A DNA stretch of 64,000 nt. Origin: an uncultured Microbulbifer sp. Lineage in GTDB: Bacteria; Pseudomonadota; Gammaproteobacteria; Pseudomonadales; Cellvibrionaceae. The position numbers were made by a program, and so were the translations under genes. Positions 1-64,000 of this stretch are shown here, piece after piece. Under the pieces are notes generated by a model. That model was not told the origin of the DNA, did not search any database, and saw only the letters and a program-made list of their open reading frames with translations. Every line of letters begins with the position of its first letter. The stretch's first letter is position 1. The stretch spans positions 1-64,000 of the forward strand of contig NZ_CANMKV010000004.1 in assembly GCF_947498635.1 (NCBI RefSeq), read 5' to 3'.

Positions 1-188
1 TTAGCAGACAATGCTTTGAAGCCGCCTGCTTTATAAGCATTGATCCAGTTTTGTACTGCTCGACTGGAAACATCCAGAGTCCGTGCGATTTCTGCTATAG
101 ACTCTGATTTTTTCCAAAGCTTTACGGCAGTTCTGCGTTTTTCTTCCTGTGCGGAAGCGGGTAATTTTCTTGCATCAATAATATCCAT
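1..188 (-). CDS. IS630-type transposase, N-terminal part (runs off window)
   Basis: Read leftward from ATG at 188, the frame is open to the window edge and gives about 62 residues. They include a helix-turn-helix of the type found at the start of IS630/Tc1 transposases, with the stretch IAEIARTLDVSSRAVQNWI. The catalytic DDE part would lie outside the window, so whether the gene is intact is unknown. A 22-bp palindrome covers the start codon. The fold is clear from sequence; the family name is an inference from the HTH and its position at the N-terminus. Confidence 0.7.
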   Translation of the reverse strand, partial: MDIIDARKLPASAQEEKRRTAVKLWKKSESIAEIARTLDVSSRAVQNWINAYKAGGFKALSA

Positions 189-199
189 TTGGATATTAT
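178..199. repeat. Palindrome over transposase start
   Basis: Perfect inverted repeat with arms ATAATATCCA and TGGATATTAT separated by TT. It contains the transposase ATG (186-188). It could be an operator for self-repression or a messenger hairpin over the start; neither is shown. Confidence 0.6.
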
Positions 200-776
200 A
201 TAGAACTATAGGATCGCCGGGTTAATAACTTGTATGGAATTCTGGGGGTGATGAAGGTAGGGGGCGTGTTTAACGTTGTTGCTAGATTGATATATGGAGT
301 CTCAGTTCATTAATGACGCTTGTATCATCGTTTAATATCAGGGCCAGAGGGGTTTTCTTGGCTATGAGTTTTTTGCGGAAATAACTGGGGGCAAGGAAGG
401 GCGGTGGCCTCTGTAGTTGGGGGTATATTGGCGGTAAAATAAAGGTTATGAGTCTTAGGTTAAAGCTGAAGATTTTGTTCTATTCCCTTAAGGGCTTTTT
501 GGTTGGTTGATGTTTTTTCTAGTGGCTGTTTTTACATTATTTGTGGCATTTAACTCAACAAGAAATTTAGCTTCAGGGAAGTCTTTTATGGTGGAAGTGG
601 TTTTGTCTCGTGGTGCTAGTGTGGCTAGTGGAGCCGAGGGTCTGCCAAGATTCTTCTCGATTTTGATGGTTGCTAAAGTCTGATTTTTGGATTTTGTTTA
701 AAATAAATCCAAGTGACAGGCTTAAGGTGCGCAGTGTATTGGGGGCGACCTGGTCTACCACATGCGAAGAATATAT
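200..776. other. No supported gene
   Basis: About 580 bases without a convincing reading frame. The best candidate is 510-683 (+), 57 residues with a hydrophobic start (MFFLVAVFTLFVAF), but it has no clear ribosome site and no recognisable family. The transposon end presumably lies close to 200-230. Confidence 0.5.
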
Positions 777-793
777 GGGGCCATGGCGGCCCC
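777..793 (-). terminator. Possible terminator of the BON gene
   Basis: GGGGCC / GGCCCC stem with a 5-base loop just downstream of the leftward BON gene. In the leftward direction it is followed by an A/T run (ATATATT) rather than a pure T tract, so it is a weak candidate. Confidence 0.35.
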
Positions 794-807
794 GCTGAGT
801 TAACTCT

Positions 808-1362
808 TTATTTAACTATGGTTAAATTATTCACAACCTTCTTAACATCTTCGGTATTTTCTGCAATCGCTTGAGCGAGATCTTTCTGCGCGCTGGATTT
901 TACTGACCCTTTGAGGGTGATAGTGCCACCTTGGGCTGAGACGTCAATTTTAGTTCCTGGAATTTGTTGGTCGAGCAATAGTCGGGTTTTTACTACGGTT
1001 GCGATCTTGGCGTCTGTGTATTCGCTAGAGATGGTATCGCTGATACTTTTTTTGTCGGTAACCATCAGTTCGTTGTTTACTTTCTTGACGCCGTCTATTC
1101 CGGCAACCAGTTCGCCAGCCAGGCGTTTATCAATATCGCTATTGACCTCTCCTGTTAAGGTGACAATGCCATTGTTGACTTTTGTGTCAATGGTAAAGCT
1201 ATTTAAATTTTTGTTGAGTAAGAGCACGGTCTCGGCTTTCCCGTCGAGCCATGCATCGCTCATGGCTGAAGATTTCTGGCCAGGTTTTTCCTCGGCTATA
1301 ACCACGGCTGATGCAAGCATGGCTATTGCAATACAATTTAGGGTATTTTTTATGAGGGGCAT
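808..1362 (-). CDS. Periplasmic BON-domain protein (OsmY-like)
   Basis: The 184-residue product has an N-terminal signal peptide (hydrophobic stretch around residues 8-22, processing near the alanine at 23). Two BON domains follow, roughly residues 38-103 and 115-183. Each shows the usual pattern VNNGIVTLTGEV / AQGGTITLKGSV followed by a conserved xVKKVxNxL. BON proteins such as OsmY and Kbp bind membranes or ligands and are often stress-induced; which applies here is unknown. The gene stands alone, leftward, with a weak terminator behind it. Confidence 0.85.
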   Translation of the reverse strand: MPLIKNTLNCIAIAMLASAVVIAEEKPGQKSSAMSDAWLDGKAETVLLLNKNLNSFTIDTKVNNGIVTLTGEVNSDIDKRLAGELVAGIDGVKKVNNELMVTDKKSISDTISSEYTDAKIATVVKTRLLLDQQIPGTKIDVSAQGGTITLKGSVKSSAQKDLAQAIAENTEDVKKVVNNLTIVK

Positions 1363-1906
1363 AAATGAATCCTTCAGTTGTTGAGGGGCATGTCTACAGA
1401 TAGGTAGGATATTGCATGTAGATTTTTTGGATAGTTTCCAGTTTGCGTTCGTTGTAGGAGATCAGGTGATTTTAACGCGGTGGATGGTGTTCAGTAGCGC
1501 ATCGACCTGTGAGCAATCCAGTTCTAGAGGGTAGCTGCGTGAAATATGTGTTGTGAATGATCATTTTTGCCGTTGAAAGCTGGGCGATAATTTGGGTGTT
1601 TATACGCCGGAAATACACTGTGAACATCATGACCTGTGAAGCCATATAGTAGAATTCAGCGTGCCTGTCAAACATACGGCGCAACACTCATTGAGTACTG
1701 GGGCTGGCAGTATGGTTTTATTTACTTCTGGTTTGCATTATTTATTAATACCTCGCTTCAGTTGGATGTGATGTATCGCTCACCGATTAAGCGGTTGTCT
1801 ATATAATAAGGCGGTGCGCATGCTCTATAAAAAGTTAGTATTTAAATCTAGGAAGATTACTAAATTCAACGGGGTTATTTATTAAGCAGTCCGTCAGATT
1901 TAGCGA
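1363..1906. other. Gene-poor stretch with a possible coding remnant
   Basis: No full gene is visible. On the + strand an open frame from 1633 to the stop at 1804-1806 has no start codon and reads like the C-terminus of a membrane protein (EYWGWQYGFIYFWFALF). This may be the tail of a deleted gene. The opposite-strand frame 1472-1687 has no family features. Confidence 0.4.
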
Positions 1907-2899
1907 TTAAGTAGTTAGGCATTTTCGATAACAGCCGGGAGAAACTCCCTCCCATCGCCTGAAGGCTTTGCCAAAGGCACTCTCATCGGAGTACCCCAAG
2001 GCTGTGGCGATCTCGACAATCGATTTGTTGCCTTCCATTAACCATTGCTTAGCATAATAACTGCGTACCTCATCCTGAAGTTTACGAAAATTGACCTGCT
2101 CACCTTGCAGTTTACGACTCAAATGCCTGGGACTAAGGCAGAGATGTTTGGCAGCCTGTTCACGGGTTAAGTCGGGGGATTGTTGAAGTAAGAGTGACAC
2201 CTTACGGTGTAGGGACTTTTCTGCGAGTGCCTGTAAATGGGCATCTGCTTTTGGCTTTAAACAGGCCACAACATCTCTATCAGCTGCGGTTAGAGGAAGT
2301 GCCAAGTAATGGGCGGGGAATCGGATGGCTGAAACCTGTGCATTGAACGTTACTGGTGTTTGTAGAAGCGCTTGATACTGTTGTTGTAGGGCGAGACTGG
2401 GGGCGGGATAGGAGAGCATTATCTTGTGTGTTTGAAACTTTCCACCAGTCATAATCCGGGTTTGAGCCAGACAAGCAGCGAGTACCGTTTCTACACGGAT
2501 CTGTGCGTAGCTTAAGAAATTGGGGTGGTAGCAGAGATTTACAGTCAGGGCATCGCGACGCATTTCAAAGTGACCCCCTTCCCCAAGTAACGGGTGGTAG
2601 ATAATCAACTGTTCTATCGTTGCACCCAGGTCTTTTTGGGTCATCAGTAAGTAACCCACTAGTCCAATCTGATTGGCTTGCATGGCAAGCCCAAGCCTTA
2701 TTCCCAGTAAGGGGTCTGGGTAGCTGTCAATTAGCGCTTCCCAAAGCTGCTCCTGCTGATGAATTGGAACACGTTCTTCCCGGTTTATTTGGGACAAAAC
2801 TTTGTGGGCCCCTTTTGGTTGAGGAAGCCCCAAGCTGGACAGTGCCTCAACTAAAGCCCTGGCATAGCTGAGGTGCACACTTCTAGAGTCGTTCAACAC
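1907..2899 (-). CDS. AraC-type regulator with ligand-binding N-domain (VirS/OruR-like)
   Basis: 330 residues. The N-terminal ~190 residues fit the arabinose-binding-like domain of the OruR/VirS group of AraC regulators. The C-terminal ~100 residues hold two helix-turn-helices: first HTH around AAKHLCLSPRHLSRKLQG, second around IVEIATALGYSDESAFGKAF, followed by the family-typical FRRWEGVSPGCYR. It is transcribed divergently from the monooxygenase operon with a 118-bp gap, so it very likely controls that operon. In VirS-type regulators the effector is often a lipid-like or acid-stress signal; for this protein that is inference. Confidence 0.9.
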   Translation of the reverse strand: MLNDSRSVHLSYARALVEALSSLGLPQPKGAHKVLSQINREERVPIHQQEQLWEALIDSYPDPLLGIRLGLAMQANQIGLVGYLLMTQKDLGATIEQLIIYHPLLGEGGHFEMRRDALTVNLCYHPNFLSYAQIRVETVLAACLAQTRIMTGGKFQTHKIMLSYPAPSLALQQQYQALLQTPVTFNAQVSAIRFPAHYLALPLTAADRDVVACLKPKADAHLQALAEKSLHRKVSLLLQQSPDLTREQAAKHLCLSPRHLSRKLQGEQVNFRKLQDEVRSYYAKQWLMEGNKSIVEIATALGYSDESAFGKAFRRWEGVSPGCYRKCLTT

Positions 2900-3017
2900 T
2901 ATCTATATGTCCCAAATTAACCAGTATCTGCCCGATAATGACGATCTGCTGTGAATTTGTCACGGTATATTCTTTTGGCTTGGTCCTAAAACGAATAAAA
3001 AGGCAAGGGGAGCGACC
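2900..3017. promoter_or_regulatory. Divergent control region, AraC gene / monooxygenase operon
   Basis: This 118-bp gap must contain promoters for both directions. The AraC product would be expected to bind here. I see no perfect direct repeat that would mark the sites. A ribosome site AGGGGAG lies just before the ATG at 3018. Confidence 0.5.
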
Positions 3018-4361
3018 ATGAAACCCTACGCAGTGATTGGCGCCGGCCCCATGGGCCTGTGTACCGTGCGACATTTGCTTAAGCTTGGTATCCCCTGTGT
3101 TGGCTTTGAGGTGCACAGTGAGGTCGGTGGCTTATGGGATATCGATAACCCAACCAGCACAATGTATGCATCGGCACATCTTATTTCCTCGAAGAAGATG
3201 ACTGAGTTTGCCGATTTTCCCATGGATGAGGACGTCCCTGATTATCCCAGCCATCGTGCTATGCGTGATTATTTCCGGTCCTATGCGAGAAAATTTGGAC
3301 TTTACGGCCACTACGAGTTTAATACGGAAGTCTTGAAATGCACTCGTAGCGGAGGAGACTGGCTAGTTACTACTCGTCGAAAGTGGCAGGAAAAAACGCG
3401 AGCGTTTAGTGGTTTACTCATTGCCAGCGGCACATTACACCACCCGAACCAACCCGAACTTCCAGGTAAGTTCTCTGGGGAGTTATTGCATTCCGCGCAG
3501 TACCGATCGCCCGAGGTCTTTACCGGAAAAAGAGTCCTGTTGATTGGTTGTGGCAATAGTGGAGCAGATATTGCTGTAGATGCGGTACAGAGAGCGAGCA
3601 GCGTGGAGATCAGTCTGCGTCGCGGCTATCACTTCTTGCCGAAATATATTGCCGGTAAACCTGTCGATCAGCTGGGTGGAAAACTTAAGCTCCCCGATTT
3701 TTTCAAGCGCCGAATAACCAGGGCGCTCACGAATTTCTCATTAGGGCGTCCATCTCAATACGGATTACCCGAGCCAGATTACCAACTCTTTGAATCCCAC
3801 CCCGTAGTCAATTCCTTACTGCTGCACCACATTGGCCATGGGGATATCAATCCAAGGCCGGATATTACATCGGTAAATGCCGCTAAAGTGCGATTCTCGG
3901 ATGGTGAATGCCGGGAGTATGATCTGATTGTGCAAGCTACGGGTTATACGCTTAATTATCCGTTCATAGAGAGCCGTGAGTTGAACTGGAGTGGCCATGC
4001 GCCTAGCCTTTATCTAAATGTATTCCATCCAGAGTCAGACAACCTTTTCATGATGGGGATGGTCGAGGCGGCGGGGCTGGGGTGGGAAGGGCGTAACAAA
4101 CAGGCAGAACTTGTTGCGCTTTATATACACCAGTTAATGGCTGGGGCTCCCTCTGCGAGTCGATTCAGGAAAACGATCCAACAGAGAGCGGGTATACGCA
4201 TAGACGGTGGTATGCGGTATCTGAACCTTGAGCGCATGGCGTATTACGTTCATAAAGAAGCGTACTTGAAGGCTCTTGCAGTTCACAAGGCAGATTTGCA
4301 GAAAGATCTTCTCCCGCGAGCAGCGTTTTACCAGACCGGCGGATCAGAAGTGACTTCTTGA
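3018..4361 (+). CDS. Flavin-containing monooxygenase (FMO/BVMO type)
   Basis: 447 residues with an FAD-binding GAGPMG at 8-13, a monooxygenase signature FSGELLHSAQY near 152-162 (FxGxxxH pattern), and an NADPH-binding IGCGNSGAD at 176-184. Late in the chain VQATGYTLNYPF matches the ATGY motif of FMO enzymes. Such enzymes oxygenate soft nucleophiles or insert oxygen next to ketones. It leads a three-gene operon with an epimerase-like enzyme and an SDR and is divergent from an AraC regulator. The substrate cannot be read from sequence; a hydrophobic ketone or lipid-derived compound is a guess based on the MymA parallel. Confidence 0.9.
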   Translation: MKPYAVIGAGPMGLCTVRHLLKLGIPCVGFEVHSEVGGLWDIDNPTSTMYASAHLISSKKMTEFADFPMDEDVPDYPSHRAMRDYFRSYARKFGLYGHYEFNTEVLKCTRSGGDWLVTTRRKWQEKTRAFSGLLIASGTLHHPNQPELPGKFSGELLHSAQYRSPEVFTGKRVLLIGCGNSGADIAVDAVQRASSVEISLRRGYHFLPKYIAGKPVDQLGGKLKLPDFFKRRITRALTNFSLGRPSQYGLPEPDYQLFESHPVVNSLLLHHIGHGDINPRPDITSVNAAKVRFSDGECREYDLIVQATGYTLNYPFIESRELNWSGHAPSLYLNVFHPESDNLFMMGMVEAAGLGWEGRNKQAELVALYIHQLMAGAPSASRFRKTIQQRAGIRIDGGMRYLNLERMAYYVHKEAYLKALAVHKADLQKDLLPRAAFYQTGGSEVTS

Positions 4362-4374
4362 TGGAGGCTCCACG

Positions 4375-5343
4375 ATGGAACAGCGGATTTTGATTACAGG
4401 GGCCTTAGGCTATATCGGCCATCAGCTGGGGGAACGATTGAGTAAAACTCTTCCGGTTTTCGGGATTGATATTCGATCTAAAGCTGCGAGCTTTCCAGTT
4501 TATGTTATGGATATCTGTGATAAGGCCCTTGGGGCATTAATGCAGTCGAAATCTATTACCCATGTGATTCACTTGGCGTCGGTAATGTCTGCAGGGCGCG
4601 ATCAGGCGGCCGAGTATCGCATCGACGTGGAAGGCACCAGAAATGTATTAGATGCCTGTCTCTACGCGGGTGTTGAGCATATCACTGTGTCAAGCAGCGG
4701 TGCGGCTTATGGCTATTATCCTGATAATCCATCCAAACTCGATGAACATCATCCACTGCGTGGTAATCCCGAATTTGGTTACTCCTACAACAAGCGTCAA
4801 GTTGAGGCGTTACTGGCTGAATACTGTGAAAAGTACCCACACCTCAAACAGCTGATTTTTCGCGTTTCTTCCGTTTTGGGGGCCAAGACCAATAACAAAA
4901 TCAGTGCCCTGTTTAGCCAGCAGGTAATCCTGGACCCGGGAGGCCACAATTCTCCGTTTGTTTTTGTTTGGGACCAGGATGTTATCCGTGCAATATCCTT
5001 CGGCGTGAACACTAATGCCGGAGGTATCTTCAATCTGGCTGGTGACGGTCGTGTCAGCCCCAGGGAAATCGCACATACACTGTCTAAATCGCTTATAAAG
5101 CCACCGATATGGCTGGTAAAAGCGGTTCTTCGACTAGGTTATAGTCTCCATTTAACAAATACCCATCCCAGTCAAGTGGCCTTTTTGCAATATAGGCCTG
5201 TCCTGGATAACCGTCGCTTGAAAGAAGAGTTGGGGTTTCTTCCGGAGAAGACGTCCAAAGAGGTTTTTAATTTTTTTGCAGAAAAGGCACTCGGCATAGC
5301 ACCGGCTTCTCGCAAGTGCTCTTTGCCTATGGGGGAGATCTGA
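4375..5343 (+). CDS. NAD-dependent epimerase/dehydratase (extended SDR)
   Basis: 322 residues. N-terminal nucleotide-binding GALGYIG at 9-15, a Ser-rich strand TVSSSGAAYG around 104-113, and the catalytic pair Y136-K140 in YSYNK. Extended SDRs act on NDP-sugars or on sterol and phenylpropanoid-like ketones. The company of an FMO and a classical SDR argues against sugar metabolism and for a redox pathway. It starts 13 bp after the monooxygenase stop and its stop is followed at once by the next start, so it is clearly co-transcribed. Confidence 0.85.
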   Translation: MEQRILITGALGYIGHQLGERLSKTLPVFGIDIRSKAASFPVYVMDICDKALGALMQSKSITHVIHLASVMSAGRDQAAEYRIDVEGTRNVLDACLYAGVEHITVSSSGAAYGYYPDNPSKLDEHHPLRGNPEFGYSYNKRQVEALLAEYCEKYPHLKQLIFRVSSVLGAKTNNKISALFSQQVILDPGGHNSPFVFVWDQDVIRAISFGVNTNAGGIFNLAGDGRVSPREIAHTLSKSLIKPPIWLVKAVLRLGYSLHLTNTHPSQVAFLQYRPVLDNRRLKEELGFLPEKTSKEVFNFFAEKALGIAPASRKCSLPMGEI

Positions 5344-5344
5344 G

Positions 5345-6178
5345 GTGGCTGTGAATAAAGTTGAAATCCCACAAAAGACTTTTGTGATTACTGGCGCTGC
5401 GGGGGGCTTGGGCTGGGCGATTACCGAGTGCCTTACGAGAAAATTTACTGCCGAATTCGCCCTGGTTGATAGTGCCGTCAATACACTTCGCCAAAGAGAA
5501 GCTCAGCTTAGGGCTCGCGGTATTCGAGTTAGGGTTTTTGTGGTTGATTTATCTAATAGCAAAGCACTTGAGGCGTTGATTCAGCTCTTAAAAGACGCGT
5601 ATTCAAGGGTTGATCTGCTAGTAAACAACGCTGGCATTACGCATCGTAGTCCCTCCGTTCAAACGACCAGCGAGGTCCTCCGAAGAGTGATGGATGTCAA
5701 TTACTATGCCCCGGTAGGACTTACTCAGGGGTTGTTTAAAGAACTAAAAGCTGCTTCTGGCTGTGTGGTAAATATTAGCTCCATGGCCGGCTGGATGCCC
5801 GTATTGGGCCGTGCGGGTTATTGCGCAGCCAAGAGCGCTTTGCACCAGTATTTCGAGACATTCCGTGAGGAGGTGCGGCGTGAGAGGGTAAAAGTGCTGA
5901 TGGTGTACCCAAGTTTCCTAACTACAACGATCGAAGAAAATGCTTTAGCCGGCGATGGTGGGCTGGCCAAGCACCAACGAAGTACTATAGGAGCTGTGCG
6001 CAGTGCTGAATGGATGGCCAATCAAATTGTAGTGGCCTTAGAAAAGGGGAGGGAGCGGTGGTTCCCAAAAGATGTAAGCCTTGTAGGTGCTTTTTTGTAT
6101 CGACTGGCTCCGACTATCTTCCTTAAACAGATGAGGAGGAGCTTCCCGCTTGAAATGTCGGCAGCTTCGGAGAGCTAG
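5345..6178 (+). CDS. Short-chain dehydrogenase/reductase
   Basis: 277 residues starting with GTG one base after the previous stop. Classical SDR motifs: GAAGGLG (17-23), NNAG (95-98), catalytic S145 and Y159-x3-K163 in YCAAK. The C-terminal ~35 residues (RLAPTIFLKQMRRSF) resemble the membrane-associated tail of lipid-handling SDRs. Third and last gene of the operon. It likely oxidises or reduces the alcohol/ketone handled by the upstream monooxygenase; the substrate is unknown. Confidence 0.88.
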   Translation: MAVNKVEIPQKTFVITGAAGGLGWAITECLTRKFTAEFALVDSAVNTLRQREAQLRARGIRVRVFVVDLSNSKALEALIQLLKDAYSRVDLLVNNAGITHRSPSVQTTSEVLRRVMDVNYYAPVGLTQGLFKELKAASGCVVNISSMAGWMPVLGRAGYCAAKSALHQYFETFREEVRRERVKVLMVYPSFLTTTIEENALAGDGGLAKHQRSTIGAVRSAEWMANQIVVALEKGRERWFPKDVSLVGAFLYRLAPTIFLKQMRRSFPLEMSAASES

Positions 6179-6393
6179 GCCGCTCAGGCTGATGAGCACC
6201 TCGATATATTCGAAGAAAAATTTGCGATCTCATGGGGTACTTTTTAGTGAATTTTCAGCTGTAAATTTAGCTTTATTCAAATGTCTTTTTGGTTTAAACG
6301 CCCTCATCAAAAGCGATAAACCCTTCGTTTCAAAGGGGTGCGTCAGGTTTTGCCTTAACCAATGTACATAGCTTGTAGCATCCCGTGTAAAAC
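6179..6393. other. No gene seen
   Basis: An AT-rich stretch between the SDR operon and the repeated phage-end sequence. An open frame at 6150-6371 overlaps the SDR end and has no family features. It may contain the boundary between chromosome and the remains of an older element. Confidence 0.5.
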
Positions 6394-6626
6394 CCTCTTC
6401 AAATGGTTTTTCTGTTCTTCCTTTACGGCGTATGTATACAACGTTTTGCTCTATTCTAGTCAGTTTTGCTCGCTAACTAATCGACAGGGAAGCGGGGGAG
6501 AGTAGCGGCGCAGTCATGTGCACTTCCCGCCTCCTTGGCAGCAAGAGATAATTAACAAATAGGTAAACCACCGCCTCAGGCGGTGAGACTTGATAAGGCT
6601 CTGCCGTTCCGGCGTGCAGAGTAAAA

Positions 6627-6669
6627 ATATGGCCTCCATGAACCGGCAAGTTCTTTAAGGAGGCCATAT
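6627..6669 (+). promoter_or_regulatory. RBS-sequestering hairpin of the IS200 transposase
   Basis: Arms ATATGGCCTCC (6627-6637) and GGAGGCCATAT (6659-6669) form a perfect 11-bp stem with a 21-base loop. The right arm contains the ribosome site AAGGAGG and the first two bases of the ATG at 6668. IS200 elements are known to block their own translation this way. Confidence 0.8.
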
Positions 6670-7106
6670 GCGAGATTGGCAGTGCCAAGCTCACGTTAAA
6701 CATTATTGCAGGTGCCATGTGGTATTTTTGCCCAAGTATCGAAAGAAAGCGTTATTTGGAGCATTGAGACGTGAGATTGGAGCAATATTCCGAGACTTAT
6801 GTTGTCAGAAAGGCATTGAGTTGGTCGAGGGGTACGCAATGAGGGATCACATTCATATGTTGTTAATGATTCCTTTAAGGTTAAGTGTTTCCAATACGGT
6901 TGGGTTTCTGAAAGGGAAATCTGCGATCCAGATATTTCGGAAGTACAAGCATGTGCAGAGAAATTTCACAGGAAGACATTTTTGGGCTCGAGGCTACTGC
7001 GTGAGTACAGTAGGTAGGTCTTGATGAGCAGATGATTCGAGAGTGCATCAAGAATCAAGAGGTTGAAGAGCGCCGGCAAGAGCAGATGCAACTGGCGGGG
7101 TTGTAA
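6668..7106 (+). pseudogene. tnpA: IS200-type transposase TnpA, frameshifted
   Basis: The N-terminal 117 residues match Y1 transposases, including the metal-binding HUH motif in HIHMLL. The frame breaks after GYCVSTVG because TAGG is doubled at 7011-7018. Removing four bases restores an open frame to the TAA at 7104-7106 (144 residues, the usual IS200 length). In the restored frame the catalytic tyrosine of the IREYIKNQ-type helix is a cysteine (TGC at 7044-7046). Two independent lesions make this a dead gene. Confidence 0.88.
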
Positions 7107-7164
7107 ATAGCCCCCTCTGGGGGCTTTCACCATCCCACCCGCTATGCGGGTGGTTGCTGATTTT

Positions 7165-7185
7165 GCGTTGAGACTTTGTTGAGAC
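7165..7185. repeat. Arm-type repeat outside the prophage
   Basis: Diverged copy of the tandem TTGACAC-TTTG-TTGACAC motif (here TTGAGAC-TTTG-TTGAGAC). Closer copies lie at 7414-7438 and 41491-41511. It lies left of attL, so the present prophage does not own it. Confidence 0.6.
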
Positions 7186-7192
7186 CTGAACG

Positions 7193-7228
7193 AAAAAGGG
7201 CGGTACCAAGAAAATTGGTACCGCCCTT
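7193..7228 (-). terminator. Displaced tRNA-Ser terminator
   Basis: Perfect 14-bp stem AAGGGCGGTACCAA / TTGGTACCGCCCTT with a GAAAA loop; leftward transcripts would end in a U tract (AAAAA at 7193-7197 on +). It is the counterpart of the terminator at 41519-41554, separated from an active tRNA by the prophage. Confidence 0.75.
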
Positions 7229-7242
7229 GGTTGCTTGTAACC

Positions 7243-7322
7243 CATTGATTTACAAGACTTTATATGGCGGTGGGGCAGGGATTCGAACCCTGGGACCTGT
7301 TACAGTCAACGGTTTTCAAGAC
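7243..7322. other. attL, left attachment site
   Basis: 80 bp identical to 41570-41649. It includes the 3' 58 bases of tRNA-Ser (7265-7322) and 22 bases beyond the CCA. Identity stops at 7322, where the right copy continues into the 5' half of the tRNA and this copy continues into phage DNA. Confidence 0.9.
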
Positions 7323-7400
7323 GGTTTAATAATTAATCTTTACTGTTCAACATGCTGTAATTACTAGGAAAATTAAGAGGCAAGTAACCAGCGTTATCCT

Positions 7401-8447
7401 CTATTGATCACCCGCGTTGACACTTTGTTGACACTTTTCCAAGCTACTAAGGGCGCTTTTGCTAACTGCATCTTCCAAATGCTCGGGGGCCAGGTGGGCG
7501 TAGCGCATGGTCATCTCCATGGTGGAGTGATCCAGTATTTTGTTCAGTCTTAATAGGTCTCCGCCATTCAACATGTAATGACTGGCGAAAGTATGGCGAA
7601 GTATGTGTGTCGCTTGGCCTCTTGGTAAGGTCAGGTTTGCTCTCGCGACGGCTTCCTGGAAGGCACGGAAATTGGTGCCGGGGAAAAGACGGCCAAACTT
7701 TGGGCGGCCGGTTAATATCTCTGCTTCTAGTTCTTTGCTGATTGGAATACTGCGATTCTTGCCATTTTTGGTGTCAACGAACTCTATCTTACCGTGATGG
7801 ACTCGCTCAGTATCCAGGTTTTCAGCTTCCGACCACCTTGCCCCTGTAGCCAAACAAATTCGGGTGATCGTTCTTACATTCCGGTTTCTGGCATTGAGGA
7901 GGGCATCATCTAAAGCTTGTAGCTGTTCGATATTTAAGAAGCTAAGAGGAGGCTCTTTTACTCGGAGCTTGGGCACCCCCTTCAAGGGGTTGGGTAGAGT
8001 CCATTTCTTTAGCGCAATCAGCCGATTGAAAACCGCATTTAGGTAGGTCTGTTCATGGTTGATAGTTCGGGCGCAAGGTTGTCGGCCCTGATCGTTTGGA
8101 GCTTCTAACCGCCCCTTACGGTAGAGAATCCAGTCCTCAGCAGTAAAGGTGACCGCGCGCGGATCACCCAGCCACTTTACAGTATTTTGGAGATAGTTCA
8201 GGCGCCCGGAATGGTCTTTGAGCGTGTGGCCGTGCAATGTGTACCATTCCTCCACCAAGCTAGAAAGCGGGCGCTTATCTCGTTGCGGGGGCACCCATTC
8301 TCCTTTGTCAGCAGAGGCAAGCTGGGCACGCTCCCAGCGAATCCCCTCCGCTTTGGTATCGAACGATTTGCGGACACGGCGCCCGCCGCGCCCTTGTGGC
8401 TGTATATCTACTTGCCAGCGTCCGCTATCAAGTTTCTTAATCGCCAT
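7401..8447 (-). CDS. int: Prophage tyrosine-recombinase integrase
   Basis: 348 residues from MAIKKLDSGRW, the usual beginning of P2/K139-type integrases; a longer frame to 8471 exists but is not needed. Catalytic residues are R204 (ATGARWSE), H281-x2-R284 (HILRH), H307 (LDHS) and Y316 (MRYAHL). The N-terminal arm-binding domain is about residues 1-55 and the SAM-like core-binding domain 60-165. It lies next to attL with its 3' end overlapping an arm-type repeat, and overlaps the upstream HTH gene by 11 bp. Target is the tRNA-Ser(UGA) 3' end. Confidence 0.95.
   Translation of the reverse strand: MAIKKLDSGRWQVDIQPQGRGGRRVRKSFDTKAEGIRWERAQLASADKGEWVPPQRDKRPLSSLVEEWYTLHGHTLKDHSGRLNYLQNTVKWLGDPRAVTFTAEDWILYRKGRLEAPNDQGRQPCARTINHEQTYLNAVFNRLIALKKWTLPNPLKGVPKLRVKEPPLSFLNIEQLQALDDALLNARNRNVRTITRICLATGARWSEAENLDTERVHHGKIEFVDTKNGKNRSIPISKELEAEILTGRPKFGRLFPGTNFRAFQEAVARANLTLPRGQATHILRHTFASHYMLNGGDLLRLNKILDHSTMEMTMRYAHLAPEHLEDAVSKSALSSLEKCQQSVNAGDQ
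7414..7438. repeat. Integrase arm-type site, left (phage side)
   Basis: Tandem TTGACAC-TTTG-TTGACAC inside the last codons of int. The same motif, slightly changed, lies at 41491-41511 on the other side of the prophage core. Pairs of direct repeats either side of the core are what arm-type sites look like. Confidence 0.6.
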
Positions 8448-8769
8448 CCTGCATTTCCAGAAAAGTAGCATCGGTAACTAAACCAATGCCTATACGCACC
8501 ACCAGCAACTTGCAAAAGTCACTCTTGCTTTGCTCCAATTGTTCTAAAGAAACTTTGCCACCGTAAACCACCCAGGGCAGAAGCTCAGGCATAAGGCGCC
8601 CAATCTCGGCAAATACCTCTTCTTGAATACGAGAGGTTCCGTATTCAATATTTTTAACTTGATGAACTTTTATATTTAGTTTCGTCGCGAAGTCCGCCTG
8701 CGTAAGACCTACCGCCTCTCTAACTTTCCGCAGCCTCTTTCCCGCGCTGTCCATCAATTGCGCGTTCAC
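8437..8769 (-). CDS. HTH protein, copy 1 of tandem triplet
   Basis: 110 residues with an XRE-like helix-turn-helix in the first half (KRLRKVREAVGLTQADFATKL, then VHQVKNIEYGTSRIQEEVF). The C-terminal half is in the same layout as its two upstream neighbours (xELLxWxVYxGxVxLxxL). It is the most diverged of the three. It overlaps int downstream and the next HTH gene upstream by 4 bp, so they are one leftward transcript. Position next to int fits a lysogeny repressor or relative. Confidence 0.75.
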   Translation of the reverse strand: MNAQLMDSAGKRLRKVREAVGLTQADFATKLNIKVHQVKNIEYGTSRIQEEVFAEIGRLMPELLPWVVYGGKVSLEQLEQSKSDFCKLLVVRIGIGLVTDATFLEMQDGD

Positions 8770-9110
8770 TTTAAATCGTTATCCCTTATTAGATCCTCGG
8801 GAAAGTACTCTTCAGGTACTAGTCCAGCGTCAAACCGAGCTGCAATGAATTTGCAATACTTGCTGTCGCTATTGCGCAATTCTGGGAGGTCAACAGGCCC
8901 CTCATAAACAAACCACTTCAGTAACTCTGGGAAGTTTTCGCCTATTTTCTCATAAATCTCTTCGGTAACACGGTTCCGTTTGTATTCAATATTTTTCAGT
9001 TTTGACATTTCAATGCCTAGGAAACTCGCAAACTCCCTCTGAGTTAAGCCAATTAGCTCTCTGATGATTCGTAAACGGTCACCGGTTTTTAGTTTCTGAC
9101 TATTCCTCAT
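8766..9110 (-). CDS. HTH protein, copy 2 of tandem triplet
   Basis: 114 residues. HTH GDRLRIIRELIGLTQREFASFL followed by KLKNIEYKRNRVTEEIYEKI. From FPELLKWFVYEG to the end it is almost identical to copy 3, also at DNA level, including LRNSDSKYCKFIAARFDAG. The leaders of copies 2 and 3 share GAAGAGGCGC/AAAGAGGCGC. Duplication followed by change in the recognition half is the simplest explanation. Function as repressor is inferred from location and fold. Confidence 0.78.
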   Translation of the reverse strand: MRNSQKLKTGDRLRIIRELIGLTQREFASFLGIEMSKLKNIEYKRNRVTEEIYEKIGENFPELLKWFVYEGPVDLPELRNSDSKYCKFIAARFDAGLVPEEYFPEDLIRDNDLK

Positions 9111-9201
9111 TCTTTGAATTGCGCCTCTTCAACGCTCTTTGATTCTCAATTACTGCACTAAAAAGATTTTTTTATACAAGTAATCGATTGCTCGCTCACT
9201 T

Positions 9202-9540
9202 TCAATCGTTATCCCTTATTAAATCCTCGGGAAAGTACTCTTCAGGTACTAATCCAGCGTCAAAGCGAGCTGCAATGAATTTGCAATACTTGCTGTCGCT
9301 ATTGCGCAACTCTTGGAGGTTGATCGGGCCTTCATAGACAAACCATTTCAGCAGCTCAGGGAAATTTTTCCCCATTGCTTCATAACACTCTTCCGTAACT
9401 CGGTTTTTCTTGTACTCCGCATTTTTCATTGGCATCAGATCTACACCTAGCAGATCTGCAAACTCTCTCTGGCTTAACCCTGTTAGCTCCCTGATCGCAC
9501 GTAATCGATCACCGGCCCTTAGCTTTGAAATCGTTCCCAT
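9202..9540 (-). CDS. HTH protein, copy 3 of tandem triplet
   Basis: 112 residues, first gene of the leftward immunity transcript and closest to the control region facing the Cox-like gene. HTH GDRLRAIRELTGLSQREFADLL; C-terminal half nearly identical to copy 2. In P2-like phages this position belongs to the C repressor, so this copy is the best candidate for it. Start ATG at 9540; the purine-rich GAGG lies rather far (about 14 bases) from it. Confidence 0.8.
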   Translation of the reverse strand: MGTISKLRAGDRLRAIRELTGLSQREFADLLGVDLMPMKNAEYKKNRVTEECYEAMGKNFPELLKWFVYEGPINLQELRNSDSKYCKFIAARFDAGLVPEEYFPEDLIRDND

Positions 9541-9775
9541 ATGTTGGCGCGCGCCTCTTTATTGCCCTTTGCTGGGCAAATAATGCATTACCTAAAACTC
9601 TCACTACAAGAAAAAGTGTAATACGGACTCTTTCAATAATGAAATTCGCGGCAAAAGTGTAAATAAAGAACACTATAGATACAAAAAAGAACTAAAGGGG
9701 TTGACATGGCACCATTTGTTAAGTGTAAATATAACCTCGTTAGATCTCATATGACCCCAACAGAGAGTAAAGGGA
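9541..9775. promoter_or_regulatory. Lysis-lysogeny control region
   Basis: Gap between the leftward HTH operon and the rightward Cox-like gene. AAGTGTAA occurs three times in the same direction (9614-9621, 9655-9662, 9721-9728). A dyad TTTCA-ATAA-TGAAA lies midway between the first two (9631-9644). A rightward promoter is likely: TTGACA at 9701-9706, 17-base spacer, TGTAAA at 9724-9729, with the third AAGTGTAA overlapping its -10. These are plausible repressor and Cox sites; binding is not shown. Confidence 0.65.
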
Positions 9776-9988
9776 ATGAATGACTACTCAATACCTCCAA
9801 TCAAGTCCCCGGTTTGCACCCAAGAGCAGTACGCAATAGATGCGGGTCACACGTTGAGTACTGTGCGGGCACAGGTTGATCGAGGCTATTTGCCAACAAT
9901 CAAAATCGGCCGCTATCGCATGATCAATCTTTTGCAGCTTTCGCGCATGTGCCTAGAGGCTGACCCAGCTAAGCCCAAGCAGAAGTAG
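9776..9988 (+). CDS. Small HTH protein, probable Cox/excisionase
   Basis: 70 residues with a MerR/Cox-like short helix-turn-helix: EQYAIDAGHTLSTVRAQVDRGYLPTIKIGRYRMINL. The layout (HTH, then turn with GYLPTIKIGR wing) is typical of phage excisionases and Cox proteins. Good ribosome site AAAGGGA before the ATG. It is the first gene of the rightward early transcript, opposite the repressor-like genes, where Cox lies in P2-like phages. It should direct excision and repress the lysogenic promoter. Confidence 0.75.
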   Translation: MNDYSIPPIKSPVCTQEQYAIDAGHTLSTVRAQVDRGYLPTIKIGRYRMINLLQLSRMCLEADPAKPKQK

Positions 9989-9998
9989 GGTGTGCGCT

Positions 9999-12674
9999 AT
10001 GGACTACAGCGCAATCAATCGCGACGTGCTAGAAACTCTGAAAAACGACCATAGCCTAAAGCTGAAGCAATCTGGGGTCGGTGATAAAGAGGTGTTGCGC
10101 GGCATTTGCCCAAGCTGTGAAAAGAAAACGCTTTGGATCAAGATTAATAAGCCGATCACTTTGCGTTGTGATCGCGAGGAAAAGTGCAGTTACGAAGAAA
10201 GGGTGCGGGATCGCTACCCGGACCTTTTCGAAAACTTCTCCAAGCGCTTTCCATCAAGCGATGAAGACCCCAAAGCTACGGCGCGAGCCTACTTATCCAT
10301 TCAGCGCGGGTTTCCCGTCGCTGATATTGAAGATTGGTTTGAGCAGGGGTTTTACAAATTGCCGGATGGCTCCTGGGCAGAAACAGTACGTTTCTTTCTG
10401 TTTGGAGGCGAGAAGGATTACTGGGAACGTATCGTTGATAAACGGCATGTAAAGAAAGCGGGTAAAAAAGCCCGCTTTAAAACCGGTACCAGCTATGCCG
10501 GAAAGCACTGGGCACCACCTGGGCAAACAATCAAACCCATGGAAAAAGTCTTCATTGTTGAAGGAATTTTCCACTGTATCGCCATGTACTTAACAGGCTA
10601 CAAAGCGGTTTGCGCTTTCTCATGTTCCAACTTGCCGAGAGAACTGATTAAAGAAAATAAAGGCCAGGGCATTATCTGGCACTTGGCATACGATGATGAG
10701 CCCGGTGCGCGGAACCATGTGGCCAAATACTACAAAGAACTCAAGGACCAAAATGAAACGGTAGAAGTTGCGCAGACTGGCAGTAGCAAAGATTGGGACG
10801 ATCTTTATAGAGATGGTCTGCTTAATGACGAAACTATTAAGAACTGTATCTGGCGTGGTCGCGTTTTTGTTGCTGAAACACCAAAGCGTAAAGCTTATGC
10901 GCAGTATGGATGGAAACCATTTGGCAAAACCATCATTGAGCATAATGATAAATTACACTCCGTAAAATTTTCCCTGGACGACTTTAACAAAGCCAGTGAA
11001 GGAGAATCCTATAAGTGGGGCTTCTCCTGGGATGCCTTTAATCAGGCTGCCAAAGCAGAGCAGATTTCTAACTGCGTTCCTAAATTCCAGTACACAGAAA
11101 TCGACCGCCTAACCAATGAGCGCCGCTACTTTTTTGCTATCAAGAAATCGGGAACCAGTCGCAGCTACCTCGGTGCATTTTCCCCCAATGCATTATCCGA
11201 TCCTCGCGCCTTTGGCCTCGCTCTGCTTTCGCATACAGACGGCGGCAGCTTTGAGGGCGGGGCCGGCGATTTAAAAATTCTCAAGTCTCGTTGGCTAGAC
11301 GGTGAGGTTAACCGGGTAACGACCTTGCCACACATGGGATTTGATGAAAATACCCGGGCTTATATCTTCCCAGGTTTCGGTTATCAAAACGGCAAATTAA
11401 TTACAGCCAATGAACACGGCTTTTTACAGCAGGGCGATACCGCCATTAAAACCACCCTGGAAGGAATGCCGCTTCATCACTGCGATAAATTTGACGGAAG
11501 CTGGTGGCTGGACTTTGTAAAGGTGTTTCACCTAAACGGTATCGCCGCCTTGGCTTACTTCACCGCGAGCCTGTTTGCCCGTCAGATCAAGGAAAAACAC
11601 CAGGCGTTTCACTTTCTGGAAATTACTGGTGATCCCGATGCTGGTAAATCCACCCTGATTCGGTTTGTCTGGAAATTACTGGGGCGCGACAACTACGAAG
11701 GTATAGACCTGCTAAGTACTTCAACGTCCAGTTACGGGCGTAACTTGGGCAAGGTTAGCAACCTTCCGGTAGTGGTCATTGAGAGTGATCGAGAAACCAG
11801 CGGCGATACTGGGGGCCGTGCTGCAAAATCTTTTAATTGGGATATTTTCAAAAAGGTTTATGACTTAGATGGTGTTATTGACTCAAAGGGGGTGAAGACC
11901 AACGACAATAAAACTCATGATCGGATCTTTCGTGGCAGTTTGGTGATTAGCCAGAATGCCACGGTACAGGCATCGGCGGCCACGCTCTCACGTATCGTCC
12001 ACCTCCACTGCACCACTGCCCACAAGCGTGCAGAAAACCGCCCTCTGGCGGATCGCCTCAAACGCGAGCCGGTAGAAAACCTGGCTGGGTATCTTCACCA
12101 GGTGCTTACTCATGAGACAGAGTGGCTATCTCACTTCTTCAATGCCTTTGAAAGCCACCGGGCAACCCTAACCACTGATGACAGCATTAACCAAGGCCGG
12201 ATTATCGATTGCCATGCCCAACTGATGGCAGCGGTAGAAGCCCTGCAAGTCATCCTGCCAGATTTTGAGACTCCTTTAATAAACCAGGTGCAAGAATACC
12301 TGCTGGAGCGCGCACGGGACCGACAGCGCCGTTTAAACAAGGACCATCCGATCATTGAGCAGTTCTGGGATACCTATCACTTTATTAACGATCAAGTGGT
12401 TTATGTCGAAGATGAACATGGAAAGCGACATGTAAACACTGATCGCCTGAACCACAGCATCGATCCCGCCTTAATCGCAATCAACCTCAACGAGTACATG
12501 GAACTCTGCCGCAAACGCGGCCAGGAGCTGGTGCCTGTGGCGGAACTGAAGCAGTTGTTCTCTACCAGCCAGCGCTATCCGCTGGATGGTTACAAGCGGG
12601 TTCGGTCGAAGCGGGAAGAGAAAACTAGGCCCTGGTGTTGGGTATTCAAAAGAACCGGCGGAAGTGGTCGCTAA
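9999..12674 (+). CDS. Phage primase-helicase (replication initiator)
   Basis: 891 residues from ATG 9999; a GTG nine bases earlier is also possible. N-terminal zinc ribbon (CPSC near 36-39 and a second Cys pair in CDREEKC), a TOPRIM-like strand VFIVEGIFHCIAMY near 184-197, and a C-terminal helicase-type ATPase with Walker A GDPDAGKST near 544-552 and an acidic Walker B-like VVVIESD. The combination of zinc ribbon, primase and ATPase is that of P4-alpha-like replication proteins. Directly downstream lies the GGGACA iteron field, a natural binding target. Acts in phage DNA replication in the cytoplasm. Confidence 0.85.
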   Translation: MDYSAINRDVLETLKNDHSLKLKQSGVGDKEVLRGICPSCEKKTLWIKINKPITLRCDREEKCSYEERVRDRYPDLFENFSKRFPSSDEDPKATARAYLSIQRGFPVADIEDWFEQGFYKLPDGSWAETVRFFLFGGEKDYWERIVDKRHVKKAGKKARFKTGTSYAGKHWAPPGQTIKPMEKVFIVEGIFHCIAMYLTGYKAVCAFSCSNLPRELIKENKGQGIIWHLAYDDEPGARNHVAKYYKELKDQNETVEVAQTGSSKDWDDLYRDGLLNDETIKNCIWRGRVFVAETPKRKAYAQYGWKPFGKTIIEHNDKLHSVKFSLDDFNKASEGESYKWGFSWDAFNQAAKAEQISNCVPKFQYTEIDRLTNERRYFFAIKKSGTSRSYLGAFSPNALSDPRAFGLALLSHTDGGSFEGGAGDLKILKSRWLDGEVNRVTTLPHMGFDENTRAYIFPGFGYQNGKLITANEHGFLQQGDTAIKTTLEGMPLHHCDKFDGSWWLDFVKVFHLNGIAALAYFTASLFARQIKEKHQAFHFLEITGDPDAGKSTLIRFVWKLLGRDNYEGIDLLSTSTSSYGRNLGKVSNLPVVVIESDRETSGDTGGRAAKSFNWDIFKKVYDLDGVIDSKGVKTNDNKTHDRIFRGSLVISQNATVQASAATLSRIVHLHCTTAHKRAENRPLADRLKREPVENLAGYLHQVLTHETEWLSHFFNAFESHRATLTTDDSINQGRIIDCHAQLMAAVEALQVILPDFETPLINQVQEYLLERARDRQRRLNKDHPIIEQFWDTYHFINDQVVYVEDEHGKRHVNTDRLNHSIDPALIAINLNEYMELCRKRGQELVPVAELKQLFSTSQRYPLDGYKRVRSKREEKTRPWCWVFKRTGGSGR

Positions 12675-12745
12675 TCCTCCAGTTTGTATTTTTTTTGAGC
12701 TTGCCAGGTGGGGAGAAAAATAGGGGGGAAGGGTTAGAGAAAGGC

Positions 12746-13060
12746 GGGACAAAGCGGGACAAGGTAATAAGAGAGAGAAAAATCTATATATATCAATAAG
12801 TTAATAGGGTAATAGCAATGGGACAATATCGGGACATTGATGGGACAGCACGGGACATAGTGTTTGGGACAAGTTACCAACAAGTCACTAGTTTTGGTAA
12901 CAGCCCAAAACTCCGAAAAGCCAGTAACCGCGGGACCTACAGCGAAACGGTGCGTGGCGTGTCCCATTTTGTCCCAAAAAAAATGGGACAAAGTGAATAC
13001 TCTACAGTCCGCATAAAACCTAACTTCCTAAATGAAATAAACGCCCTGTCCCGTTGTCCC
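12746..13060. repeat. GGGACA iteron field, candidate phage origin
   Basis: Twelve exact copies of GGGACA in about 315 bp. Forward copies begin at 12746, 12756, 12820, 12831, 12842, 12852, 12866 and 12985; reverse copies (TGTCCC) at 12960, 12970, 13047 and 13055. A variant GGGACC is at 12932. Many neighbours are spaced by 10-11 bp, one helical turn. An AT-rich stretch (12763-12819, including TATATATATCAA) sits between two groups of forward copies. Location right after the primase gene supports an origin. An open frame here (12818-13114) is made of the repeats and is not counted as a gene. Confidence 0.72.
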
Positions 13061-13106
13061 GGCTTTTTTTACCCCCTCCGCGCATTTTTCTGCACAGGAG
13101 GAACAA

Positions 13107-13343
13107 ATGAATAACCAGCCCAACGCATGGTTGCCCCCGCTGATCGGTGAGGCTGCGGACACCAACAGCGAGTCCCACCGCCGCAACTGCCTCGCCTGGC
13201 ACCTGCTATGCACCCGCACCCGGCCCGAGATAAAGCAATGGCTAAAGAAACAGAGCAAAGGCATGGCCGAGGATATGCACAGCCGCTTGAACCAACTGAA
13301 ACACCAGGTGTGGGAGATGCGCCGGGAGGCTGAAGGGCTATGA
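13107..13343 (+). CDS. Small phage early protein, unknown
   Basis: 78 residues, start ATG with AGGAGG just upstream (13096-13101 area). Contains a central stretch rich in Arg/His/Trp (SHRRNCLAWHLLCTRTRPEIKQWL) and a charged helical end. No known family recognised. Stop overlaps the next start (ATGA), so it is translated with it. Early-region small proteins of this type often act on host or phage replication, but there is no specific evidence. Confidence 0.65.
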   Translation: MNNQPNAWLPPLIGEAADTNSESHRRNCLAWHLLCTRTRPEIKQWLKKQSKGMAEDMHSRLNQLKHQVWEMRREAEGL

Positions 13344-13777
13344 GTCAGCGCGCCTTGAAGCTTTACCACACCGTCACCGAATACCAGGTCTTTAACGCCT
13401 GGCTCAATAACGCCCAAATCAATAGCGCTTGCAGCTGGAAGCAAGTGGTGCGCGATGAATTGATATTTGGCTGCCTTGCCCGTGAGGCCGCCTACACCTA
13501 TCGCGGGCAGCGCCCGCAAGAGTTTGCACCGTTCAACAATGAGGAAACCGCTATGTCTAAAAAAGTCTTTCTACTCGACCTGGCTGAAGCCCGGCGTATA
13601 CGCCTGGCGCTGGCTTTATGCCGCGAGCGTATCGCTTGCCCAGATACCACCACGGTAAGCAGGGAAGAAGCCGTTTTGGAACTGAGAGCTGCCCAGGAAA
13701 TTTTCCAAGAGCATGAAGCCCGTGCGGATCAATTGAAAGATTTAAATAATGAATTGGGAGGGGCTGTGCATGCGTGA
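13340..13777 (+). CDS. Unknown early protein with likely internal start
   Basis: 145 residues. The first 71 residues form one unit (LYHTVTEYQVFNAWLNNAQI...). An internal in-frame ATG at 13553, residue 72, has a good ribosome site GAGG at 13541-13544 and begins a second unit of 74 residues with a long charged helix (LDLAEARRIRLALALCRERI). The gene may therefore make two products or be a fusion of two small genes. No family recognised. Overlaps both neighbours. Confidence 0.6.
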   Translation: MSQRALKLYHTVTEYQVFNAWLNNAQINSACSWKQVVRDELIFGCLAREAAYTYRGQRPQEFAPFNNEETAMSKKVFLLDLAEARRIRLALALCRERIACPDTTTVSREEAVLELRAAQEIFQEHEARADQLKDLNNELGGAVHA

Positions 13778-14018
13778 GATCAAACTAGAAGTATCTAAAA
13801 AATCAAATGATTTTCTCTTGAAGCAGAAAGCTCGCTATTACGAGCTTAAAGAGAAGTTGGTATCGGGAGCAGGTTTAAGTGAAGTTGAAGAGAACGAGAT
13901 ATCCATTATCACGCTTAATTTTGCCACATTGGCAATGAGCCTCTTTGCTAGTGGAGAGAAAAAGACAGCTCAAGAAATGCCGGTTTATCCGTATCAAGAA
14001 AAAGGCAATATTCACTAA
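13770..14018 (+). CDS. Small phage protein, unknown
   Basis: 82 residues from ATG 13770, preferred over an in-frame ATG at 13749 because GGGAGGGG lies at the right distance before 13770. The start overlaps the previous stop. Mostly helical and charged: KLEVSKKSNDFLLKQKARYYELKEKL, then a hydrophobic helix IITLNFATLAMSLFASG. No family recognised. Confidence 0.6.
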   Translation: MREIKLEVSKKSNDFLLKQKARYYELKEKLVSGAGLSEVEENEISIITLNFATLAMSLFASGEKKTAQEMPVYPYQEKGNIH

Positions 14019-14033
14019 GGAAGGTAATTAAAA

Positions 14034-14225
14034 ATGGCTGAACTATTCTCTGCTATTCGTGAAGACTCTAAATACTTCAATCAAAACCCAAAGAATTTGC
14101 CTTTTCCCGTGCGCATTGTGAATACCACCGACGCCTACCGAGTAAAGGGGAATGGCGATCAATACCGGCTGGAAGATGTTTATTTGTTTGTTAAAGCGGG
14201 CCGCAACTTTCAGCCGATCAATTAG
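14034..14225 (+). CDS. Small phage protein, unknown
   Basis: 63 residues, preceded by AAGGAAGG. Soluble, with a beta-rich middle (PVRIVNTTDAYRVKGNGDQYRLEDVYLFV). Not recognised. Part of the same rightward early operon. Confidence 0.6.
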   Translation: MAELFSAIREDSKYFNQNPKNLPFPVRIVNTTDAYRVKGNGDQYRLEDVYLFVKAGRNFQPIN

Positions 14226-14239
14226 GAGATTATTGGAAA

Positions 14240-14593
14240 ATGAGAGCATATAAGCATAGAAATGGGCGAATTCAGCACCGTTCTCGTGGCGGGCAATTTC
14301 GACGTAGCACGCTATTAGATGTTGGAATCACGAACGGCTGTCACAGAGCCCGTCAATGTCAATGTGGCCATGTTTGGCACCCAATCGTAACAACTGGTAT
14401 TTGCCCTGAATGTGATGAACAAAATTCCAAGCCTGCGCCACTCACCGAAGAAGAGAAATTAAAGCTGGCTGAATATAGTGCAATACCTGACGTTGATAGT
14501 ATTGATCCCCGAGACCACAAAACGCTCAACGAAAAACAAAAGCTATGGGTGTGGTTGAACAACCGTGGTGTTTTCCATTTAGACAGGGAGTAA
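14240..14593 (+). CDS. Zinc-ribbon protein, unknown role
   Basis: 117 residues. A zinc ribbon with Cys pairs CQCGHVWHPIVTTGICPEC near residues 40-58 follows a very basic N-terminus (KHRNGRIQHRSRGGQFRRS), as in nucleic-acid-binding proteins. A GGAG ribosome site precedes the ATG. Early-operon position suggests a DNA- or RNA-binding regulator; nothing more specific can be said. Confidence 0.65.
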   Translation: MRAYKHRNGRIQHRSRGGQFRRSTLLDVGITNGCHRARQCQCGHVWHPIVTTGICPECDEQNSKPAPLTEEEKLKLAEYSAIPDVDSIDPRDHKTLNEKQKLWVWLNNRGVFHLDRE

Positions 14594-14598
14594 GAACA

Positions 14599-15561
14599 GT
14601 GATTTTCTACTGGAAACTTTTCACCGGTCTGGCCGCACTGATTTTCTGCGGCACCTCGGTTGTGTTTACCGTGGGACTGTGGATCTCCATTCCCGCAGAG
14701 CAGGCGGGGCAGTGGGTGGCGGGGCTCACTGCCCTGGCCCTGGAACTGTGCAAGTTCTCTTTTGCACCTTTGGGGTTCTGGCTTTGGGGGAATCAGCGTT
14801 TTATCGGCGGGGTGCTGTTGCTCTTGTTTCCCTTCCTGGTGATTATCAGTACCGCCGCCACCGTGGGTTTTTTGGAAAGCCACACAATGGAGCAACAACA
14901 GGCCAGCGCCGTTAACAGTGTTGAATACCAAGCGTTGCAACAGCAACTAAACAGTTACAGCCAGCGAATTAACAATATCAACGGAATCGTTGCTGATTAC
15001 GCGGCAAGCGATTACCGCAAAGTGGCCGTTAAAACCGATAAACGCCTGGACGAACTGGAAGCAGGGCGGGACAAAACCTTGGCTCAACTCAAATCTGTAC
15101 AGGGCACCACCTCAGAGAGTGCCCAGGCAGCGTTCGCTGGCCTGGCCAACCTTACCCGCACGGATGCTGATAAATTACAGCACAGCGCCTTCCTGGCACT
15201 GGCGATTATTACCGACCTGGTAGGGTTGGTGGCGTTACTGGCGTTTAACAGTGCGTTAACCGTTAAGCGTGAAACCGCCTCGCTGTTAAATGAGCAAGCG
15301 CCTGTACAACAGACTGAAAGGGAGAGTAATAAAGAGAATAAACAACCTTCCAAAGCCAACAACATTGAGCTAACAGAGGAGCAACAGCAGCTGGCGCGGT
15401 GTATTGCAGAGGGGAAATATGGAGAGAAACCGGTAATGCGCAATATCAATCAAGAGGTGAAAGGAGGAAATAACGTAGTGAAACCCGTATTTAACTATTT
15501 AGAACAGATTGGGGTTTTACTTCGTACAAGCCGTGGATTTGCACTGAGGGCAGCACAATAA
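14599..15561 (+). CDS. Membrane protein with coiled coil and winged-helix-like tail
   Basis: 320 residues from GTG 14599; GGGAG lies 8 bases before it. Three membrane helices in the first 95 residues (FTGLAALIFCGTSVVFTVGL, WVAGLTALALELCKFSF, GGVLLLLFPFLVIISTAATVG). A coiled coil of about 100 residues follows, then a fourth membrane helix (FLALAIITDLVGLVALLAF) and a cytoplasmic end. The last 50 residues (NQEVKGGNNVVKPVFNYLEQIGVLLRTSRG) read like a winged helix. Not a known phage structural protein. It closes the early operon. Confidence 0.7.
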   Translation: MIFYWKLFTGLAALIFCGTSVVFTVGLWISIPAEQAGQWVAGLTALALELCKFSFAPLGFWLWGNQRFIGGVLLLLFPFLVIISTAATVGFLESHTMEQQQASAVNSVEYQALQQQLNSYSQRINNINGIVADYAASDYRKVAVKTDKRLDELEAGRDKTLAQLKSVQGTTSESAQAAFAGLANLTRTDADKLQHSAFLALAIITDLVGLVALLAFNSALTVKRETASLLNEQAPVQQTERESNKENKQPSKANNIELTEEQQQLARCIAEGKYGEKPVMRNINQEVKGGNNVVKPVFNYLEQIGVLLRTSRGFALRAAQ

Positions 15562-15590
15562 AAAAGAAATTAAAAATCGCAACAAAGTAA

Positions 15591-15977
15591 TCATTTACGC
15601 CCCTTACTCTCCATTTTCGCCACCAACTTTATATGCCCCAACACCAGCTCCCGCCCTCGGGAGCTGAGTTTCCGAAACCGCTTAACCAATTCCGCCAATG
15701 ATCCCCACTCAGCCTCCTTGATGCCTAGCGCCTCGCTGGTGGAAATACCTAAGGCCTCGCACCAAGCCGGCAGCAACTCAGCCGGGATGGTCTGCTGGGC
15801 CGATTCCATCTTTGAGAGAACATAGTTAGGGATTCCTATTCGCATTGCCATGTCGCAGCCTGTAATTTCGGCATTAATCCGGTATTCCCGCAATCGATTA
15901 GCAATGGCAATTCGGTGGTTCTGTAGATCGGATTGTCCCACTTTGGTCAATTTCTGCACACCGTATTTAAACCGCAA
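15591..15977 (-). CDS. XRE-family transcription regulator
   Basis: Up to 128 residues; the track start is a TTG at 15977 without ribosome site and a later start is possible. HTH: ANRLREYRINAEITGCDMAMRIGIPNYVLSKMES, followed by a helical dimerisation part. It is convergent with the early operon and divergent from the gene at 16176. Three near-palindromic operators lie just before it (16010-16086), so it probably represses itself and the divergent promoter. Confidence 0.75.
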   Translation of the reverse strand: MRFKYGVQKLTKVGQSDLQNHRIAIANRLREYRINAEITGCDMAMRIGIPNYVLSKMESAQQTIPAELLPAWCEALGISTSEALGIKEAEWGSLAELVKRFRKLSSRGRELVLGHIKLVAKMESKGRK

Positions 15978-16009
15978 ATTGGTTACAGAATATTCAAATT
16001 ATAGGAATC

Positions 16010-16086
16010 TTTGCGTATATCGCAAAACTTAAATATTAGTTTGCAATATACGCAAACTTAAAAAAATAGATTTGCAGAAGCGCAAA
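16010..16086. promoter_or_regulatory. Three operators TTTGCR-N-CGCAAA
   Basis: TTTGCGTATATCGCAAA at 16010-16026, TTTGCAATATACGCAAA at 16040-16056 and TTTGCAGAAGCGCAAA at 16071-16086. Starts are 30 and 31 bp apart, three helical turns, in very AT-rich DNA. Regular spacing and dyad symmetry mark them as binding sites, most likely of the adjacent XRE protein. Confidence 0.75.
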
Positions 16087-16175
16087 ACGAGTGGTAAAAA
16101 GTTTTAACAAATTTTGAAAAGCGGGAATTAATTCCCAATTTTTTTATTGGTTTGTTTTAAATGGAGTTTGAAAGT

Positions 16176-16421
16176 ATGACCAGGAACAACGTGATACACC
16201 TACCGGCTTCTGTATTAATGCGCTTAGAAAAGGGGCGCTTAAACTTCGTTGATCAGATTTCTGATGTTCGACTAGCGTTGGAGCTATTTGGGGGAGAAGC
16301 TTCGCCTGAAGCTCGTGTAGCAGCATTGAACTTAATTGATAAGGAGTTGGTGAGGATACAGGAAAAGCTTGAGCGAGATTTACAGTGCTTGCCTGGCCCA
16401 TTAGATCCAGTACCTAACTAA
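16176..16421 (+). CDS. Small phage protein, unknown
   Basis: 81 residues from ATG 16176, chosen because GGAG lies 9 bases upstream; an earlier ATG at 16161 has none. Helical with an acidic middle (DVRLALELFGGEASPEARVAALNLIDKELVRIQEKLERDL). No family recognised. Downstream of the three operators, so likely repressed in the lysogen. Its end overlaps the end of the convergent Ogr-like gene by 4 bp. Confidence 0.65.
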   Translation: MTRNNVIHLPASVLMRLEKGRLNFVDQISDVRLALELFGGEASPEARVAALNLIDKELVRIQEKLERDLQCLPGPLDPVPN

Positions 16422-16708
16422 CATCCGTTAGCTAATTGAAATAATTTTTCGCGCTCTGCTGTGGGGACGGCTTTAAGTAGGTCAATCAGCAGAGTGCGCC
16501 TATCTTGGGCTGAAGGTGATATCGAATGTCTAAAACTTAGGTCCATTACGAAAGTGTGGCCACAGTGTTCAATATTCTTACAGGCGCAATAAAGCTGTGA
16601 GAATTTAGGGTCTATTTCATTGCGGCTTGTAATCACTGATTTACTGCCACATTTGATGCAATTTATTTGCATGTCTTCCCCATATTCGTCCGTAATTACG
16701 GTATCCAT
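16418..16708 (-). CDS. ogr: Ogr/Delta-type zinc-finger late activator
   Basis: 96 residues. C-x2-C ... C-x4/5-C zinc finger (CIKCGSKSVITSR ... YCACKNIEHCGHTFVMDLSF) with the Ogr pattern of an aromatic-rich strand after the last Cys. P2 Ogr activates late promoters through RNA polymerase alpha. Starts MDTV (AGGG upstream) or MQINC at residue 13 (GGGGAAG upstream) are both possible. Located between the early region and the late portal/terminase genes, as expected of a late activator. Confidence 0.82.
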   Translation of the reverse strand: MDTVITDEYGEDMQINCIKCGSKSVITSRNEIDPKFSQLYCACKNIEHCGHTFVMDLSFRHSISPSAQDRRTLLIDLLKAVPTAEREKLFQLANGC

Positions 16709-16770
16709 TCTACTACCCTGGTGTTATATGTACATTAAAAGGTGTCAATAAAGAACTTCCATGGTTGCTT

Positions 16771-17826
16771 TTACGTAAACTCCGGCTTATCAAACCCAAT
16801 CCTTTTCCCCTTCGGCAGCCACTCATTCAGCTGCATAAAAACATCCTGCATTGGCAGTACCTCGTTCTCGTAATATGCCCGGGAGATTTTTTCGATATCT
16901 CCAAAGCCGCCGGAATTTTCGGGCATCACGCCAGCCAGGGCCGGTTGAATTCTCCACATACTGAGTACGTCGTTGCGGGTGAGGTTCTTGATTCGCTCGA
17001 ACTCGTCTTTGGTGGCGATATCGCCAACTGGGATAATCTGCACCCCTTTCTCTTTGCCGTCGGGGATATTCAGGTACATAGAGCGGAAATTGCCCACGCC
17101 CTTGCTGCCCTGGATCTTCTCCTTAATAGCCTTTTCATCCTCTTCGGAAAGCCTGCTGTCGGTGGTGTAGAAGATGTAGCCCATGTGTGCGCCGTTGTTG
17201 TAGTACTTGCGCCGGAATAGGGTGCTGTCCTCATTGAGCAATACCGACTGCACACCGCCCAGGTATTGAGGTCTGCCGTATATCTGCTGGGTGGGATCGT
17301 ATTCTTTCAGCTGGATCACTTCACCGGGTGCAAACACGATGGGCTCGCTAGTGGGGCGCAGCATACAGAAGCGGTCTTTCTCTCTCATACGACGCATATT
17401 GAGCGCGGGTAGGTGTTGCAAGCGCAGGATATGATTGAAGCGGTTATAGATTTTCTTGAAGTACGCGTGGCCAAATACCGAGTGATCAAAACCTGCATTC
17501 GCCAGGCATTCCGGTTTGAGCGTGTTGGAGGCTTTGAACCACTGGCGCAACCTGTTGCGCTTAAAGTAGGGGATTGTGCCGTGGTGGGCGTTGGCTCCTA
17601 ACAGGTTGGCCAGGCCGCTCTGGCTCACTGGCGGCACATAGTAGTCGCCGCTGGGTTCTAGGAAGGTGCCCAGATAATCCCCCCAGTTGCCCCCCAAAAC
17701 GGGCTCAGGATCGCCGAAGCTAAACAGGGTAGGGCTATTGCTGCTTGTCTCCGCAGACAGGGCTTTGCTGTTGCTTGAGGCCTGCCGGTTCCCGCCCCTG
17801 GAAAACTGTTTTCTTTTCTTGCCCAT
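16771..17826 (-). CDS. Portal protein (P2 gpQ type)
   Basis: 351 residues. The PBSX/P2 portal family is recognised from VPPVSQSGLANLLGANAHHG, FGHAYFKKIYNRF, GEVIQLKEYDPTQQIYGRPQYLGG and the C-terminal LTRNDVLSMWRIQPALAGVMPENSGGFGDIEK. It forms the dodecameric ring for DNA entry at the head vertex. Leftward with the terminase gene 13 bp upstream, the same P-Q order and direction as in P2. Confidence 0.92.
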   Translation of the reverse strand: MGKKRKQFSRGGNRQASSNSKALSAETSSNSPTLFSFGDPEPVLGGNWGDYLGTFLEPSGDYYVPPVSQSGLANLLGANAHHGTIPYFKRNRLRQWFKASNTLKPECLANAGFDHSVFGHAYFKKIYNRFNHILRLQHLPALNMRRMREKDRFCMLRPTSEPIVFAPGEVIQLKEYDPTQQIYGRPQYLGGVQSVLLNEDSTLFRRKYYNNGAHMGYIFYTTDSRLSEEDEKAIKEKIQGSKGVGNFRSMYLNIPDGKEKGVQIIPVGDIATKDEFERIKNLTRNDVLSMWRIQPALAGVMPENSGGFGDIEKISRAYYENEVLPMQDVFMQLNEWLPKGKRIGFDKPEFT

Positions 17827-17838
17827 GGATTGTTCCCG

Positions 17839-19584
17839 TTAGTTACTGGCAAAGGCCACCGAGGATTTGCGCTGCTTGCGGTTGAGGGGTTCGTTGCTGA
17901 GGCCGTGCATAATGGCCCAGGCCACATCCGCGTGGCCGGTGGCGTTCTTGCGGTTGGCGGTGTAGGTGATGTGGTCGCCGCTGGTGGTGGTTTGGTGAAT
18001 CTGTAAAAAGGCTTGGGGAATGTCGGTGTGCTCCGCATCCCATTCGATACGCTGGCTTTCTACTACATCCTGGGTTTTCAATACCAGGTTGGTTTTGGTT
18101 TCTAGGCCGTAGGTGATCGGAGTTACGCGCGGGTAGAACTCCTTGACCATCTCATACACACCGTGGCCGGGGCCGGTACAGTCAACGCCGATAAACTGCA
18201 CATTGTATTTTTCGGTCAGCTCCTTAATGCGGTTGGCTTGGTACTGCCAGGCGCGATTACGCATGACAATTTTTTCCAGCACACGAAACTTGCCGCCCTC
18301 TTTGAGCGGTGGTGCCAGCACTACAATGGCGGCTCCGTCGATACTGCGTGAGGGATCATAGCCAATCCAAACCGGATGATTACCGTAGGGCCGCTGGTTG
18401 TTTATCTTGTAATCTTTCCAGGCAATATCAACATCAACAGCGGCAGAGAGTAGGTCTTCCAGCTTAAAGACGGAAAGTCCCGCCTCCATAAAGGCGCACA
18501 TGTATTTGTTATTAAAAGCCGCCTTGCTGTTCTCAACCTTGAGCGCTTCAATATCAAAAAGATCGCACCCTTGCTCCTCAGCATCGACAATGGTAACAAT
18601 ATTTCGCCATATCCTATCTGGCCCGAGCTTTCCGTGTTTCAGTGCCTCGTGGCTAAGGTCAAAATCGACGCTCTTTTTCGAGTTATCTTTAAAGACCTTT
18701 CCACTCCACATATCGTAAGCACTATGGCTTTTTATCGAAGGCACAGAAAAGTAGGTGCGGCGCCATTTTTTATGGGATGCCATACCGGACGCTAGTTCGT
18801 TGGTCCGCTCAAAATCGGGAATCCAAAATACTTCATCTGCATAGAAGTGGCCGTGATAGCCTTGCGCGGTGCGGCCATTGGTGGAAACGAAGCGCAGCTC
18901 TGCACCGTTGGACAGCGCAATAAAGTCGGCCCCTTTTAATTCAATATCAAAGTATTCACGGGCAAATTTGATAATATACGCTTTAAATATCTCGGCTTGG
19001 TTACGGCTTGCGGAAAGGAATACCTGGTTATCCCCACTAAGTACCGCATCTTCGAAGGCCTCCCAAGCAAAGTAATAGGTTGCGCCGATCTGGCGGGATT
19101 TCAGGATGAAGCGGGTGCGCTGGTCTTTGTTGTCGTGCCAGCGGTGCTGGTATTCATAAAATAATTCTTTGCGGATCTTTTCCAGCTGTTCCGCGGTAAT
19201 CTCACTGATATCGTTTTTAGCTTTCTTCTTTTTGCCTTTGCCGTCTCCGCGCTCTCCTCGGGAGGCCGCCGCCTTCTCCTTGGCCGCGCGGGCTTTCTTA
19301 ACATCAATGCCCGCCAGCTTATCCAGCAGATTGCTAAGGCGGTCTATCTCGGTGAAATCCTCCTTAGTCTTATTGGGCTTTTCCACCAGCACAATAAGGC
19401 GCCGGGAGGTGGCTTGCTCTACAGTTTCATGTTGCAGCATCTCTTCCCAGTGGCCTTTCTCCGCCCACTGGTAAACCACCCGTGCGTTATTCAGGTTTAA
19501 CTGTTCCGCGATCTCTCGCGCACTTAGTCTGCGCAGCCACATCAGCTTTGCAGCGGTTTTGATTTCTTCAGAGTACTGTGCCAT
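17839..19584 (-). CDS. Terminase large subunit (P2 gpP type)
   Basis: 581 residues. N-terminal HTH (RRLSAREIAEQLNLNNARVVYQWAEKG), then a Walker A-like SRQIGAT (LKSRQIGATYYFAWEAFEDA) and Walker B YADEVFW, typical of P2-type terminase ATPases. The C-terminal nuclease part carries IGYDPSRSIDGAAIVVL and FIGVDCTGPGHGVYEM. Packages phage DNA and cuts cos ends with gpM. Divergent from the scaffold gene. Confidence 0.92.
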   Translation of the reverse strand: MAQYSEEIKTAAKLMWLRRLSAREIAEQLNLNNARVVYQWAEKGHWEEMLQHETVEQATSRRLIVLVEKPNKTKEDFTEIDRLSNLLDKLAGIDVKKARAAKEKAAASRGERGDGKGKKKKAKNDISEITAEQLEKIRKELFYEYQHRWHDNKDQRTRFILKSRQIGATYYFAWEAFEDAVLSGDNQVFLSASRNQAEIFKAYIIKFAREYFDIELKGADFIALSNGAELRFVSTNGRTAQGYHGHFYADEVFWIPDFERTNELASGMASHKKWRRTYFSVPSIKSHSAYDMWSGKVFKDNSKKSVDFDLSHEALKHGKLGPDRIWRNIVTIVDAEEQGCDLFDIEALKVENSKAAFNNKYMCAFMEAGLSVFKLEDLLSAAVDVDIAWKDYKINNQRPYGNHPVWIGYDPSRSIDGAAIVVLAPPLKEGGKFRVLEKIVMRNRAWQYQANRIKELTEKYNVQFIGVDCTGPGHGVYEMVKEFYPRVTPITYGLETKTNLVLKTQDVVESQRIEWDAEHTDIPQAFLQIHQTTTSGDHITYTANRKNATGHADVAWAIMHGLSNEPLNRKQRKSSVAFASN

Positions 19585-19773
19585 GCGCCGCAGTGTACGG
19601 AAGAAGTTGGCGGTATTAATGCAGTTTTATTCCTGCAAATTCCTATTTTTACGAAAACGGAATCTATAGGAATTTATCGCGTTGTTTGGTGTTGGCTTTG
19701 TATTTAATCTGCGGGCTGTCGATGTGGCAAAGGCCACAAATTAATTAACAGGAATCTATTTAGCGGGCGAAAA
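19585..19773. promoter_or_regulatory. Divergent late control region P/O
   Basis: Two dyads. AAATTCCTAT (19637-19646) pairs with ATAGGAATTT (19666-19675) across 19 bases. TGTGGC-AAAG-GCCACA is at 19723-19738 and resembles the Ogr-site layout TGT-N12-ACA but with 10 bases between. For the leftward gene a start about 55 bp from the dyad would fall near 19675, a sensible place. For the rightward gene the distance to ATG 19774 is too short for P2 geometry. Confidence 0.55.
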
Positions 19774-20628
19774 ATGGCACGAAACCTAAAAACCGGCTGG
19801 GTGACGTTGGCTACAAGCGGGTCGGTAGTCGATGGCAGTGATGATGGCCGCTATATAAAAAAGGAATGGCTAGAGGATATGGCAGAGACCTATAACACCA
19901 AGGTCTTTACCGCGAAACTCTGGCCTGAGCATCGTCGCTACTATAGCGGTGGTACCGTTTTAGCCTTAAAGGTAGAGCCTGCTACTGAACCGGAACTAAA
20001 AGGGGAAATCCAGCTGTTCGGCATTATCTCCCCCGACGATTGGCTTGTGAGTGCTAATAGATCAGGTGAGTACACGTTTCCCTCCATTGAGCTTGGGGAA
20101 AATTATCGCGGTACAGACAAGTTTTATTTGAAAGGCCTGGGTGTTACTGACAGCCCTGCTAGCGCAGGTATTCAAGAACTGCACTTTTCAAGTAAAGACG
20201 GTGACCAGTCTGCGCGTATATTTAGCGGTCATCAATTCAATCTGTCCGACAGTCTGGAAAAAGATAACACCCTCTATAACAGAATTTTTGGACGTAAAGA
20301 TTCCAAACCACCAGAACAGGACAGTGAAGCCATGAAAGACGAACAATTCAATCAGTTGTTGGGTGCCCTTAATTCCCAACACGAAACCATGAAAGACCTA
20401 GTAAAAAACTTCAGCACTAGTGGGGCGGGTGGAGGTGGTCAGCAAGAATCTGAAGAAGTGGGCTCCGACGAAGAAGAGAATGGCACCGTAAGTGCAAAAG
20501 AATTCAAAGCGCTTGAGAGCAAGTTCGATAATTTGAATAAAGAATTTAAAGCCGCGATTAATACTGAGAAACCCGGCACCAGTACCCCGGAGGGTACCGG
20601 CGGCGCCGGAGACGAAGAAGTAATTTAA
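19774..20628 (+). CDS. Capsid scaffold and maturation protease (gpO)
   Basis: 284 residues. The N-terminal half is the GpO serine protease: aspartates in VVDGSDDG, His in LWPEHRR near 53, and Ser in TDSPASAG near 131. The C-terminal half is a low-complexity/coiled-coil scaffold (QESEEVGSDEEENG, then KEFKALESKFDNLNKEFKAA). Directs capsid assembly and is cleaved with it. Precedes the capsid gene as in P2. Confidence 0.9.
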   Translation: MARNLKTGWVTLATSGSVVDGSDDGRYIKKEWLEDMAETYNTKVFTAKLWPEHRRYYSGGTVLALKVEPATEPELKGEIQLFGIISPDDWLVSANRSGEYTFPSIELGENYRGTDKFYLKGLGVTDSPASAGIQELHFSSKDGDQSARIFSGHQFNLSDSLEKDNTLYNRIFGRKDSKPPEQDSEAMKDEQFNQLLGALNSQHETMKDLVKNFSTSGAGGGGQQESEEVGSDEEENGTVSAKEFKALESKFDNLNKEFKAAINTEKPGTSTPEGTGGAGDEEVI

Positions 20629-20684
20629 GCCCGCAAGCGCAGTAAAACCTAAACAACCTGATTATTATTTTTGAGTGAAATTTT

Positions 20685-21719
20685 ATGCGTAATGATACCC
20701 GGCTTAAATTTTCTACTTTAGTCAGCCTCATGGCTAAAACCTATGGTGTGGATACAGTAGAAAAATCCTTTGCGGCAACGCCATCCATTGAGCAGAAGCT
20801 ACAGGACAAGATTGTCGAGTCCTCTAACTTTCTACAGCAGATTAATGTCATTGGTGTCGATGACCTCAAAGGGGAGAAGATCCTCGGCTCAGCCACCGGG
20901 ATGGTGGGTAAGCGCACCGATACCACCAACAATGACCGGCAAACCGTCGATCCACTCGGCCTTGATCCCTACGGCTATGAGTGTGTAAAAACAGAATACG
21001 ATGTTCATATTCTGTATCAAACCCTGGACGCCTGGGCAAAGTTTCCCGACTTTAAAGACCGTTTTATGACATACGTGCGCAAGGCAATTGCCCACGCGCG
21101 TATTAAACACGGATTTTATGGTACCCATAAAGCGTCTGTTACTGACTCCGCCACCTATCCCAATGGTGAGGACGTTAATAAAGGTTGGTTCCAGCATTTG
21201 CGAGACTATAAAGCAGGAGCGCAGATCCTTAGCGAGGGCGGCACGGCGGGGCAAATTCGTTTAGGTGCGGGTGGTGACTATGCAAACCTGGATGCAATGG
21301 TCCATGACGTGCTGCAACTGGTTGCCGAACCACACCGCGACGGCGATGACCTAGTGGCACTGGTTGGCCGCGATCTACTCGCCCAGGACAAGGCACAGCT
21401 GTACACCGCACAGGGGCAAACACCCACCGAAAAAGAGCGAGCCGAAAATAGTGCGGTCACGCGCACTTACGGCGGTTTGCTATCCCATCCAGTACCGTTC
21501 TTCCCAGTGCGCGGCTTAATGATTACCAGCTGGGATAATTTAAGCCTGTATTACCAATCGGGTGCAGTGCGACAAAAGATTGAGGATAACGCCAAGCGCG
21601 ACCGCGTAGAACACTACAACACCATGAACGAAGCGTACGTGGTGGAAACCCTGGATAAAGCGGCGGGTATCGAATTTGGCAATGTGATGTTGCCAGACGG
21701 CAGCGGTGGCTGGCAGTAA
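20685..21719 (+). CDS. Major capsid protein (gpN)
   Basis: 344 residues, P2-family capsid. Recognised by MRNDTRLKFSTLVSLMAKTYGV, the strand FYGTHKASVTDSATYPNGEDVNKGWFQHLR, and the late LPFFPVRGLMITSWDNLSLYYQSGAVRQKIEDNAKRDRVEHYNTMNEAYVVE-type end. HK97-like fold is known for the family. A terminator follows, which may set the high capsid to downstream ratio. Confidence 0.93.
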   Translation: MRNDTRLKFSTLVSLMAKTYGVDTVEKSFAATPSIEQKLQDKIVESSNFLQQINVIGVDDLKGEKILGSATGMVGKRTDTTNNDRQTVDPLGLDPYGYECVKTEYDVHILYQTLDAWAKFPDFKDRFMTYVRKAIAHARIKHGFYGTHKASVTDSATYPNGEDVNKGWFQHLRDYKAGAQILSEGGTAGQIRLGAGGDYANLDAMVHDVLQLVAEPHRDGDDLVALVGRDLLAQDKAQLYTAQGQTPTEKERAENSAVTRTYGGLLSHPVPFFPVRGLMITSWDNLSLYYQSGAVRQKIEDNAKRDRVEHYNTMNEAYVVETLDKAAGIEFGNVMLPDGSGGWQ

Positions 21720-21758
21720 TGCAGCAGTAAATTATTCATCAACGGGCGCTGCGGACTT

Positions 21759-21799
21759 CCCCTGGTCACCGTTAAATAACGACTGGCCAGGGGCTTTTT
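21759..21799 (+). terminator. Terminator after the capsid gene
   Basis: CCCCTGG (21759-21765) and CCAGGGG (21787-21793) stem with a 21-base loop, followed by C and five T. Genes downstream continue the same late operon, so it is probably leaky. Confidence 0.7.
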
Positions 21800-21837
21800 A
21801 AAAAACGCCCCAATAAAAAATAAAAGAGGGAATGACT

Positions 21838-22518
21838 ATGAGTCTCGCTTTGCGTCACAAAAAGAAATGTTTGGCCGCGCTAAAAAAACAGCAAGTCAGT
21901 GAAGTAACTGTCGAAACGGCAGCGGTCACTACCAGCAGTGAAGACAAAGACGATTATGTTCGCGGCTTGGTTGAAAGTAATCTGGAAAACGATTTGCAGC
22001 TGTTATCCGAACGCAAAGAGATTTCAGAAAAAATTGCCCTGAAGCGTGAATTACTACCCCGCTATCTACCGCACGCGCATAAATATATGGCCAGCGGCGC
22101 AAAGTACCCGAATCTCGTCCTGGTGCAGTGCGTAATCTGGCTGATTGATGTTGGCGATATCGAGCAGGCCTTGATGCTGGCCAACTATGCCATTGAGCAA
22201 CAGCAATCTATGCCTGAACGGTTTAAGCGGGATTTGCCTACCTATGTAGCCGAAGAGCTACACGATTGGGCGGAACGTGAATACAAGGCCCAGCGCTCCC
22301 CCTTCCCTTATTTTTCCGAAGTCCTCGACGCGGTGCAGTCTGACCGCTGGCCAATCTTCAACAAAATTGTGCTGGGTAAACTCTATAGGATGGCGGGCCT
22401 CCTTTACGACCAAGAGGAAGACTTTGCCAAAGCAGTCCATTGGTATGAAAAGGCCGAACAAGTTAACGATAAAGCCGGGGTCAAAACCCGCTTAGAAATG
22501 GCCAGAAAAAAACTGTAA
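21838..22518 (+). CDS. Terminase small subunit / endonuclease (gpM)
   Basis: 226 residues from ATG 21838; GAGGG at 21826-21830 gives better spacing than for the ATG at 21832. The order O-N-M and the all-helical sequence fit gpM (SERKEISEKIALKRELLPRYLPHAHKYMASGAKYPNLVLVQCVIWLIDVGDIEQALMLANYAIE pattern). The C-terminus looks TPR-like (VHWYEKAEQVNDKAGVKTRLE). Works with gpP in cos cutting. Confidence 0.88.
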   Translation: MSLALRHKKKCLAALKKQQVSEVTVETAAVTTSSEDKDDYVRGLVESNLENDLQLLSERKEISEKIALKRELLPRYLPHAHKYMASGAKYPNLVLVQCVIWLIDVGDIEQALMLANYAIEQQQSMPERFKRDLPTYVAEELHDWAEREYKAQRSPFPYFSEVLDAVQSDRWPIFNKIVLGKLYRMAGLLYDQEEDFAKAVHWYEKAEQVNDKAGVKTRLEMARKKL

Positions 22519-22528
22519 CAGTTCCTCC

Positions 22529-22596
22529 CACGGCACGGGCCAGTGGGGCGCTTGTCGCCCTGAGCGGTCAAGCAAACCACTCGGCGCCGTGTTTTT
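22529..22596 (+). terminator. Terminator before the methyltransferase
   Basis: Long imperfect stem: CACGGC (22529-22534) with GCCGTG (22586-22591), inner AGTGG / CCACT, then TTTTT. It separates gpM from the methyltransferase and may have come in with it. Confidence 0.65.
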
Positions 22597-22625
22597 AATT
22601 TGCTGTCTTAGGTATTAGTTGTTCT

Positions 22626-23390
22626 ATGAAAATCAAGCGTTTCGCCATCGGGAATATTGTACTTTTTCAAGGGGATGCTCTTGCCGTATTGGAAAAACTA
22701 CAGGGCAATAGTATAGGCGCGGTGATTACTGATCCACCTTATGCCAGTAGCGGGGCTTCATCTCTAACTAAAGCACAAGCACCTAGTCAAAAATATCAGG
22801 ATAATGATGTAAAAAACAAACACCCAGAATTTATGGGTGAAAACAGGGATCAGCGAAGCTTTGCTTTCTGGGCGTCTCTATGGGTTAGCCAATGTTATCG
22901 GTTGGTAAAGACTGGCTCGCCCATCTGCGTTTTTAGTGATTGGAGACAGTTGCCAACCACAACCGATTATATACAGGCAGGTGGATTTTCTTTTAACGGC
23001 ATTATTCCCTGGGACAAGACAGAGTCCGTCCGACCCGCAAAAGGAAAATTTCGTTGTCAGGCTGAATATATAGCCTGGGGATTCAAGGGTAAATGTTACG
23101 GAGATCGACACCCTGTGTACTTAAAGGGGGCATTGCGTGAGCGAGTCAACCCCAAAGAGAAATTGCATATGACAGGCAAGCCCGTTGCGGTAATGGAGCA
23201 CCTGGTCAAAGTCGTTCCACCGGGGGAGACGATACTCGACCCGTTTATGGGGAGCGGTTCTACAGGTGTTGCGGCAATTAAATTCGGCCACCCCTTTATC
23301 GGCATAGAAGCCAGCGAAGAATACTTTGAAATTGCTAAGAAACGCCTACGGTCAGCCTACAGGGATTCACTTAGGGAAAAAGTGCAATGA
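22626..23390 (+). CDS. Orphan DNA methyltransferase (beta-type order)
   Basis: 254 residues. Catalytic DPPY near residues 37-40 (VITDPPYASSG) comes before the S-adenosylmethionine motif DPFMGSGSTG near residues 200-209, the beta-class order; DPPY favours N6-adenine but N4-cytosine is not excluded. No restriction enzyme is adjacent. Inserted between gpM and gpL, genes that are neighbours in P2. A terminator lies just upstream and the stop overlaps the gpL start. Likely guards phage DNA from host restriction. Confidence 0.88.
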   Translation: MKIKRFAIGNIVLFQGDALAVLEKLQGNSIGAVITDPPYASSGASSLTKAQAPSQKYQDNDVKNKHPEFMGENRDQRSFAFWASLWVSQCYRLVKTGSPICVFSDWRQLPTTTDYIQAGGFSFNGIIPWDKTESVRPAKGKFRCQAEYIAWGFKGKCYGDRHPVYLKGALRERVNPKEKLHMTGKPVAVMEHLVKVVPPGETILDPFMGSGSTGVAAIKFGHPFIGIEASEEYFEIAKKRLRSAYRDSLREKVQ

Positions 23391-23851
23391 GCTTTACCGG
23401 TAAATCCGAAAACTATCTGGAAACCACCCTGGAGAATAACGGTTTTTTTCCGGATCTCTCCTTGGGGGATTTACAGCGGCTTTACCGGGTGCCCGCGGAG
23501 TATCACCAGGAAAAGGTGGAGCATCATTTGCGCTTGGCCATGCTCGATGTCAACGACGATTTAATCGATCAGCAAGAGGCCTGGCAAACCGACGGCCATG
23601 GAACCTTGGCGGCGGTCTCGGATAAAGCGCTCGGTGGTAAAAATAGTCTAGAGGAGCAGTACCGGCGCGCGGTGTTCTGTAAGGCAACCGCCACCCTGTT
23701 TCAGGAGTTCGCCACTATCAATCGCCGCGAGGTGGGCGAACACCAGGCGAAGGAATCTGACAGCACCGCCCAACAATACCAGGCGCAAGCGGATCGCGCC
23801 CTGCGCAGTCTGCGCGGTGTGAAAACCAATATCACGGTGGAGCTTTTGTAA
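23387..23851 (+). CDS. Head completion protein (gpL)
   Basis: 154 residues. Identified by position and by P2 gpL-like features: FFPDLSLGDLQRLYRVPAEYHQEKVEHHLRLAMLDVNDDL. Caps the DNA-filled head and forms the connector to the tail. Translationally coupled to both neighbours (ATGA and TAATG overlaps). Confidence 0.85.
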   Translation: MSFTGKSENYLETTLENNGFFPDLSLGDLQRLYRVPAEYHQEKVEHHLRLAMLDVNDDLIDQQEAWQTDGHGTLAAVSDKALGGKNSLEEQYRRAVFCKATATLFQEFATINRREVGEHQAKESDSTAQQYQAQADRALRSLRGVKTNITVELL

Positions 23852-24339
23852 TGGCTCTGCACAAACTGCGCACAATCACCCGTTTTTTATTGAATGCCAA
23901 CCTGGTCTCCAGCGAGCAGTTAGACAGCTGGATGGAAGACGGCAAGTTGGAAACCACCAGTAAAAATTTGGGTAATGGGATTTGTATCTGCCGTCTGCGC
24001 TATGACGCGGTGATTAGTATCGAGCGTTTTTCCCAACCCGCAGAGCTACTTTTTGCGCTGGTCACTGCTTGGGTGCAAGACCAGGACGCGGAGCGCAATA
24101 ACCAGAATTTACCTGACCCTGAAATCGACATCGATGTCATCAATGATCGCAAGGCCGATGTGGAAATCCGTATCGCCTTTTATGAGGACATTAATTTAGT
24201 GCCCGACGATAACGGGGTCATTCCCTACAACGGGAGCCAGTGGTCTATCGCCGCCGTGCCTGTCGATGAGCCCAACCAGGTTGGGGTAGGGGACAACCAA
24301 TCACAGCCCACGGATGCGCCCTATGTCCGTAAGGATTGA
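23851..24339 (+). CDS. Tail completion protein (gpR)
   Basis: 162 residues. P2 gpR-like: LHKLRTITRFLLNANLVSSEQLDSWMEDG at the start and a beta-rich end (DIDVINDRKADVEIRIAFYEDI). Needed for joining tails to heads. The end overlaps the gpS gene in another frame. Confidence 0.82.
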   Translation: MALHKLRTITRFLLNANLVSSEQLDSWMEDGKLETTSKNLGNGICICRLRYDAVISIERFSQPAELLFALVTAWVQDQDAERNNQNLPDPEIDIDVINDRKADVEIRIAFYEDINLVPDDNGVIPYNGSQWSIAAVPVDEPNQVGVGDNQSQPTDAPYVRKD

Positions 24340-24970
24340 TATTACCGGGCACCTGGGCGTGAAAAAGCAACTGCAACTATTGCAGCTGCCCGCCGCTAAA
24401 CGGCGGCGATTACTGGGTCAGGTCGGGCGCAAGGTGCGCACCTATTCTCGCAAGCGATTGCGCGAACAGCGGGATTTAAATGGCAAGCCCTGGCAAGCGC
24501 GCAAAAAAAAGGGCAACCGCAGAATGCTGCGGGGCTTAAGCAAAAAATTGCGCAGCAAGGCCACCCCAGAAAAAGCGGTCATTGATTTTAAAGATTCCGT
24601 AACGGCAGGTATTGCCTACAAGCACCAGCACGGCGTGAGCGAGCGCTGGAACGCGGAGAAAGCGGAAAAGGTTTACGGCCAGCCGGACTACGACGCCCCG
24701 GCAACACGGGAACAAGCAAAGGCCCTGCGCAAAGAGGGTTACAAAATTCGGCGGGTTAATGGGCACGGCTGGAAACAGCCAAGTCTGAAATGGGTAACAG
24801 AGAATTTATCGCTGGGCCAAGCCGGCGTTATTTTGCGCAGTATGCGCGAAGCAGAACCGAAAAAAAGCTGGGTTATTCCATTGCCGGATAGGAGCTTTCT
24901 CGGCGTGACCCAGAAAGAAGTAGAAGAGCTGGCCACCACAATTATTGACCAAACATTGGAGCGGTCGTAA
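24314..24970 (+). CDS. Virion morphogenesis / tail completion protein (gpS)
   Basis: 218 residues, very basic. Matches the Mu gpG / P2 gpS morphogenesis family: KVRTYSRKRLREQRDLNGKPWQARKKK, then GIAYKHQHGVSERW. Start may be ATG 24314 or 24323; no clear ribosome site before either, so it likely depends on coupling to gpR. Confidence 0.85.
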   Translation: MRPMSVRIDITGHLGVKKQLQLLQLPAAKRRRLLGQVGRKVRTYSRKRLREQRDLNGKPWQARKKKGNRRMLRGLSKKLRSKATPEKAVIDFKDSVTAGIAYKHQHGVSERWNAEKAEKVYGQPDYDAPATREQAKALRKEGYKIRRVNGHGWKQPSLKWVTENLSLGQAGVILRSMREAEPKKSWVIPLPDRSFLGVTQKEVEELATTIIDQTLERS

Positions 24971-24991
24971 CGGACCAAAGAGGGCGATCAC

Positions 24992-26098
24992 ATGGCGTTA
25001 GGAAAAGTCGCAGTTAACAATCTCAATCAAGCCCAGGGCAGCACGCCAGAAATTGAGCGCAAGGCGCTAATTATTGGTGAGGGCGCCACCAATACCGGGC
25101 AGCTGATTTCTCTGAACAGTCAAAGCGATATCGATACCTTGCTGGGTGAAGACAGCAGCGAGATTCGCGATAACGTGCTGGCAGCACAGCTGAACGGCGG
25201 GGAAAACTGGCAGGCCTGGGCGGCACCACAGGCCAATGGTTACGACTGGGCCGAAGTGGTCGATACGGCCATGGCCACAGTGAGCCCGGAATTAATCGCG
25301 CTGTGTACCCCGGCTACCACTAGCGGCGAACTGACCGCTATGTACACCAAGGCGGAAAGTCTGCGCACCAGTCTGGCTCGCCGGGTAATTATCATAACGG
25401 CAACCCCTGGTATCGATGATAGCTCGCAAACCTGGAGCGACTACGAGGCCGCCCAGGCTGCGATTACTAACGGGGTTGCCGGTTATCGGGTTGGGGTTGT
25501 GCCGCAACTGCATGGCAATAACCTCGGGGTACTGGCGGGGCGCTTGTGCAATCACGCGGTGAGTACTGCCGATAGTCCTATGCGGGTTGCAACGGGCCCA
25601 TTGATTGGCCTTGGAGATACTCCCATCGATAACGCGGGTACAGAGTTAACCGCCGCAACTCTGGAAACCCTGGATACAGCGCGGCTCTCGGTACCGCAGA
25701 CCTACCCGGATTACCCCGGCACCTATTGGGGGGACTGCAATTTATTAGATATACCCGGCGGGGACTACCAGGTAATTGAGCACCTACGCGTGGTGGACAA
25801 AGCGGCGCGCGCGGTGCGGCTACTGGCGATTGCCAAAGTTGCCAATCGTTCCCTCAACTCCACCCCGGCCAGTATCAACGCCAATAAAACCGATTTAATG
25901 CGCCCCCTGCGGGAGATGAGTTACAGCACCGTCTTTGCCGGTCAGCACTTTCCCGGCGAAATCAAACCGCCCACGGATGACAGCATCACCATTGTCTGGC
26001 CGAGTAATTCGGCGGTGGAAATTTATATCAAGGTGCAACCGTATAACTCACCCAAGGCGATTACCGCGAATATCATTCTGGATATCAGTGGCCGTTAA
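24992..26098 (+). CDS. Contractile tail sheath protein (DUF2586-like)
   Basis: 368 residues. Not the P2 FI type. It fits the sheath-position protein of K139-like phages (DUF2586): VAVNNLNQAQGSTPEIERKALIIG start, GVAGYRVGVVPQLHGNNLGVLAGRL centre, and a C-terminal MRPLREMSYSTVFAGQHFPGEI...DDSITIVWPS domain. It is followed by the small tube-like protein as sheath/tube pairs are. Forms the contractile outer tail. Confidence 0.8.
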   Translation: MALGKVAVNNLNQAQGSTPEIERKALIIGEGATNTGQLISLNSQSDIDTLLGEDSSEIRDNVLAAQLNGGENWQAWAAPQANGYDWAEVVDTAMATVSPELIALCTPATTSGELTAMYTKAESLRTSLARRVIIITATPGIDDSSQTWSDYEAAQAAITNGVAGYRVGVVPQLHGNNLGVLAGRLCNHAVSTADSPMRVATGPLIGLGDTPIDNAGTELTAATLETLDTARLSVPQTYPDYPGTYWGDCNLLDIPGGDYQVIEHLRVVDKAARAVRLLAIAKVANRSLNSTPASINANKTDLMRPLREMSYSTVFAGQHFPGEIKPPTDDSITIVWPSNSAVEIYIKVQPYNSPKAITANIILDISGR

Positions 26099-26143
26099 TC
26101 CTGTTGGGGTTTTGCTTAATTTAATAATTGGGGAGCAATCGCA

Positions 26144-26596
26144 ATGAGTCGCAAACTCAGCGGAAAGGATATCGATGTCATGATCGGTAGCATGTTAGTG
26201 CATGTGGAAAAGTACACGGTCAGTATCGAAGACGCCACCGGACCAGCGTTTACTCGCGGCGTGCCGGACGGCTGGATATCCGGAGATAAAAAAGCCTCGG
26301 GTGAAATTGAGGTGGATACCAACAACTTAATGACCATTTTAGACGCCGCAAAAAGTGCCGGCAGTTTTAGTGCCCTGGAGCCGTTCGATATTGTCAGTAG
26401 TGCTGCCACAAATAATTTGGAATTTAAGGTAGAGGCTTTCGGCTGCAAGCTGCGCATTAGTGATTTGTTGGATGCTGCCGGAAGTGGGGGAGAAAAGCTC
26501 AAACACAAATTGCCCTACGACGTCACCAGCCGCGACTTTGTGCGGATTAATGGGGTTCCCTATATCGATGCCAGCGAAACGGAAAACTTTATTTAA
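26144..26596 (+). CDS. Tail tube protein (DUF2597-like)
   Basis: 150 residues, beta-rich: SMLVHVEKYTVSIEDATGPAFTRGVPDGWISGDKKASGEIEV. Family DUF2597 occupies the tube position in K139-type phages, right after the sheath. Tube function is from position and fold expectation. Confidence 0.78.
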   Translation: MSRKLSGKDIDVMIGSMLVHVEKYTVSIEDATGPAFTRGVPDGWISGDKKASGEIEVDTNNLMTILDAAKSAGSFSALEPFDIVSSAATNNLEFKVEAFGCKLRISDLLDAAGSGGEKLKHKLPYDVTSRDFVRINGVPYIDASETENFI

Positions 26597-26612
26597 CGGG
26601 TAGGGCAAGGAT

Positions 26613-26822
26613 ATGCCGGATGATTTGGACCGCGCCTCGGCGTTGGAGCAGGCCCAGCGGCAACGGGCGCTACAGGCGCAACGCCAGCGCAGTAATTTTG
26701 AGGTGCCGAGTTTGGCCCAGTGCGAGGACTGCGAGGGGGATATTCCCAAGGCGCGCCAGGCCTTCGGCGGTGTGACGCGCTGTGTGGTGTGTCAAACCGA
26801 ATTCGAGAAAGGAGGGCGCTAA
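26613..26822 (+). CDS. Small DksA/TraR-type zinc-finger protein
   Basis: 69 residues with C-x2-C ... C-x2-C (CEDCEGDIPKARQAFGGVTRCVVCQ) after a charged helix, the layout of short phage DksA/TraR proteins. P2-like phages often carry one in the tail region. May act on RNA polymerase secondary channel. Stop overlaps the next start (TAATG). Confidence 0.85.
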   Translation: MPDDLDRASALEQAQRQRALQAQRQRSNFEVPSLAQCEDCEGDIPKARQAFGGVTRCVVCQTEFEKGGR

Positions 26823-27409
26823 TGAAACGGCCGCGATACGGACAACTGCAAACCGCGCTGATAAAAAAAGGCTTCCGCTTTTTTGATGAGGGCGATTTCA
26901 ACCTCAATTTGATCGGTATTCGCAGTGCGGACAACCGCGCAAATACTTTTAACGATTATTTGGCGGTGGCCTGGCGTTTCGATGGCATTCCGCATTGCCT
27001 GGTGTTTGCCGCGACTACCGATCCCGGCACCTTTTGGCGAAAGAACCCAATCAACCTAAACGGCACCGCCATTTTAGTGCCTGGGCAGTATCCGGGCTTG
27101 TGGCAGCTGGGATTACACCGGGGCAAGTATCGCGCACTGGTACAGCGCAGGCCTGCGCGGGTTTACCGAGACAACAACCGCGATGCGGTGATTAACCAGG
27201 ATATGCCGATCGATGACGGGCTATTCGGGATTAATTGTCATAGGGCCAGCGAAAGCCATACCAGTCAGCGTGTGGATAAATGGAGTGCAGGTTGCCAGGT
27301 GCTGGCCGATCCGTTTGATTTTTCTCTACTGATGGCGCTGTGCGAACGCGCGGCGGAAAACTGGGGCAGTACTTTCTCTTATACGCTGATCGAGGAGGGG
27401 GACTTGTGA
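26822..27409 (+). CDS. Putative endolysin with YkuD-like SAGCQ motif
   Basis: 195 residues from ATG 26822; a longer frame exists but lacks a ribosome site. The C-terminal half has FGINCHRA followed 13 residues after the His by SAGCQV, resembling the H...SxGC catalytic layout of L,D-transpeptidase-type enzymes. The gene directly precedes a holin-like gene. No classical lysozyme or amidase is seen elsewhere in the prophage, so this is the best endolysin candidate. The enzymatic activity is inference. Confidence 0.65.
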   Translation: MKRPRYGQLQTALIKKGFRFFDEGDFNLNLIGIRSADNRANTFNDYLAVAWRFDGIPHCLVFAATTDPGTFWRKNPINLNGTAILVPGQYPGLWQLGLHRGKYRALVQRRPARVYRDNNRDAVINQDMPIDDGLFGINCHRASESHTSQRVDKWSAGCQVLADPFDFSLLMALCERAAENWGSTFSYTLIEEGDL

Positions 27410-27951
27410 AACTAAAAGAAATTCTCAAAGCCGCTGGCGGTATCGCGCTCGATGTTTTCGCCCCTGGTACCCGGCAAATAATTAACGCCGTATTACCGCA
27501 AGACAAACAGCTGCCGTCGTCCGCTACCGGTATTGAAGCCGAGCAATCTGTGCAGACATTGCGCCTGGAACAGCGTGCCAGCCTGCTGGAACGTCAGGTG
27601 GATTTACACATAGCCCAGGAAGAGGGGTGGACCAGCCGTTATATCGCGATGTGCCAGGCAGACGGGCAGAGCAGCCGCGCACAGATTGCGCTGATGATGG
27701 CCAAGGTTCTGTGTTTTGAAATCCTCGCCTTTACTTTGTGGGCGTTTGTCTATCCCGAGCAGATGAACAACCCGGTGCTGTGGACGGTATTCGGCACTCT
27801 AACCGGGGTACCCGCAACCTTTCTGGGCAAATACTTTGGCGAACTGCGTAGAGAGCAGAACAAGCGGCAGGAAACCATGGGGGCGGCGCCGTCCACTGGA
27901 TTGGTGGGCGGCATTGTGCGGACGTTATCTACGAGACCTGGGGGCAAGTAG
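27406..27951 (+). CDS. Holin-like membrane protein (3TM family)
   Basis: 181 residues from GTG 27406, overlapping the previous stop. N-terminal amphipathic part (KLKEILKAAGGIALDVFAPGTRQIINAVLP), then two or three membrane helices around residues 105-155 (LMMAKVLCFEILAFTLWAFVYP, VLWTVFGTLTGVPATFLG), charged C-terminus. The pattern fits the 3TM holin family. With the putative endolysin it forms a lysis cassette inside the tail genes. Confidence 0.72.
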   Translation: MKLKEILKAAGGIALDVFAPGTRQIINAVLPQDKQLPSSATGIEAEQSVQTLRLEQRASLLERQVDLHIAQEEGWTSRYIAMCQADGQSSRAQIALMMAKVLCFEILAFTLWAFVYPEQMNNPVLWTVFGTLTGVPATFLGKYFGELRREQNKRQETMGAAPSTGLVGGIVRTLSTRPGGK

Positions 27952-28214
27952 TGGCAAACCTAACCGAACAACAGGCGGAAGAGCTGGCTCGCAAGACAGC
28001 ACACCAAGCGGTTGAAGAGGTTTTACAAAAGCTGGGGGTCGATGTGGCTAATGTGCTGGAGATGCAAAAAGACCTGGCACACCTGCGCCAGCAGCGCAAA
28101 GCCGCAGAGCAAGTAGGTGTTTGGACGCGGCGAATATTCTTAGGGATTTTTATTACTTCCGTCTGCGCTACGTTGTGGGCGGGGTTTCTTTCCGGGCTAA
28201 AAGGCTCAAATTAA
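27951..28214 (+). CDS. Small membrane protein of the lysis cassette
   Basis: 87 residues from GTG 27951, overlapping the holin stop by one base. A charged helical coil (AEELARKTAHQAVEEVLQKLG...LAHLRQQRKAAEQ) comes first and a single membrane helix near the C-terminus (FLGIFITSVCATLWAGFLSGL). Could be a spanin-like or antiholin-like protein; its topology (membrane helix at the end) is not typical of i-spanins. Confidence 0.6.
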   Translation: MANLTEQQAEELARKTAHQAVEEVLQKLGVDVANVLEMQKDLAHLRQQRKAAEQVGVWTRRIFLGIFITSVCATLWAGFLSGLKGSN

Positions 28215-28229
28215 AAAAGGGGTTTACCA

Positions 28230-28535
28230 ATGGCAGATATTACTAAACCGGCAGAAGACAAAAATACACAAATCATTGAAGTCACTGTCGGTGATAAAGA
28301 GTTTGTTTTTAATGTGACCCGTGATGATTACAACAAATATATCAATAGCGTTGTGCCCAATAGCAAGGTGGCGCCCTCGCACAACTTTCTGGTGAACACG
28401 ATACAGCTAGAAGATAAAGCTGAGTTGGTCGGCGTTTTAAAAACTTCCCCTGGCGCTGAGGTGCAAATTGCAGGGGCTGTGTTGGAAGAGTACATCCCTG
28501 ATTTGGCCATTACTGCAAAAAAGCGCAAGCGCTAG
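28230..28535 (+). CDS. Tail assembly chaperone, zero-frame product
   Basis: 101 residues, beta-rich then helical (GDKEFVFNVTRDDYNKYINSVVPNSKVAPSHNFLVNTI). Ends with the lysine/arginine run AKKRKR, where the slippery heptamer A AAA AAG (28517-28523) lies in the right frame. Position just before the tape measure gene matches tail assembly chaperones (E/E', G/GT). Confidence 0.8.
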   Translation: MADITKPAEDKNTQIIEVTVGDKEFVFNVTRDDYNKYINSVVPNSKVAPSHNFLVNTIQLEDKAELVGVLKTSPGAEVQIAGAVLEEYIPDLAITAKKRKR

Positions 28536-28714
28536 CGGAGCAAATTGCAGAAAACGGCTACGACCAGTTGTGTGTGCTAGTGGCCCGATATTTTCCAGGG
28601 GCGGCAGCCACTGAGGAGAACATGGCCCGTGCGCTCTACCTGGAGCAACGCGAATGCAAAAACCTGGAGATAGCCGTAGCCAATGGCATAGCCCGCGCAT
28701 TAACCGGCAAATAG
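28230..28714 (+). CDS. Tail assembly chaperone, -1 frameshift fusion
   Basis: Slipping back one base at A AAA AAG (28517-28523) joins the 98 first residues to a 63-residue extension in frame -1 that ends with TAG at 28712-28714. The extension (AEQIAENGYDQLCVLVARYFPGAAATEENMARALYLEQRECKNLEIAV pattern) has no start codon or ribosome site of its own and reads as real protein. This is the usual way such chaperones are made in ratio in tailed phages. Confidence 0.85.
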
Positions 28715-28724
28715 TGGAGAGTGT

Positions 28725-30569
28725 ATGTCCTCGCGTTTGGAAAAATTATTGTTTTCCGTGAGCCTAATTGATAAGGCCTCGGGCCCTGCGGGCAAGATTG
28801 CCTCGCAGATCGATCAGCTCAACCAGCGCGCCACGGCGGGGTTTACCCAGGTGGGCGTGGGGGCTGCCGGTTTGTTTGCGACAGGCTATGCGTTGAAGTC
28901 GTTGCTCGGGCCGGCTATTGAAATGGACCGGGCACTGGGCGAGGTAAGTAGCCTGGGTGTGCGCGATGCGGCTTTACAAAAACTGGAAAAAACCGCGCTT
29001 AAATTTTCCGTGAAATATGGTGAGAGCGCGACGGAGTTTGTACGCGCTTCTTACGATATTCAAAGCGCGATTTCTGGATTAAACGGTAGCGAGCTTTCCA
29101 CGTTTAGCGAGACCGGCGGTATCTTGGCAAAAGCCACAAAATCGAATGTAGCCACCATTACTGATTATATGGGCACCATGTACGGCATTTTTGAGAAAGA
29201 GGCTAAACGCATGGGCAATGCCAATTGGGTGCAACGACTTGCGGAGCAGACCTCTACCGCCGTTGCGGTATTTAAAACCGATGGCAATAAAATGGCTTCT
29301 GGTTTTTCCGCGTTGGGCGCCGATGCGACAGCAGCCGGAATTTCAATGACTGAACAAATGGCTATTCTCGGCAGTTTGCAAGCGACCATGAGCGGTAGTG
29401 AATCCGGTACGAAATATCGGGCCTTCTTAAAAGGCGTGGGGAAAGCCCAGGACCAGTTGGGTCTTCAATTTACTGATAGCCACGGCCGTATGTTGCCGAT
29501 GTTGGATATTCTGCAAAAACTGCGCGGCCGCTACGGAGAGACAATCACCGTCGCCGAGGGAATGGAATTGCAAAAGGCATTCGGTACCCAGGAGGCGGTG
29601 GCATTAATAAATCAGCTATTACCGAAAACGGAAGAGCTGCGCGGCAAAATGGCGGAGCTGGAAAATGTTCAGGGCATGACCAATGCAACGAAGATGGCCC
29701 AAAAGATGGTTGATCCCTGGCAAAAAATGGGCGCGTCTGCCACCGCAGTACACACACAATTCGGCCGCATGATTCAGCCGGTATTGCTGCCGGTGTTGGA
29801 AATGATGGTTTCCACGGGTGAGGCCGTGATGGCCTGGATGGACAATCACAAAACCCTTTCCAAAGTAATCGGCGCCGGCACTCTGGTGATATTCGGCTTG
29901 GTGGCCGCTGTGAGCGCCTTTGCCCTGGTGCAGGGCTTGGCCACCCTCTCTATGGCCGGATGGAGTGGGGCACTGCTGGTGAGTGCTGCGGGTGCGCGAC
30001 TCTGGCGCTTTGCGCTGGGGGCTGCGCAAGCCACCTGGTTCTTGTTCCAAATGGCAGTCTATGGCGGTGTGGCGATTTTCCGCGCACTGCGTACCGCCTT
30101 TATGGCCTCTACCGCCGCCACCTGGTTATTAAACGCCGCACTGCTGGCAAACCCGATCACCTGGATTGTATTGGCCGTTGTCGCCCTGGTGGCGGCAGTG
30201 GTGGGGCTGATCGTGTACTGGGATGAGTTAATGACCTGGTTTAGCGATATCAAACCGCTGCAACTGCTGGGCAAAGCGCTCGATTGGTTGATCGACAAAA
30301 TCAATAGGATTCCAGGGGTAGATATCGGCGGCGGTGGTGAAGTCACTGTGACCGAAAAAATAGAGCAGGAGCGGGAGGCCATGAATCAGGCCTCCGCGGG
30401 TATCGCTCAGACTCGCCCAAGTGCGGTACCCGCTGGCGGCTTGTTGAAACAAGTTAGCCAGGCCACGACCAACAATAACGGGCTGAGGGTCGATAAGATC
30501 GAAGTCAATACCAGCGGCGGTGTCAGCGGTTATCAGCTGGCTGATGAACTGGCTTTAGCGGGGGGATGA
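28725..30569 (+). CDS. Tape measure protein
   Basis: 614 residues, TP901-type tape measure. N-terminal SLIDKASGPAGKIASQIDQLN, a helical domain (ATEFVRASYDIQSAISGLNGSELSTFSETGGILAKATKS) and long hydrophobic segments around 380-500 (VIGAGTLVIFGLVAAVSAFALVQG; TWIVLAVVALVAAVVGLIVYW). Sets tail length and helps DNA cross the inner membrane. Its end overlaps the next start (ATGATGA). Confidence 0.93.
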   Translation: MSSRLEKLLFSVSLIDKASGPAGKIASQIDQLNQRATAGFTQVGVGAAGLFATGYALKSLLGPAIEMDRALGEVSSLGVRDAALQKLEKTALKFSVKYGESATEFVRASYDIQSAISGLNGSELSTFSETGGILAKATKSNVATITDYMGTMYGIFEKEAKRMGNANWVQRLAEQTSTAVAVFKTDGNKMASGFSALGADATAAGISMTEQMAILGSLQATMSGSESGTKYRAFLKGVGKAQDQLGLQFTDSHGRMLPMLDILQKLRGRYGETITVAEGMELQKAFGTQEAVALINQLLPKTEELRGKMAELENVQGMTNATKMAQKMVDPWQKMGASATAVHTQFGRMIQPVLLPVLEMMVSTGEAVMAWMDNHKTLSKVIGAGTLVIFGLVAAVSAFALVQGLATLSMAGWSGALLVSAAGARLWRFALGAAQATWFLFQMAVYGGVAIFRALRTAFMASTAATWLLNAALLANPITWIVLAVVALVAAVVGLIVYWDELMTWFSDIKPLQLLGKALDWLIDKINRIPGVDIGGGGEVTVTEKIEQEREAMNQASAGIAQTRPSAVPAGGLLKQVSQATTNNNGLRVDKIEVNTSGGVSGYQLADELALAGG

Positions 30570-30895
30570 TGAGCGATTATGAAGACCTTCTAATCAATGA
30601 TGAGCGGGATCTCACCTTGGATGCGGGTGGCTTCCCGGTGATCTGTTCCGGCCGGGTGAGCATCGGTCAGGATCTTAAACACCGTATTTTAGAGAGCGGT
30701 TTACTCCTGCAATTAATCGGTGAGCGTGACCCCAGAAAAATTGCACAAATTAAAAATCAGATTTTATTGCTGGTAGACACTGATGAGCGGGTGCGCCCAG
30801 GTACCGCACAACTGGTGGCGGATAACAATGACAGTGGCGGTTACTGGTTGACAGCAATCACCATGAAGTACGGAGACGCGAGGATAGCGCTATGA
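30566..30895 (+). CDS. Baseplate wedge-type protein (DUF2590, gp25/gpW-like)
   Basis: 109 residues: LTLDAGGFPVICSGRVSIGQDLKHRILESGLLLQLIGERD. DUF2590 is the gp25-like protein of K139-type phages, in the place of P2 gpW, next to gpJ. Overlaps both neighbours by 4 bp. Confidence 0.8.
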   Translation: MMSDYEDLLINDERDLTLDAGGFPVICSGRVSIGQDLKHRILESGLLLQLIGERDPRKIAQIKNQILLLVDTDERVRPGTAQLVADNNDSGGYWLTAITMKYGDARIAL

Positions 30896-32070
30896 CCGAC
30901 GAGAACCGCGAACAGTTTGTGCAACTGGCGATTGATGCGGGTATTCCCACCAGTGAAGCGAGTCTTAATACTCATTTAAAAACCATCACCGGCAAGGCCG
31001 GCCTGACCATTAATAACGACAGCAACGTATCACCGTTCTGGCGTTTTGTGCAGGCGGCGATCAGTGAACCGGTTTTATGGCTGGTCAATTTTATGATTGA
31101 TCATGTGTTGGCGCAGGCTTTTGTTAAAACGGCAAAGGGCTCTATTTTGGAGTGGCATGCGTGGGCGGTCGGGCTGGAAAAAAAAGGGAAAGTGTACGCT
31201 GAGGGACAGCTGTTATTTTCGCGTATCGATACCAGTGTGGCGCTAACGATTGATGCGGGTACGGTGATTAATAGTACGTTGATTAACGGTAAAACCTATT
31301 CAGTGAAGACTACTGAGGAGGCGTTGTTAAATCCCGGTGAGGATTCTGCAATTGTGCCGGTAAAGGCTCTGGCAGCCGGTGAGGGGCAAAACTTGGGCGC
31401 GGGATATTATGTACTGTTGGCGGTGCCGCTGGCGGGAGTCACTGTCACGAACCTAGAGGATTGGCTGATTGTCCCCGGCGCAGAGATAGAGAGCGATGAT
31501 GAGTTGCGATTACGCACCCGCAATCAGTATACCGCGATTAATCAATGGCATACCGACGCGGGCTATACGGCCATTATTGCCGGGTTTGCTGGGCTCAATA
31601 CTGAAAATATTTTTTTTGAGCACGATGCTCCGCGCGGGCCGGGTACCGCCAATGCCTATGTGATGCTGGATATTGGCAACCCCTCGGAGGAGTTTATCAA
31701 CAGTATTCAATATGAGATTACCGACAAGGGCAACCACGGCCACGGTGATGATTTAATGGTAAAGGCGATGCCGGAAACGGATTACGACGTGGAGTGTAGT
31801 TTGTGGTTTGTGGCCAATACCAGCGATGCGGAAAAGACCACGTTGGTCTCGAGTGTTGGTAATTTTATTCGAGCGGCCTTCCGAGAAAACATCGACTATG
31901 CCCCAACCCTGGTTTATCCCTGGTCCCTGTTTGGCTTTTCACAACTATCGCGGGAAATACAGGAACAATTTCCGCAGATTAGCAATATCTATTTTAATTT
32001 GGCACAGATCACCAGCGAAATGGAGTTGCCGCGTTTGGGGAGTTTGATTGTCGCGGAGGCCGAGTCATGA
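30892..32070 (+). CDS. Baseplate protein J
   Basis: 392 residues, gpJ/Mu gp47 family. Start with EQFVQLAIDAGIPTSEASLNTHLKTI, middle AKGSILEWHAWAVGLEKK, conserved EIESDDELRLRTRNQY and a C-terminal FRENIDYAPTLVYPWSLFGFSQLSREI-like end. Forms baseplate wedges. Coupled to neighbours by 4-bp overlaps. Confidence 0.92.
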   Translation: MTDENREQFVQLAIDAGIPTSEASLNTHLKTITGKAGLTINNDSNVSPFWRFVQAAISEPVLWLVNFMIDHVLAQAFVKTAKGSILEWHAWAVGLEKKGKVYAEGQLLFSRIDTSVALTIDAGTVINSTLINGKTYSVKTTEEALLNPGEDSAIVPVKALAAGEGQNLGAGYYVLLAVPLAGVTVTNLEDWLIVPGAEIESDDELRLRTRNQYTAINQWHTDAGYTAIIAGFAGLNTENIFFEHDAPRGPGTANAYVMLDIGNPSEEFINSIQYEITDKGNHGHGDDLMVKAMPETDYDVECSLWFVANTSDAEKTTLVSSVGNFIRAAFRENIDYAPTLVYPWSLFGFSQLSREIQEQFPQISNIYFNLAQITSEMELPRLGSLIVAEAES

Positions 32071-32585
32071 AAATTACTTTACCGACTTGGGCGAATCGCG
32101 GGGAATTGAAAAAGCTGGGTTTGATGCTCGAACTCTGGTGGGGCTATATAGCCAGCTGGTTGCAGTGGCCTATGGCACAAATGGACCCTGAGACCTGCGG
32201 TGAGTCGGCATTGCGGCTGTTAGCGTGGCAGCGTTTTGTCGAGCGCTTCGATGCTGAATCGTTGGATTTGTTTCGTTTGCGAGTGAAGTACGCATTCGTC
32301 AATGCAGTAGATGCGGGTAGTGTTGCGGGTATTAAACGGATATTTGAACGCTTGGGCGTGGGCTATGTAGAAATCATAGAGCGTGACCCTGACCGGGACT
32401 GGGATGTGATAATTCTGCAATTAAGTGATGCACAGTTAAGTCAGAACCAAACCCTATTAAAACTGCTTCTGCAGAAATATGGACGCACCTGCCGGCGCTA
32501 TGAATTTAAATTGATATCCCCCGTTGGCTTGGGGATTTCCGCGCACGAAATTGATCATGCGTGGTACTTCGACGCAGCAAGCTGA
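32067..32585 (+). CDS. Tail protein I (gpI-like)
   Basis: 172 residues: LPTWANRGELKKLGLMLELWWGYIASWLQWPMAQMDPETC, then RFDAESLDLFRLRVKYAFVNAVDAGSVAGIKRIFERLGVG. Matches the gpI tail protein group by position after gpJ and before the fibre and by its helix-rich form. Connects fibre and baseplate. Confidence 0.8.
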   Translation: MKITLPTWANRGELKKLGLMLELWWGYIASWLQWPMAQMDPETCGESALRLLAWQRFVERFDAESLDLFRLRVKYAFVNAVDAGSVAGIKRIFERLGVGYVEIIERDPDRDWDVIILQLSDAQLSQNQTLLKLLLQKYGRTCRRYEFKLISPVGLGISAHEIDHAWYFDAAS

Positions 32586-32595
32586 GGCGATAATT

Positions 32596-35064
32596 ATGAG
32601 TATAGGGATATTAACTAACGCGGGCCGCGATCTCTTTGCACAAAAAGCTACATCCGGCGAGAAGCTGACTATCGACCGTTTTTTGCTGGCGAATATACCG
32701 GGACTTGATTCGGCGGTCGCCCCCGATCCGGATGAGGCTTTGCCGGATATTTCCCACCAGGTGGCGGAACGCTCCATTACCAAGGAAGGTTACGTAACCA
32801 ACGACAAGGTGGTTTACTCGCTTTACTTGGGTACCGGGGAGGGGGATTTCTCTTTTAACTGGGTCGGGCTTTTGGCTGAGGATAACACTCTGGTTGCCGT
32901 GCGCTATATCGACACTATCCCCAAATATAAAACCAATGGCACCACCGTCGGCAACAGCTTAACCCGCAATTTTATGGTGACCTATACCGATGCCCAGGCG
33001 ATCACCAACTTAACGGTGGATGCAAGCACTTGGCAATTGTCATTTGACCAGGCAACCGAGGTGATTGCGGGAATGGCCAAGGTAGCTCCGCAAGAGCTGG
33101 TGAATGGTGGAGAAGACGATCAGACCTTTATTACCCCGGCTAAGCTATCCACATTCTTATTTGAGCGCGTTATTGGCTTTGTGAATGTAAAGTTTTTTGG
33201 TGCGGTCGGGGATGGTGTTGCAGATGATACAGCGGCGATCCAAACAGCACTCAATACACCATCTCAATCGGTTTACTTCCCTAAAGGTTTATATCGAATT
33301 TCTGACCCTCTCCAAGATGGAACCCCAGCGCTGACAAGCACGATTACGGATCGCCATATTTACGGGGAGGGGTTTCTAACGGCGAGCGACCGGGTTTTAA
33401 AAGCTATTGAAGTGGCCGGGGATAGATCGGATATTTCATTACATGTGGCTGGAAACAACTGGGTTGCTAACGCTATTGTGGTATCAGGCGTGGACTGTGT
33501 TGTTAGAAAGTGTCGTATTACTGACCTTTTCGCGGATCAGTATTCGGCTATTGGCATTGTAGTCGATCTAATCGGGAAGATCGGATTTGTTAAGATAAAA
33601 GACAATATTATTGAAAGGGTGAATGCTAACGGTGATGGTGTGGGTGGCAATGGGAATGGCATGTGTCGCGCGGTGGCATTGAAGTCCGATCGAAATCAGA
33701 CCGATGTTTCTGTTATTGAAGGGAATACTTTCAGAGATATTCATGGGGAAGAAGGTAACGCAATTACTGTTATCTGCTCATCTGACAATAACTACTATGA
33801 CCTGCCGACAGAGATCATCGATAACACCATCATCGACTTTAACCGACGGGCGGTTAAGGCGCAATGTAACAAGGTTACGGTACAGGGCAACCGATTCTCC
33901 ACAACCTATGGGGTAAGTAATCTCCCTGATGGATTTGGTCAACAATCCGTTGTTGATATGGTGCAAGGGGGTGGGCACAAAGTTGTTAATAACGAATTTA
34001 ACGGTTGTAAATATTTTGGGCAGATCAAGGTCAATTGGGAAGATGGGGAAGATCAAGCAGATGAAATTGTTATAGAGCGTAACCGTATATTTGGCTTAGG
34101 GGCTGAAACAACCCAGACAATCATTTTTATCGACACCGGCGGCGGCCGGGTAAATATTTCTGGAAACTTACTATTGTGCCCCGAATATAGCGGTCATGGA
34201 ATTTTGACTTCTAGCACCAGCATTGGGGTAGCAACCCACAATCAAATCCTTGTTGACGTGGCCGGCGGAGGAAAGGCTATTGAACTTGGGACGACGATGA
34301 AAGGCTATTTTAATATTGACTTAAATACTCTGGAACTGGACGAAATTCTAAAGCTGGATACGTCGAACAGTTCTATGGAGATCGATGTTACTAAAAAGGT
34401 CAATAAGAATTTTCGAATTTCAAACCACAATACGGTGGTTTCTGATGGCCAAACGGTAAGTAGAATCGAATTTCACCAGAATAATGACGGTTCGGACGAG
34501 GTAAGATCTTCAATTGAGACTCAGGCTTCTGGATCTGGTGGGGCTCTTGAGTTGGTTTTATCTGCTGGCGGTGGTATTCATCCACCTGATTCAGCCTGGG
34601 TGAGATTATGGTCTCACGGAATTTTAGCACCGGAGACAGACAATACTCAGGGGCTCGGGCTAAGTTCACATCGTTGGTCGGAGGTCTACGCGGGAACCGG
34701 AATAATTAACACATCCGACGCCCGTGAAAAGCAGCAGGTAGCCGAGCTTACGGAAAGTGAGCGGCGTGTCGCTGTAAGACTTAAAGCGCTAGTGCGTGTC
34801 TATAAATTTAATGACGCGGTGAATAAAAAGGGCGATAAGGCCCGTTTGCATTCCGGTGTTTTGGCCCAAGATGTGATTACAGCTTTTGCGGCCGAGGGGT
34901 TAGATGCACATCGCTACGGTATTCTTTGTCACGATGAGTGGGAAGAACAACCAGAAGTCAAAGATCCAGAAAGTGGGAAAGTGACGCGAAGGCATCGCGC
35001 AGCAGGTGATCGATATGGCATCCGTTATGAGGAACTTATCGCTTTTATTATTGCTGTGTTATAG
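32596..35064 (+). CDS. Tail fibre/spike with beta-helix and S74 self-cleaving chaperone
   Basis: 822 residues from ATG 32596. Residues 1-165 are a tail-collar attachment domain (GILTNAGRDLFAQKATSGEKL...). From about 200 there is a pectate-lyase-type beta-helix (FFGAVGDGVADDTAAIQTAL, PKGLYRI) to about residue 690. The last ~120 residues (SDAREKQQVAEL, HSGVLAQDVITAF) are an S74 intramolecular chaperone; the Ser of SDAR is the expected self-cleavage residue. Likely binds, perhaps degrades, a surface polysaccharide. Host specificity sits here. Confidence 0.88.
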   Translation: MSIGILTNAGRDLFAQKATSGEKLTIDRFLLANIPGLDSAVAPDPDEALPDISHQVAERSITKEGYVTNDKVVYSLYLGTGEGDFSFNWVGLLAEDNTLVAVRYIDTIPKYKTNGTTVGNSLTRNFMVTYTDAQAITNLTVDASTWQLSFDQATEVIAGMAKVAPQELVNGGEDDQTFITPAKLSTFLFERVIGFVNVKFFGAVGDGVADDTAAIQTALNTPSQSVYFPKGLYRISDPLQDGTPALTSTITDRHIYGEGFLTASDRVLKAIEVAGDRSDISLHVAGNNWVANAIVVSGVDCVVRKCRITDLFADQYSAIGIVVDLIGKIGFVKIKDNIIERVNANGDGVGGNGNGMCRAVALKSDRNQTDVSVIEGNTFRDIHGEEGNAITVICSSDNNYYDLPTEIIDNTIIDFNRRAVKAQCNKVTVQGNRFSTTYGVSNLPDGFGQQSVVDMVQGGGHKVVNNEFNGCKYFGQIKVNWEDGEDQADEIVIERNRIFGLGAETTQTIIFIDTGGGRVNISGNLLLCPEYSGHGILTSSTSIGVATHNQILVDVAGGGKAIELGTTMKGYFNIDLNTLELDEILKLDTSNSSMEIDVTKKVNKNFRISNHNTVVSDGQTVSRIEFHQNNDGSDEVRSSIETQASGSGGALELVLSAGGGIHPPDSAWVRLWSHGILAPETDNTQGLGLSSHRWSEVYAGTGIINTSDAREKQQVAELTESERRVAVRLKALVRVYKFNDAVNKKGDKARLHSGVLAQDVITAFAAEGLDAHRYGILCHDEWEEQPEVKDPESGKVTRRHRAAGDRYGIRYEELIAFIIAVL

Positions 35065-35117
35065 AGATATTTTCGTGGTGTTTACAAGATTGTTTCGATA
35101 GAGCGGAGTGATAAACA

Positions 35118-35612
35118 GTGCTGCTTAACGATATCTCTATACCAAAGACCGAATTGCAGGTGAGTGTGACTACTGAGCTGAATAATGAATCACTTGGTGG
35201 GGAAACCAGTAGTACCAGTTCGGCACACAAAGGGATAAAGCCGAAGTTGGTCAGTGTTTCTTTTGTCGTTAAGTACACGGATCATGATGACCTCACGCAG
35301 TTCTATCGGCTTGCGGAAGCCACCGACAATAACGGTGACTTATTAATCTATGACATTACTGACCGATCTGTGAACGCGGCGAATATTCGACAGGTTATAT
35401 TTAATGGACGCATAGAACAGCGCGAACTTATCGACAGGAAAGCATGGCGGGTGAGTTTTGCTCTACAGGAGTATCTGAGTGTTGCGGAGAAGATAGAGCA
35501 GCGTATCAGCAGCGAAGAAAATACAACGAGTACTCCGCTACAAGATAGCACCAATCAAACGGGCTTTGAGCGTGTGTTGCAGATGGTTGATACAGCACTG
35601 GTTCCACGATGA
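35118..35612 (+). CDS. Baseplate/tail protein, K139-type, unknown role
   Basis: 164 residues from GTG 35118 with GGAG upstream. Beta-rich (KPKLVSVSFVVKYTDHDDLTQFYRLAEATDNNGDLLIYDITD) with a C-terminal helix. Lies between the fibre and hub genes and overlaps the hub start by 4 bp, so a baseplate component is likely. May fill the role of P2 gpU; not provable here. Confidence 0.65.
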   Translation: MLLNDISIPKTELQVSVTTELNNESLGGETSSTSSAHKGIKPKLVSVSFVVKYTDHDDLTQFYRLAEATDNNGDLLIYDITDRSVNAANIRQVIFNGRIEQRELIDRKAWRVSFALQEYLSVAEKIEQRISSEENTTSTPLQDSTNQTGFERVLQMVDTALVPR

Positions 35613-36316
35613 AATTACATAAAAAACTCTCGGTCAGTGATCAGAACTTTTCCATAGTGAGTAGTAATTTTCGCTTGAATCTTTTTACCCCTGGTCGTGC
35701 GCTGATTGCGGTACAGGCAGAAAAGCCCCTGAGTGGCTTGGTTGTTTTTCGTTGCGGCTACCACTTGGAATCCCTTACTCCCTGGTTTGTGGGTTATGTA
35801 GAAGCCTGTACCAGTGTCGATAAAAAACAACAGCGCATCTTTTGCCGAGAAATCAGTGCAGCTTTAGCACTGCGCCTTCCGCTGGCTTTGCGCAATGTCA
35901 GTTGTGGGGATGTTCTACAGCAGATCACCGCGCGCAATGGTGTTGAATTTGATAGGCCTGCGGGCGATCACCGTTATTTAAATACTCCGGCGGCGGCGTT
36001 CTACAACATGGCCAACGGTTACCATGCTATGGATTCCCTGGCGGAGGTATACGGCATTCCCCGCTTGCTGTGGCAGCAGCAAACCAACGGGCGTGTATAT
36101 GTGGGCAGCTGGGACCATTCCTACTGGGCGGAAAGGCCCGTGCAGATTGATCGCAGCTGGGAGCGGCAGTTGACCAGCCACAACGGCGCAACGCTGCCAG
36201 CACTGCCGGCACTGCGCCCTGGTGCGCTCTACAACGGGGACATACTGACCGGAGTTGAGTTGGCAGGGACGCAAATGAATATCACCTGGTCGGCCAATCC
36301 CTGGGCGGAGCGCTAG
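35609..36316 (+). CDS. Baseplate hub-like protein (gpD position)
   Basis: 235 residues: SSNFRLNLFTPGRALIAVQAEKPLSGLVVFRCGYHL and FVGYVEACTSVDKKQQRIFCRE resemble the first domain of gp27/gpD hub proteins. Ends 2 bp before the spike gene, the usual hub-spike pair. About half the length of P2 gpD (387), so the hub may be reduced or split. Confidence 0.65.
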   Translation: MKLHKKLSVSDQNFSIVSSNFRLNLFTPGRALIAVQAEKPLSGLVVFRCGYHLESLTPWFVGYVEACTSVDKKQQRIFCREISAALALRLPLALRNVSCGDVLQQITARNGVEFDRPAGDHRYLNTPAAAFYNMANGYHAMDSLAEVYGIPRLLWQQQTNGRVYVGSWDHSYWAERPVQIDRSWERQLTSHNGATLPALPALRPGALYNGDILTGVELAGTQMNITWSANPWAER

Positions 36317-36318
36317 CG

Positions 36319-37047
36319 ATGCTGGAAAAAATTATTAAACGCATTGTGCGGCGCCTGTTCCCGGAACTCACGGGAGGCCTGCATTTGCCGCTGTGGGGCC
36401 AGGTGATCAATGCCCCGGCACCTATCACCGAGGCGATGGAGAGCACCGATGAGCAGCCGGGCTATTGCGTCGATGTGCAGCTGCTGGGCGCAGACGGCAA
36501 GCCGGACACGGCCATGCCACTGATGGAGAAAGTACCCCTACCGGTAACGGGTATCGGTGCGGAACGGGGCCTATTTGCCTTCCCACAGCCGGGTGTACTG
36601 GTGGAGCTGGGCTTTGTGATGGGATTGCCACATAGACCGTTTATCCGTTCGGTATTTGCGCGGGGTGAGTTACTACCGAAGTTGGGCGCCGCTGATGTGT
36701 TACTGGCCCAGGATGCGGCCAACTATTACCGTATCGACGACAAGGGAAACATTAGCGAGCAATGCCTGGCAGTGGCAGAGCGCTTTGCCAAATTGAAACA
36801 ACGCCTGGTAGTGAAGGACGGCGGCACTGTATGGCTTGGGAATGAATCTAGCAACGTACTACGGATTCTGGATGAGCTAATCAAAGTGACCAGCGCAATT
36901 GCCAATACTGCGGCTACACATACCCACGAATACACCGATAACGGTACGCCGCTAAATACCAAAGCGCCCGACCAGGCTAGCGATTTCAGCGGGCAGAAGG
37001 GCGACGCCGATAAGCTGGATGCTGAGTTGGCGCCGATTGTGGGTTGA
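36319..37047 (+). CDS. Baseplate spike protein (gpV/gp5-like)
   Basis: 242 residues. OB-fold signature PLPVTGIGAERGLFAFPQPGVLVELGFVMGLPHRPFIRSVF, then a repeat-rich stretch (DGGTVWLGNESSNVLRILDELIKV) and a His-rich helix (IANTAATHTHEYTDNG). Forms the tail tip that pierces the outer membrane. Last gene of the rightward late operon. Confidence 0.82.
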   Translation: MLEKIIKRIVRRLFPELTGGLHLPLWGQVINAPAPITEAMESTDEQPGYCVDVQLLGADGKPDTAMPLMEKVPLPVTGIGAERGLFAFPQPGVLVELGFVMGLPHRPFIRSVFARGELLPKLGAADVLLAQDAANYYRIDDKGNISEQCLAVAERFAKLKQRLVVKDGGTVWLGNESSNVLRILDELIKVTSAIANTAATHTHEYTDNGTPLNTKAPDQASDFSGQKGDADKLDAELAPIVG

Positions 37048-37105
37048 CAGAGCCCAAAGGTATTACCGTACCCACGGTAAATATGTAATTGAATTGGAGG
37101 TAATT

Positions 37106-37357
37106 ATGGTAGGAAAGATCAACAGGTTTGCAGTATTTGCCGAAGGCGTTCATTTAATGAATGGCGGTGCGAATAGTTTTAGAGGTTCTGCGCCTACTGA
37201 AGAGGCGGCAATGGAGTTAGCGGAAGAGATTGCGAAGTCTAAGAAAGCCGAGTTTTATTCCTGGTTGCAGATTTTGGATATTGTGACAGGGACCTATACC
37301 GAGTACTCGATCAAGTGGGGTGGGGTTTTAGAGAAAAGGGAACGCTCTACCTGTTAG
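37106..37357 (+). CDS. Small protein, unknown
   Basis: 83 residues from ATG 37106 with an ideal GGAGG at 37096-37100; the longer frame from 37019 overlaps the spike end and lacks one. Alpha/beta sequence with a charged helix (EEAAMELAEEIAKSKKAEFYSW) and IVTGTYTEYSIKWGG. Not recognised. It may belong to the cargo rather than the virion set. Confidence 0.6.
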   Translation: MVGKINRFAVFAEGVHLMNGGANSFRGSAPTEEAAMELAEEIAKSKKAEFYSWLQILDIVTGTYTEYSIKWGGVLEKRERSTC

Positions 37358-37381
37358 ATCTTGTATAAACTGTTGTTGCCA

Positions 37382-37416
37382 CCCTCAGAATACTATGGCT
37401 TAGTATGTCTGGAGGG
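37382..37416. terminator. Stem-loop at the end of the late operon
   Basis: CCCTC-AGA-ATACTA / TAGTAT-TCT-GAGGG arms with a small loop and one bulge. There is no T run, so intrinsic termination is uncertain; it may protect the 3' end or mark a Rho-dependent stop. Confidence 0.45.
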
Positions 37417-37476
37417 GGCAGCGCACTAATGATGATTAATTAGGGGGGGCTTTACAGATAATTAGGGACCTTAGTT

Positions 37477-38154
37477 TTATCCCACCCCATAAAAGGGTAT
37501 ACCCTTTATTTTCGATTGCGTAGCTCCTGCTTCAATGAAAGGATATATTTCCTTAAGTTTGTCGAAAGTATTTACACTGCCACTCCTCTCCGGAGTTAGT
37601 ATGTTGGCAATCTCACGATTAATATATGGGCAGTCATCTGGATCAGCTTTGTCATCGTTGAGATAGCCCTGCAGTTCATTTCTTATCTCGCGATACAAAT
37701 AGAATCTTTGAATTTCGCTAACAGGCCCGTTTAAGATTGTGTTGATATTGTCGATCATTGGAGTGTCGAATACCACGAATAATTTCGCGTATAATAAATT
37801 GAACTCGCGAAAGACCCTCTTTTCTTCTTCTGCTTTTTCGTTTCCATCTGCTGAATTTAGTTTTGGGTTGAGAAACATATTCTCATCCATGAATTTCATA
37901 AATTCGAAGGTGACTTCTTTTTTAAACTTCCAAATATCAGTAGTCTTAAGTGTTTTTTTGTCTAGCTCGGATTGGTATTCTCTTATTCCCTCTTCAACCA
38001 TTTGGTCAACATATTTTTTGCTGAGATGGTTCAGTATAAATCCTACTATAATTAAAGTTATTAGTCCCACTATCCCATAAGTCGCGAGTAGATAATTTGC
38101 CTGGGTGGCGATTGCTTCTTTAATCTCAGGTGTCATAAAAGGTGAATTCGACAT
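37477..38154 (-). CDS. Cargo: membrane-anchored protein, unknown
   Basis: 225 residues. One membrane helix near residues 24-44 (LLATYGIVGLITLIIVGFIL), then a soluble helical domain (KKYVDQMVEEGIREYQSELDKKTLKTTDIWKFKKEV ...) of about 170 residues. No family recognised. Clearly lower GC than the structural genes. Leftward, in a group of four cargo genes between the late operon and the attachment site. In P2-like phages this area often holds anti-phage or host-changing genes. Confidence 0.65.
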   Translation of the reverse strand: MSNSPFMTPEIKEAIATQANYLLATYGIVGLITLIIVGFILNHLSKKYVDQMVEEGIREYQSELDKKTLKTTDIWKFKKEVTFEFMKFMDENMFLNPKLNSADGNEKAEEEKRVFREFNLLYAKLFVVFDTPMIDNINTILNGPVSEIQRFYLYREIRNELQGYLNDDKADPDDCPYINREIANILTPERSGSVNTFDKLKEIYPFIEAGATQSKIKGIPFYGVG

Positions 38155-38242
38155 ATGCTCTCAGTTAAATGATTTAATTGTTAATTTGTGGTGGTGAAAA
38201 ATATGGGGTTTGCTTGGCCGCTAATGGCTTTAGTTTATTTTG

Positions 38243-39112
38243 TTATCGAAATGGTGTTTCGGATTTTTCAATGTCGAATTTTAGTTTTTTATTGTGGATC
38301 TTAAATTCTTCAAGTGCTAGTTCGTTTAATTCAGGGTTGCCTTGAGGTCCTAGGTGTATTTTTTCAATTAGGTTTTCGATGTTTTCAAGTTTGATGTACG
38401 GCACAAGCCCTGTTTTTGATTTTCTGAAATAAACCTCTGTTCTTCTTATGTCTAGTCTTTTTTTAATCACATATAACTCTTCATTAACAATCTTATGCTC
38501 TGAGCTTGGCTCTACAAATCTAAATATTCGCGTTTCTCTTTCATCCATGTAGTCAGGATGCTTGTTGGTCATTCTAATTCTGTTTACTTGAGAATCTATC
38601 GTCAATGGCCAGACTGAATCTTCAAGTGTGAATTCTGCAGAAAAGGCAGGTCCAATGGCCTTAATTTTTTTATGCTTTTCTAGTTTTTTATTTATTGAAC
38701 TTGCTAATTGCTTCCACTGCTTAATCGCTTGATGTTCGTTGTAATTGCATGTGGCTATTTGAAAAGGCCGTATATCTCTTATCTTAGCTTTGTTAAAACC
38801 AATACAATATCCACCTTCTTTCGGGCAGTAACCTCGCCATTGGCTTAGTATGTTTTTTTCAGAAAAAGACCCGACATACACTCTGTTATTTTTGAAATTT
38901 CGATATTCCTGATAGAGAATAGTTAGGATTGCTTGATGATGTTCCGTTTTGCAATCATTTAAGATTTCACCTTGAAATCCTTCTAAAATTGTTTGTGCAT
39001 AATGACCCTCTGTGTGATCATTGAGAAAGCGATGGTCTGTAAGCCAGAATTCACCTTCACCAATGATTCCATAAAGTCCATTGATGTCGGTGTAGTGATA
39101 GATTAATTCCAC
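38243..39112 (-). CDS. Cargo: DUF2971-family protein
   Basis: 289 residues. N-terminal MELIYHYTDINGLYGIIGEGEFWLTDHRFLNDHTEG is the DUF2971 start (YHYT...WLTD..FLND..E), followed by YVGSFSEKNILSQWRGYCPKEGGYCIGF and a central ETRIFRF. The biochemical activity of the family is not settled. The opening YHYT...G...I recalls the first strand of ADP-ribosyltransferase-like folds, an analogy only. AT-rich; start 1 bp upstream of the end of the lipoprotein gene, so likely one transcript. Confidence 0.75.
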   Translation of the reverse strand: MELIYHYTDINGLYGIIGEGEFWLTDHRFLNDHTEGHYAQTILEGFQGEILNDCKTEHHQAILTILYQEYRNFKNNRVYVGSFSEKNILSQWRGYCPKEGGYCIGFNKAKIRDIRPFQIATCNYNEHQAIKQWKQLASSINKKLEKHKKIKAIGPAFSAEFTLEDSVWPLTIDSQVNRIRMTNKHPDYMDERETRIFRFVEPSSEHKIVNEELYVIKKRLDIRRTEVYFRKSKTGLVPYIKLENIENLIEKIHLGPQGNPELNELALEEFKIHNKKLKFDIEKSETPFR

Positions 39113-39113
39113 T

Positions 39114-39587
39114 TTACATCTGTCCTGTTTTTTTTAGTTGCTTTGATAGTGAGGTTTCAAGCAGCGTAAAAGCTAAATAATTTTTATTGCTCATGTCTAG
39201 CAGCTGAAGATCAATTGTAATTTCATTTTCTTCAAGCCTTAGAGCGAGGAAAGTAAAGTGCTTGCGAGATTGCTTGAAGTGATTGCCGTTCCACTGGCAT
39301 TTTGCTGTAACTCCATCAGGCTGCCCCTCTAAGGAGTTGTACACAATTTTGGAGCCTAACTTTTCATCGTGGATTTGAATATTACATTTGTTACTTAATG
39401 ATTCACCTAGCACAATCTGGATACCATTATCAGTGTTCCTGGCTTCCATGATTTTGACTCGACTAGTTTCGATTTCTACCAGGTTATCTACCGTTGGGTA
39501 GATTTCATTTCCCTTCATTGCATCCTGGCAGCTAGATAAAGCTACCAAGCAGGCTCCAACCTTCAAAAACCCCTTAAAAATTCGCAT
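39114..39587 (-). CDS. Cargo: small lipoprotein
   Basis: 157 residues from ATG 39587, chosen because GGGAG lies 7 bases before it and because a proper signal then follows: MRIFKGFLKVGACLVALSSC with lipobox LSSC, so Cys20 would be lipidated. The mature part is beta-rich and unrecognised. Lipidated and expressed from the lysogen it could change surface recognition (superinfection exclusion), which is inference from position. Confidence 0.7.
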   Translation of the reverse strand: MRIFKGFLKVGACLVALSSCQDAMKGNEIYPTVDNLVEIETSRVKIMEARNTDNGIQIVLGESLSNKCNIQIHDEKLGSKIVYNSLEGQPDGVTAKCQWNGNHFKQSRKHFTFLALRLEENEITIDLQLLDMSNKNYLAFTLLETSLSKQLKKTGQM

Positions 39588-39966
39588 AACCAACTCCCTC
39601 TGGTTGTCCGTGATCAATAATTGTGCAGTAAAAAGGGGCGCCGGTCACTCCTCCCCACGCCTACCGGTTTTGAGCCCTCTTTTGTTTGGTGAAATTGGGA
39701 GTAGTACCAAGTTCTGAATTGGTGCGGGCTCGACAGTCTATGAGGATTTCAGAAAATGAAAGGTTTTGAAGCACTTTGAACAAATTTTTCACTGACCAAA
39801 ATATAAGAATAGTGGTGTTGACTATAGGAATGGATAGCTACTGAAGCACCTTCGAAGAAAGGGCTGGTAAGCTCTGGCTTGATCTGTGCCTGCAGAAGAG
39901 GTAGCTGAAAGGTAACGTAAGCTGTCCAGCGTAGGCTCGAAGGGCGGAGTGCTTTGCTTGCGATTG
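39588..39966. other. Non-coding cargo spacer
   Basis: About 380 bases without a credible gene. Promoter of the lipoprotein-DUF2971 pair should lie at its left end (near 39600-39700). The part 39830-39965 is richer in G/C than its surroundings and carries no ribosome site or family; it may be a foreign fragment or an RNA. Confidence 0.4.
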
Positions 39967-40422
39967 TTATGTTTTAATTGTATGTGAAAGAAGTTTTTCG
40001 ACATCTTTTATAAACTGCTTTCTAGGCTCAGAGTAAAAGTCATTGCCTACATGTGAAGTTAAAGTGTAATGCATATACCTAGGCTCCTCGCCAATGTCTC
40101 GATGCATGTTAATGCCGGAAAAATCATCCCACGCGCTCTGAAAGCCGTACTTATCTTTGACGTGATCAGAATACTCGATAACAGCGTTACTTATTTTGGG
40201 ATGACTACCTTTCAAAATCCTCCTTACTTCAGCACTTGATACAGAATATATGCCCTCTGGGTAAAGTTCTTTCAGTTCATTTAGAAGAACTGTCCTAAAC
40301 CTATCGGATGCCTGTATCTTTCTGGATTTTAGGTAATGCCTCCATACCAAAAACGCAGTAAAGCATGCGGCCAAAAATCCACCGGCTAATTGGTTGAAAT
40401 ATTTTACTAAAAGCTCTATCAC
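39967..40422 (-). CDS. Cargo: small membrane-anchored protein, unknown
   Basis: 151 residues with one N-terminal membrane helix (FNQLAGGFLAACFTAFLVW) followed by a basic linker (RHYLKSRKIQASDRFRT) and a cytoplasmic domain with conserved-looking GSHPKISNAVIEYSDHV and GNDFYSEPRKQFIKDVEKLLS. No family recognised. Single leftward gene. Confidence 0.6.
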   Translation of the reverse strand: MIELLVKYFNQLAGGFLAACFTAFLVWRHYLKSRKIQASDRFRTVLLNELKELYPEGIYSVSSAEVRRILKGSHPKISNAVIEYSDHVKDKYGFQSAWDDFSGINMHRDIGEEPRYMHYTLTSHVGNDFYSEPRKQFIKDVEKLLSHTIKT

Positions 40423-40441
40423 TTGCTTTGAATTCCAGTAT

Positions 40442-40606
40442 CTACGAAACAGAACGGGCAGTTACCATGTGCCTTTTTGTTTTCTTCACTTCAGCTAATG
40501 CCCTAGAGATTGCTTTCTTTGCCTTTGTGTACGAACTCTTAGGGTCTGCTTCATTGGGCAGAACGGTGAATTGCTTCTCTTTGTCGGTTAGTGGCTTGTT
40601 ACTCAT
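40442..40606 (-). CDS. GNAT cassette, third gene: small basic protein
   Basis: 54 residues from ATG 40606, which overlaps the stop of the previous gene (ATGAGTAA). Rich in lysine (DPKSSYTKAKKAISRALAEVKKTKRH). Unknown family. The overlaps along the cassette show that the three genes are translated as one unit. Confidence 0.6.
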   Translation of the reverse strand: MSNKPLTDKEKQFTVLPNEADPKSSYTKAKKAISRALAEVKKTKRHMVTARSVS

Positions 40607-40817
40607 CGTCATGGTCCTCATCAAGATCAATGACCATCTTTCCATCTTTGTCGCTTTTACCAGACGCCAAGCCTTGTGGCTCTTTGATCTTGCCTTTCTC
40701 TATTCTCATTTGTTGAGCCAGCTTCTTTAGCCCAGCTTTTGCTCGTTCTTCTTTGGTAAGCCCTTTGAGCTTCTCGTCATGAGCGGTATTGAAATCTTTG
40801 ATTTTGTCATTCATCAA
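40599..40817 (-). CDS. GNAT cassette, second gene: charged helical protein
   Basis: 72 residues. Helical and lysine-rich (KLKGLTKEERAKAGLKKLAQQMRIEKGKIK), ending in a strongly acidic tail (DGKMVIDLDEDHDDE). Start overlaps the previous stop by 4 bp. The acidic/basic contrast with the third gene suggests they could bind each other; no family known. Confidence 0.6.
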   Translation of the reverse strand: MMNDKIKDFNTAHDEKLKGLTKEERAKAGLKKLAQQMRIEKGKIKEPQGLASGKSDKDGKMVIDLDEDHDDE

Positions 40818-41332
40818 ATGATTCTCCTGATACAGCTGTCGCTTCTGGGGTCGTACTGGAACCCTTTCTGCTCATAGTAATCTCGAACATCACCATTAAT
40901 GGGGTGCATAATTTTTACGTGCGTAGCACCCAGAAGGGTGGCATAGGCATACAAGGCTAGATAAGTCAGGTCTAGGTGTGCTTCACCTGCACCTGGTGAT
41001 TTCTCGATGTAATCCAGCCTTAGTCCTGTTGCATGATATGTTGGGCGGCCCATGGCGAAGCCTACCAGGCGATTTCCGGCCCAAGTGGCGGATTCAAATC
41101 GTTTGGGGAACTTAAGCTTCCAGCTTACCCAGGAAGAAGGCCAATCCCAATCGACCTTTCTTTGCGGGTGATTCTCCCACTGCTGGAAAGCGGCATAGGA
41201 AGTGCTATCAACAAGTGCAAGGCGGGTATCCGGTAGATCTAGTGCCTCATTGGCCATTTGGATCGACTGTCGCCTGAGTTCTGCATACCTGCGCTCTAGC
41301 TCCTCGCGCATACCTAGCTTAAAGCCTGCCAT
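40814..41332 (-). CDS. GNAT cassette, first gene: acetyltransferase-like protein
   Basis: 172 residues, AAGGAG ribosome site before ATG 41332. The C-terminal half looks GNAT-like: SWKLKFPKRFESATWAGNRLVGFAMGRPTYHATGLRLDYIE, then LDLTYLALYAYATLLGATHVKIMHPINGDVRDYYEQKGF with the usual DxxxYYExxGF end. The first 60 residues are an additional helical region. Fold assignment is moderately sure, substrate unknown. The leader of this gene is inside the repeat shared with the left flank. Confidence 0.65.
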   Translation of the reverse strand: MAGFKLGMREELERRYAELRRQSIQMANEALDLPDTRLALVDSTSYAAFQQWENHPQRKVDWDWPSSWVSWKLKFPKRFESATWAGNRLVGFAMGRPTYHATGLRLDYIEKSPGAGEAHLDLTYLALYAYATLLGATHVKIMHPINGDVRDYYEQKGFQYDPRSDSCIRRII

Positions 41333-41490
41333 AAAAACTCCTTTTCAAATGGCTTTTCTGCTTCTTCTTACTGCAGCCGGCTTCTTTTGCTTCAGCTAGC
41401 TTTACCGGTTGTTGAGCTGGCTGAGAAGTGGGGGAGGGGGCGTTGTATGCATATGCACTTTCCGCCTCCCTGGCAGTAAGAGATATTTTT

Positions 41491-41511
41491 GCGTTGACAC
41501 TTTGTCGACAC
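41491..41511. repeat. Integrase arm-type site, right
   Basis: TTGACAC-TTTG-TCGACAC, one base different from the copy at 7414-7438. Lies about 80 bp from the attR core. Confidence 0.6.
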
Positions 41512-41518
41512 TTGAACG

Positions 41519-41554
41519 AAAAAAGGGCGGTACCAAGAAGATTGGTACCGCCCT
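41519..41554 (-). terminator. Active tRNA-Ser terminator, phage-supplied
   Basis: AGGGCGGTACCAA / TTGGTACCGCCCT stem with a 5-base loop and an A run (41519-41524) that becomes the U tract of the leftward tRNA transcript. It lies on the phage side of the core, so the phage replaces the host terminator on integration. Confidence 0.8.
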
Positions 41555-41569
41555 CAGTTGCTTGTAACT

Positions 41570-41649
41570 CATTGATTTACAAGACTTTATATGGCGGTGG
41601 GGCAGGGATTCGAACCCTGGGACCTGTTACAGTCAACGGTTTTCAAGAC
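41570..41649. other. attR, right attachment site
   Basis: 80-bp identical partner of attL at 7243-7322. It contains the 3' 58 bases of the intact tRNA-Ser gene, from the anticodon loop to CCA, plus 22 bases downstream. Confidence 0.9.
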
Positions 41650-41679
41650 CGCCGCTTTCGACCACTCAGCCACCCCACC
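41592..41679 (-). tRNA. tRNA-Ser (anticodon UGA)
   Basis: 88 bases on the minus strand. Acceptor stem GGTGGGG / CCCCACC, discriminator G and encoded CCA. Anticodon loop CTTGAAA inside GGTCTTGAAAACC gives anticodon UGA. Long variable arm and T-arm GGTTCGAATCC are as in serine tRNAs. The prophage entered its 3' part and restored it. Confidence 0.95.
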
Positions 41680-41693
41680 AAATTATGCTGCGC

Positions 41694-41721
41694 ATTATAC
41701 CCAGCTTCGTGCTACATACAA
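41694..41721 (-). promoter_or_regulatory. tRNA-Ser promoter
   Basis: Leftward -10 TATAAT (41694-41699), 16-base spacer, -35 TTGTAT (41716-41721). The -10 ends 15 bp upstream of the mature tRNA 5' end. GC-rich GCGC after the -10 fits a stringently controlled stable-RNA promoter. Confidence 0.7.
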
Positions 41722-41796
41722 GTGCCCTTGTGAATTTTTTTAATAAGTTCAATAGGTTAGGTGATTTATTGACCAATCCCGACACGTGCTCGGGAA

Positions 41797-41832
41797 TAAA
41801 AAAGCCGCCAACACCTCAGGTGTTGGCGGCTT
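41797..41832 (-). terminator. rne terminator
   Basis: Perfect 15-bp stem AAGCCGCCAACACCT / AGGTGTTGGCGGCTT with a 1-base centre. Leftward transcripts end in U7. It follows the rne stop by about 12 bp. Confidence 0.9.
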
Positions 41833-41844
41833 CACGGGGCTCTG

Positions 41845-44775
41845 TTAGCCGGCTTCTGCAGAGTTGCGGTTAGAATCCGCGTCTGCCTGGGCTACGCTTC
41901 GAGCCAGGCGAGGGTCGTTAGCCGGGCGGGTGAGGGGGCGAGGATTGTGCTCAATGGCCGCTGGTTGGGCGGTATCCAGCGGCTGCTGGATGCCGACTTC
42001 ACGGTGCTCGGTAACGATTGCCAGCTCAAGTAATGGCTTGGGATTGTTACGAGGGTCATTACCTGCGCGACCGCGGGTTGCCGGGGAGGTGATTTCTTCG
42101 GAGGCTTTGGCCTCAGCGGTCATTACCTCTTCCCTGGCGAGAGCGTTGCTCAGCTCTTCCTTTGCCTTAGCCGCTTCACTGGCCTCTTGCAGAGCGGTCT
42201 CTTCCGCATCCTCCGGCGATTCCACGGCAGAAGGTGTTTCTTCAGCTGCTTTATTTGCCGTTTGACGGGTGGTGGATCGCTCTTCTTGGGCAGCGGTGGG
42301 TGCTACTTGTGTCGCAGAGGTTGCCGTTACTTTGGGTGCCTCCACGGCAGTGGCCGCCGGTTTCGCTCTTTCTTCGGTATTTGCTACAGATTTTGCTTCC
42401 TCTTGTCTTGTGGTGGCTTCTTCCGCAATCGGGGTGCGTGCGGGGGCCTCTACAGAGGGTTTGGCTTGGCCTGCCTGTGCGGGTTTCGATGGCCTCCGTT
42501 CTTTGCGCTCGGTTTTACGCTTCGGAGTTTCGCTTGCTGGCGTCTCACTAGCGACATTTGTGGCAGTGTCCCTGGACTTTCTGGCTTCACTTTCAGCTTC
42601 GTCAATGGCTTCATTAACTTCGCGGTCCAGCTCTTCCTGGCTTTGGGCAACGGCGGTAGCGGCAGTATTCTCCGGGCGGCGGCCTCGGCGGCGAGCCTGC
42701 GGGCGGCCGCGTACATTGCTGGGGCGGCGTGCCGGGCGCTGTTGATCGGTGCTTTCGTCTACCTGGACACTGCTTTCTGTGGCGCTGCTTTCAGTGATGT
42801 TGCTGCGATTTTCGTCTTTGCGACGATTGTCTCCGCTGCGGCGGCGGCGACGGCGGCGCTGCCCTTCTCCACGCTCTGCTCCACCTTCACGATCATCAAA
42901 TTGCTTGGAGGTTTGTCTGGCCTCTCGCTGATCTTCGCCCTTAGCATCTTCGCGACGATCGTCTTTGCGGCGCGTCTGACGCTCACCGCGATTGCTGCGG
43001 TTACCACTGCGTTGATTGCGATTACGGTTGCGGTTGCGCTGGTAGTCTTTACCTCGGTTTTGAGACTTTTGATGCTTTTGGGGCTCTTCCTCTTTATTGG
43101 AGAAAAGCTCAGCGATGGCACTGATCAGGCGACTGAACAGGCCCGGTTCCGGTTTTTTCTCCGGAGTGGGCGCCGGTGTAGTGTGGGCGATCGGCTTCAC
43201 CGCAGCCTGGGCCGGGGCGCGCTGGGGTTGCTCTTCTTTCTTGGTAACGGTTTCCTCTGCACTTCCGGAAATCTTGTAGGAGGTTTCCAAGGTAGCGGTA
43301 TCGTCATCGCGCAGGCGCTGAACTTCAAAATGCGGTGTTTCAATGTCCGCATTGGGTACAACAACCACTCGGGTCTTGTTGCGGGACTCGATTTGGGAAA
43401 TGGCTTTGCGCTTCTCGTTGAGCAGGTAGGTGGCGACATTCACGGGGGTGATTGCGCGAATCTCTGCGCTGCGCTCTTTCTTGGCTTCTTCTTCCACCAG
43501 GCGAAGGATAGAGAGTGCCAGCGATTTAGTGCCGCGTATGGTGCCCTGTCCACTACAGCGGGGGCAGACACGGAAGGTGGTTTCACCTAGAGACGGACGC
43601 AGGCGCTGGCGCGACATTTCCAAAAGGCCAAAGCGGGAGATACGGCCAACCTGTACGCGTGCGCGGTCCATGCTGAGGGCCTTTTCCATACGCTTCTCAA
43701 CTTCGCGCTGGTTGGACTTGCTTTGCATGTCAATGAAGTCGATGACGACTAGGCCGCCCATGTCGCGCAGTCGCAGCTGGCGGGCAATTTCGTCAGCAGC
43801 TTCGAGGTTGATGTTGCGCGCGGTTTCCTCAATATCGCCGCCCTTGGTGGCGCGAGAGGAGTTGATGTCGATAGAAATCAGCGCTTCGGTGACATCGATA
43901 ACGATGGAGCCGCCGGAGGGGAGTTTGACCTCGCGTTCGAAGGCCGTTTCAATCTGGCTTTCGATTTGGTAGCGGTTGAACAGCGGAATAGAGTCTTCGT
44001 AGAACTTAACCTTGTGGCTGTAGTGGGGCATTACCTGGTCGGCGAAACCTTTTGCCAGCCCGAAGGAGTCTGCGTCATCGACAATCACTTCACCGATATC
44101 GTCGCGCATGTAGTCGCGGATAGCGCGAATAATTACGTTACTTTCCTGGAAGAGGAAGTGTGGGGCTTTAGAGGTGTCCGCCTCGTCTTTTATGGCGTTC
44201 CACAGTTGTAGAAGGTAGTTGAGATCCCATTGCAGCTCCTCGCCGCTGCGGCCAACACCGGCGGTGCGCACGATAATGCCCATGCCTGAGGGGACATCTA
44301 CGCTTGCCAGGGCATCACGCAGCTCGGAGCGTTCGTCGCCTTCGATGCGGCGGGAGATGCCGCCGGCGCGGGGGTTGTTTGGCATCAGGACCAGGTAGCG
44401 CCCGGCGAGGCTGATAAAGGTGGTCAGAGCGGCCCCTTTGTTGCCGCGCTCCTCTTTATCTACCTGAACGATGACTTCCATGCCCTCTTTGACGACATCT
44501 TTAATCTTGATGCGGCCTTCGATGTCCTTGGGCTGTTTGAGGAAGTATTCACGGGAAATTTCTTTCAGGGGGAGGAAGCCGTGGCGCTCTTCACCGTAGT
44601 CGACAAAAGCGGCTTCGAGGGAGGGTTCTACACGGGTAATTTTGCCTTTGTAGATATTGGCTTTTTTCTGCTGACGGGTGCGGTTTTCAATGTCCAGGTC
44701 GTAGAGCCACTGGCCGTCGACCAGGGCTACACGCAACTCTTCAGGTTGGGTTGCGTTGATTAGCATTCTCTTCAT
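41845..44775 (-). CDS. rne: Ribonuclease E
   Basis: 976 residues from [21 protein letters not shown], the standard RNase E start; 35 extra upstream codons in the open frame are not part of it. S1 domain about residues 35-125 ([18 protein letters not shown]). Catalytic core contains [18 protein letters not shown] and [11 protein letters not shown] with the magnesium-binding aspartates. The zinc link is CPRCSGQG. The C-terminal ~470 residues are a disordered scaffold, Arg- and Glu-rich ([28 protein letters not shown]) as used to build the degradosome. It leads mRNA decay and rRNA/tRNA processing. Confidence 0.96.
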
Positions 44776-45577
44776 GCGTGTCGTTTTCCTTGCGTTGCGC
44801 AAAGGTATGACACCGCTGTTTGCAGACTTGCTTGTGGGCCACCAAATGGAGAGGACCAGATGGCGGGGCAGGGAAATCAAAAGCGCTGTCTCTGCCGCAA
44901 ACTCAGTCTACGCGGCTTATTTGAGACGATCGTTCGCCTATAGTTCTCACTGCAAAAACTCCGGATAAACGCTGTTGTGGTGCTATCCGTTGGTACTTTG
45001 AGTACCTTTTTTCCTTGAGTACCTTTTGTTAGTACTGCCCTGTACCAGGGCCGTGGATTTCCATGGCCGGGTTGGGCGCCACCCTTCGGTCAGTTTCAAG
45101 CTGGGTGGCAAGGTTTGCGTCGTTGTTACTGGCTCTGCAGCTCGGCTTTTGGCCGGTGCCTATCTTCTTTTACTTTGTTCACCAGGTTATTGGAAACAGT
45201 TGAACCCTGGTTGCCAGTTCGGTCGCTGGCATCATCATCTGCAGAGCGGGACGCAAATTTTATGAGTTGTCCTTTCAAGCGCTGCGGGTTGCGGCCCGTC
45301 TTACCTTCGCGATAGTTACCCACTTAACTGTGGGCTGTTGTGCCGGTGAGGCCCCTTGAGATTCTCGTTTTGGGGTGCGCTCATCAGCTAAGTTTTTTAT
45401 CAATGACGCGGTATGCCCGCGCACTGGCCGAACAGCGGTATTTTCTCTGAAACCTTGGCTATCTCTTCATGTGGGAAGCCGCCAATGGCCGAAAACCAGC
45501 CGAATCCAGGCCGGCCGAATATAGCACGGGCAGGGTGGTGCTTCAATTGTCCTGGCCGCGGCGCTATGATGCGCGTC
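44776..45577. promoter_or_regulatory. rne leader and rne/rluC divergent region
   Basis: About 800 bp without a credible gene, large for this kind of neighbourhood. RNase E genes have long 5' leaders that the enzyme itself cuts to control its level, and this stretch is the place for one. GAGTACCTTTT is repeated in tandem (45001-45011 and 45018-45028); read leftward it is AAAAGGTACTC twice. The rluC promoter should lie at the right end. Confidence 0.5.
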
Positions 45578-46573
45578 ATGCGAAGTACATCCCCCCATAA
45601 AGCGGCTGCGGCCGACACCCCCTCTGATACCTGGAAAGCCTCTGGTGGCGTACAGTTCTTAACTGTGCCCGATGAGCTGGCAGGGCAGAGGGTTGATAAT
45701 TTTCTAATGGCGCGCCTTAAGGGCGTGCCCCGATCGCGAGTTTATCGAATCCTGCGTAAGGGTGAGGTCAGAGTAAATAAAGGACGGGTAAAGGCAGAAT
45801 ACAAGTTGGTGGCTGGTGATGTAGTGCGTGTGCCGCCAATTCGTGCTGCGGAACAGGCTCCTGCTCCGCTTGCGGGAGAACCGCTGCGTCAGCTGATAAA
45901 AGATTCCATACTTTACGATGACAAGGGCCTGCTTGTGATCAGTAAGCCTGCCGGCCTCGCTGTCCATGGCGGCAGTGGAGTGCGGCTCGGTTTGATTGAG
46001 GTGCTCAGGCAAATGTATCCGCAGAGCCCGTTTATCGAGCTTGTGCATCGCCTTGATCGGGATACGAGCGGCGCGATTATGGTGGCGCGCAAGCGCGCGG
46101 TTTTACAGCATGTGCAGTCAGAGCTGCGCGATGGTCGTATCGGTAAGTCTTATTTGGCTCTGGCAGTGGGTAAATGGCCCAGGGGTCAAAAGGTGGTTGA
46201 GGTGCCTTTGCGCAAAAATACGCTGAAGAGCGGTGAGCGAATGGTCTCGGTCCACCAAGATGGCAAAGCTTCCGAAACGCGCTTTCAAGTGCTGGAGCGC
46301 TTTAAGGCGGCGACGTTGCTAGCCGCAGAGCCTGTGACCGGGCGTACTCACCAAATTCGAGTGCATGCTCAATTTGTTGGCTGCCCCCTGGCGGGTGACA
46401 GCAAATACACGGCTGATGAGGATAATCGGGATTTTCGCGAACGGGGCCTCAAGCGTCTTTTCCTTCATTCGGCCTCGGTGCGCTGTACGCTACCAGATGG
46501 TACCAGTGTGCATGTTGAGGCGCCTCTGCCAGGTGAGTTGCAGGGGTTGCTGAAGAAGTTGCGGGATGAGTAG
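45578..46573 (+). CDS. rluC: 23S rRNA pseudouridine synthase C
   Basis: 331 residues from ATG 45578 (MRSTSPHKAAA); the longer open frame from 45413 runs through the promoter region. S4-type RNA-binding domain about 35-100 (DNFLMARLKGVPRSRVYRILRKGEVRVNKGRV) and catalytic HRLDRDTSG with the essential Asp. Ends with GRTHQIRVHAQFVGCPLAGDSKY. Modifies U955, U2504 and U2580 in E. coli 23S rRNA. Divergent from rne as in E. coli. Confidence 0.93.
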   Translation: MRSTSPHKAAAADTPSDTWKASGGVQFLTVPDELAGQRVDNFLMARLKGVPRSRVYRILRKGEVRVNKGRVKAEYKLVAGDVVRVPPIRAAEQAPAPLAGEPLRQLIKDSILYDDKGLLVISKPAGLAVHGGSGVRLGLIEVLRQMYPQSPFIELVHRLDRDTSGAIMVARKRAVLQHVQSELRDGRIGKSYLALAVGKWPRGQKVVEVPLRKNTLKSGERMVSVHQDGKASETRFQVLERFKAATLLAAEPVTGRTHQIRVHAQFVGCPLAGDSKYTADEDNRDFRERGLKRLFLHSASVRCTLPDGTSVHVEAPLPGELQGLLKKLRDE

Positions 46574-46584
46574 GGTTTGTAGTT

Positions 46585-47229
46585 ATGCTGGTAATACTTG
46601 ACTGGGACGGCACAGTTTGTAATTCCGAGGCTCGGATTGTGGCGTGTATGCTGCGTGCAGCTGAGCGGGTAGGGTTGCCAGTGCTCGCTCCAGAGGCCGT
46701 AAGCAATATTATTGGGTTGGGGCTGCCGGAGGCCGTGGCGAGCTTGTTTCCTGAGGCTGCCAGCGAGGATAAGCAAGCCCTGCGGCAGTTCTATTCCGAG
46801 GAGTGGATGGCTGCCAGGGTGGACCCTCTGCCTTTGTTTGAGGGTGTATTGGACACCCTGGACAAACTGCTTTGTGGGGGGCATCGGCTGGCGGTTGCTA
46901 CAGGAAAGAGTCGGCGCGGTCTCAACCGGGAGTTTGATGAGCACGGCTTGGGGCATTTGTTTGTAGCGAGTCGCTGTGCGGATGAGACGGCGTCCAAGCC
47001 AGATCCGCGAATGCTTAGTGAGCTGCTGACCGAAACAAGTTGTGGTGTCGATGAGGCCGTCATGGTGGGCGATACGGTTTACGACCTAAATATGGCTGCG
47101 GCGATTGGTATGTCTTCTATCGGGGTAAGCTATGGTGCCCATTGCCCGACTCGTCTACAGGGGTGCAAGCCTCAGATCATCATAGATGAGTTTGCCGACC
47201 TGCTTGGTTGGTCCCCGCTTAGCACTTAA
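46585..47229 (+). CDS. HAD-family phosphatase (phosphoglycolate phosphatase-like)
   Basis: 214 residues. HAD motif I DWDGTVCNSE at 6-15, motif II/III ATGKSRRGL and SKPDPRM, motif IV VGDTVYDLNMAAAIG. A cap of class IA. The gene follows rluC by 11 bp, a known pairing; its substrate could be a sugar phosphate, phosphoglycolate or a nucleotide. Its 3' end overlaps the convergent maf-type gene. Confidence 0.88.
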   Translation: MLVILDWDGTVCNSEARIVACMLRAAERVGLPVLAPEAVSNIIGLGLPEAVASLFPEAASEDKQALRQFYSEEWMAARVDPLPLFEGVLDTLDKLLCGGHRLAVATGKSRRGLNREFDEHGLGHLFVASRCADETASKPDPRMLSELLTETSCGVDEAVMVGDTVYDLNMAAAIGMSSIGVSYGAHCPTRLQGCKPQIIIDEFADLLGWSPLST

Positions 47230-47818
47230 TTTCTGGGTTTAGTGGGTCTATACCAAATTCGCTGAGGAAGTCTACCAGTCGGATCAGGGGGAGGCCCACA
47301 AGGGTGTTGATGTCGTCCCCGTCAAGCTTCTCAAATAAGGTAATGCCCAGGCCTTCTACCTTAAAGGACCCGGCGCAGTCGTAGGGTTTCTCCAATTCTA
47401 CGTATCTTTCGATCTGCGCTGAGTTCAATGTGCGGAAGTACACCGTAAAAGTCTCCACCGTGCTTGTTTGTCGCCCACTTTCGCTGTCGAGGAGTGAGAG
47501 GCCGGTGTGAAAGGTGACTTTGTGGCCGGAGCAGGTCTGAAGTTGGGCGATGGCCTTGGATCGATTGCCTGGTTTTCCTAGTATTTGCCCGCGGCATTCG
47601 GCCACCTGGTCTGACCCTATGATCAGGGCGTGCGGGTTGTTGACGGCCAAAGCCTCAGTCTTTCTTTTGGCTAGTCTCAAGGCCAGCGCGTCGGCACCCT
47701 CTCCGGGCCTCGCCTCTTCATTTATATGGGGGGCCGCGTACTGGAAGGGAAGTTGCAACTGTTGCAGTAGTGCTCTGCGGTAGGGGGAGCTGGAGGCTAG
47801 TATCAGTGGGGTGGCCAT
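47219..47818 (-). CDS. yceF: Maf/YceF-type nucleoside triphosphate pyrophosphatase
   Basis: 199 residues. LASSSPYRRALLQQLQLPFQ at the start, IIGSDQVAE, KPGNRSKAIAQLQTCSGHKVTFHTGLSL and DCAGSFKVEGLGI. These are the Maf motifs; location by yceD-rpmF-plsX is that of YceF, a m7GTP pyrophosphatase. It hydrolyses modified or non-canonical NTPs. Leftward, converging with the HAD gene with an 11-bp overlap of ends. Confidence 0.9.
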   Translation of the reverse strand: MATPLILASSSPYRRALLQQLQLPFQYAAPHINEEARPGEGADALALRLAKRKTEALAVNNPHALIIGSDQVAECRGQILGKPGNRSKAIAQLQTCSGHKVTFHTGLSLLDSESGRQTSTVETFTVYFRTLNSAQIERYVELEKPYDCAGSFKVEGLGITLFEKLDGDDINTLVGLPLIRLVDFLSEFGIDPLNPEIKC

Positions 47819-47925
47819 TATTTGGACAATTCCATGGTTGGTTGGTCAAGGTTTGTGCGTGGGCGATACTGCAGTGGCTTAATTGTTTTGACAAGGGTGG
47901 GGCGAGTCCATAGAATTGCGCGCTT

Positions 47926-48468
47926 ATGTCGATAGCCCCCCCTAAATCAGTATTGCCGAAGAGCGTTGACGCTCGAAAATTGGTGCAGCGCGAACAGTTT
48001 CTGGACGGTATTTTACCTCTGGAGTCACTGGAGCGTCTCAGTGAGGCTGTAGAGTCTGTGGATGGGGAGATCGCGACTGAAATTCAGTTTGGCCGTGATC
48101 TGCAAAATCATCTCACTGTCAGCGGTAAGGTATCGTGCGCAGTGGACCTGCTATGCCAGCGTTGTTTGCATCCTGTGCGAGAACAGCTGGAGGCGCAGTT
48201 TTGCTGGGGTATCGTTTGGTCTGAAGAGCAGGGCAGGGCCCTCCCTAAAGACCTGGATCCGGTTATTCAAGACGGCGATGAGCTGGACTTGCACTTGATC
48301 CTTGAAGATGAAATTTTGCTCAATCTGCCGATGGTGGCTTATCACGATGAGGAATGCGTCTCTAAGGAGAGCTTTCACGTTGGTGAGGAAGAAACTGAAG
48401 CGGGGGAGCAGCAGGAAAACCCCTTTAAAGTGCTGGAGCAGTTGAAGGGTTCTTCGGGTAAATCCTAG
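47926..48468 (+). CDS. yceD: rRNA accumulation protein YceD (DUF177)
   Basis: 180 residues. DUF177 signature: VDLLCQRCLHPVREQLEAQFCWG with C-x2-C, followed by an acidic end (DLDPVIQDGDELDLHLILEDEILLNLPMVAYHDEECV). Needed for normal 23S rRNA levels in E. coli. Upstream of rpmF, as in most bacteria. Confidence 0.93.
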   Translation: MSIAPPKSVLPKSVDARKLVQREQFLDGILPLESLERLSEAVESVDGEIATEIQFGRDLQNHLTVSGKVSCAVDLLCQRCLHPVREQLEAQFCWGIVWSEEQGRALPKDLDPVIQDGDELDLHLILEDEILLNLPMVAYHDEECVSKESFHVGEEETEAGEQQENPFKVLEQLKGSSGKS

Positions 48469-48541
48469 ATTTTCCGGGGAGTTTGGGCTCGCCGGTAGGC
48501 GCCCCGGTTCCAGCGAAATTTGTTTATTTTAGGAGCTAGCA

Positions 48542-48736
48542 ATGGCTGTTCAACAAAACAAGAAGACTCGTTCCCGTCGCGGCATGCGCCGCTCTCACGA
48601 CGCTCTGGGCGCCGGTGCCACCCTTTCCGTAGATCCGACTACCGGTGAAAAGCACCTGCGTCACCACGTGACCAAAGACGGTTTCTACCGTGGTCGCAAG
48701 GTGCTCGAAATCGGCGGCGGCTCCGAAGAAGAGTAA
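48542..48736 (+). CDS. rpmF: 50S ribosomal protein L32
   Basis: 64 residues, [22 protein letters not shown] start, [21 protein letters not shown] end. It has no cysteines, so it is the zinc-free form. AGGAG ribosome site. Coupled with yceD and plsX in the standard order. Confidence 0.97.
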
Positions 48737-48739
48737 GCT

Positions 48740-49786
48740 TTGTCCAGCCAATTGCGATTGGCCGTGGATGCAATGGGCGGGGACTTAGGTCCCCGCTCTG
48801 TCGTTCCGGCCTGTGTTAGATTCCTTCAAAACTTCCCCGCAGCGCAGCTGAAACTCTTCGGTCCCCGCGCGCAACTAGAAGCACTGTTCCTGGAGCAGCG
48901 CCACCCCCGCATTCCCGATCGTCTTGAAATTGTTGACTGTGAACAGGTGGTTACCCAGGAGTGCAACCCTCTTCAGGCTGTGCGTCACAAGCGTGATTCC
49001 ACAATGGCCGAAGCGCTGAGAGCGGTTGCTGAGGGCGATGCTCAGGCTATGGTGACCTCTGGAAATACCGGCGCGCTTTTAGCTTTGAGCCGTAGCGTTC
49101 TGGGTAATATTGAGGGCGTTAGAAAGCCGGCACTGGGTAAGTCTGTCCCTTCGGGGCACGGCTCCTGTTACCTTTTAGATCTGGGTGCAAATGTGGGGTG
49201 CAATGCGGAGGACTTGTTGCAGTTCGCTCGGATGGGGATAGAGGCGCAGCATCTTCATACCGGAACCCCCCGCGCAGACATTGAAGTGGCTCTATTGAAT
49301 ATAGGCGCTGAAGCGCACAAGGGAACCGCTGAGATCCGTAGGGCTGCAGAGCTCTTGGAGGCAGACCCGGAAGTCAATTATGTGGGGTTTGTGGAGGGGC
49401 ACGATATCTTTACCGGTGCCGTCGACGTGGTTGTATGCGATGGGCTGATGGGGAATGTGGCCATGAAATCCGCTGAAGGTGTAATTAGACTTATGGGTCA
49501 AAAAGCGTTCACTATTGAAAAGAAGGGTTGCTTTAAGCGTTTTTTTGGCCAATTAGCCATAAAGTTGTTGCGAAAATGGCGCACACAGGTAGAGCCTGCT
49601 CGCTATAATGGCGCCAGTTTTGTAGGAGTGAAGGGTAACGTGATCAAGAGTCACGGAGGTGCCAGCAGTGAAGCCTTTTACCGGGCCATGGTGACGGCTA
49701 AAGAATGTGCCGATGCTAACCTAGCCGCGAGAGTCGGTGCCGCTTTGGTGCAGGCTGGCGAGCGAAACTCAAGGGCAATAGGGTAG
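48740..49786 (+). CDS. plsX: Phosphate acyltransferase PlsX
   Basis: 348 residues from TTG 48740, 3 bp after rpmF. LAVDAMGGDLGPRSVVPACV start, VTSGNTGALLALS, and GMGxxxxEGxxG-type end (FVGVKGNVIKSHGGASSEAF). Makes acyl-phosphate from acyl-ACP for phospholipid synthesis, at the inner membrane surface. The gene after it is fabD, not fabH. Confidence 0.95.
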   Translation: MSSQLRLAVDAMGGDLGPRSVVPACVRFLQNFPAAQLKLFGPRAQLEALFLEQRHPRIPDRLEIVDCEQVVTQECNPLQAVRHKRDSTMAEALRAVAEGDAQAMVTSGNTGALLALSRSVLGNIEGVRKPALGKSVPSGHGSCYLLDLGANVGCNAEDLLQFARMGIEAQHLHTGTPRADIEVALLNIGAEAHKGTAEIRRAAELLEADPEVNYVGFVEGHDIFTGAVDVVVCDGLMGNVAMKSAEGVIRLMGQKAFTIEKKGCFKRFFGQLAIKLLRKWRTQVEPARYNGASFVGVKGNVIKSHGGASSEAFYRAMVTAKECADANLAARVGAALVQAGERNSRAIG

Positions 49787-49838
49787 AAAGCATGCCCTTC
49801 TCTTACTGAAATTTGCCAAACAGATTTAAGGATGTCTT

Positions 49839-50783
49839 ATGACCAATGCCGCGCTTGCATTCGTCTTTCCGGGGCAGGGATCTCAAAAGATCGGAATGCT
49901 CTCCGAAATTGCCCAGGAAGCCCCTGAAATCCTCGCCACTTTTGCCGAAGCTTCGGAAGTCCTCGGTTATGACCTTTGGGACCTCTGCCAAAATGGCGAG
50001 CAAGAAGCAATCAATCTTACTCAGCGTACCCAGCCACTGCTTTTAGCCTCAAGTGTTGCTCTTTACCGACTCTGGCGTGCCCGTGGCGGCGCCCTGCCCG
50101 CAAGCATGGCGGGACACAGTCTTGGAGAGTGGTCAGCATTAGTTTGTTCGGGAGTCTTGGCGTTCAAGGATGCAGTTCACTTGGTCCGTGAACGCGGCCG
50201 CCTGATGCAGGAGGCCGTCCCTGTCGGCACGGGGGCTATGGCTGCTGTGATAGGTCTTGACGATGCCGAGGTAGAAGAGGCTTGTGCCAGTGCGGCACAG
50301 GGCGAGGTAGTTGCCGCGGTGAACTATAACTCTCCGGGTCAAATTGTCATCGCTGGCAGCAGTGCTGCGGTTGGGCGTGCTATTGATGCCTGTAAGGCGG
50401 CGGGTGCCAAGAGGGCAATGCCTCTGCCAGTGAGCGCACCATTCCATACTGAGTTGATGCGTCCGGCAGCGGAAAAGCTTGCTCCCCAAATTGAGGCGGC
50501 AGAATTCAGTGCACCTGAAATTCCCGTAGTACACAATGTACATGCCGAAACCGAGGCTGATCCGGTGAAGATCAAAGCGCTTATGATTGAGCAGATCTAT
50601 AGCCCTGTGCGCTGGTCCGCCTGCTCCCAAAAGCTGGTGGCTGATGGTGTTATGCAGCTGGTTGAGTGTGGGCCCGGCAAGGTGCTGGCGGGTTTGGCTA
50701 AGCGGATCAATCGCAGTGTTGCCTGTCATGGCATCGACACTCCCGGAAGCTTTAATGAGGCACTGAGATCCACAGCCATCTGA
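49839..50783 (+). CDS. fabD: Malonyl-CoA:ACP transacylase
   Basis: 314 residues. FVFPGQGSQKIGML at 8-21, catalytic Ser in GHSLGEWSAL near 93, and active-site His in PVSAPFHTELM. Loads malonate onto ACP. Part of the fab cluster. Confidence 0.96.
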   Translation: MTNAALAFVFPGQGSQKIGMLSEIAQEAPEILATFAEASEVLGYDLWDLCQNGEQEAINLTQRTQPLLLASSVALYRLWRARGGALPASMAGHSLGEWSALVCSGVLAFKDAVHLVRERGRLMQEAVPVGTGAMAAVIGLDDAEVEEACASAAQGEVVAAVNYNSPGQIVIAGSSAAVGRAIDACKAAGAKRAMPLPVSAPFHTELMRPAAEKLAPQIEAAEFSAPEIPVVHNVHAETEADPVKIKALMIEQIYSPVRWSACSQKLVADGVMQLVECGPGKVLAGLAKRINRSVACHGIDTPGSFNEALRSTAI

Positions 50784-50827
50784 GTTGCTCGGGTGATTGG
50801 CGATGATCGAATAAGGATAAAGCAAGT

Positions 50828-51583
50828 ATGAGCTTAATGATTTCCCTTGAGGGTAAGGTAGCCCTGGTTACCGGTGCTAGTCGCGGTATTGGTGCGGCAA
50901 TTGCGGATATGCTGGGCGGTCAGGGGGCGACGGTGATTGGCACTGCGACCAGTGAGGGTGGAGCAGAGAAGATCAGTGCCCGTTTTGCTGATAAAGGAAT
51001 CCGTGGGGCTGGTATGGTGTTGGATGTCACCAGTAAAGAAAGTATTGCCGAAGTGCATGCGGCGATAAAGACCAATTTTTCTGTGCCCACCATTTTGATT
51101 AATAACGCTGGTATTACCAAAGACAACTTGCTCATGCGCATGAAAGACGATGAGTGGGACTCGGTGGTTGAGACGAACCTATCGGCGGTCTATCGAATGA
51201 CCAAAGCTTGCCTGCGGGATATGACCAAGGCCCGCTGGGGGCGTATTATCAACATCAGTTCCGTAGTGGGCAGTATGGGCAATGCGGGACAGAGTAATTA
51301 CGCGGCGACCAAGGCGGGTGTGGCGGGATTTGCGCGTTCCCTGGCTGCAGAAATCGGCTCTCGGGGTATCACTGTGAATACGGTTGCGCCGGGATTTATT
51401 GATACCGATATGACCAAAGTACTGCCAGAAGCCCAGCGCGAGGCGCTGCTTGATAGGATTCCCTTGGGCCGTCTGGGCCGGCCCGAAGAGATTGCCTCGG
51501 TTGTGGCTTTCCTGGCAAGTGATGCCGGGGCCTACGTCACAGGGGAGACAATACAGGTCAATGGCGGCATGTATATGACCTGA
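50828..51583 (+). CDS. fabG: 3-oxoacyl-ACP reductase
   Basis: 251 residues. SDR motifs: VTGASRGIGAAIA near 13-25, NNAGITKDN, S-x12-Y-x3-K in INISSVVGSMGNAGQSNYAATKAG. AAGGAT ribosome site; an alternative ATG 9 bases later is possible. NADPH-dependent reduction in the fatty acid cycle. Confidence 0.96.
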   Translation: MSLMISLEGKVALVTGASRGIGAAIADMLGGQGATVIGTATSEGGAEKISARFADKGIRGAGMVLDVTSKESIAEVHAAIKTNFSVPTILINNAGITKDNLLMRMKDDEWDSVVETNLSAVYRMTKACLRDMTKARWGRIINISSVVGSMGNAGQSNYAATKAGVAGFARSLAAEIGSRGITVNTVAPGFIDTDMTKVLPEAQREALLDRIPLGRLGRPEEIASVVAFLASDAGAYVTGETIQVNGGMYMT

Positions 51584-51662
51584 TGTACGTCGCAAAAATT
51601 TTAATAAATTATTGATTTTTAAGATATTTTTGTATTTGCTGATGGTGTTGAAGGGCCGTGCA

Positions 51663-51690
51663 TTACAACCCTAAAAAGTTGGGGTACAAT
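51663..51690 (+). promoter_or_regulatory. Likely acpP promoter
   Basis: TTACAA (51663-51668), 16-base spacer, TACAAT (51685-51690) in a GC-poor gap upstream of acpP. A separate strong promoter for acpP is usual because ACP is very abundant. Confidence 0.6.
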
Positions 51691-51805
51691 GGCCTCTGAA
51701 TTATCCAAAAGCTGTGTGAGCCGGTCGTTATCGCCGTTAATTGGATTGGCGAAATAACAATAGCGACTAAAACAGATTTTTACCCACTAGGAGTTAAATT
51801 GAATC

Positions 51806-52042
51806 ATGAGCAGCATTGAAGAGCGCGTGAAAAAGATCGTTGCTGAACAACTGGGCGTGAAGGAAGAAGACGTTAAGCCTGAAGCCTCTTTTGTTGAAGA
51901 TCTGGGCGCGGACTCACTCGACACAGTTGAGCTGGTAATGGCTTTGGAAGAGGAATTCGAGACCGAAATCCCCGATGAAGAAGCAGAAAAAATCACTACT
52001 GTTCAGCTGGCAATCGATTACATCAAGGATAACCTTGGTTAA
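51806..52042 (+). CDS. acpP: Acyl carrier protein
   Basis: 78 residues, very acidic. Phosphopantetheine serine in [15 protein letters not shown] (Ser at residue 38). Standard length and sequence for a bacterial fatty-acid ACP. Carries acyl chains between the fab enzymes. Confidence 0.98.
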
Positions 52043-52101
52043 TTCCTGCTGGGTAGTTTAGGTGCGAACAGTCTAGTTGCTGTACGTGGCCAAGCGTTTC
52101 T

Positions 52102-52139
52102 GAGAGCCGTTCTATGTTTCATAGCGCGGCTCTCTTTTT
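52102..52139 (+). terminator. acpP terminator
   Basis: GAGAGCCG / CGGCTCTC stem with an inner CTATG / CATAG pair, then TTTTT. It sits between acpP and fabF and would lower fabF relative to acpP. Confidence 0.85.
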
Positions 52140-52232
52140 ATTAGGACTATGGAATTGTAACTGCTGTTCGTTGGTAATTTCCTTCGCAAGGCGAGGGAGA
52201 GCAGTAGTAGTAAGAGTTTCGGGGGGACCGCA

Positions 52233-53474
52233 GTGTCGCACAGAAGAGTTGTTGTAACCGGTATGGGCACAGTGAGCCCACTGGGTAACACCGTAGGAGA
52301 GACTTGGTCTGGCATCCTCAGGGGGGTCAGTGGAGCAGCTCCAATAGAAACGTTTGATGTCTCGACGTTCTCAACCCGTTTCGCAGCTACGGTAAAAGAT
52401 TTTGATCCTACCCCTTATATGCCTGCGAAAGACGCCCGCAAGATGGATAAATTCTTGCAGTATGGTCTGGTCGCCGGTATTCAGGCGATGGAAGATAGCG
52501 GTCTTGAGGTAAGCGAGGGGGATGCACCGCGTATGGGGACCTGTATAGGTTCCGGTATGGGCGGTATTATGGCAATCGAAGACAATGCGCTATTGATTGC
52601 GGAAAAGGGACCCCGACGGGTTTCGCCATTTTTTGTGCCGGGCGCCATTATTAATATGGTGGCCGGCAACCTATCGATAAAATACGGTCTGAGAGGGCCA
52701 AACCTAGCGGTAACCACCGCCTGTACTACAGGCACTCATGCCCTGGGACTGGGTATGCGGACCATCCAATACGGTGACGCGGATGTCATGGTTTGCGGTG
52801 GGGCTGAAATGGTTACCACACCGGTAGGTCTCGGTGGTTTTTGTGCGGCCAGAGCGCTCTCCACCCGCAATGATGATCCAAAGACGGCGAGCCGCCCATG
52901 GGATAAAAGTCGGGACGGCTTTGTCTTGGGGGAGGGGGCTGCAGTTCTTGTCCTGGAGGAGTATGAGCATGCGAAGGCCCGCGGTGCGACAATTCACGCT
53001 GAGCTAGTGGGTTTTGGTATGAGTGGAGATGCCCATCATATGACTTCGCCTCCGGAAGATGGGGCTGGAGCCGCACTCTCAATGCAAAATGCGCTCAATA
53101 ATGCGGGCATGGCCCCTGCTGATATCCATTACGTCAATGCCCACGGTACCTCTACGCCTCTGGGAGATACCGCTGAAATCAAGGCTGTTCGCAATGTATT
53201 TACCGATTCTGTAGAAAAGCTGGCTGTAAGTTCGACTAAGTCAATGACCGGGCACCTGCTTGGTGCCGCTGGAGCTATTGAGGCGGTCTTTTCTGTCCTC
53301 GCATTGCGTGATCAAATGGCCCCGCCAACGATTAATCTCTACGATCCCGATGAAACCTGTAGGGATATGAATCTGGTGCCGCAAGAGGCTCAGCCGATGA
53401 TTATTGATTCAGTACTTTCCAACTCCTTTGGGTTTGGTGGTACCAACGGCTCATTAATCTTCAAGCGAATCTGA
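52233..53474 (+). CDS. fabF: 3-oxoacyl-ACP synthase II
   Basis: 413 residues from GTG 52233. Catalytic Cys-His-His: [12 protein letters not shown] (Cys near 164), [11 protein letters not shown] and [13 protein letters not shown]. Condensing enzyme of chain elongation. In the usual place after acpP. Confidence 0.97.
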
Positions 53475-53520
53475 CCTACCCGCCCGCCTTTTGGCGGGCA
53501 ACTCCCAGCCTGAGGCGTGC

Positions 53521-54291
53521 ATGCTCAAATTGCCGCAGTGTTTCCACCGGGGCCAGCTTGTCCAGAGCTTGCCTGCCGATGGGCATTATCAAAATGGAAT
53601 CCTGGAAACCATGCGCTGTCACAACGGAAGATTACCGCTGTGGCCGTTACATAGGCGGCGTCTCGGTCGCAGTACGCTTCCAGCTGGGCTGACTCTGGAT
53701 GAAATTGAAAAACATCTTTTTCGGCTAGTGGCGGAGCTTCGGCACCGGGAGGCGATTGTTCGTTTGCGCTTAGGCCGTGTGAGTGGTAGTGACTGTTGGG
53801 ATCTTACTTTTTTGCCTCTAATACAGAGCTCAGAAAGTGAACTGGGAGTCCACCTTTTTCCTTGTGAAACGCATCTGCCGGTATCAAAAAGTTGGAACTC
53901 TGGCTGCAAACTTCTGCACCGCAGTCGATATAATAGGGCGAAATCTGAACTGCCTGAGGGAGAGCACTTGGATGGCCTTATGCTCGATAGTGAAGGGCGG
54001 GTCATTGAGAGCTTGCGATGTAACTTGTTGGCGCGTTTTGGCGATGCCTGGGTAACGCCCAGTTTGCAGCGCTGTGGTGTGCGTGGAGTCATGCTGGATT
54101 GGTTGCACGGTAGGATTCAGTGGCAGGAGCGGGATATGGATATTCGGGCCCTATGCGGCGCCGATGAGTTGGCACTGTGTAATAGTGTTCGTGGAATCAT
54201 GCCCGTTATCGAGATTATTGGCCATAAAAGTTGGCCGATAGGGGCTGGTGTTCAAGGGTTACAGCATTTGATCGTGGAATCGTTGTGGTAA
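53521..54291 (+). CDS. pabC: Aminodeoxychorismate lyase
   Basis: 256 residues from ATG 53521. Class IV PLP enzyme: GILETMRCHNGRLPLWPLHRRRL near 24-46, the PLP lysine in SRYNRAKSE-type region, and DGLMLDSEGRVIESLRCNLLARFGDAWVTPSLQRCGVRGVMLDWL. Releases p-aminobenzoate and pyruvate for folate synthesis. pabC is next to fabF and mltG in the standard cluster. End overlaps the mltG start. Confidence 0.92.
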   Translation: MLKLPQCFHRGQLVQSLPADGHYQNGILETMRCHNGRLPLWPLHRRRLGRSTLPAGLTLDEIEKHLFRLVAELRHREAIVRLRLGRVSGSDCWDLTFLPLIQSSESELGVHLFPCETHLPVSKSWNSGCKLLHRSRYNRAKSELPEGEHLDGLMLDSEGRVIESLRCNLLARFGDAWVTPSLQRCGVRGVMLDWLHGRIQWQERDMDIRALCGADELALCNSVRGIMPVIEIIGHKSWPIGAGVQGLQHLIVESLW

Positions 54292-55349
54292 AGAAAAAAC
54301 AGAAAAGCTCTCCAGCGAAGTTTTGGAAACCTCTGTTTGGAGGTTTTCTGCTCGCTTGTATGCTAGTGGTAGCATCCCTCTGGATGCTACAGGTGGCGCT
54401 AGCTGCGCCCCTTCCATTGGGGGAAAAAGGGTTGCGGTTCCAGGTAGAGAAAGGCAGCAGCCTCTCTGGTACCCTGCGCAAGCTTGAAGGGAATGGAGTC
54501 ATATATTGGCCGCGGTTGGTCCTCGCCTACGCCTATTGGGAGGGGAAAACTGAGATCCACTCCGGCGAATATTTAATACCCCGCGGCAGTACCGCTACGG
54601 ATCTGATCGGCCGTCTTAATCGAGGGGAGGTCACTACCTATCGCCTGACCCTGGTCGAGGGTTGGACTTTCCGGCAAGCCCTGCAGAAAATCCGCTCCGG
54701 GCAGAGGGTTGTTAAATCAGAGGCGGTCAGTAGCGTCCGCGCGGCGGCTCGGTTGCTGGGCTTGGAAGAGGGCTCTGTGGAGGGGTGGCTATTCCCGGAC
54801 ACCTATGTGTACCGTTCTGGCACTACGGATATTGAGCTGCTGCGCCAGGCCCACGAACGCATGCGGCGCGTGTTGGAAGAGGAGTGGCAGGCAAAAGGGG
54901 AGGGGCTTCCCTACGCTTCTTCTTATGAGGCTCTGATTATGGCCTCGCTGATTGAAAAGGAAACAGGGCAGCCCTCTGAGCGCAGCGAAATCGCAGGGGT
55001 ATTCGTGCGTCGCTTGAATAAGGGGATGCGCCTGCAAACCGATCCCACCGTGATCTATGGATTGGGGGAGGATTACGATGGGAATCTCACGCGGGCCCAC
55101 TTACGTGCGTCAACTCCGTATAATACCTATGTAATCAACGGGCTGCCTCCCACGCCTATCGCGTTGCCGGGTCGTGCGGCTATTCGTGCAGCACTCAATC
55201 CAAAGCCTGGTAAGAGCCTTTATTTTGTAGGTAAGGGAGATGGCTCCCATCATTTCTCAGCCACTCTGACAGAGCACAACCGTGCGGTGCGAGAGTATCA
55301 GTTGAAGAGACGGGCGGATTACCGCTCCAGTCCGGCAGAAGGAAATTAG
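54285..55349 (+). CDS. mltG: Endolytic murein transglycosylase MltG
   Basis: 354 residues from GTG 54285, overlapping pabC by 7 bp. One N-terminal membrane helix ([20 protein letters not shown]). LysM-like/YceG fold with [24 protein letters not shown] carrying the catalytic Glu, followed by [13 protein letters not shown]. Cuts nascent glycan strands in the periplasm to set chain length. Confidence 0.95.
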
Positions 55350-55354
55350 AGATA

Positions 55355-55975
55355 GTGTCGCGCGGAAAATTTATTACCCTGGAAGGCGGGGAGGGGGTCG
55401 GTAAGTCCACCAACCTGCAATTTATCACCCAGTGGCTAACCGATCGCAATATTCCATTCATTCAAACTCGTGAGCCCGGTGGTACACCACTTGCCGAACA
55501 GCTGCGAGAATTACTCCTGGCGAAACGCGAAGAAATTGTGAATCCTACGGCGGAGCTGCTCATGGTTTTCGCGGCTCGGGCACAGCACTTGGCCCAGGTG
55601 ATCGTTCCAGCCCTGGAACGCGGCGACTGGGTGGTTTGTGATCGCTTTACCGACGCCACTTATGCCTATCAGGGTGGTGGGCGAGAGCTGAATAGGGCGT
55701 TTATAGAACAACTGGAAAAAGACGTGCAGGGTGAATTGCGGCCAGATAAAGTGCTCCTTTTAGACCTGGATCCGCAAATAGGTTTACAGCGAGCAGCCCA
55801 CACCGGAGCTGCCGACCGTTTTGAGAGTGAACATTTGGCATTTTTCCACCGTGTGCGTGCAGCCTATCGTGAGCGCGCGGAGGCGGCGCCGTCTCGCTAT
55901 TCTATCGTTGATGCCAGCCAGACTTTACCAGAGGTCCAGCAGCAGCTGGCGCAGGAGTTACAGCGTTTACTCTAA
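55355..55975 (+). CDS. tmk: Thymidylate kinase
   Basis: 206 residues from GTG 55355. P-loop GGEGVGKST near 10-18, DR in [21 protein letters not shown], and [14 protein letters not shown]. Phosphorylates dTMP. Followed by holB as in E. coli. Confidence 0.96.
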
Positions 55976-56038
55976 TGTACGCCTTGAATGATCAGCCCAG
56001 CTTGGCTGAAGAGAATTATCTGATTATCAATTTGGCGA

Positions 56039-57067
56039 ATGGCTGTGTCTGAAATTCCTGAACATACTCCCATCCCCCAGTTACTGCCTTGGCAAGCCGA
56101 GCAGTGGCAGCGTCTCAGCACTCAGTGGCGAGCAAGGCGGTGCCCGCATGCTCTATTGTTGAGTGGCCAACCGGGTCTCGGTAAGCGGGCTTTTGCCGAT
56201 GCTTTTTCTGCGGTGGTACTGTGTGCACAGCCTCAGGATGGACAAGCCTGCGGTAGCTGCAAAGACTGCCATCTTTGGCAGGCAGGGTCACACCCGGATT
56301 TTCTTCGGGTAGAACCGGAAAAAGTGGGCGCTCCGTTGAAAGTGGAGCAGATTCGGCGGTTGGATAATTTTGTATCCCGCACCAGCGGGCGCGGAGGCGC
56401 GCGCTTGGTGTGGCTGGCACCGGCGGAGGCAATGAATATCAATGCGGCCAATGCCCTGTTGAAAAACCTGGAAGAGCCTGCGGCATCGGTTATTTTCTTG
56501 CTGATCAGTGATTCTCCTGCGGGCTTACTGCCAACCATTCGCAGCCGTTGCCAATCTATTGTGTTTCCCTCCCCGCCAGAAGAAATGGCGCTGCAATGGT
56601 TGCGCGGACGCGAACTGGAAGAGTCTGCGGCAGTTAGGGCCTTGCCGCTTTCCGGTGGGGCGCCCCTACTGGCGGCGGAACTTGCGGATCCTAAGTGTGA
56701 GGAAGTCCGGCAGCAATTTCTTCAGGAAGTTATGGCATTATCCCAAGGGCGTGTCGGTGCGGTGGCAGTCGCCGGGCGCTGGGAAACACCCCCTGAACAC
56801 ACAGATTTGGGTCAGCTTTTGCAATTTTGGCAGCAGTGGGTTACGCAGATGGCGCGGGTGCGCAGCTGTGATTCGATGGGGGATACCCAGGTGATGGCGT
56901 TATTGCAACGGTTACCGGGTGCGGGAGAGGGGAGCCTGCGTGCATTGTTTGCTTTTTACGACCAGTTGCTTCAAGCGCGCAAGGGGCTTGCAAGTGGAGC
57001 GAACCCCAATCGCCGCTTGCTTCTGGAAGAATTGATGATCCGTTGGTCCAGGCTCTTTTCCCAGTGA
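56039..57067 (+). CDS. holB: DNA polymerase III delta' subunit
   Basis: 342 residues. AAA+ clamp-loader subunit with degenerate P-loop LLSGQPGLGKRAFADA near 37-52, a zinc-binding set C-x8-C-x2-C-x2-C (CAQPQDGQACGSCKDC) and NALLKNLEEPAASVIFLLISDSPAGLLPTIRSRCQ. Part of the clamp loader for the replicase. Confidence 0.94.
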   Translation: MAVSEIPEHTPIPQLLPWQAEQWQRLSTQWRARRCPHALLLSGQPGLGKRAFADAFSAVVLCAQPQDGQACGSCKDCHLWQAGSHPDFLRVEPEKVGAPLKVEQIRRLDNFVSRTSGRGGARLVWLAPAEAMNINAANALLKNLEEPAASVIFLLISDSPAGLLPTIRSRCQSIVFPSPPEEMALQWLRGRELEESAAVRALPLSGGAPLLAAELADPKCEEVRQQFLQEVMALSQGRVGAVAVAGRWETPPEHTDLGQLLQFWQQWVTQMARVRSCDSMGDTQVMALLQRLPGAGEGSLRALFAFYDQLLQARKGLASGANPNRRLLLEELMIRWSRLFSQ

Positions 57068-57158
57068 ATACTTGCCCATTTTCGAAAGAGCGGGGGTTCT
57101 GGACAGAAACAGTACGCTCGGATAAGTTAGTGCAACATTAAAAACATTGAGGTTGAGC

Positions 57159-57512
57159 ATGAAAGCCATGGGAGGCGGTGCCCGAAACGGCATCCTATCG
57201 CTGAAAATTCAGGATAAATCGGTTCTCTATGCGGCCTATATGCCTTTTGTAAAAAATGGCGGCCTGTTTATCAGTACGGATAAATCCTACAGCCTCGGTG
57301 ATGAAGTGTTCCTGCTGTTAAGCCTGATGGATGAGCCGGAAAAAATTCCGGTGGCGGGTAAGGTAATTTGGATTACTCCCAGCGGAGCCCAGGGTAACCG
57401 TACACCGGGTATTGGTGTCCAGTTTGGGGATAAAGACAACATTGCGCAAAACAAGATAGAAACTTACTTGGCTGGTACTCTTGAATCCAGCCGGCCCACT
57501 CACACGTTGTAA
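57159..57512 (+). CDS. pilZ: PilZ-domain protein
   Basis: 117 residues from ATG 57159, GAGG 6 bases before it; the TTG at 57147 is less likely. Matches type IV pilus PilZ: GILSLKIQDKSVLYAAYMPFVKNGGLFISTDKSYSLGDEVFLLLSLMDEPEKIPVAGKVIWITP. These PilZ proteins lack part of the c-di-GMP motif and act by protein contacts in pilus assembly. Between holB and tatD as in Pseudomonas. Confidence 0.92.
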   Translation: MKAMGGGARNGILSLKIQDKSVLYAAYMPFVKNGGLFISTDKSYSLGDEVFLLLSLMDEPEKIPVAGKVIWITPSGAQGNRTPGIGVQFGDKDNIAQNKIETYLAGTLESSRPTHTL

Positions 57513-57518
57513 CTTCAC

Positions 57519-58295
57519 ATGCTCGTAGATTCTCATTGCCACCTGGATAGATTGAAACTAGATACCGTTGAAGGCGGCCTGGACGCGGTTCTGGAGCTCG
57601 CTCGCAGCCGCGGGGTCGGTAAGTTCTTGTGTGTTGGTATCAGCCTTGATAATGCCGATACCGTCGTAGAGATCGCCTCCAGGTATCAAGATGTGGTTTG
57701 TTCTGTGGGTATTCATCCGCTGGATGTGGAATCCGGCCTTGCCGGAGTGGATGAATTAATTGCTATGGCCGCACGCCCCAATGTAGTGGCTCTTGGGGAA
57801 ACCGGTCTCGATTATTACTACAGCACCGATACCAAAGAGACCCAGCAGCAGAGCTTTATTGCCCACCTGCAGGCCGCAGGCCAGGCAGAGCTTCCCGTAA
57901 TTGTGCATACCCGCGATGCCCGAGAGGATACCCTTCAGCTGATTCGTGAGCATGGTAACTTGGATACTGCCGGTGTATTGCATTGTTTTACCGAGAGCTG
58001 GGAAATGGCGAAGTCTGCACTCGATCTCAACTATTACATCTCCCTTTCGGGCATTGTTACGTTTAAAAATGCTGAGGACTTGCGCGATGTGGCCCGCAAA
58101 CTGCCACTCGAGCGTCTGCTGGTAGAGACCGATTCGCCCTATCTGGCACCGGTTCCCTACCGTGGCAAGCCAAATATCCCGGCCTATGTGCGGGAGGTGG
58201 CTGAGTTTATCGCCGAATTGCGCGGTATCTCCTACGAGCAGCTGGCTGAAATCACTACTGAAAATTTTCTTCGATTATTCCCCCGGGCTGCCTGA
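57519..58295 (+). CDS. tatD: TatD-family metal-dependent DNase
   Basis: 258 residues. Metal ligands in VDSHCHLD near 3-10, GETGLDYYY, IVHTRDA and LLVETDSPYLAP. Belongs to the YcfH branch by position next to holB and pilZ. 3'-5' exonuclease or deoxyribonuclease of quality control in the family. Confidence 0.93.
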   Translation: MLVDSHCHLDRLKLDTVEGGLDAVLELARSRGVGKFLCVGISLDNADTVVEIASRYQDVVCSVGIHPLDVESGLAGVDELIAMAARPNVVALGETGLDYYYSTDTKETQQQSFIAHLQAAGQAELPVIVHTRDAREDTLQLIREHGNLDTAGVLHCFTESWEMAKSALDLNYYISLSGIVTFKNAEDLRDVARKLPLERLLVETDSPYLAPVPYRGKPNIPAYVREVAEFIAELRGISYEQLAEITTENFLRLFPRAA

Positions 58296-58322
58296 GTCCG
58301 GCTATAGGAAGTACCCCCCTTG

Positions 58323-58949
58323 ATGATGAAACAACAATTACAGGTCATGCTGACCTTGCAGGATGAAATTAATACCGTCGTTAACGAAAATTGGCGTGCA
58401 CAAAGCTATGCATGGTACCGCGCAATCTGGGTTGAAAGTGCGGAACTCCTGGATCACTATGGTTGGAAATGGTGGAAAAAACAGCAGCCGGAAATGGACC
58501 AGGTAAAACTGGAGCTGGTAGATATTTGGCATTTTGGGTTGAGTCTTGAGCTGCAGCAGGGTTCTCCGGCCCAAGTAGCTGAAAAGATGTTGAGCGAGCT
58601 GAGTACTGGTGAGTGGACGCCCGGTGATTTTCGCGAAAATCTGGAGGCCTTTACTCTCAATACATTGGCGAGTAGGCAATTTGATCTTGTCGGATTTGCC
58701 CAGCTACTTGCCGATGCCGAAATGCCTTTCACCGAGCTGTATCAGCGCTATGTCGGCAAGAATGTGCTCAATCGTTTCCGCCAGGACAACGGTTACAAAG
58801 ATGGTTCATACATAAAGAATTGGGGCGGTCGGGAAGACAATGAGCATCTCGCTGAAATTGCCGGTCAACTCGATGCGCACGCTGAAGATTACAGTGAGCA
58901 GATTTATCGCTCACTAGATGAGCGCTACCGGGAAATTGCGCTGGTGTAA
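58323..58949 (+). CDS. Dimeric dUTP diphosphatase (MazG-like)
   Basis: 208 residues. All-helical; the metal-binding acidic residues are in WVESAELLDHYGWKWWKK (E-x2-E) and KLELVDIWHFGLS (E-x2-D). This is the dimeric dUTPase family, unlike the usual trimeric enzyme. Removes dUTP. Stands between tatD and mdh. Start ATG 58323 or 58326. Confidence 0.85.
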   Translation: MMKQQLQVMLTLQDEINTVVNENWRAQSYAWYRAIWVESAELLDHYGWKWWKKQQPEMDQVKLELVDIWHFGLSLELQQGSPAQVAEKMLSELSTGEWTPGDFRENLEAFTLNTLASRQFDLVGFAQLLADAEMPFTELYQRYVGKNVLNRFRQDNGYKDGSYIKNWGGREDNEHLAEIAGQLDAHAEDYSEQIYRSLDERYREIALV

Positions 58950-59044
58950 GCCATTTTTATCCCCCTGTTGGATAAAGTGAACATTTGTTAAGCCGATTGC
59001 GCTGGTATTTTTTCAGCTTGAGGTGAAATTTACTCGCGAGGCCC

Positions 59045-59050
59045 TATAAT
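59045..59050 (+). promoter_or_regulatory. mdh promoter -10
   Basis: Consensus TATAAT 30 bp upstream of the mdh GTG; no good -35 at 16-18 bp. A start near 59057 would give a short leader containing GAGGAG. Confidence 0.5.
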
Positions 59051-59079
59051 GCGGCCGCTTACAAACGAGGAGAACTATC

Positions 59080-60060
59080 GTGAAAGCACCTGTTCGTGTT
59101 GCTGTTACCGGCGCTGCCGGTCAGATCAGCTATTCGCTGCTGTTCCGCATCGCTTCCGGCGAGATGCTGGGTAAAGATCAACCGGTTATTCTGCAGCTGC
59201 TGGAAATTACTCCGGCACTGGAGGCGCTAAAAGGCGTGGCCATGGAGCTCGAAGACTGCGCTTTCCCGCTGCTCTCGGGTATTGTTCAGAGTGATGACGC
59301 CACTGTTGCGTTTAAAGACGCTGACTACGCTCTACTCGTGGGTGCACGCCCCCGTGGACCGGGTATGGAGCGCAAAGATCTGCTGGAAGCTAACGCCGCT
59401 ATCTTCTCTGCACAGGGTAAAGCCCTGAATGACGTTGCCTCCCGCGATGTAAAAGTACTGGTTGTTGGCAATCCAGCCAATACCAATGCTTTGATTGCAC
59501 AACGCAATGCACCGGACCTGGATCCACGCAACTTTACCGCAATGACTCGTCTTGACCACAATCGCGCGCTGTCGCAGCTGGCCAATAAGACGGAGTCTAG
59601 TGTTAATGACATTACTCACATGACTATCTGGGGTAACCACTCTTCCACTCAGTATCCGGATCTGCACCAAGTGAAGGTTTCTGGTGCTGCGGCGATGGAT
59701 AAAGTGGAGCAGGATTGGTACGAGAACGACTTTATTCCGACCGTTCAACAGCGTGGCGCTGCGATCATCAAGGCGCGCGGTGCTTCTTCCGCAGCCTCAG
59801 CCGCGAATGCCGCGATCGATCATATGCACGACTGGGCTTTGGGCACCCCTGACGGTGACTGGACCAGCATGGCTGTTTACAGCGATGGCTCTTACGGTAT
59901 CCAAGAAGGCCTGATTTACTCTTTCCCTTGCACTTGCAAAGGTGGTGACTGGGAGATTGTTCAGGGTGTTGATATCAATGAATTCTCCCGCGAGAAAATG
60001 TCTGCTACTGAGCAGGAGCTTGCGGAAGAGCGTGATGCGGTTGCCCACCTGCTGCCGTAA
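59080..60060 (+). CDS. mdh: Malate dehydrogenase (NAD-dependent)
   Basis: 326 residues from GTG 59080 with GAGGAG upstream. Of the cytosolic-type/MDH type 2: [21 protein letters not shown] at 11-31, NPANTNAL, catalytic His in [12 protein letters not shown] near 186. Oxidises malate to oxaloacetate in the TCA cycle. A strong terminator follows. Confidence 0.96.
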
Positions 60061-60101
60061 TCTTATGGACACACCGGCCTAAGAGGCTGATCTGTCTTAA
60101 A

Positions 60102-60132
60102 GGCCCGCACATCTGTGCGGGCCTTTTTTTTT
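60102..60132 (+). terminator. mdh terminator
   Basis: GGCCCGCAC / GTGCGGGCC stem with a 4-base loop followed by nine T. Confidence 0.95.
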
Positions 60133-60230
60133 GGCGGTACACAGCTAGAAAACTGGCGGGTCGTTATACAACTGTGGGCTGATGATGGCGGCACTACACT
60201 GATTGTAAGTACTATTCGGAAGCGCTTGCC

Positions 60231-60752
60231 ATGGTTACAGAAGTCGGTCGCCAAGCCCCCCGATGCGCCTGCATCCTTCTTCAGCCAAATCAATCCCTGT
60301 CTGCATCAGGCAACCTCTGGGTGTTTTTTTCCCTAGTCGGGGTCTCCCTTGGTATTAGTCTGGCATTTGCCTTTGCTGGGGCCTGGATGATCCTGCCCTT
60401 TGCGGGGCTGGAAATTCTGCTTCTGGCGGTTTTGTTTACCTATGTCTACCTCGAGGGTACTCGTCGAGAGGTCATCCGGATTAACGACGAGCGTGTGGTT
60501 TTTGATTGCTGTAAAGGGGTGCGCCAACAATCTGTCTATCACCGGGAGTTTTCTCGGGGCAATTTGGCGTTGTTGGTGCGTATGGGAAGCAGTGCGGCTG
60601 AGCCGGCCTCAGTGACTTTTAGTGGGCCTGAGGGATGCCTTGAGGTGGGTGAATTCCTCACCGATGCAGAGAAAGCGGACTTGGTACAAAAGCTCGGGCG
60701 AATGGGCATCATTGCGCGTCGGGAGAGGGAGTTTCGCCTGCATCAATTCTGA
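60231..60752 (+). CDS. DUF2244 membrane protein
   Basis: 173 residues. Two membrane helices in the first half (LWVFFSLVGVSLGISLAFAFAGAW; ILPFAGLEILLLAVLFTYVYL) and a C-terminal beta-rich domain (REVIRINDERVVFDCCKGVRQQSVYHREF). Fits DUF2244, a family of unknown function common in proteobacteria. Single gene with no strong ribosome site. Confidence 0.8.
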   Translation: MVTEVGRQAPRCACILLQPNQSLSASGNLWVFFSLVGVSLGISLAFAFAGAWMILPFAGLEILLLAVLFTYVYLEGTRREVIRINDERVVFDCCKGVRQQSVYHREFSRGNLALLVRMGSSAAEPASVTFSGPEGCLEVGEFLTDAEKADLVQKLGRMGIIARREREFRLHQF

Positions 60753-60834
60753 TTTAAAGGTGCCCTCGGCCTCTTGGTAAGCAGTTTTCGTTATAATCCT
60801 CCAAAGATTTACAACAAAACCCAGGGGATTTCTC

Positions 60835-61311
60835 ATGGCTTTTCCCAAGATTGGCAATTTGGCACCGGCTTTTACTCTAACAAACCAGAAAGGAGAGAAG
60901 GTGTCGCTAAAGGATTTTCGCGACAAAAATAATGTTGTGCTTTATTTTTATCCCAAGGCCCTCACGCCGGGTTGCACTACCCAGGCGTGCGGCATACGGG
61001 ATAGCGCTGAGGCGTTTGATGAATTGGATACGGTTGTTCTCGGAGTTAGCCCAGACCCGGAAGCTAAATTACAGCGCTTTATTGACAAGCATGAACTGAA
61101 CTTTGACCTCCTCTCAGATGAAGACCATAAAATTGCGGATAAATATGGTTGCTGGGGGCTAAAGAAGTTTATGGGCAAAGAGTACATGGGCTTGATCAGA
61201 ACCACGTTCATTGTCGATAAGAGTGGCCGTTTACGCCATATTATCGACAAGGTTAAAACCAAGACTCACAGTGAAGATGTGCTCAGTTGGGTCTCTGAAA
61301 ATCTGAACTGA
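60835..61311 (+). CDS. bcp: Thiol peroxidase Bcp (PrxQ)
   Basis: 158 residues. Peroxidatic Cys in YFYPKALTPGCTTQACGIRDS near 46, resolving Cys five residues later. YGCWGLKKFMGKEYMGLIRTTFIVDKSG is the typical later half. Reduces peroxides with thioredoxin. Single gene. Confidence 0.94.
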   Translation: MAFPKIGNLAPAFTLTNQKGEKVSLKDFRDKNNVVLYFYPKALTPGCTTQACGIRDSAEAFDELDTVVLGVSPDPEAKLQRFIDKHELNFDLLSDEDHKIADKYGCWGLKKFMGKEYMGLIRTTFIVDKSGRLRHIIDKVKTKTHSEDVLSWVSENLN

Positions 61312-61734
61312 TTTTTGTTTTTCGCGGTGGCTGCCAGCTCTTCCAGCGAAGGCCTGCTGGCCCCGTTCCCTCGAATTCCCTTATGTTCTATAGGGGGCTG
61401 AGCAGATCAGTCAGTCAATTTTGACTTATACAGCACAATAAGATGAAAAAAACCGCTGTCGCCCCTTGCATTCTTAATTCTTGGTCTATACTGGCAGATG
61501 TAAAGGAAAGGTGCGCCGGCGAGAGAGTGTTTCTCTTTGGGTATTGCCGGAGCGGTTAGTTTAAAAATTGTACATCTCTGTGAAGGATTCGATGTCTGTT
61601 TTTGGTGCATCCCCCATCGAGTAGTAGTCCGCCGAAGTTTTTGGTGTGTTGGTGTGGGCAGGAGTAACCGGGATTCGCTGGATGCGGACATAGAAAAATA
61701 ACTGCGGCTCACGGAACTCAAAAGGAGCAGCTCG
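61312..61734. other. No gene seen
   Basis: About 420 bases between bcp and the AraC-type gene. Frames on the other strand (61407-61721, 61561-61758) have no family features. The control region of the AraC-type gene is expected near its right end. Confidence 0.5.
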
Positions 61735-62181
61735 ATGAACCATACTCAGCCCGACCAAACTTCGCTCTCTGAAGACAAATCCCTTCAGCAGGCCAGAATA
61801 TCCGGTGATCCGAATATTCTTGACCAGCTGCTGGCCCCCCCGGAAGCCACCAGCTTTGGCATTGCTGCCAGGGTCATCGATGTGCTGGAGCAGCGCATTG
61901 GTAAGGCTTCTCTCGCCATTCGCCCCGTTGCCTCCGATCTAAGCATGTCCACCCGGACCCTGCAGCGTCGTTTGCAGGAGCACAACCTAAGCTTTGCCTC
62001 GCTCCGGGATCATGTGCGTTTTCGCCACGCGGTGCATTTCCTCAAAGATACCGCTCTCAGCGTTGACGGAATTTCAAGGATTTTGGATTTTTCCGACAGG
62101 ACCAGCTTTACCAGTGCCTTCAAGCGCTGGACTGGAATGTCGCCAACTGGCTATCGTCGCCAGGTTCGCCAGCGCTTTTAA
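61735..62181 (+). CDS. Small AraC-type DNA-binding protein
   Basis: 148 residues. Almost only the AraC DNA-binding domain: first HTH LAIRPVASDLSMSTRTLQRRLQEH, second VDGISRILDFSDRTSFTSAFKRWTGMSPTGYRR. A 40-residue acidic/polar N-terminus replaces the usual ligand domain, so it may respond to another protein or to its own amount. AAGGAG ribosome site. Unknown target. Confidence 0.85.
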   Translation: MNHTQPDQTSLSEDKSLQQARISGDPNILDQLLAPPEATSFGIAARVIDVLEQRIGKASLAIRPVASDLSMSTRTLQRRLQEHNLSFASLRDHVRFRHAVHFLKDTALSVDGISRILDFSDRTSFTSAFKRWTGMSPTGYRRQVRQRF

Positions 62182-62292
62182 GTGGGAATGGGTTAGGCCG
62201 ATCCTTTTTGGATCGGTCCGATCCGTTGCCTCAACGGGGTAAACCCGTTAGAGTTGGCGGCAATTTTATAGGCTGACTCTTTGAGGTTTTGC

Positions 62293-62625
62293 ATGAGCTT
62301 TTTTATTCCCTCTGCCATGGCACAGCAAGCAGCGCCGTCACCACAGGGCAACCCGATGATAACCCTGTTGATGTTTGCGGGTCTGTTCGCATTCATGTGG
62401 TTTTTTATTATCCGCCCTCAGCGCAAGCGCCAAAAAGAGCACCAAGAGCTGGTTGGTGCCCTCAAGAAAGGGGATGAGGTGGTGATGAGTAGCGGTATGC
62501 TGGGGCGTGTTGATAAAGTTGATGAGGACTACATCGTGCTGGAAGTTGCAGACAATATGTCTCTGAAGTTCCAGAAGGTGTCAGTTCATGCTGTTTTGCC
62601 GAAAGGCACAATTAAAAAGATCTGA
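62293..62625 (+). CDS. yajC: YajC-type translocase accessory protein
   Basis: 110 residues from ATG 62293 with GAGG 7 bases before it. One membrane helix (MITLLMFAGLFAFMWFFIIRPQRKRQKEH) and a small beta domain (LKKGDEVVMSSGMLGRVDKVDEDYIVLEVADNMSLKFQKVSVHAVLP). Standard YajC sequence, but secD and secF are not next to it (an OsmC-type gene follows). Confidence 0.92.
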   Translation: MSFFIPSAMAQQAAPSPQGNPMITLLMFAGLFAFMWFFIIRPQRKRQKEHQELVGALKKGDEVVMSSGMLGRVDKVDEDYIVLEVADNMSLKFQKVSVHAVLPKGTIKKI

Positions 62626-62659
62626 TCACTTTGTTTTGATCTTTTATTTGTCACTTGAG

Positions 62660-62684
62660 AGCCCGGCAGTCGCCGGGCTTTCTC
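62660..62684 (+). terminator. yajC terminator
   Basis: AGCCCGGC / GCCGGGCT with a 4-base loop, then TTCTC. The T run is short. Confidence 0.75.
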
Positions 62685-62756
62685 GTATTTGCCAGTTTGA
62701 TTTTTATAGGCGATGTTCTAGGTTTATTGGTGTAGGAAAACTTATAGGAAATACCT

Positions 62757-63347
62757 ATGCCAAACAGTAGTCAAGATAAGCCGGGGGCCGCTATTGTCAG
62801 AAAAGTAAAGGCCCTTCCTGGACTATCAAAAATTCAAGTGGGCATCCCGGATAGGAAAGAGGGCGGCTTTCATTTTCAAGTAAACCTCTCTGCTGAGGCT
62901 ACTTTGGGGGAGGGATTCCTGAAAACTGCTACGGTCCAGGCCAACGTGCCGGGGTGTGGGGCTTTTGAATTACTGTGTGACGAGGGCACTATCATTGGAG
63001 GTAAAGATAGCGCACCGGCGCCACTGGATTACCTGTCAGCGGGCATCGCTTTTTGTTTTCTTAGTCATCTATCTATCTATATCGACCAGACAAAACTCAA
63101 CATTGAAAGTGTTCAAGTTGAGCAGCAGATGCGTTTCAAGGCTGCGGTTTACAAGATGCAAGAAGTTGTAGAGGCGCCTCATAGGGGTATTTGTGAGGGG
63201 ATAGATACTGTTGTCTTTATAAAATCTGATGAGCCTAGGGAAGTGGTTGAGAAAATGATGTCTGTTTGCCAGGCTGCCTGTATGGGGCTGCAAACTGCGA
63301 TGAATGCTGTTCCCGTTAAGATGACATTAGTTTACAACAAGCCCTAG
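62757..63347 (+). CDS. OsmC/Ohr-type protein
   Basis: 196 residues with AGGAA before ATG 62757. The two cysteines of the OsmC/Ohr family are in AFCFLSHLSIYID and VCQAACMGLQTAM. Such proteins reduce organic or fatty-acid peroxides. Sequence is on the OsmC side rather than Ohr, but the exact subgroup is unclear. Confidence 0.83.
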   Translation: MPNSSQDKPGAAIVRKVKALPGLSKIQVGIPDRKEGGFHFQVNLSAEATLGEGFLKTATVQANVPGCGAFELLCDEGTIIGGKDSAPAPLDYLSAGIAFCFLSHLSIYIDQTKLNIESVQVEQQMRFKAAVYKMQEVVEAPHRGICEGIDTVVFIKSDEPREVVEKMMSVCQAACMGLQTAMNAVPVKMTLVYNKP

Positions 63348-63424
63348 AGGTCACTTATTTCTGGAAAGTGTCAGTTAGGCAGGGTTCCCAAACTCTAATC
63401 CCGCTATTCTAAGTGGAGTTTTCT

Positions 63425-64000
63425 GTGTCTGAAAGCTTGCCAATCCCTTTGCCCAGTCGCTTACGCCTGGCTCACCTTCCCACGCCTCTGCAGCCTCTTG
63501 ATCGAATCAGTGAGCGCCACTCTTTTCCTTATGGTGGGCCGAGGATATGGGTGAAAAGGGATGATCTGACAGAGTCTGGGATGTCCGGCAATAAATTGCG
63601 CAAACTTGAGTTTGTTGCGGCTGAAGCACTTGGTCAGGAGTGCGATACCCTCATCACTTGCGGGGGTGTTCAGTCCAATCACTGTCGCACCACAGCGCTT
63701 GTCGGAGCGCGTCTGGGATTTAAGGTTCATCTATTGTTACGCGGTGAGCGAGATGCTGCGATAGATGGAAACCTGCTGTTGGATCACCTTGCTGGTGCAG
63801 ATGTAACTATCTACCCACCTTCGGAATACACTGGAAATTTGGGCCGGATTTTTACTCATTGGCGTGAGCGTTACACTGCGCTGGGGCGCCGTGCATTTTG
63901 CATACCCACCGGAGCCAGTGATGGTCTGGGCATTTGGGGTTATCTGGCCGCCTCAATGGAGTTAATGCAGGATTGCCGTGCCCAGGGCTTTGTGCCCGAT
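63425..64000 (+). CDS. D-cysteine desulfhydrase / ACC deaminase-like PLP enzyme (partial)
   Basis: Starts at GTG 63425 with GGAG 6 bases upstream and runs off the right edge (192 codons). Early motifs: WVKRDDLTESGMSGNKLRKLEF with the PLP lysine in GNK, and TCGGVQSNHCRTTALVGARLG. These belong to the DcyD/ACC-deaminase fold-type II group. Substrate choice cannot be made from the part seen. Confidence 0.85.
   Translation, partial: MSESLPIPLPSRLRLAHLPTPLQPLDRISERHSFPYGGPRIWVKRDDLTESGMSGNKLRKLEFVAAEALGQECDTLITCGGVQSNHCRTTALVGARLGFKVHLLLRGERDAAIDGNLLLDHLAGADVTIYPPSEYTGNLGRIFTHWRERYTALGRRAFCIPTGASDGLGIWGYLAASMELMQDCRAQGFVPD

What the first reader, a model, noticed from the sequence alone, without database searches (positions are those of the whole stretch)
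12746..13060. Dense GGGACA iteron field after the primase: likely new-type phage origin
Twelve exact GGGACA/TGTCCC copies in about 315 bp, largely with 10-11 bp steps and in two orientations, with an AT-rich piece between groups. It is directly downstream of a primase-helicase with zinc ribbon and Walker motifs. The iteron sequence differs from the P4 type I iteron that I know.
Basis: partly seen in the sequence, partly recalled or inferred. Interest (0 to 1): 0.7.

Follow-up and report, generated by a model that had tools for sequence, protein, structure and literature searches.

The report
Phage replication origin with matched reader
A marine bacterial prophage carries, right behind its replication gene, a field of short repeats that is very probably the place where its DNA copying starts; relatives use different repeat letters, and a small part of the replication protein seems to change in step with them.

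The parts
7243..7322 (.). left prophage attachment repeat (80 bp direct repeat)
   Evidence: identical to 41570-41649
7404..8471 (-). tyrosine integrase
   Evidence: Pfam Phage_integrase 5.5e-18
8769..9110 (-). repressor-like HTH protein (a second one at 9205-9540)
   Evidence: PHROG transcriptional regulators
9776..9988 (+). Cox-like small protein
   Evidence: phrog_575 3.7e-6, third-best hit after two families of unknown function
9990..12674 (+). primase-helicase initiator (ATG at 9999 is the likelier start: many relatives align at MDY)
   Evidence: phrog_1139 DNA primase 1.1e-217; alignment A1
12348..12650 (+). C-terminal winged-helix-like domain, residues 787-887, proposed iteron reader
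   Evidence: AlphaFold2 models
12582..12650 (+). wing (strands 865-870 and 882-887); residue 872 = codon 12603-12605
12746..12761 (+). left outer iteron pair
   Evidence: a pair 9-10 bp apart is common at this place in relatives
12766..12815 (.). AT-rich stretch, proposed melting site
   Evidence: 78% A+T
12791..12803 (+). match to the (recalled) IHF consensus, TATCAATAAGTTA
   Evidence: consensus in 25 of 90 fields, 2.4 expected; 16 of the 25 lie 117-123 bp after the stop
12820..12871 (+). direct iteron array, 5 copies, steps 11, 11, 10, 14
12873..12901 (.). inverted repeat GTTACCAA...TTGGTAAC between the two iteron groups
12960..12990 (.). right inner iteron group (minus, minus, plus)
13047..13060 (-). 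right outer iteron pair, opposite orientation
16774..19584 (-). P2-like portal and terminase large subunit
   Evidence: phrog_68, phrog_3746
41570..41649 (.). right attachment repeat, overlapping tRNA-Ser 41592-41679

Best explanation
The field is the replication origin of a P2-like prophage that copies itself with a PICI/SaPI-like replicon. After induction (inferred), the fused primase-helicase made from 9990-12674 binds the GGGACA iterons through its C-terminal winged helix, the wing reading the core sequence (inferred from covariation). Bound molecules, phased by the 10-11 bp steps and bent at the IHF-like site (inferred), load as rings on two oppositely oriented iteron groups (inferred by analogy to SaPI Rep), open the AT-rich stretch 12766-12815, unwind outward and prime with the N-terminal DnaG-type domain. 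Shown here: the field, its place and layout in many relatives, the concerted iteron switches, the residue-repeat correspondence in the near clade, the predicted fold. Not shown: binding, melting, replication.
Confidence: 0.87

Rival explanations
1. The field is an operator/regulatory array: a phage repressor or the primase itself binds it to control the operon starting at 13107.
For: It lies in the intergenic region before 13107; iteron initiators often also repress (recalled).
Against: Layout has inverted outer pairs and an AT-rich piece with an IHF-like site; its letters change with the primase C-terminus, not expected of a separate repressor's site.
Confidence: 0.06
2. The field is a centromere-like or incompatibility site used for partition of a plasmid-like prophage.
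For: Clustered short repeats; one small gene in phi3 is annotated partition protein ATPase.
Against: The element is bracketed by 80-bp repeats in tRNA-Ser, as an integrated prophage; no ParA/ParB family among the hits of the ten early-region proteins scanned.
Confidence: 0.03
3. The repeats are chance or a coding-sequence artefact.
For: None found.
Against: 12 against a simulated maximum of 4; conserved place in relatives; a one-base length difference between W and L046 inside the field.
Confidence: 0.005
4. The origin works like that of satellite P4 (alpha protein plus ori/crr), i.e. P4-type rather than SaPI/PICI-type.
For: Fused primase-helicase with a C-terminal DNA-binding-like domain; the P4 type I iteron (recalled) also carries a GAACA core.
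Against: The closest solved structures over the helicase half are SaPIbov1 Rep and Cch; no comparison with P4 alpha was made.
Confidence: 0.1

Closest known systems
PICI/SaPI replicon (SaPIbov1, EcCICFT073)
   Different: Here the element is a P2-like phage with head and tail genes, not a satellite; the primase part is DnaG-type; no DUF927 hit.
SCCmec Cch / Cch2 helicases
   Different: The solved Cch chain (519 residues) aligns only from residue 313 on; that Cch lacks a fused primase is recalled; three iterons were found at the Cch2 site, here 12.
Peduoviridae-type phages phi3, BIBS67, phita81A/2, PaBSM-2607-JFK
   Same: Same primase family (41-43% identity) and a field in the same place: GGAACA 15-16 copies, or TGGAAG 11 copies.
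   Different: Different iteron letters and, in PaBSM-2607-JFK, wing residue H; no origin is annotated in the tables seen.
P2 gpA rolling-circle replication (recalled)
   Same: Same virion module.
   Different: The replication gene found here is a primase-helicase; its only PHROG hit is phrog_1139.

Membership tests
PICI/SaPI-type replicon (as a replication module) | origin immediately 3' of the initiator gene | tested here: met
   field starts 72 bp after the stop at 12674; same place in 64 of 77 viral loci; that it is an origin is inferred
[quoted passage not shown]
   pair 12746-12761, AT-rich 12766-12815, array from 12820
PICI/SaPI-type replicon (as a replication module) | initiator with SaPI Rep/Cch-like helicase fold and C-terminal DNA-binding domain | tested here: met
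PICI/SaPI-type replicon (as a replication module) | initiator binds its iterons and drives plasmid replication | not testable with these tools
   needs bench work
PICI (as an element) | satellite without a full set of own capsid and tail genes | tested here: not met
   portal, terminase, scaffold, capsid, sheath, tape measure present
DUF927 (Cch/SaPIbov1 Rep family) | Pfam match | tested here: inconclusive
   no hit for the window protein at E<=1; not among the 25 of 33 families listed for 18 members
P4 alpha/ori-crr system | type I iteron sequence and second site crr | not tested
   P4 sequence only recalled
P2-like phages (Peduoviridae) | P2-type portal, terminase, scaffold, capsid set | tested here: met
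   phrog_68, 3746, 73, 70, 74; that these mark P2-like phages is recalled
P2 rolling-circle replicon | gpA endonuclease as the replication gene | tested here: not met
   the only PHROG hit of 9990-12674 is DNA primase phrog_1139; not every ORF of the prophage was scanned

The most novel reading that the evidence does not exclude
This phage lineage carries a readable origin-specificity code: one wing residue of the initiator follows one base of the iteron core (R-C, H-G, Y/W-T at base 5 of GGAANx in the near clade), neighbouring wing residues may follow base 3, and whole origins switch by the same single-base change at nearly all iterons. Prophages sharing a genome carry different letters (3 of 3 genomes with more than one), so switching may let related phages escape each other's initiator (incompatibility).
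Probability: 0.4. Interest if true: 0.82.

Novelty: new variant of a known kind. Interest (0 to 1): 0.64.

Why it matters
Multi-site origins pose a puzzle: how can an initiator change its specificity when a dozen sites must change with it? Here near-identical phages are caught on both sides of such switches, with what look like intermediates (L093 9 of 11, L042 5 of 8 sites). That makes the coevolution of initiator and origin directly testable with natural proteins and natural DNA. It also suggests how a branch of P2-like phages with a primase-helicase instead of gpA replicates, and a simple way to locate origins in them.

Tried and rejected
Chance: rejected. GC skew as origin signal: uninformative, it rises through most of the prophage. 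DnaA boxes TTATNCACA/TTWTNCACA in 12601-13150: none. Correlation of 30-residue protein windows with iteron distance over 57 rows: partial correlation highest at 121-150 (0.42), then 871-894 (0.38) and 721-750 (0.33), so not decisive by itself. Foldseek with the C-terminal domain: nothing below E 0.001. PDB sequence search with the profile: 5 hits at E 0.17-0.34, two DnaG primases and three thioredoxin reductases. phrog_1139 class-wide search: 218 of 369 genomes, many of the listed matches short and Toprim-region only, and 7 of 14 control genomes also rang; its 30 loci (L056-L085) were not used further. The residue-to-repeat rule as universal: rejected. Rows dropped: L086 (incomplete) and L124 (8 bp downstream); rows with field score under 13, seven of which were then looked at; L045's split primase from the 89 rows. 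L159, whose C-terminus appears out of frame (residue read as S), stays in the tables but is not counted for the rule. Of 21 phage records with the primase 10 were fetched; of 4 plasmid records none. Papers: PMC6092414, PMC7581432, PMC7145576 and PMC3931495 were seen as passages only; all others only as search listings. Ubeda 2007 was not seen; its claim is taken from PMC7581432. That such fields in P2-like phages are not in print rests only on the listings (open-access papers; 9 of 9, 15 of 73, 6 of 6, 10 of 22 and 8 of 1,020 hits listed).

Full report
Where it is. The window's genome (G000) is of the same genus as G004, G006 and G041, whose contigs have the lengths of named Microbulbifer contigs, so the host is taken to be a Microbulbifer. 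An 80-bp direct repeat at 7243-7322 and 41570-41649, overlapping a tRNA-Ser, brackets a prophage of about 34 kb. It has an integrase and repressors on the minus strand, then a Cox-like protein, the primase-helicase and small genes on the plus strand, and P2-like portal, terminase, scaffold, capsid, sheath and tape measure.

The observation. Twelve exact GGGACA lie in 12746-13060; the window as a whole has only the expected number, and 300 simulated windows never gave more than 4 in 315 bp. Five of eleven steps are 10-11 bp. The AT-rich piece is 12766-12815. A match to the IHF consensus (recalled) lies at 12791-12803.

Relatives. The primase (phrog_1139) has relatives in the genus (75-95% identity in five complete genes, 40-50% in seven others), in phages phi3, BIBS67, phita81A/2 and PaBSM-2607-JFK (41-43%), and in many viral contigs (356 relatives, best 80 kept). 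Of 79 newly fetched viral loci 77 could be read. In 64 of the 77 a single 6-mer occurs at least 8 times in the 400 bp after the gene; elsewhere in the same loci (2903 windows) this density occurs in 1 locus. Of 21 phage records with the gene 10 were fetched: four have a field, six (L032-L037) do not; nor does L051. In L049 the field (8 GGACACA) comes after an extra small ORF that repeats the C-terminal domain.

Layout alike, letters variable. Successive iterons are most often 9, 10 or 11 bp apart (128, 183 and 91 cases among steps up to 80 bp in 86 distinct fields); the outer pairs are typically 60-75 bp from the inner groups and the right-hand pair is inverted. The IHF-type site matches the strict consensus in 25 of 90 fields (2.4 expected); 16 of the 25 lie 117-123 bp after the stop, the others at 135 or 186-243. 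Among the 89 rows the iteron is GGGACA, GGAACA, GTGACA, GGGCACA, GGGAACA, AGCAAC, GGTTACC, GGTTAGG, GGTTCGG, GGTTCAG, GGAAGG, GGAATG, GGTATG or GGTAAT, depending on lineage; 59 are GGAACA.

Concerted switching. The window and L053 differ at the third base of all 12 homologous sites, in both orientations; 57 of 60 other core letters are unchanged, while 90 of 348 spacer letters differ. L046 and L045, two prophages of one genome (G044), differ in the same way at 12 of 13 sites. L087 and L093 differ at base 3 in 9 of 11 sites with no other core change (0 of 55) and 64 of 354 spacer changes. L042 is part-way from L043: 5 of 8 sites. The three genomes found with several of these prophages carry different iterons in each: G044 (2), G006 (3), G004 (2); the sample is small and chance could give it.

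The protein partner. Over 89 rows, residue 872 (in the K-V-x-S motif; S873 invariant in alignment A1) is R in 64 (63 with a core holding ACA; L048 has AGCAAC), H in 7 (all GGAAGG), Y in 6 (all GGAATG), W in 1 (GGTATG), K in 9 (GGTTACC, GGTTAGG, GGTTCGG, GGTTCAG), D in 1 (GGTAAT) and S in 1 (L159, C-terminus apparently out of frame). Many rows are near-copies. Of seven weak-field rows looked at, L126, L127, L128 and L131 have Y with more GGAATG than GGAAGG, L164 has K with GGTAAGG, L114 has H with a mixed field (5 ACCTTC, 5 ATTCCA), and L163 has no field. On a tree made without the last 60 residues, H/GGAAGG and Y/GGAATG each need at least two changes, most simply two gains (quick method); the second Y group (L126, L128, L217) consists of weak-field loci, so that half of the argument is soft. 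Pairs of primases at 75-98.5% identity differ in 861-885 by 3.0 times their overall divergence when iterons differ (43 pairs; median 1.7) and 1.6 times when they agree (274 pairs; median 1.06) (pairs are not independent). At DNA level L046 is nearer L053 in 8 of 12 windows before 11790 and in the windows after 13141, nearer the window sequence in all 8 windows from 11790 to 12990; at protein level its last 44 residues equal the window's and are 84% like L053. This looks as if C-terminus and field travel together, although the tree without the last 60 residues still pairs L046 with the window.

Limits. In a second set (25 rows not seen before), 11 have a field of score 11 or more, L217 a weak one, and 13 none that is clear. 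R rows L196, L236, L238 all have ACA (3 of 3); K rows are L177 (GGTAACC), L179 (GGTTAC) and L191 (GTGACCTAA); but Y (L180) goes with GGTAAT, W with GGGCAGGAT (L181) and GGTTAG (L186), N with TGTAAT (L189) and L with GGTAAT (L190). One residue cannot be the whole code; 16 positions in all separate the GGGACA from the GGAACA group, five of them (865, 866, 877, 879, 880) in the wing and the rest elsewhere.

Comparison with what is known. [quoted passage not shown] PMC7581432 (passages) says that SaPI Rep recognises the downstream iterons with its C-terminal domain. The window's module has that organisation in a P2-like phage. Five literature searches (listings, some of them partial) showed no description of such fields in P2-like phages; subscription papers are mostly not covered.

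Verdict. Origin of a PICI/SaPI-like replicon in a P2-like phage: 0.87. A simple residue-base code with concerted switching as an incompatibility escape: 0.4.

Noticed in passing
L049:3920-4414: A second ORF between primase and iteron field repeats the primase C-terminal domain (36% identity to 767-889), perhaps a stand-alone reader domain; the field of 8 GGACACA repeats follows it.
   Followed up: partly
L045:2323-5063: The primase of the second prophage in G044 is split into two overlapping open frames (4-622 and 609-894 of the query), yet its iteron field is present. Described only.
   Followed up: no
L042, L044 downstream of the primase: Fields with two iteron spellings side by side (ACCGAACC with ACCTAAC; ACTGAACC with GCACC), perhaps switches in progress or two reader modes.
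   Followed up: partly
window 12873-12936: Inverted repeat GTTACCAA/TTGGTAAC and an AGTAACC(A/G)CGGG-like element between the iteron groups, similar in some relatives; role unknown.
   Followed up: no
window 42441-42661: Eight GCCGCC in about 430 bp near the right attachment site, within the span of a large minus-strand ORF 41845-44880.
   Followed up: no
L030:1-1074: phi3 carries a reverse transcriptase gene outside the integrase, as annotated.
   Followed up: no
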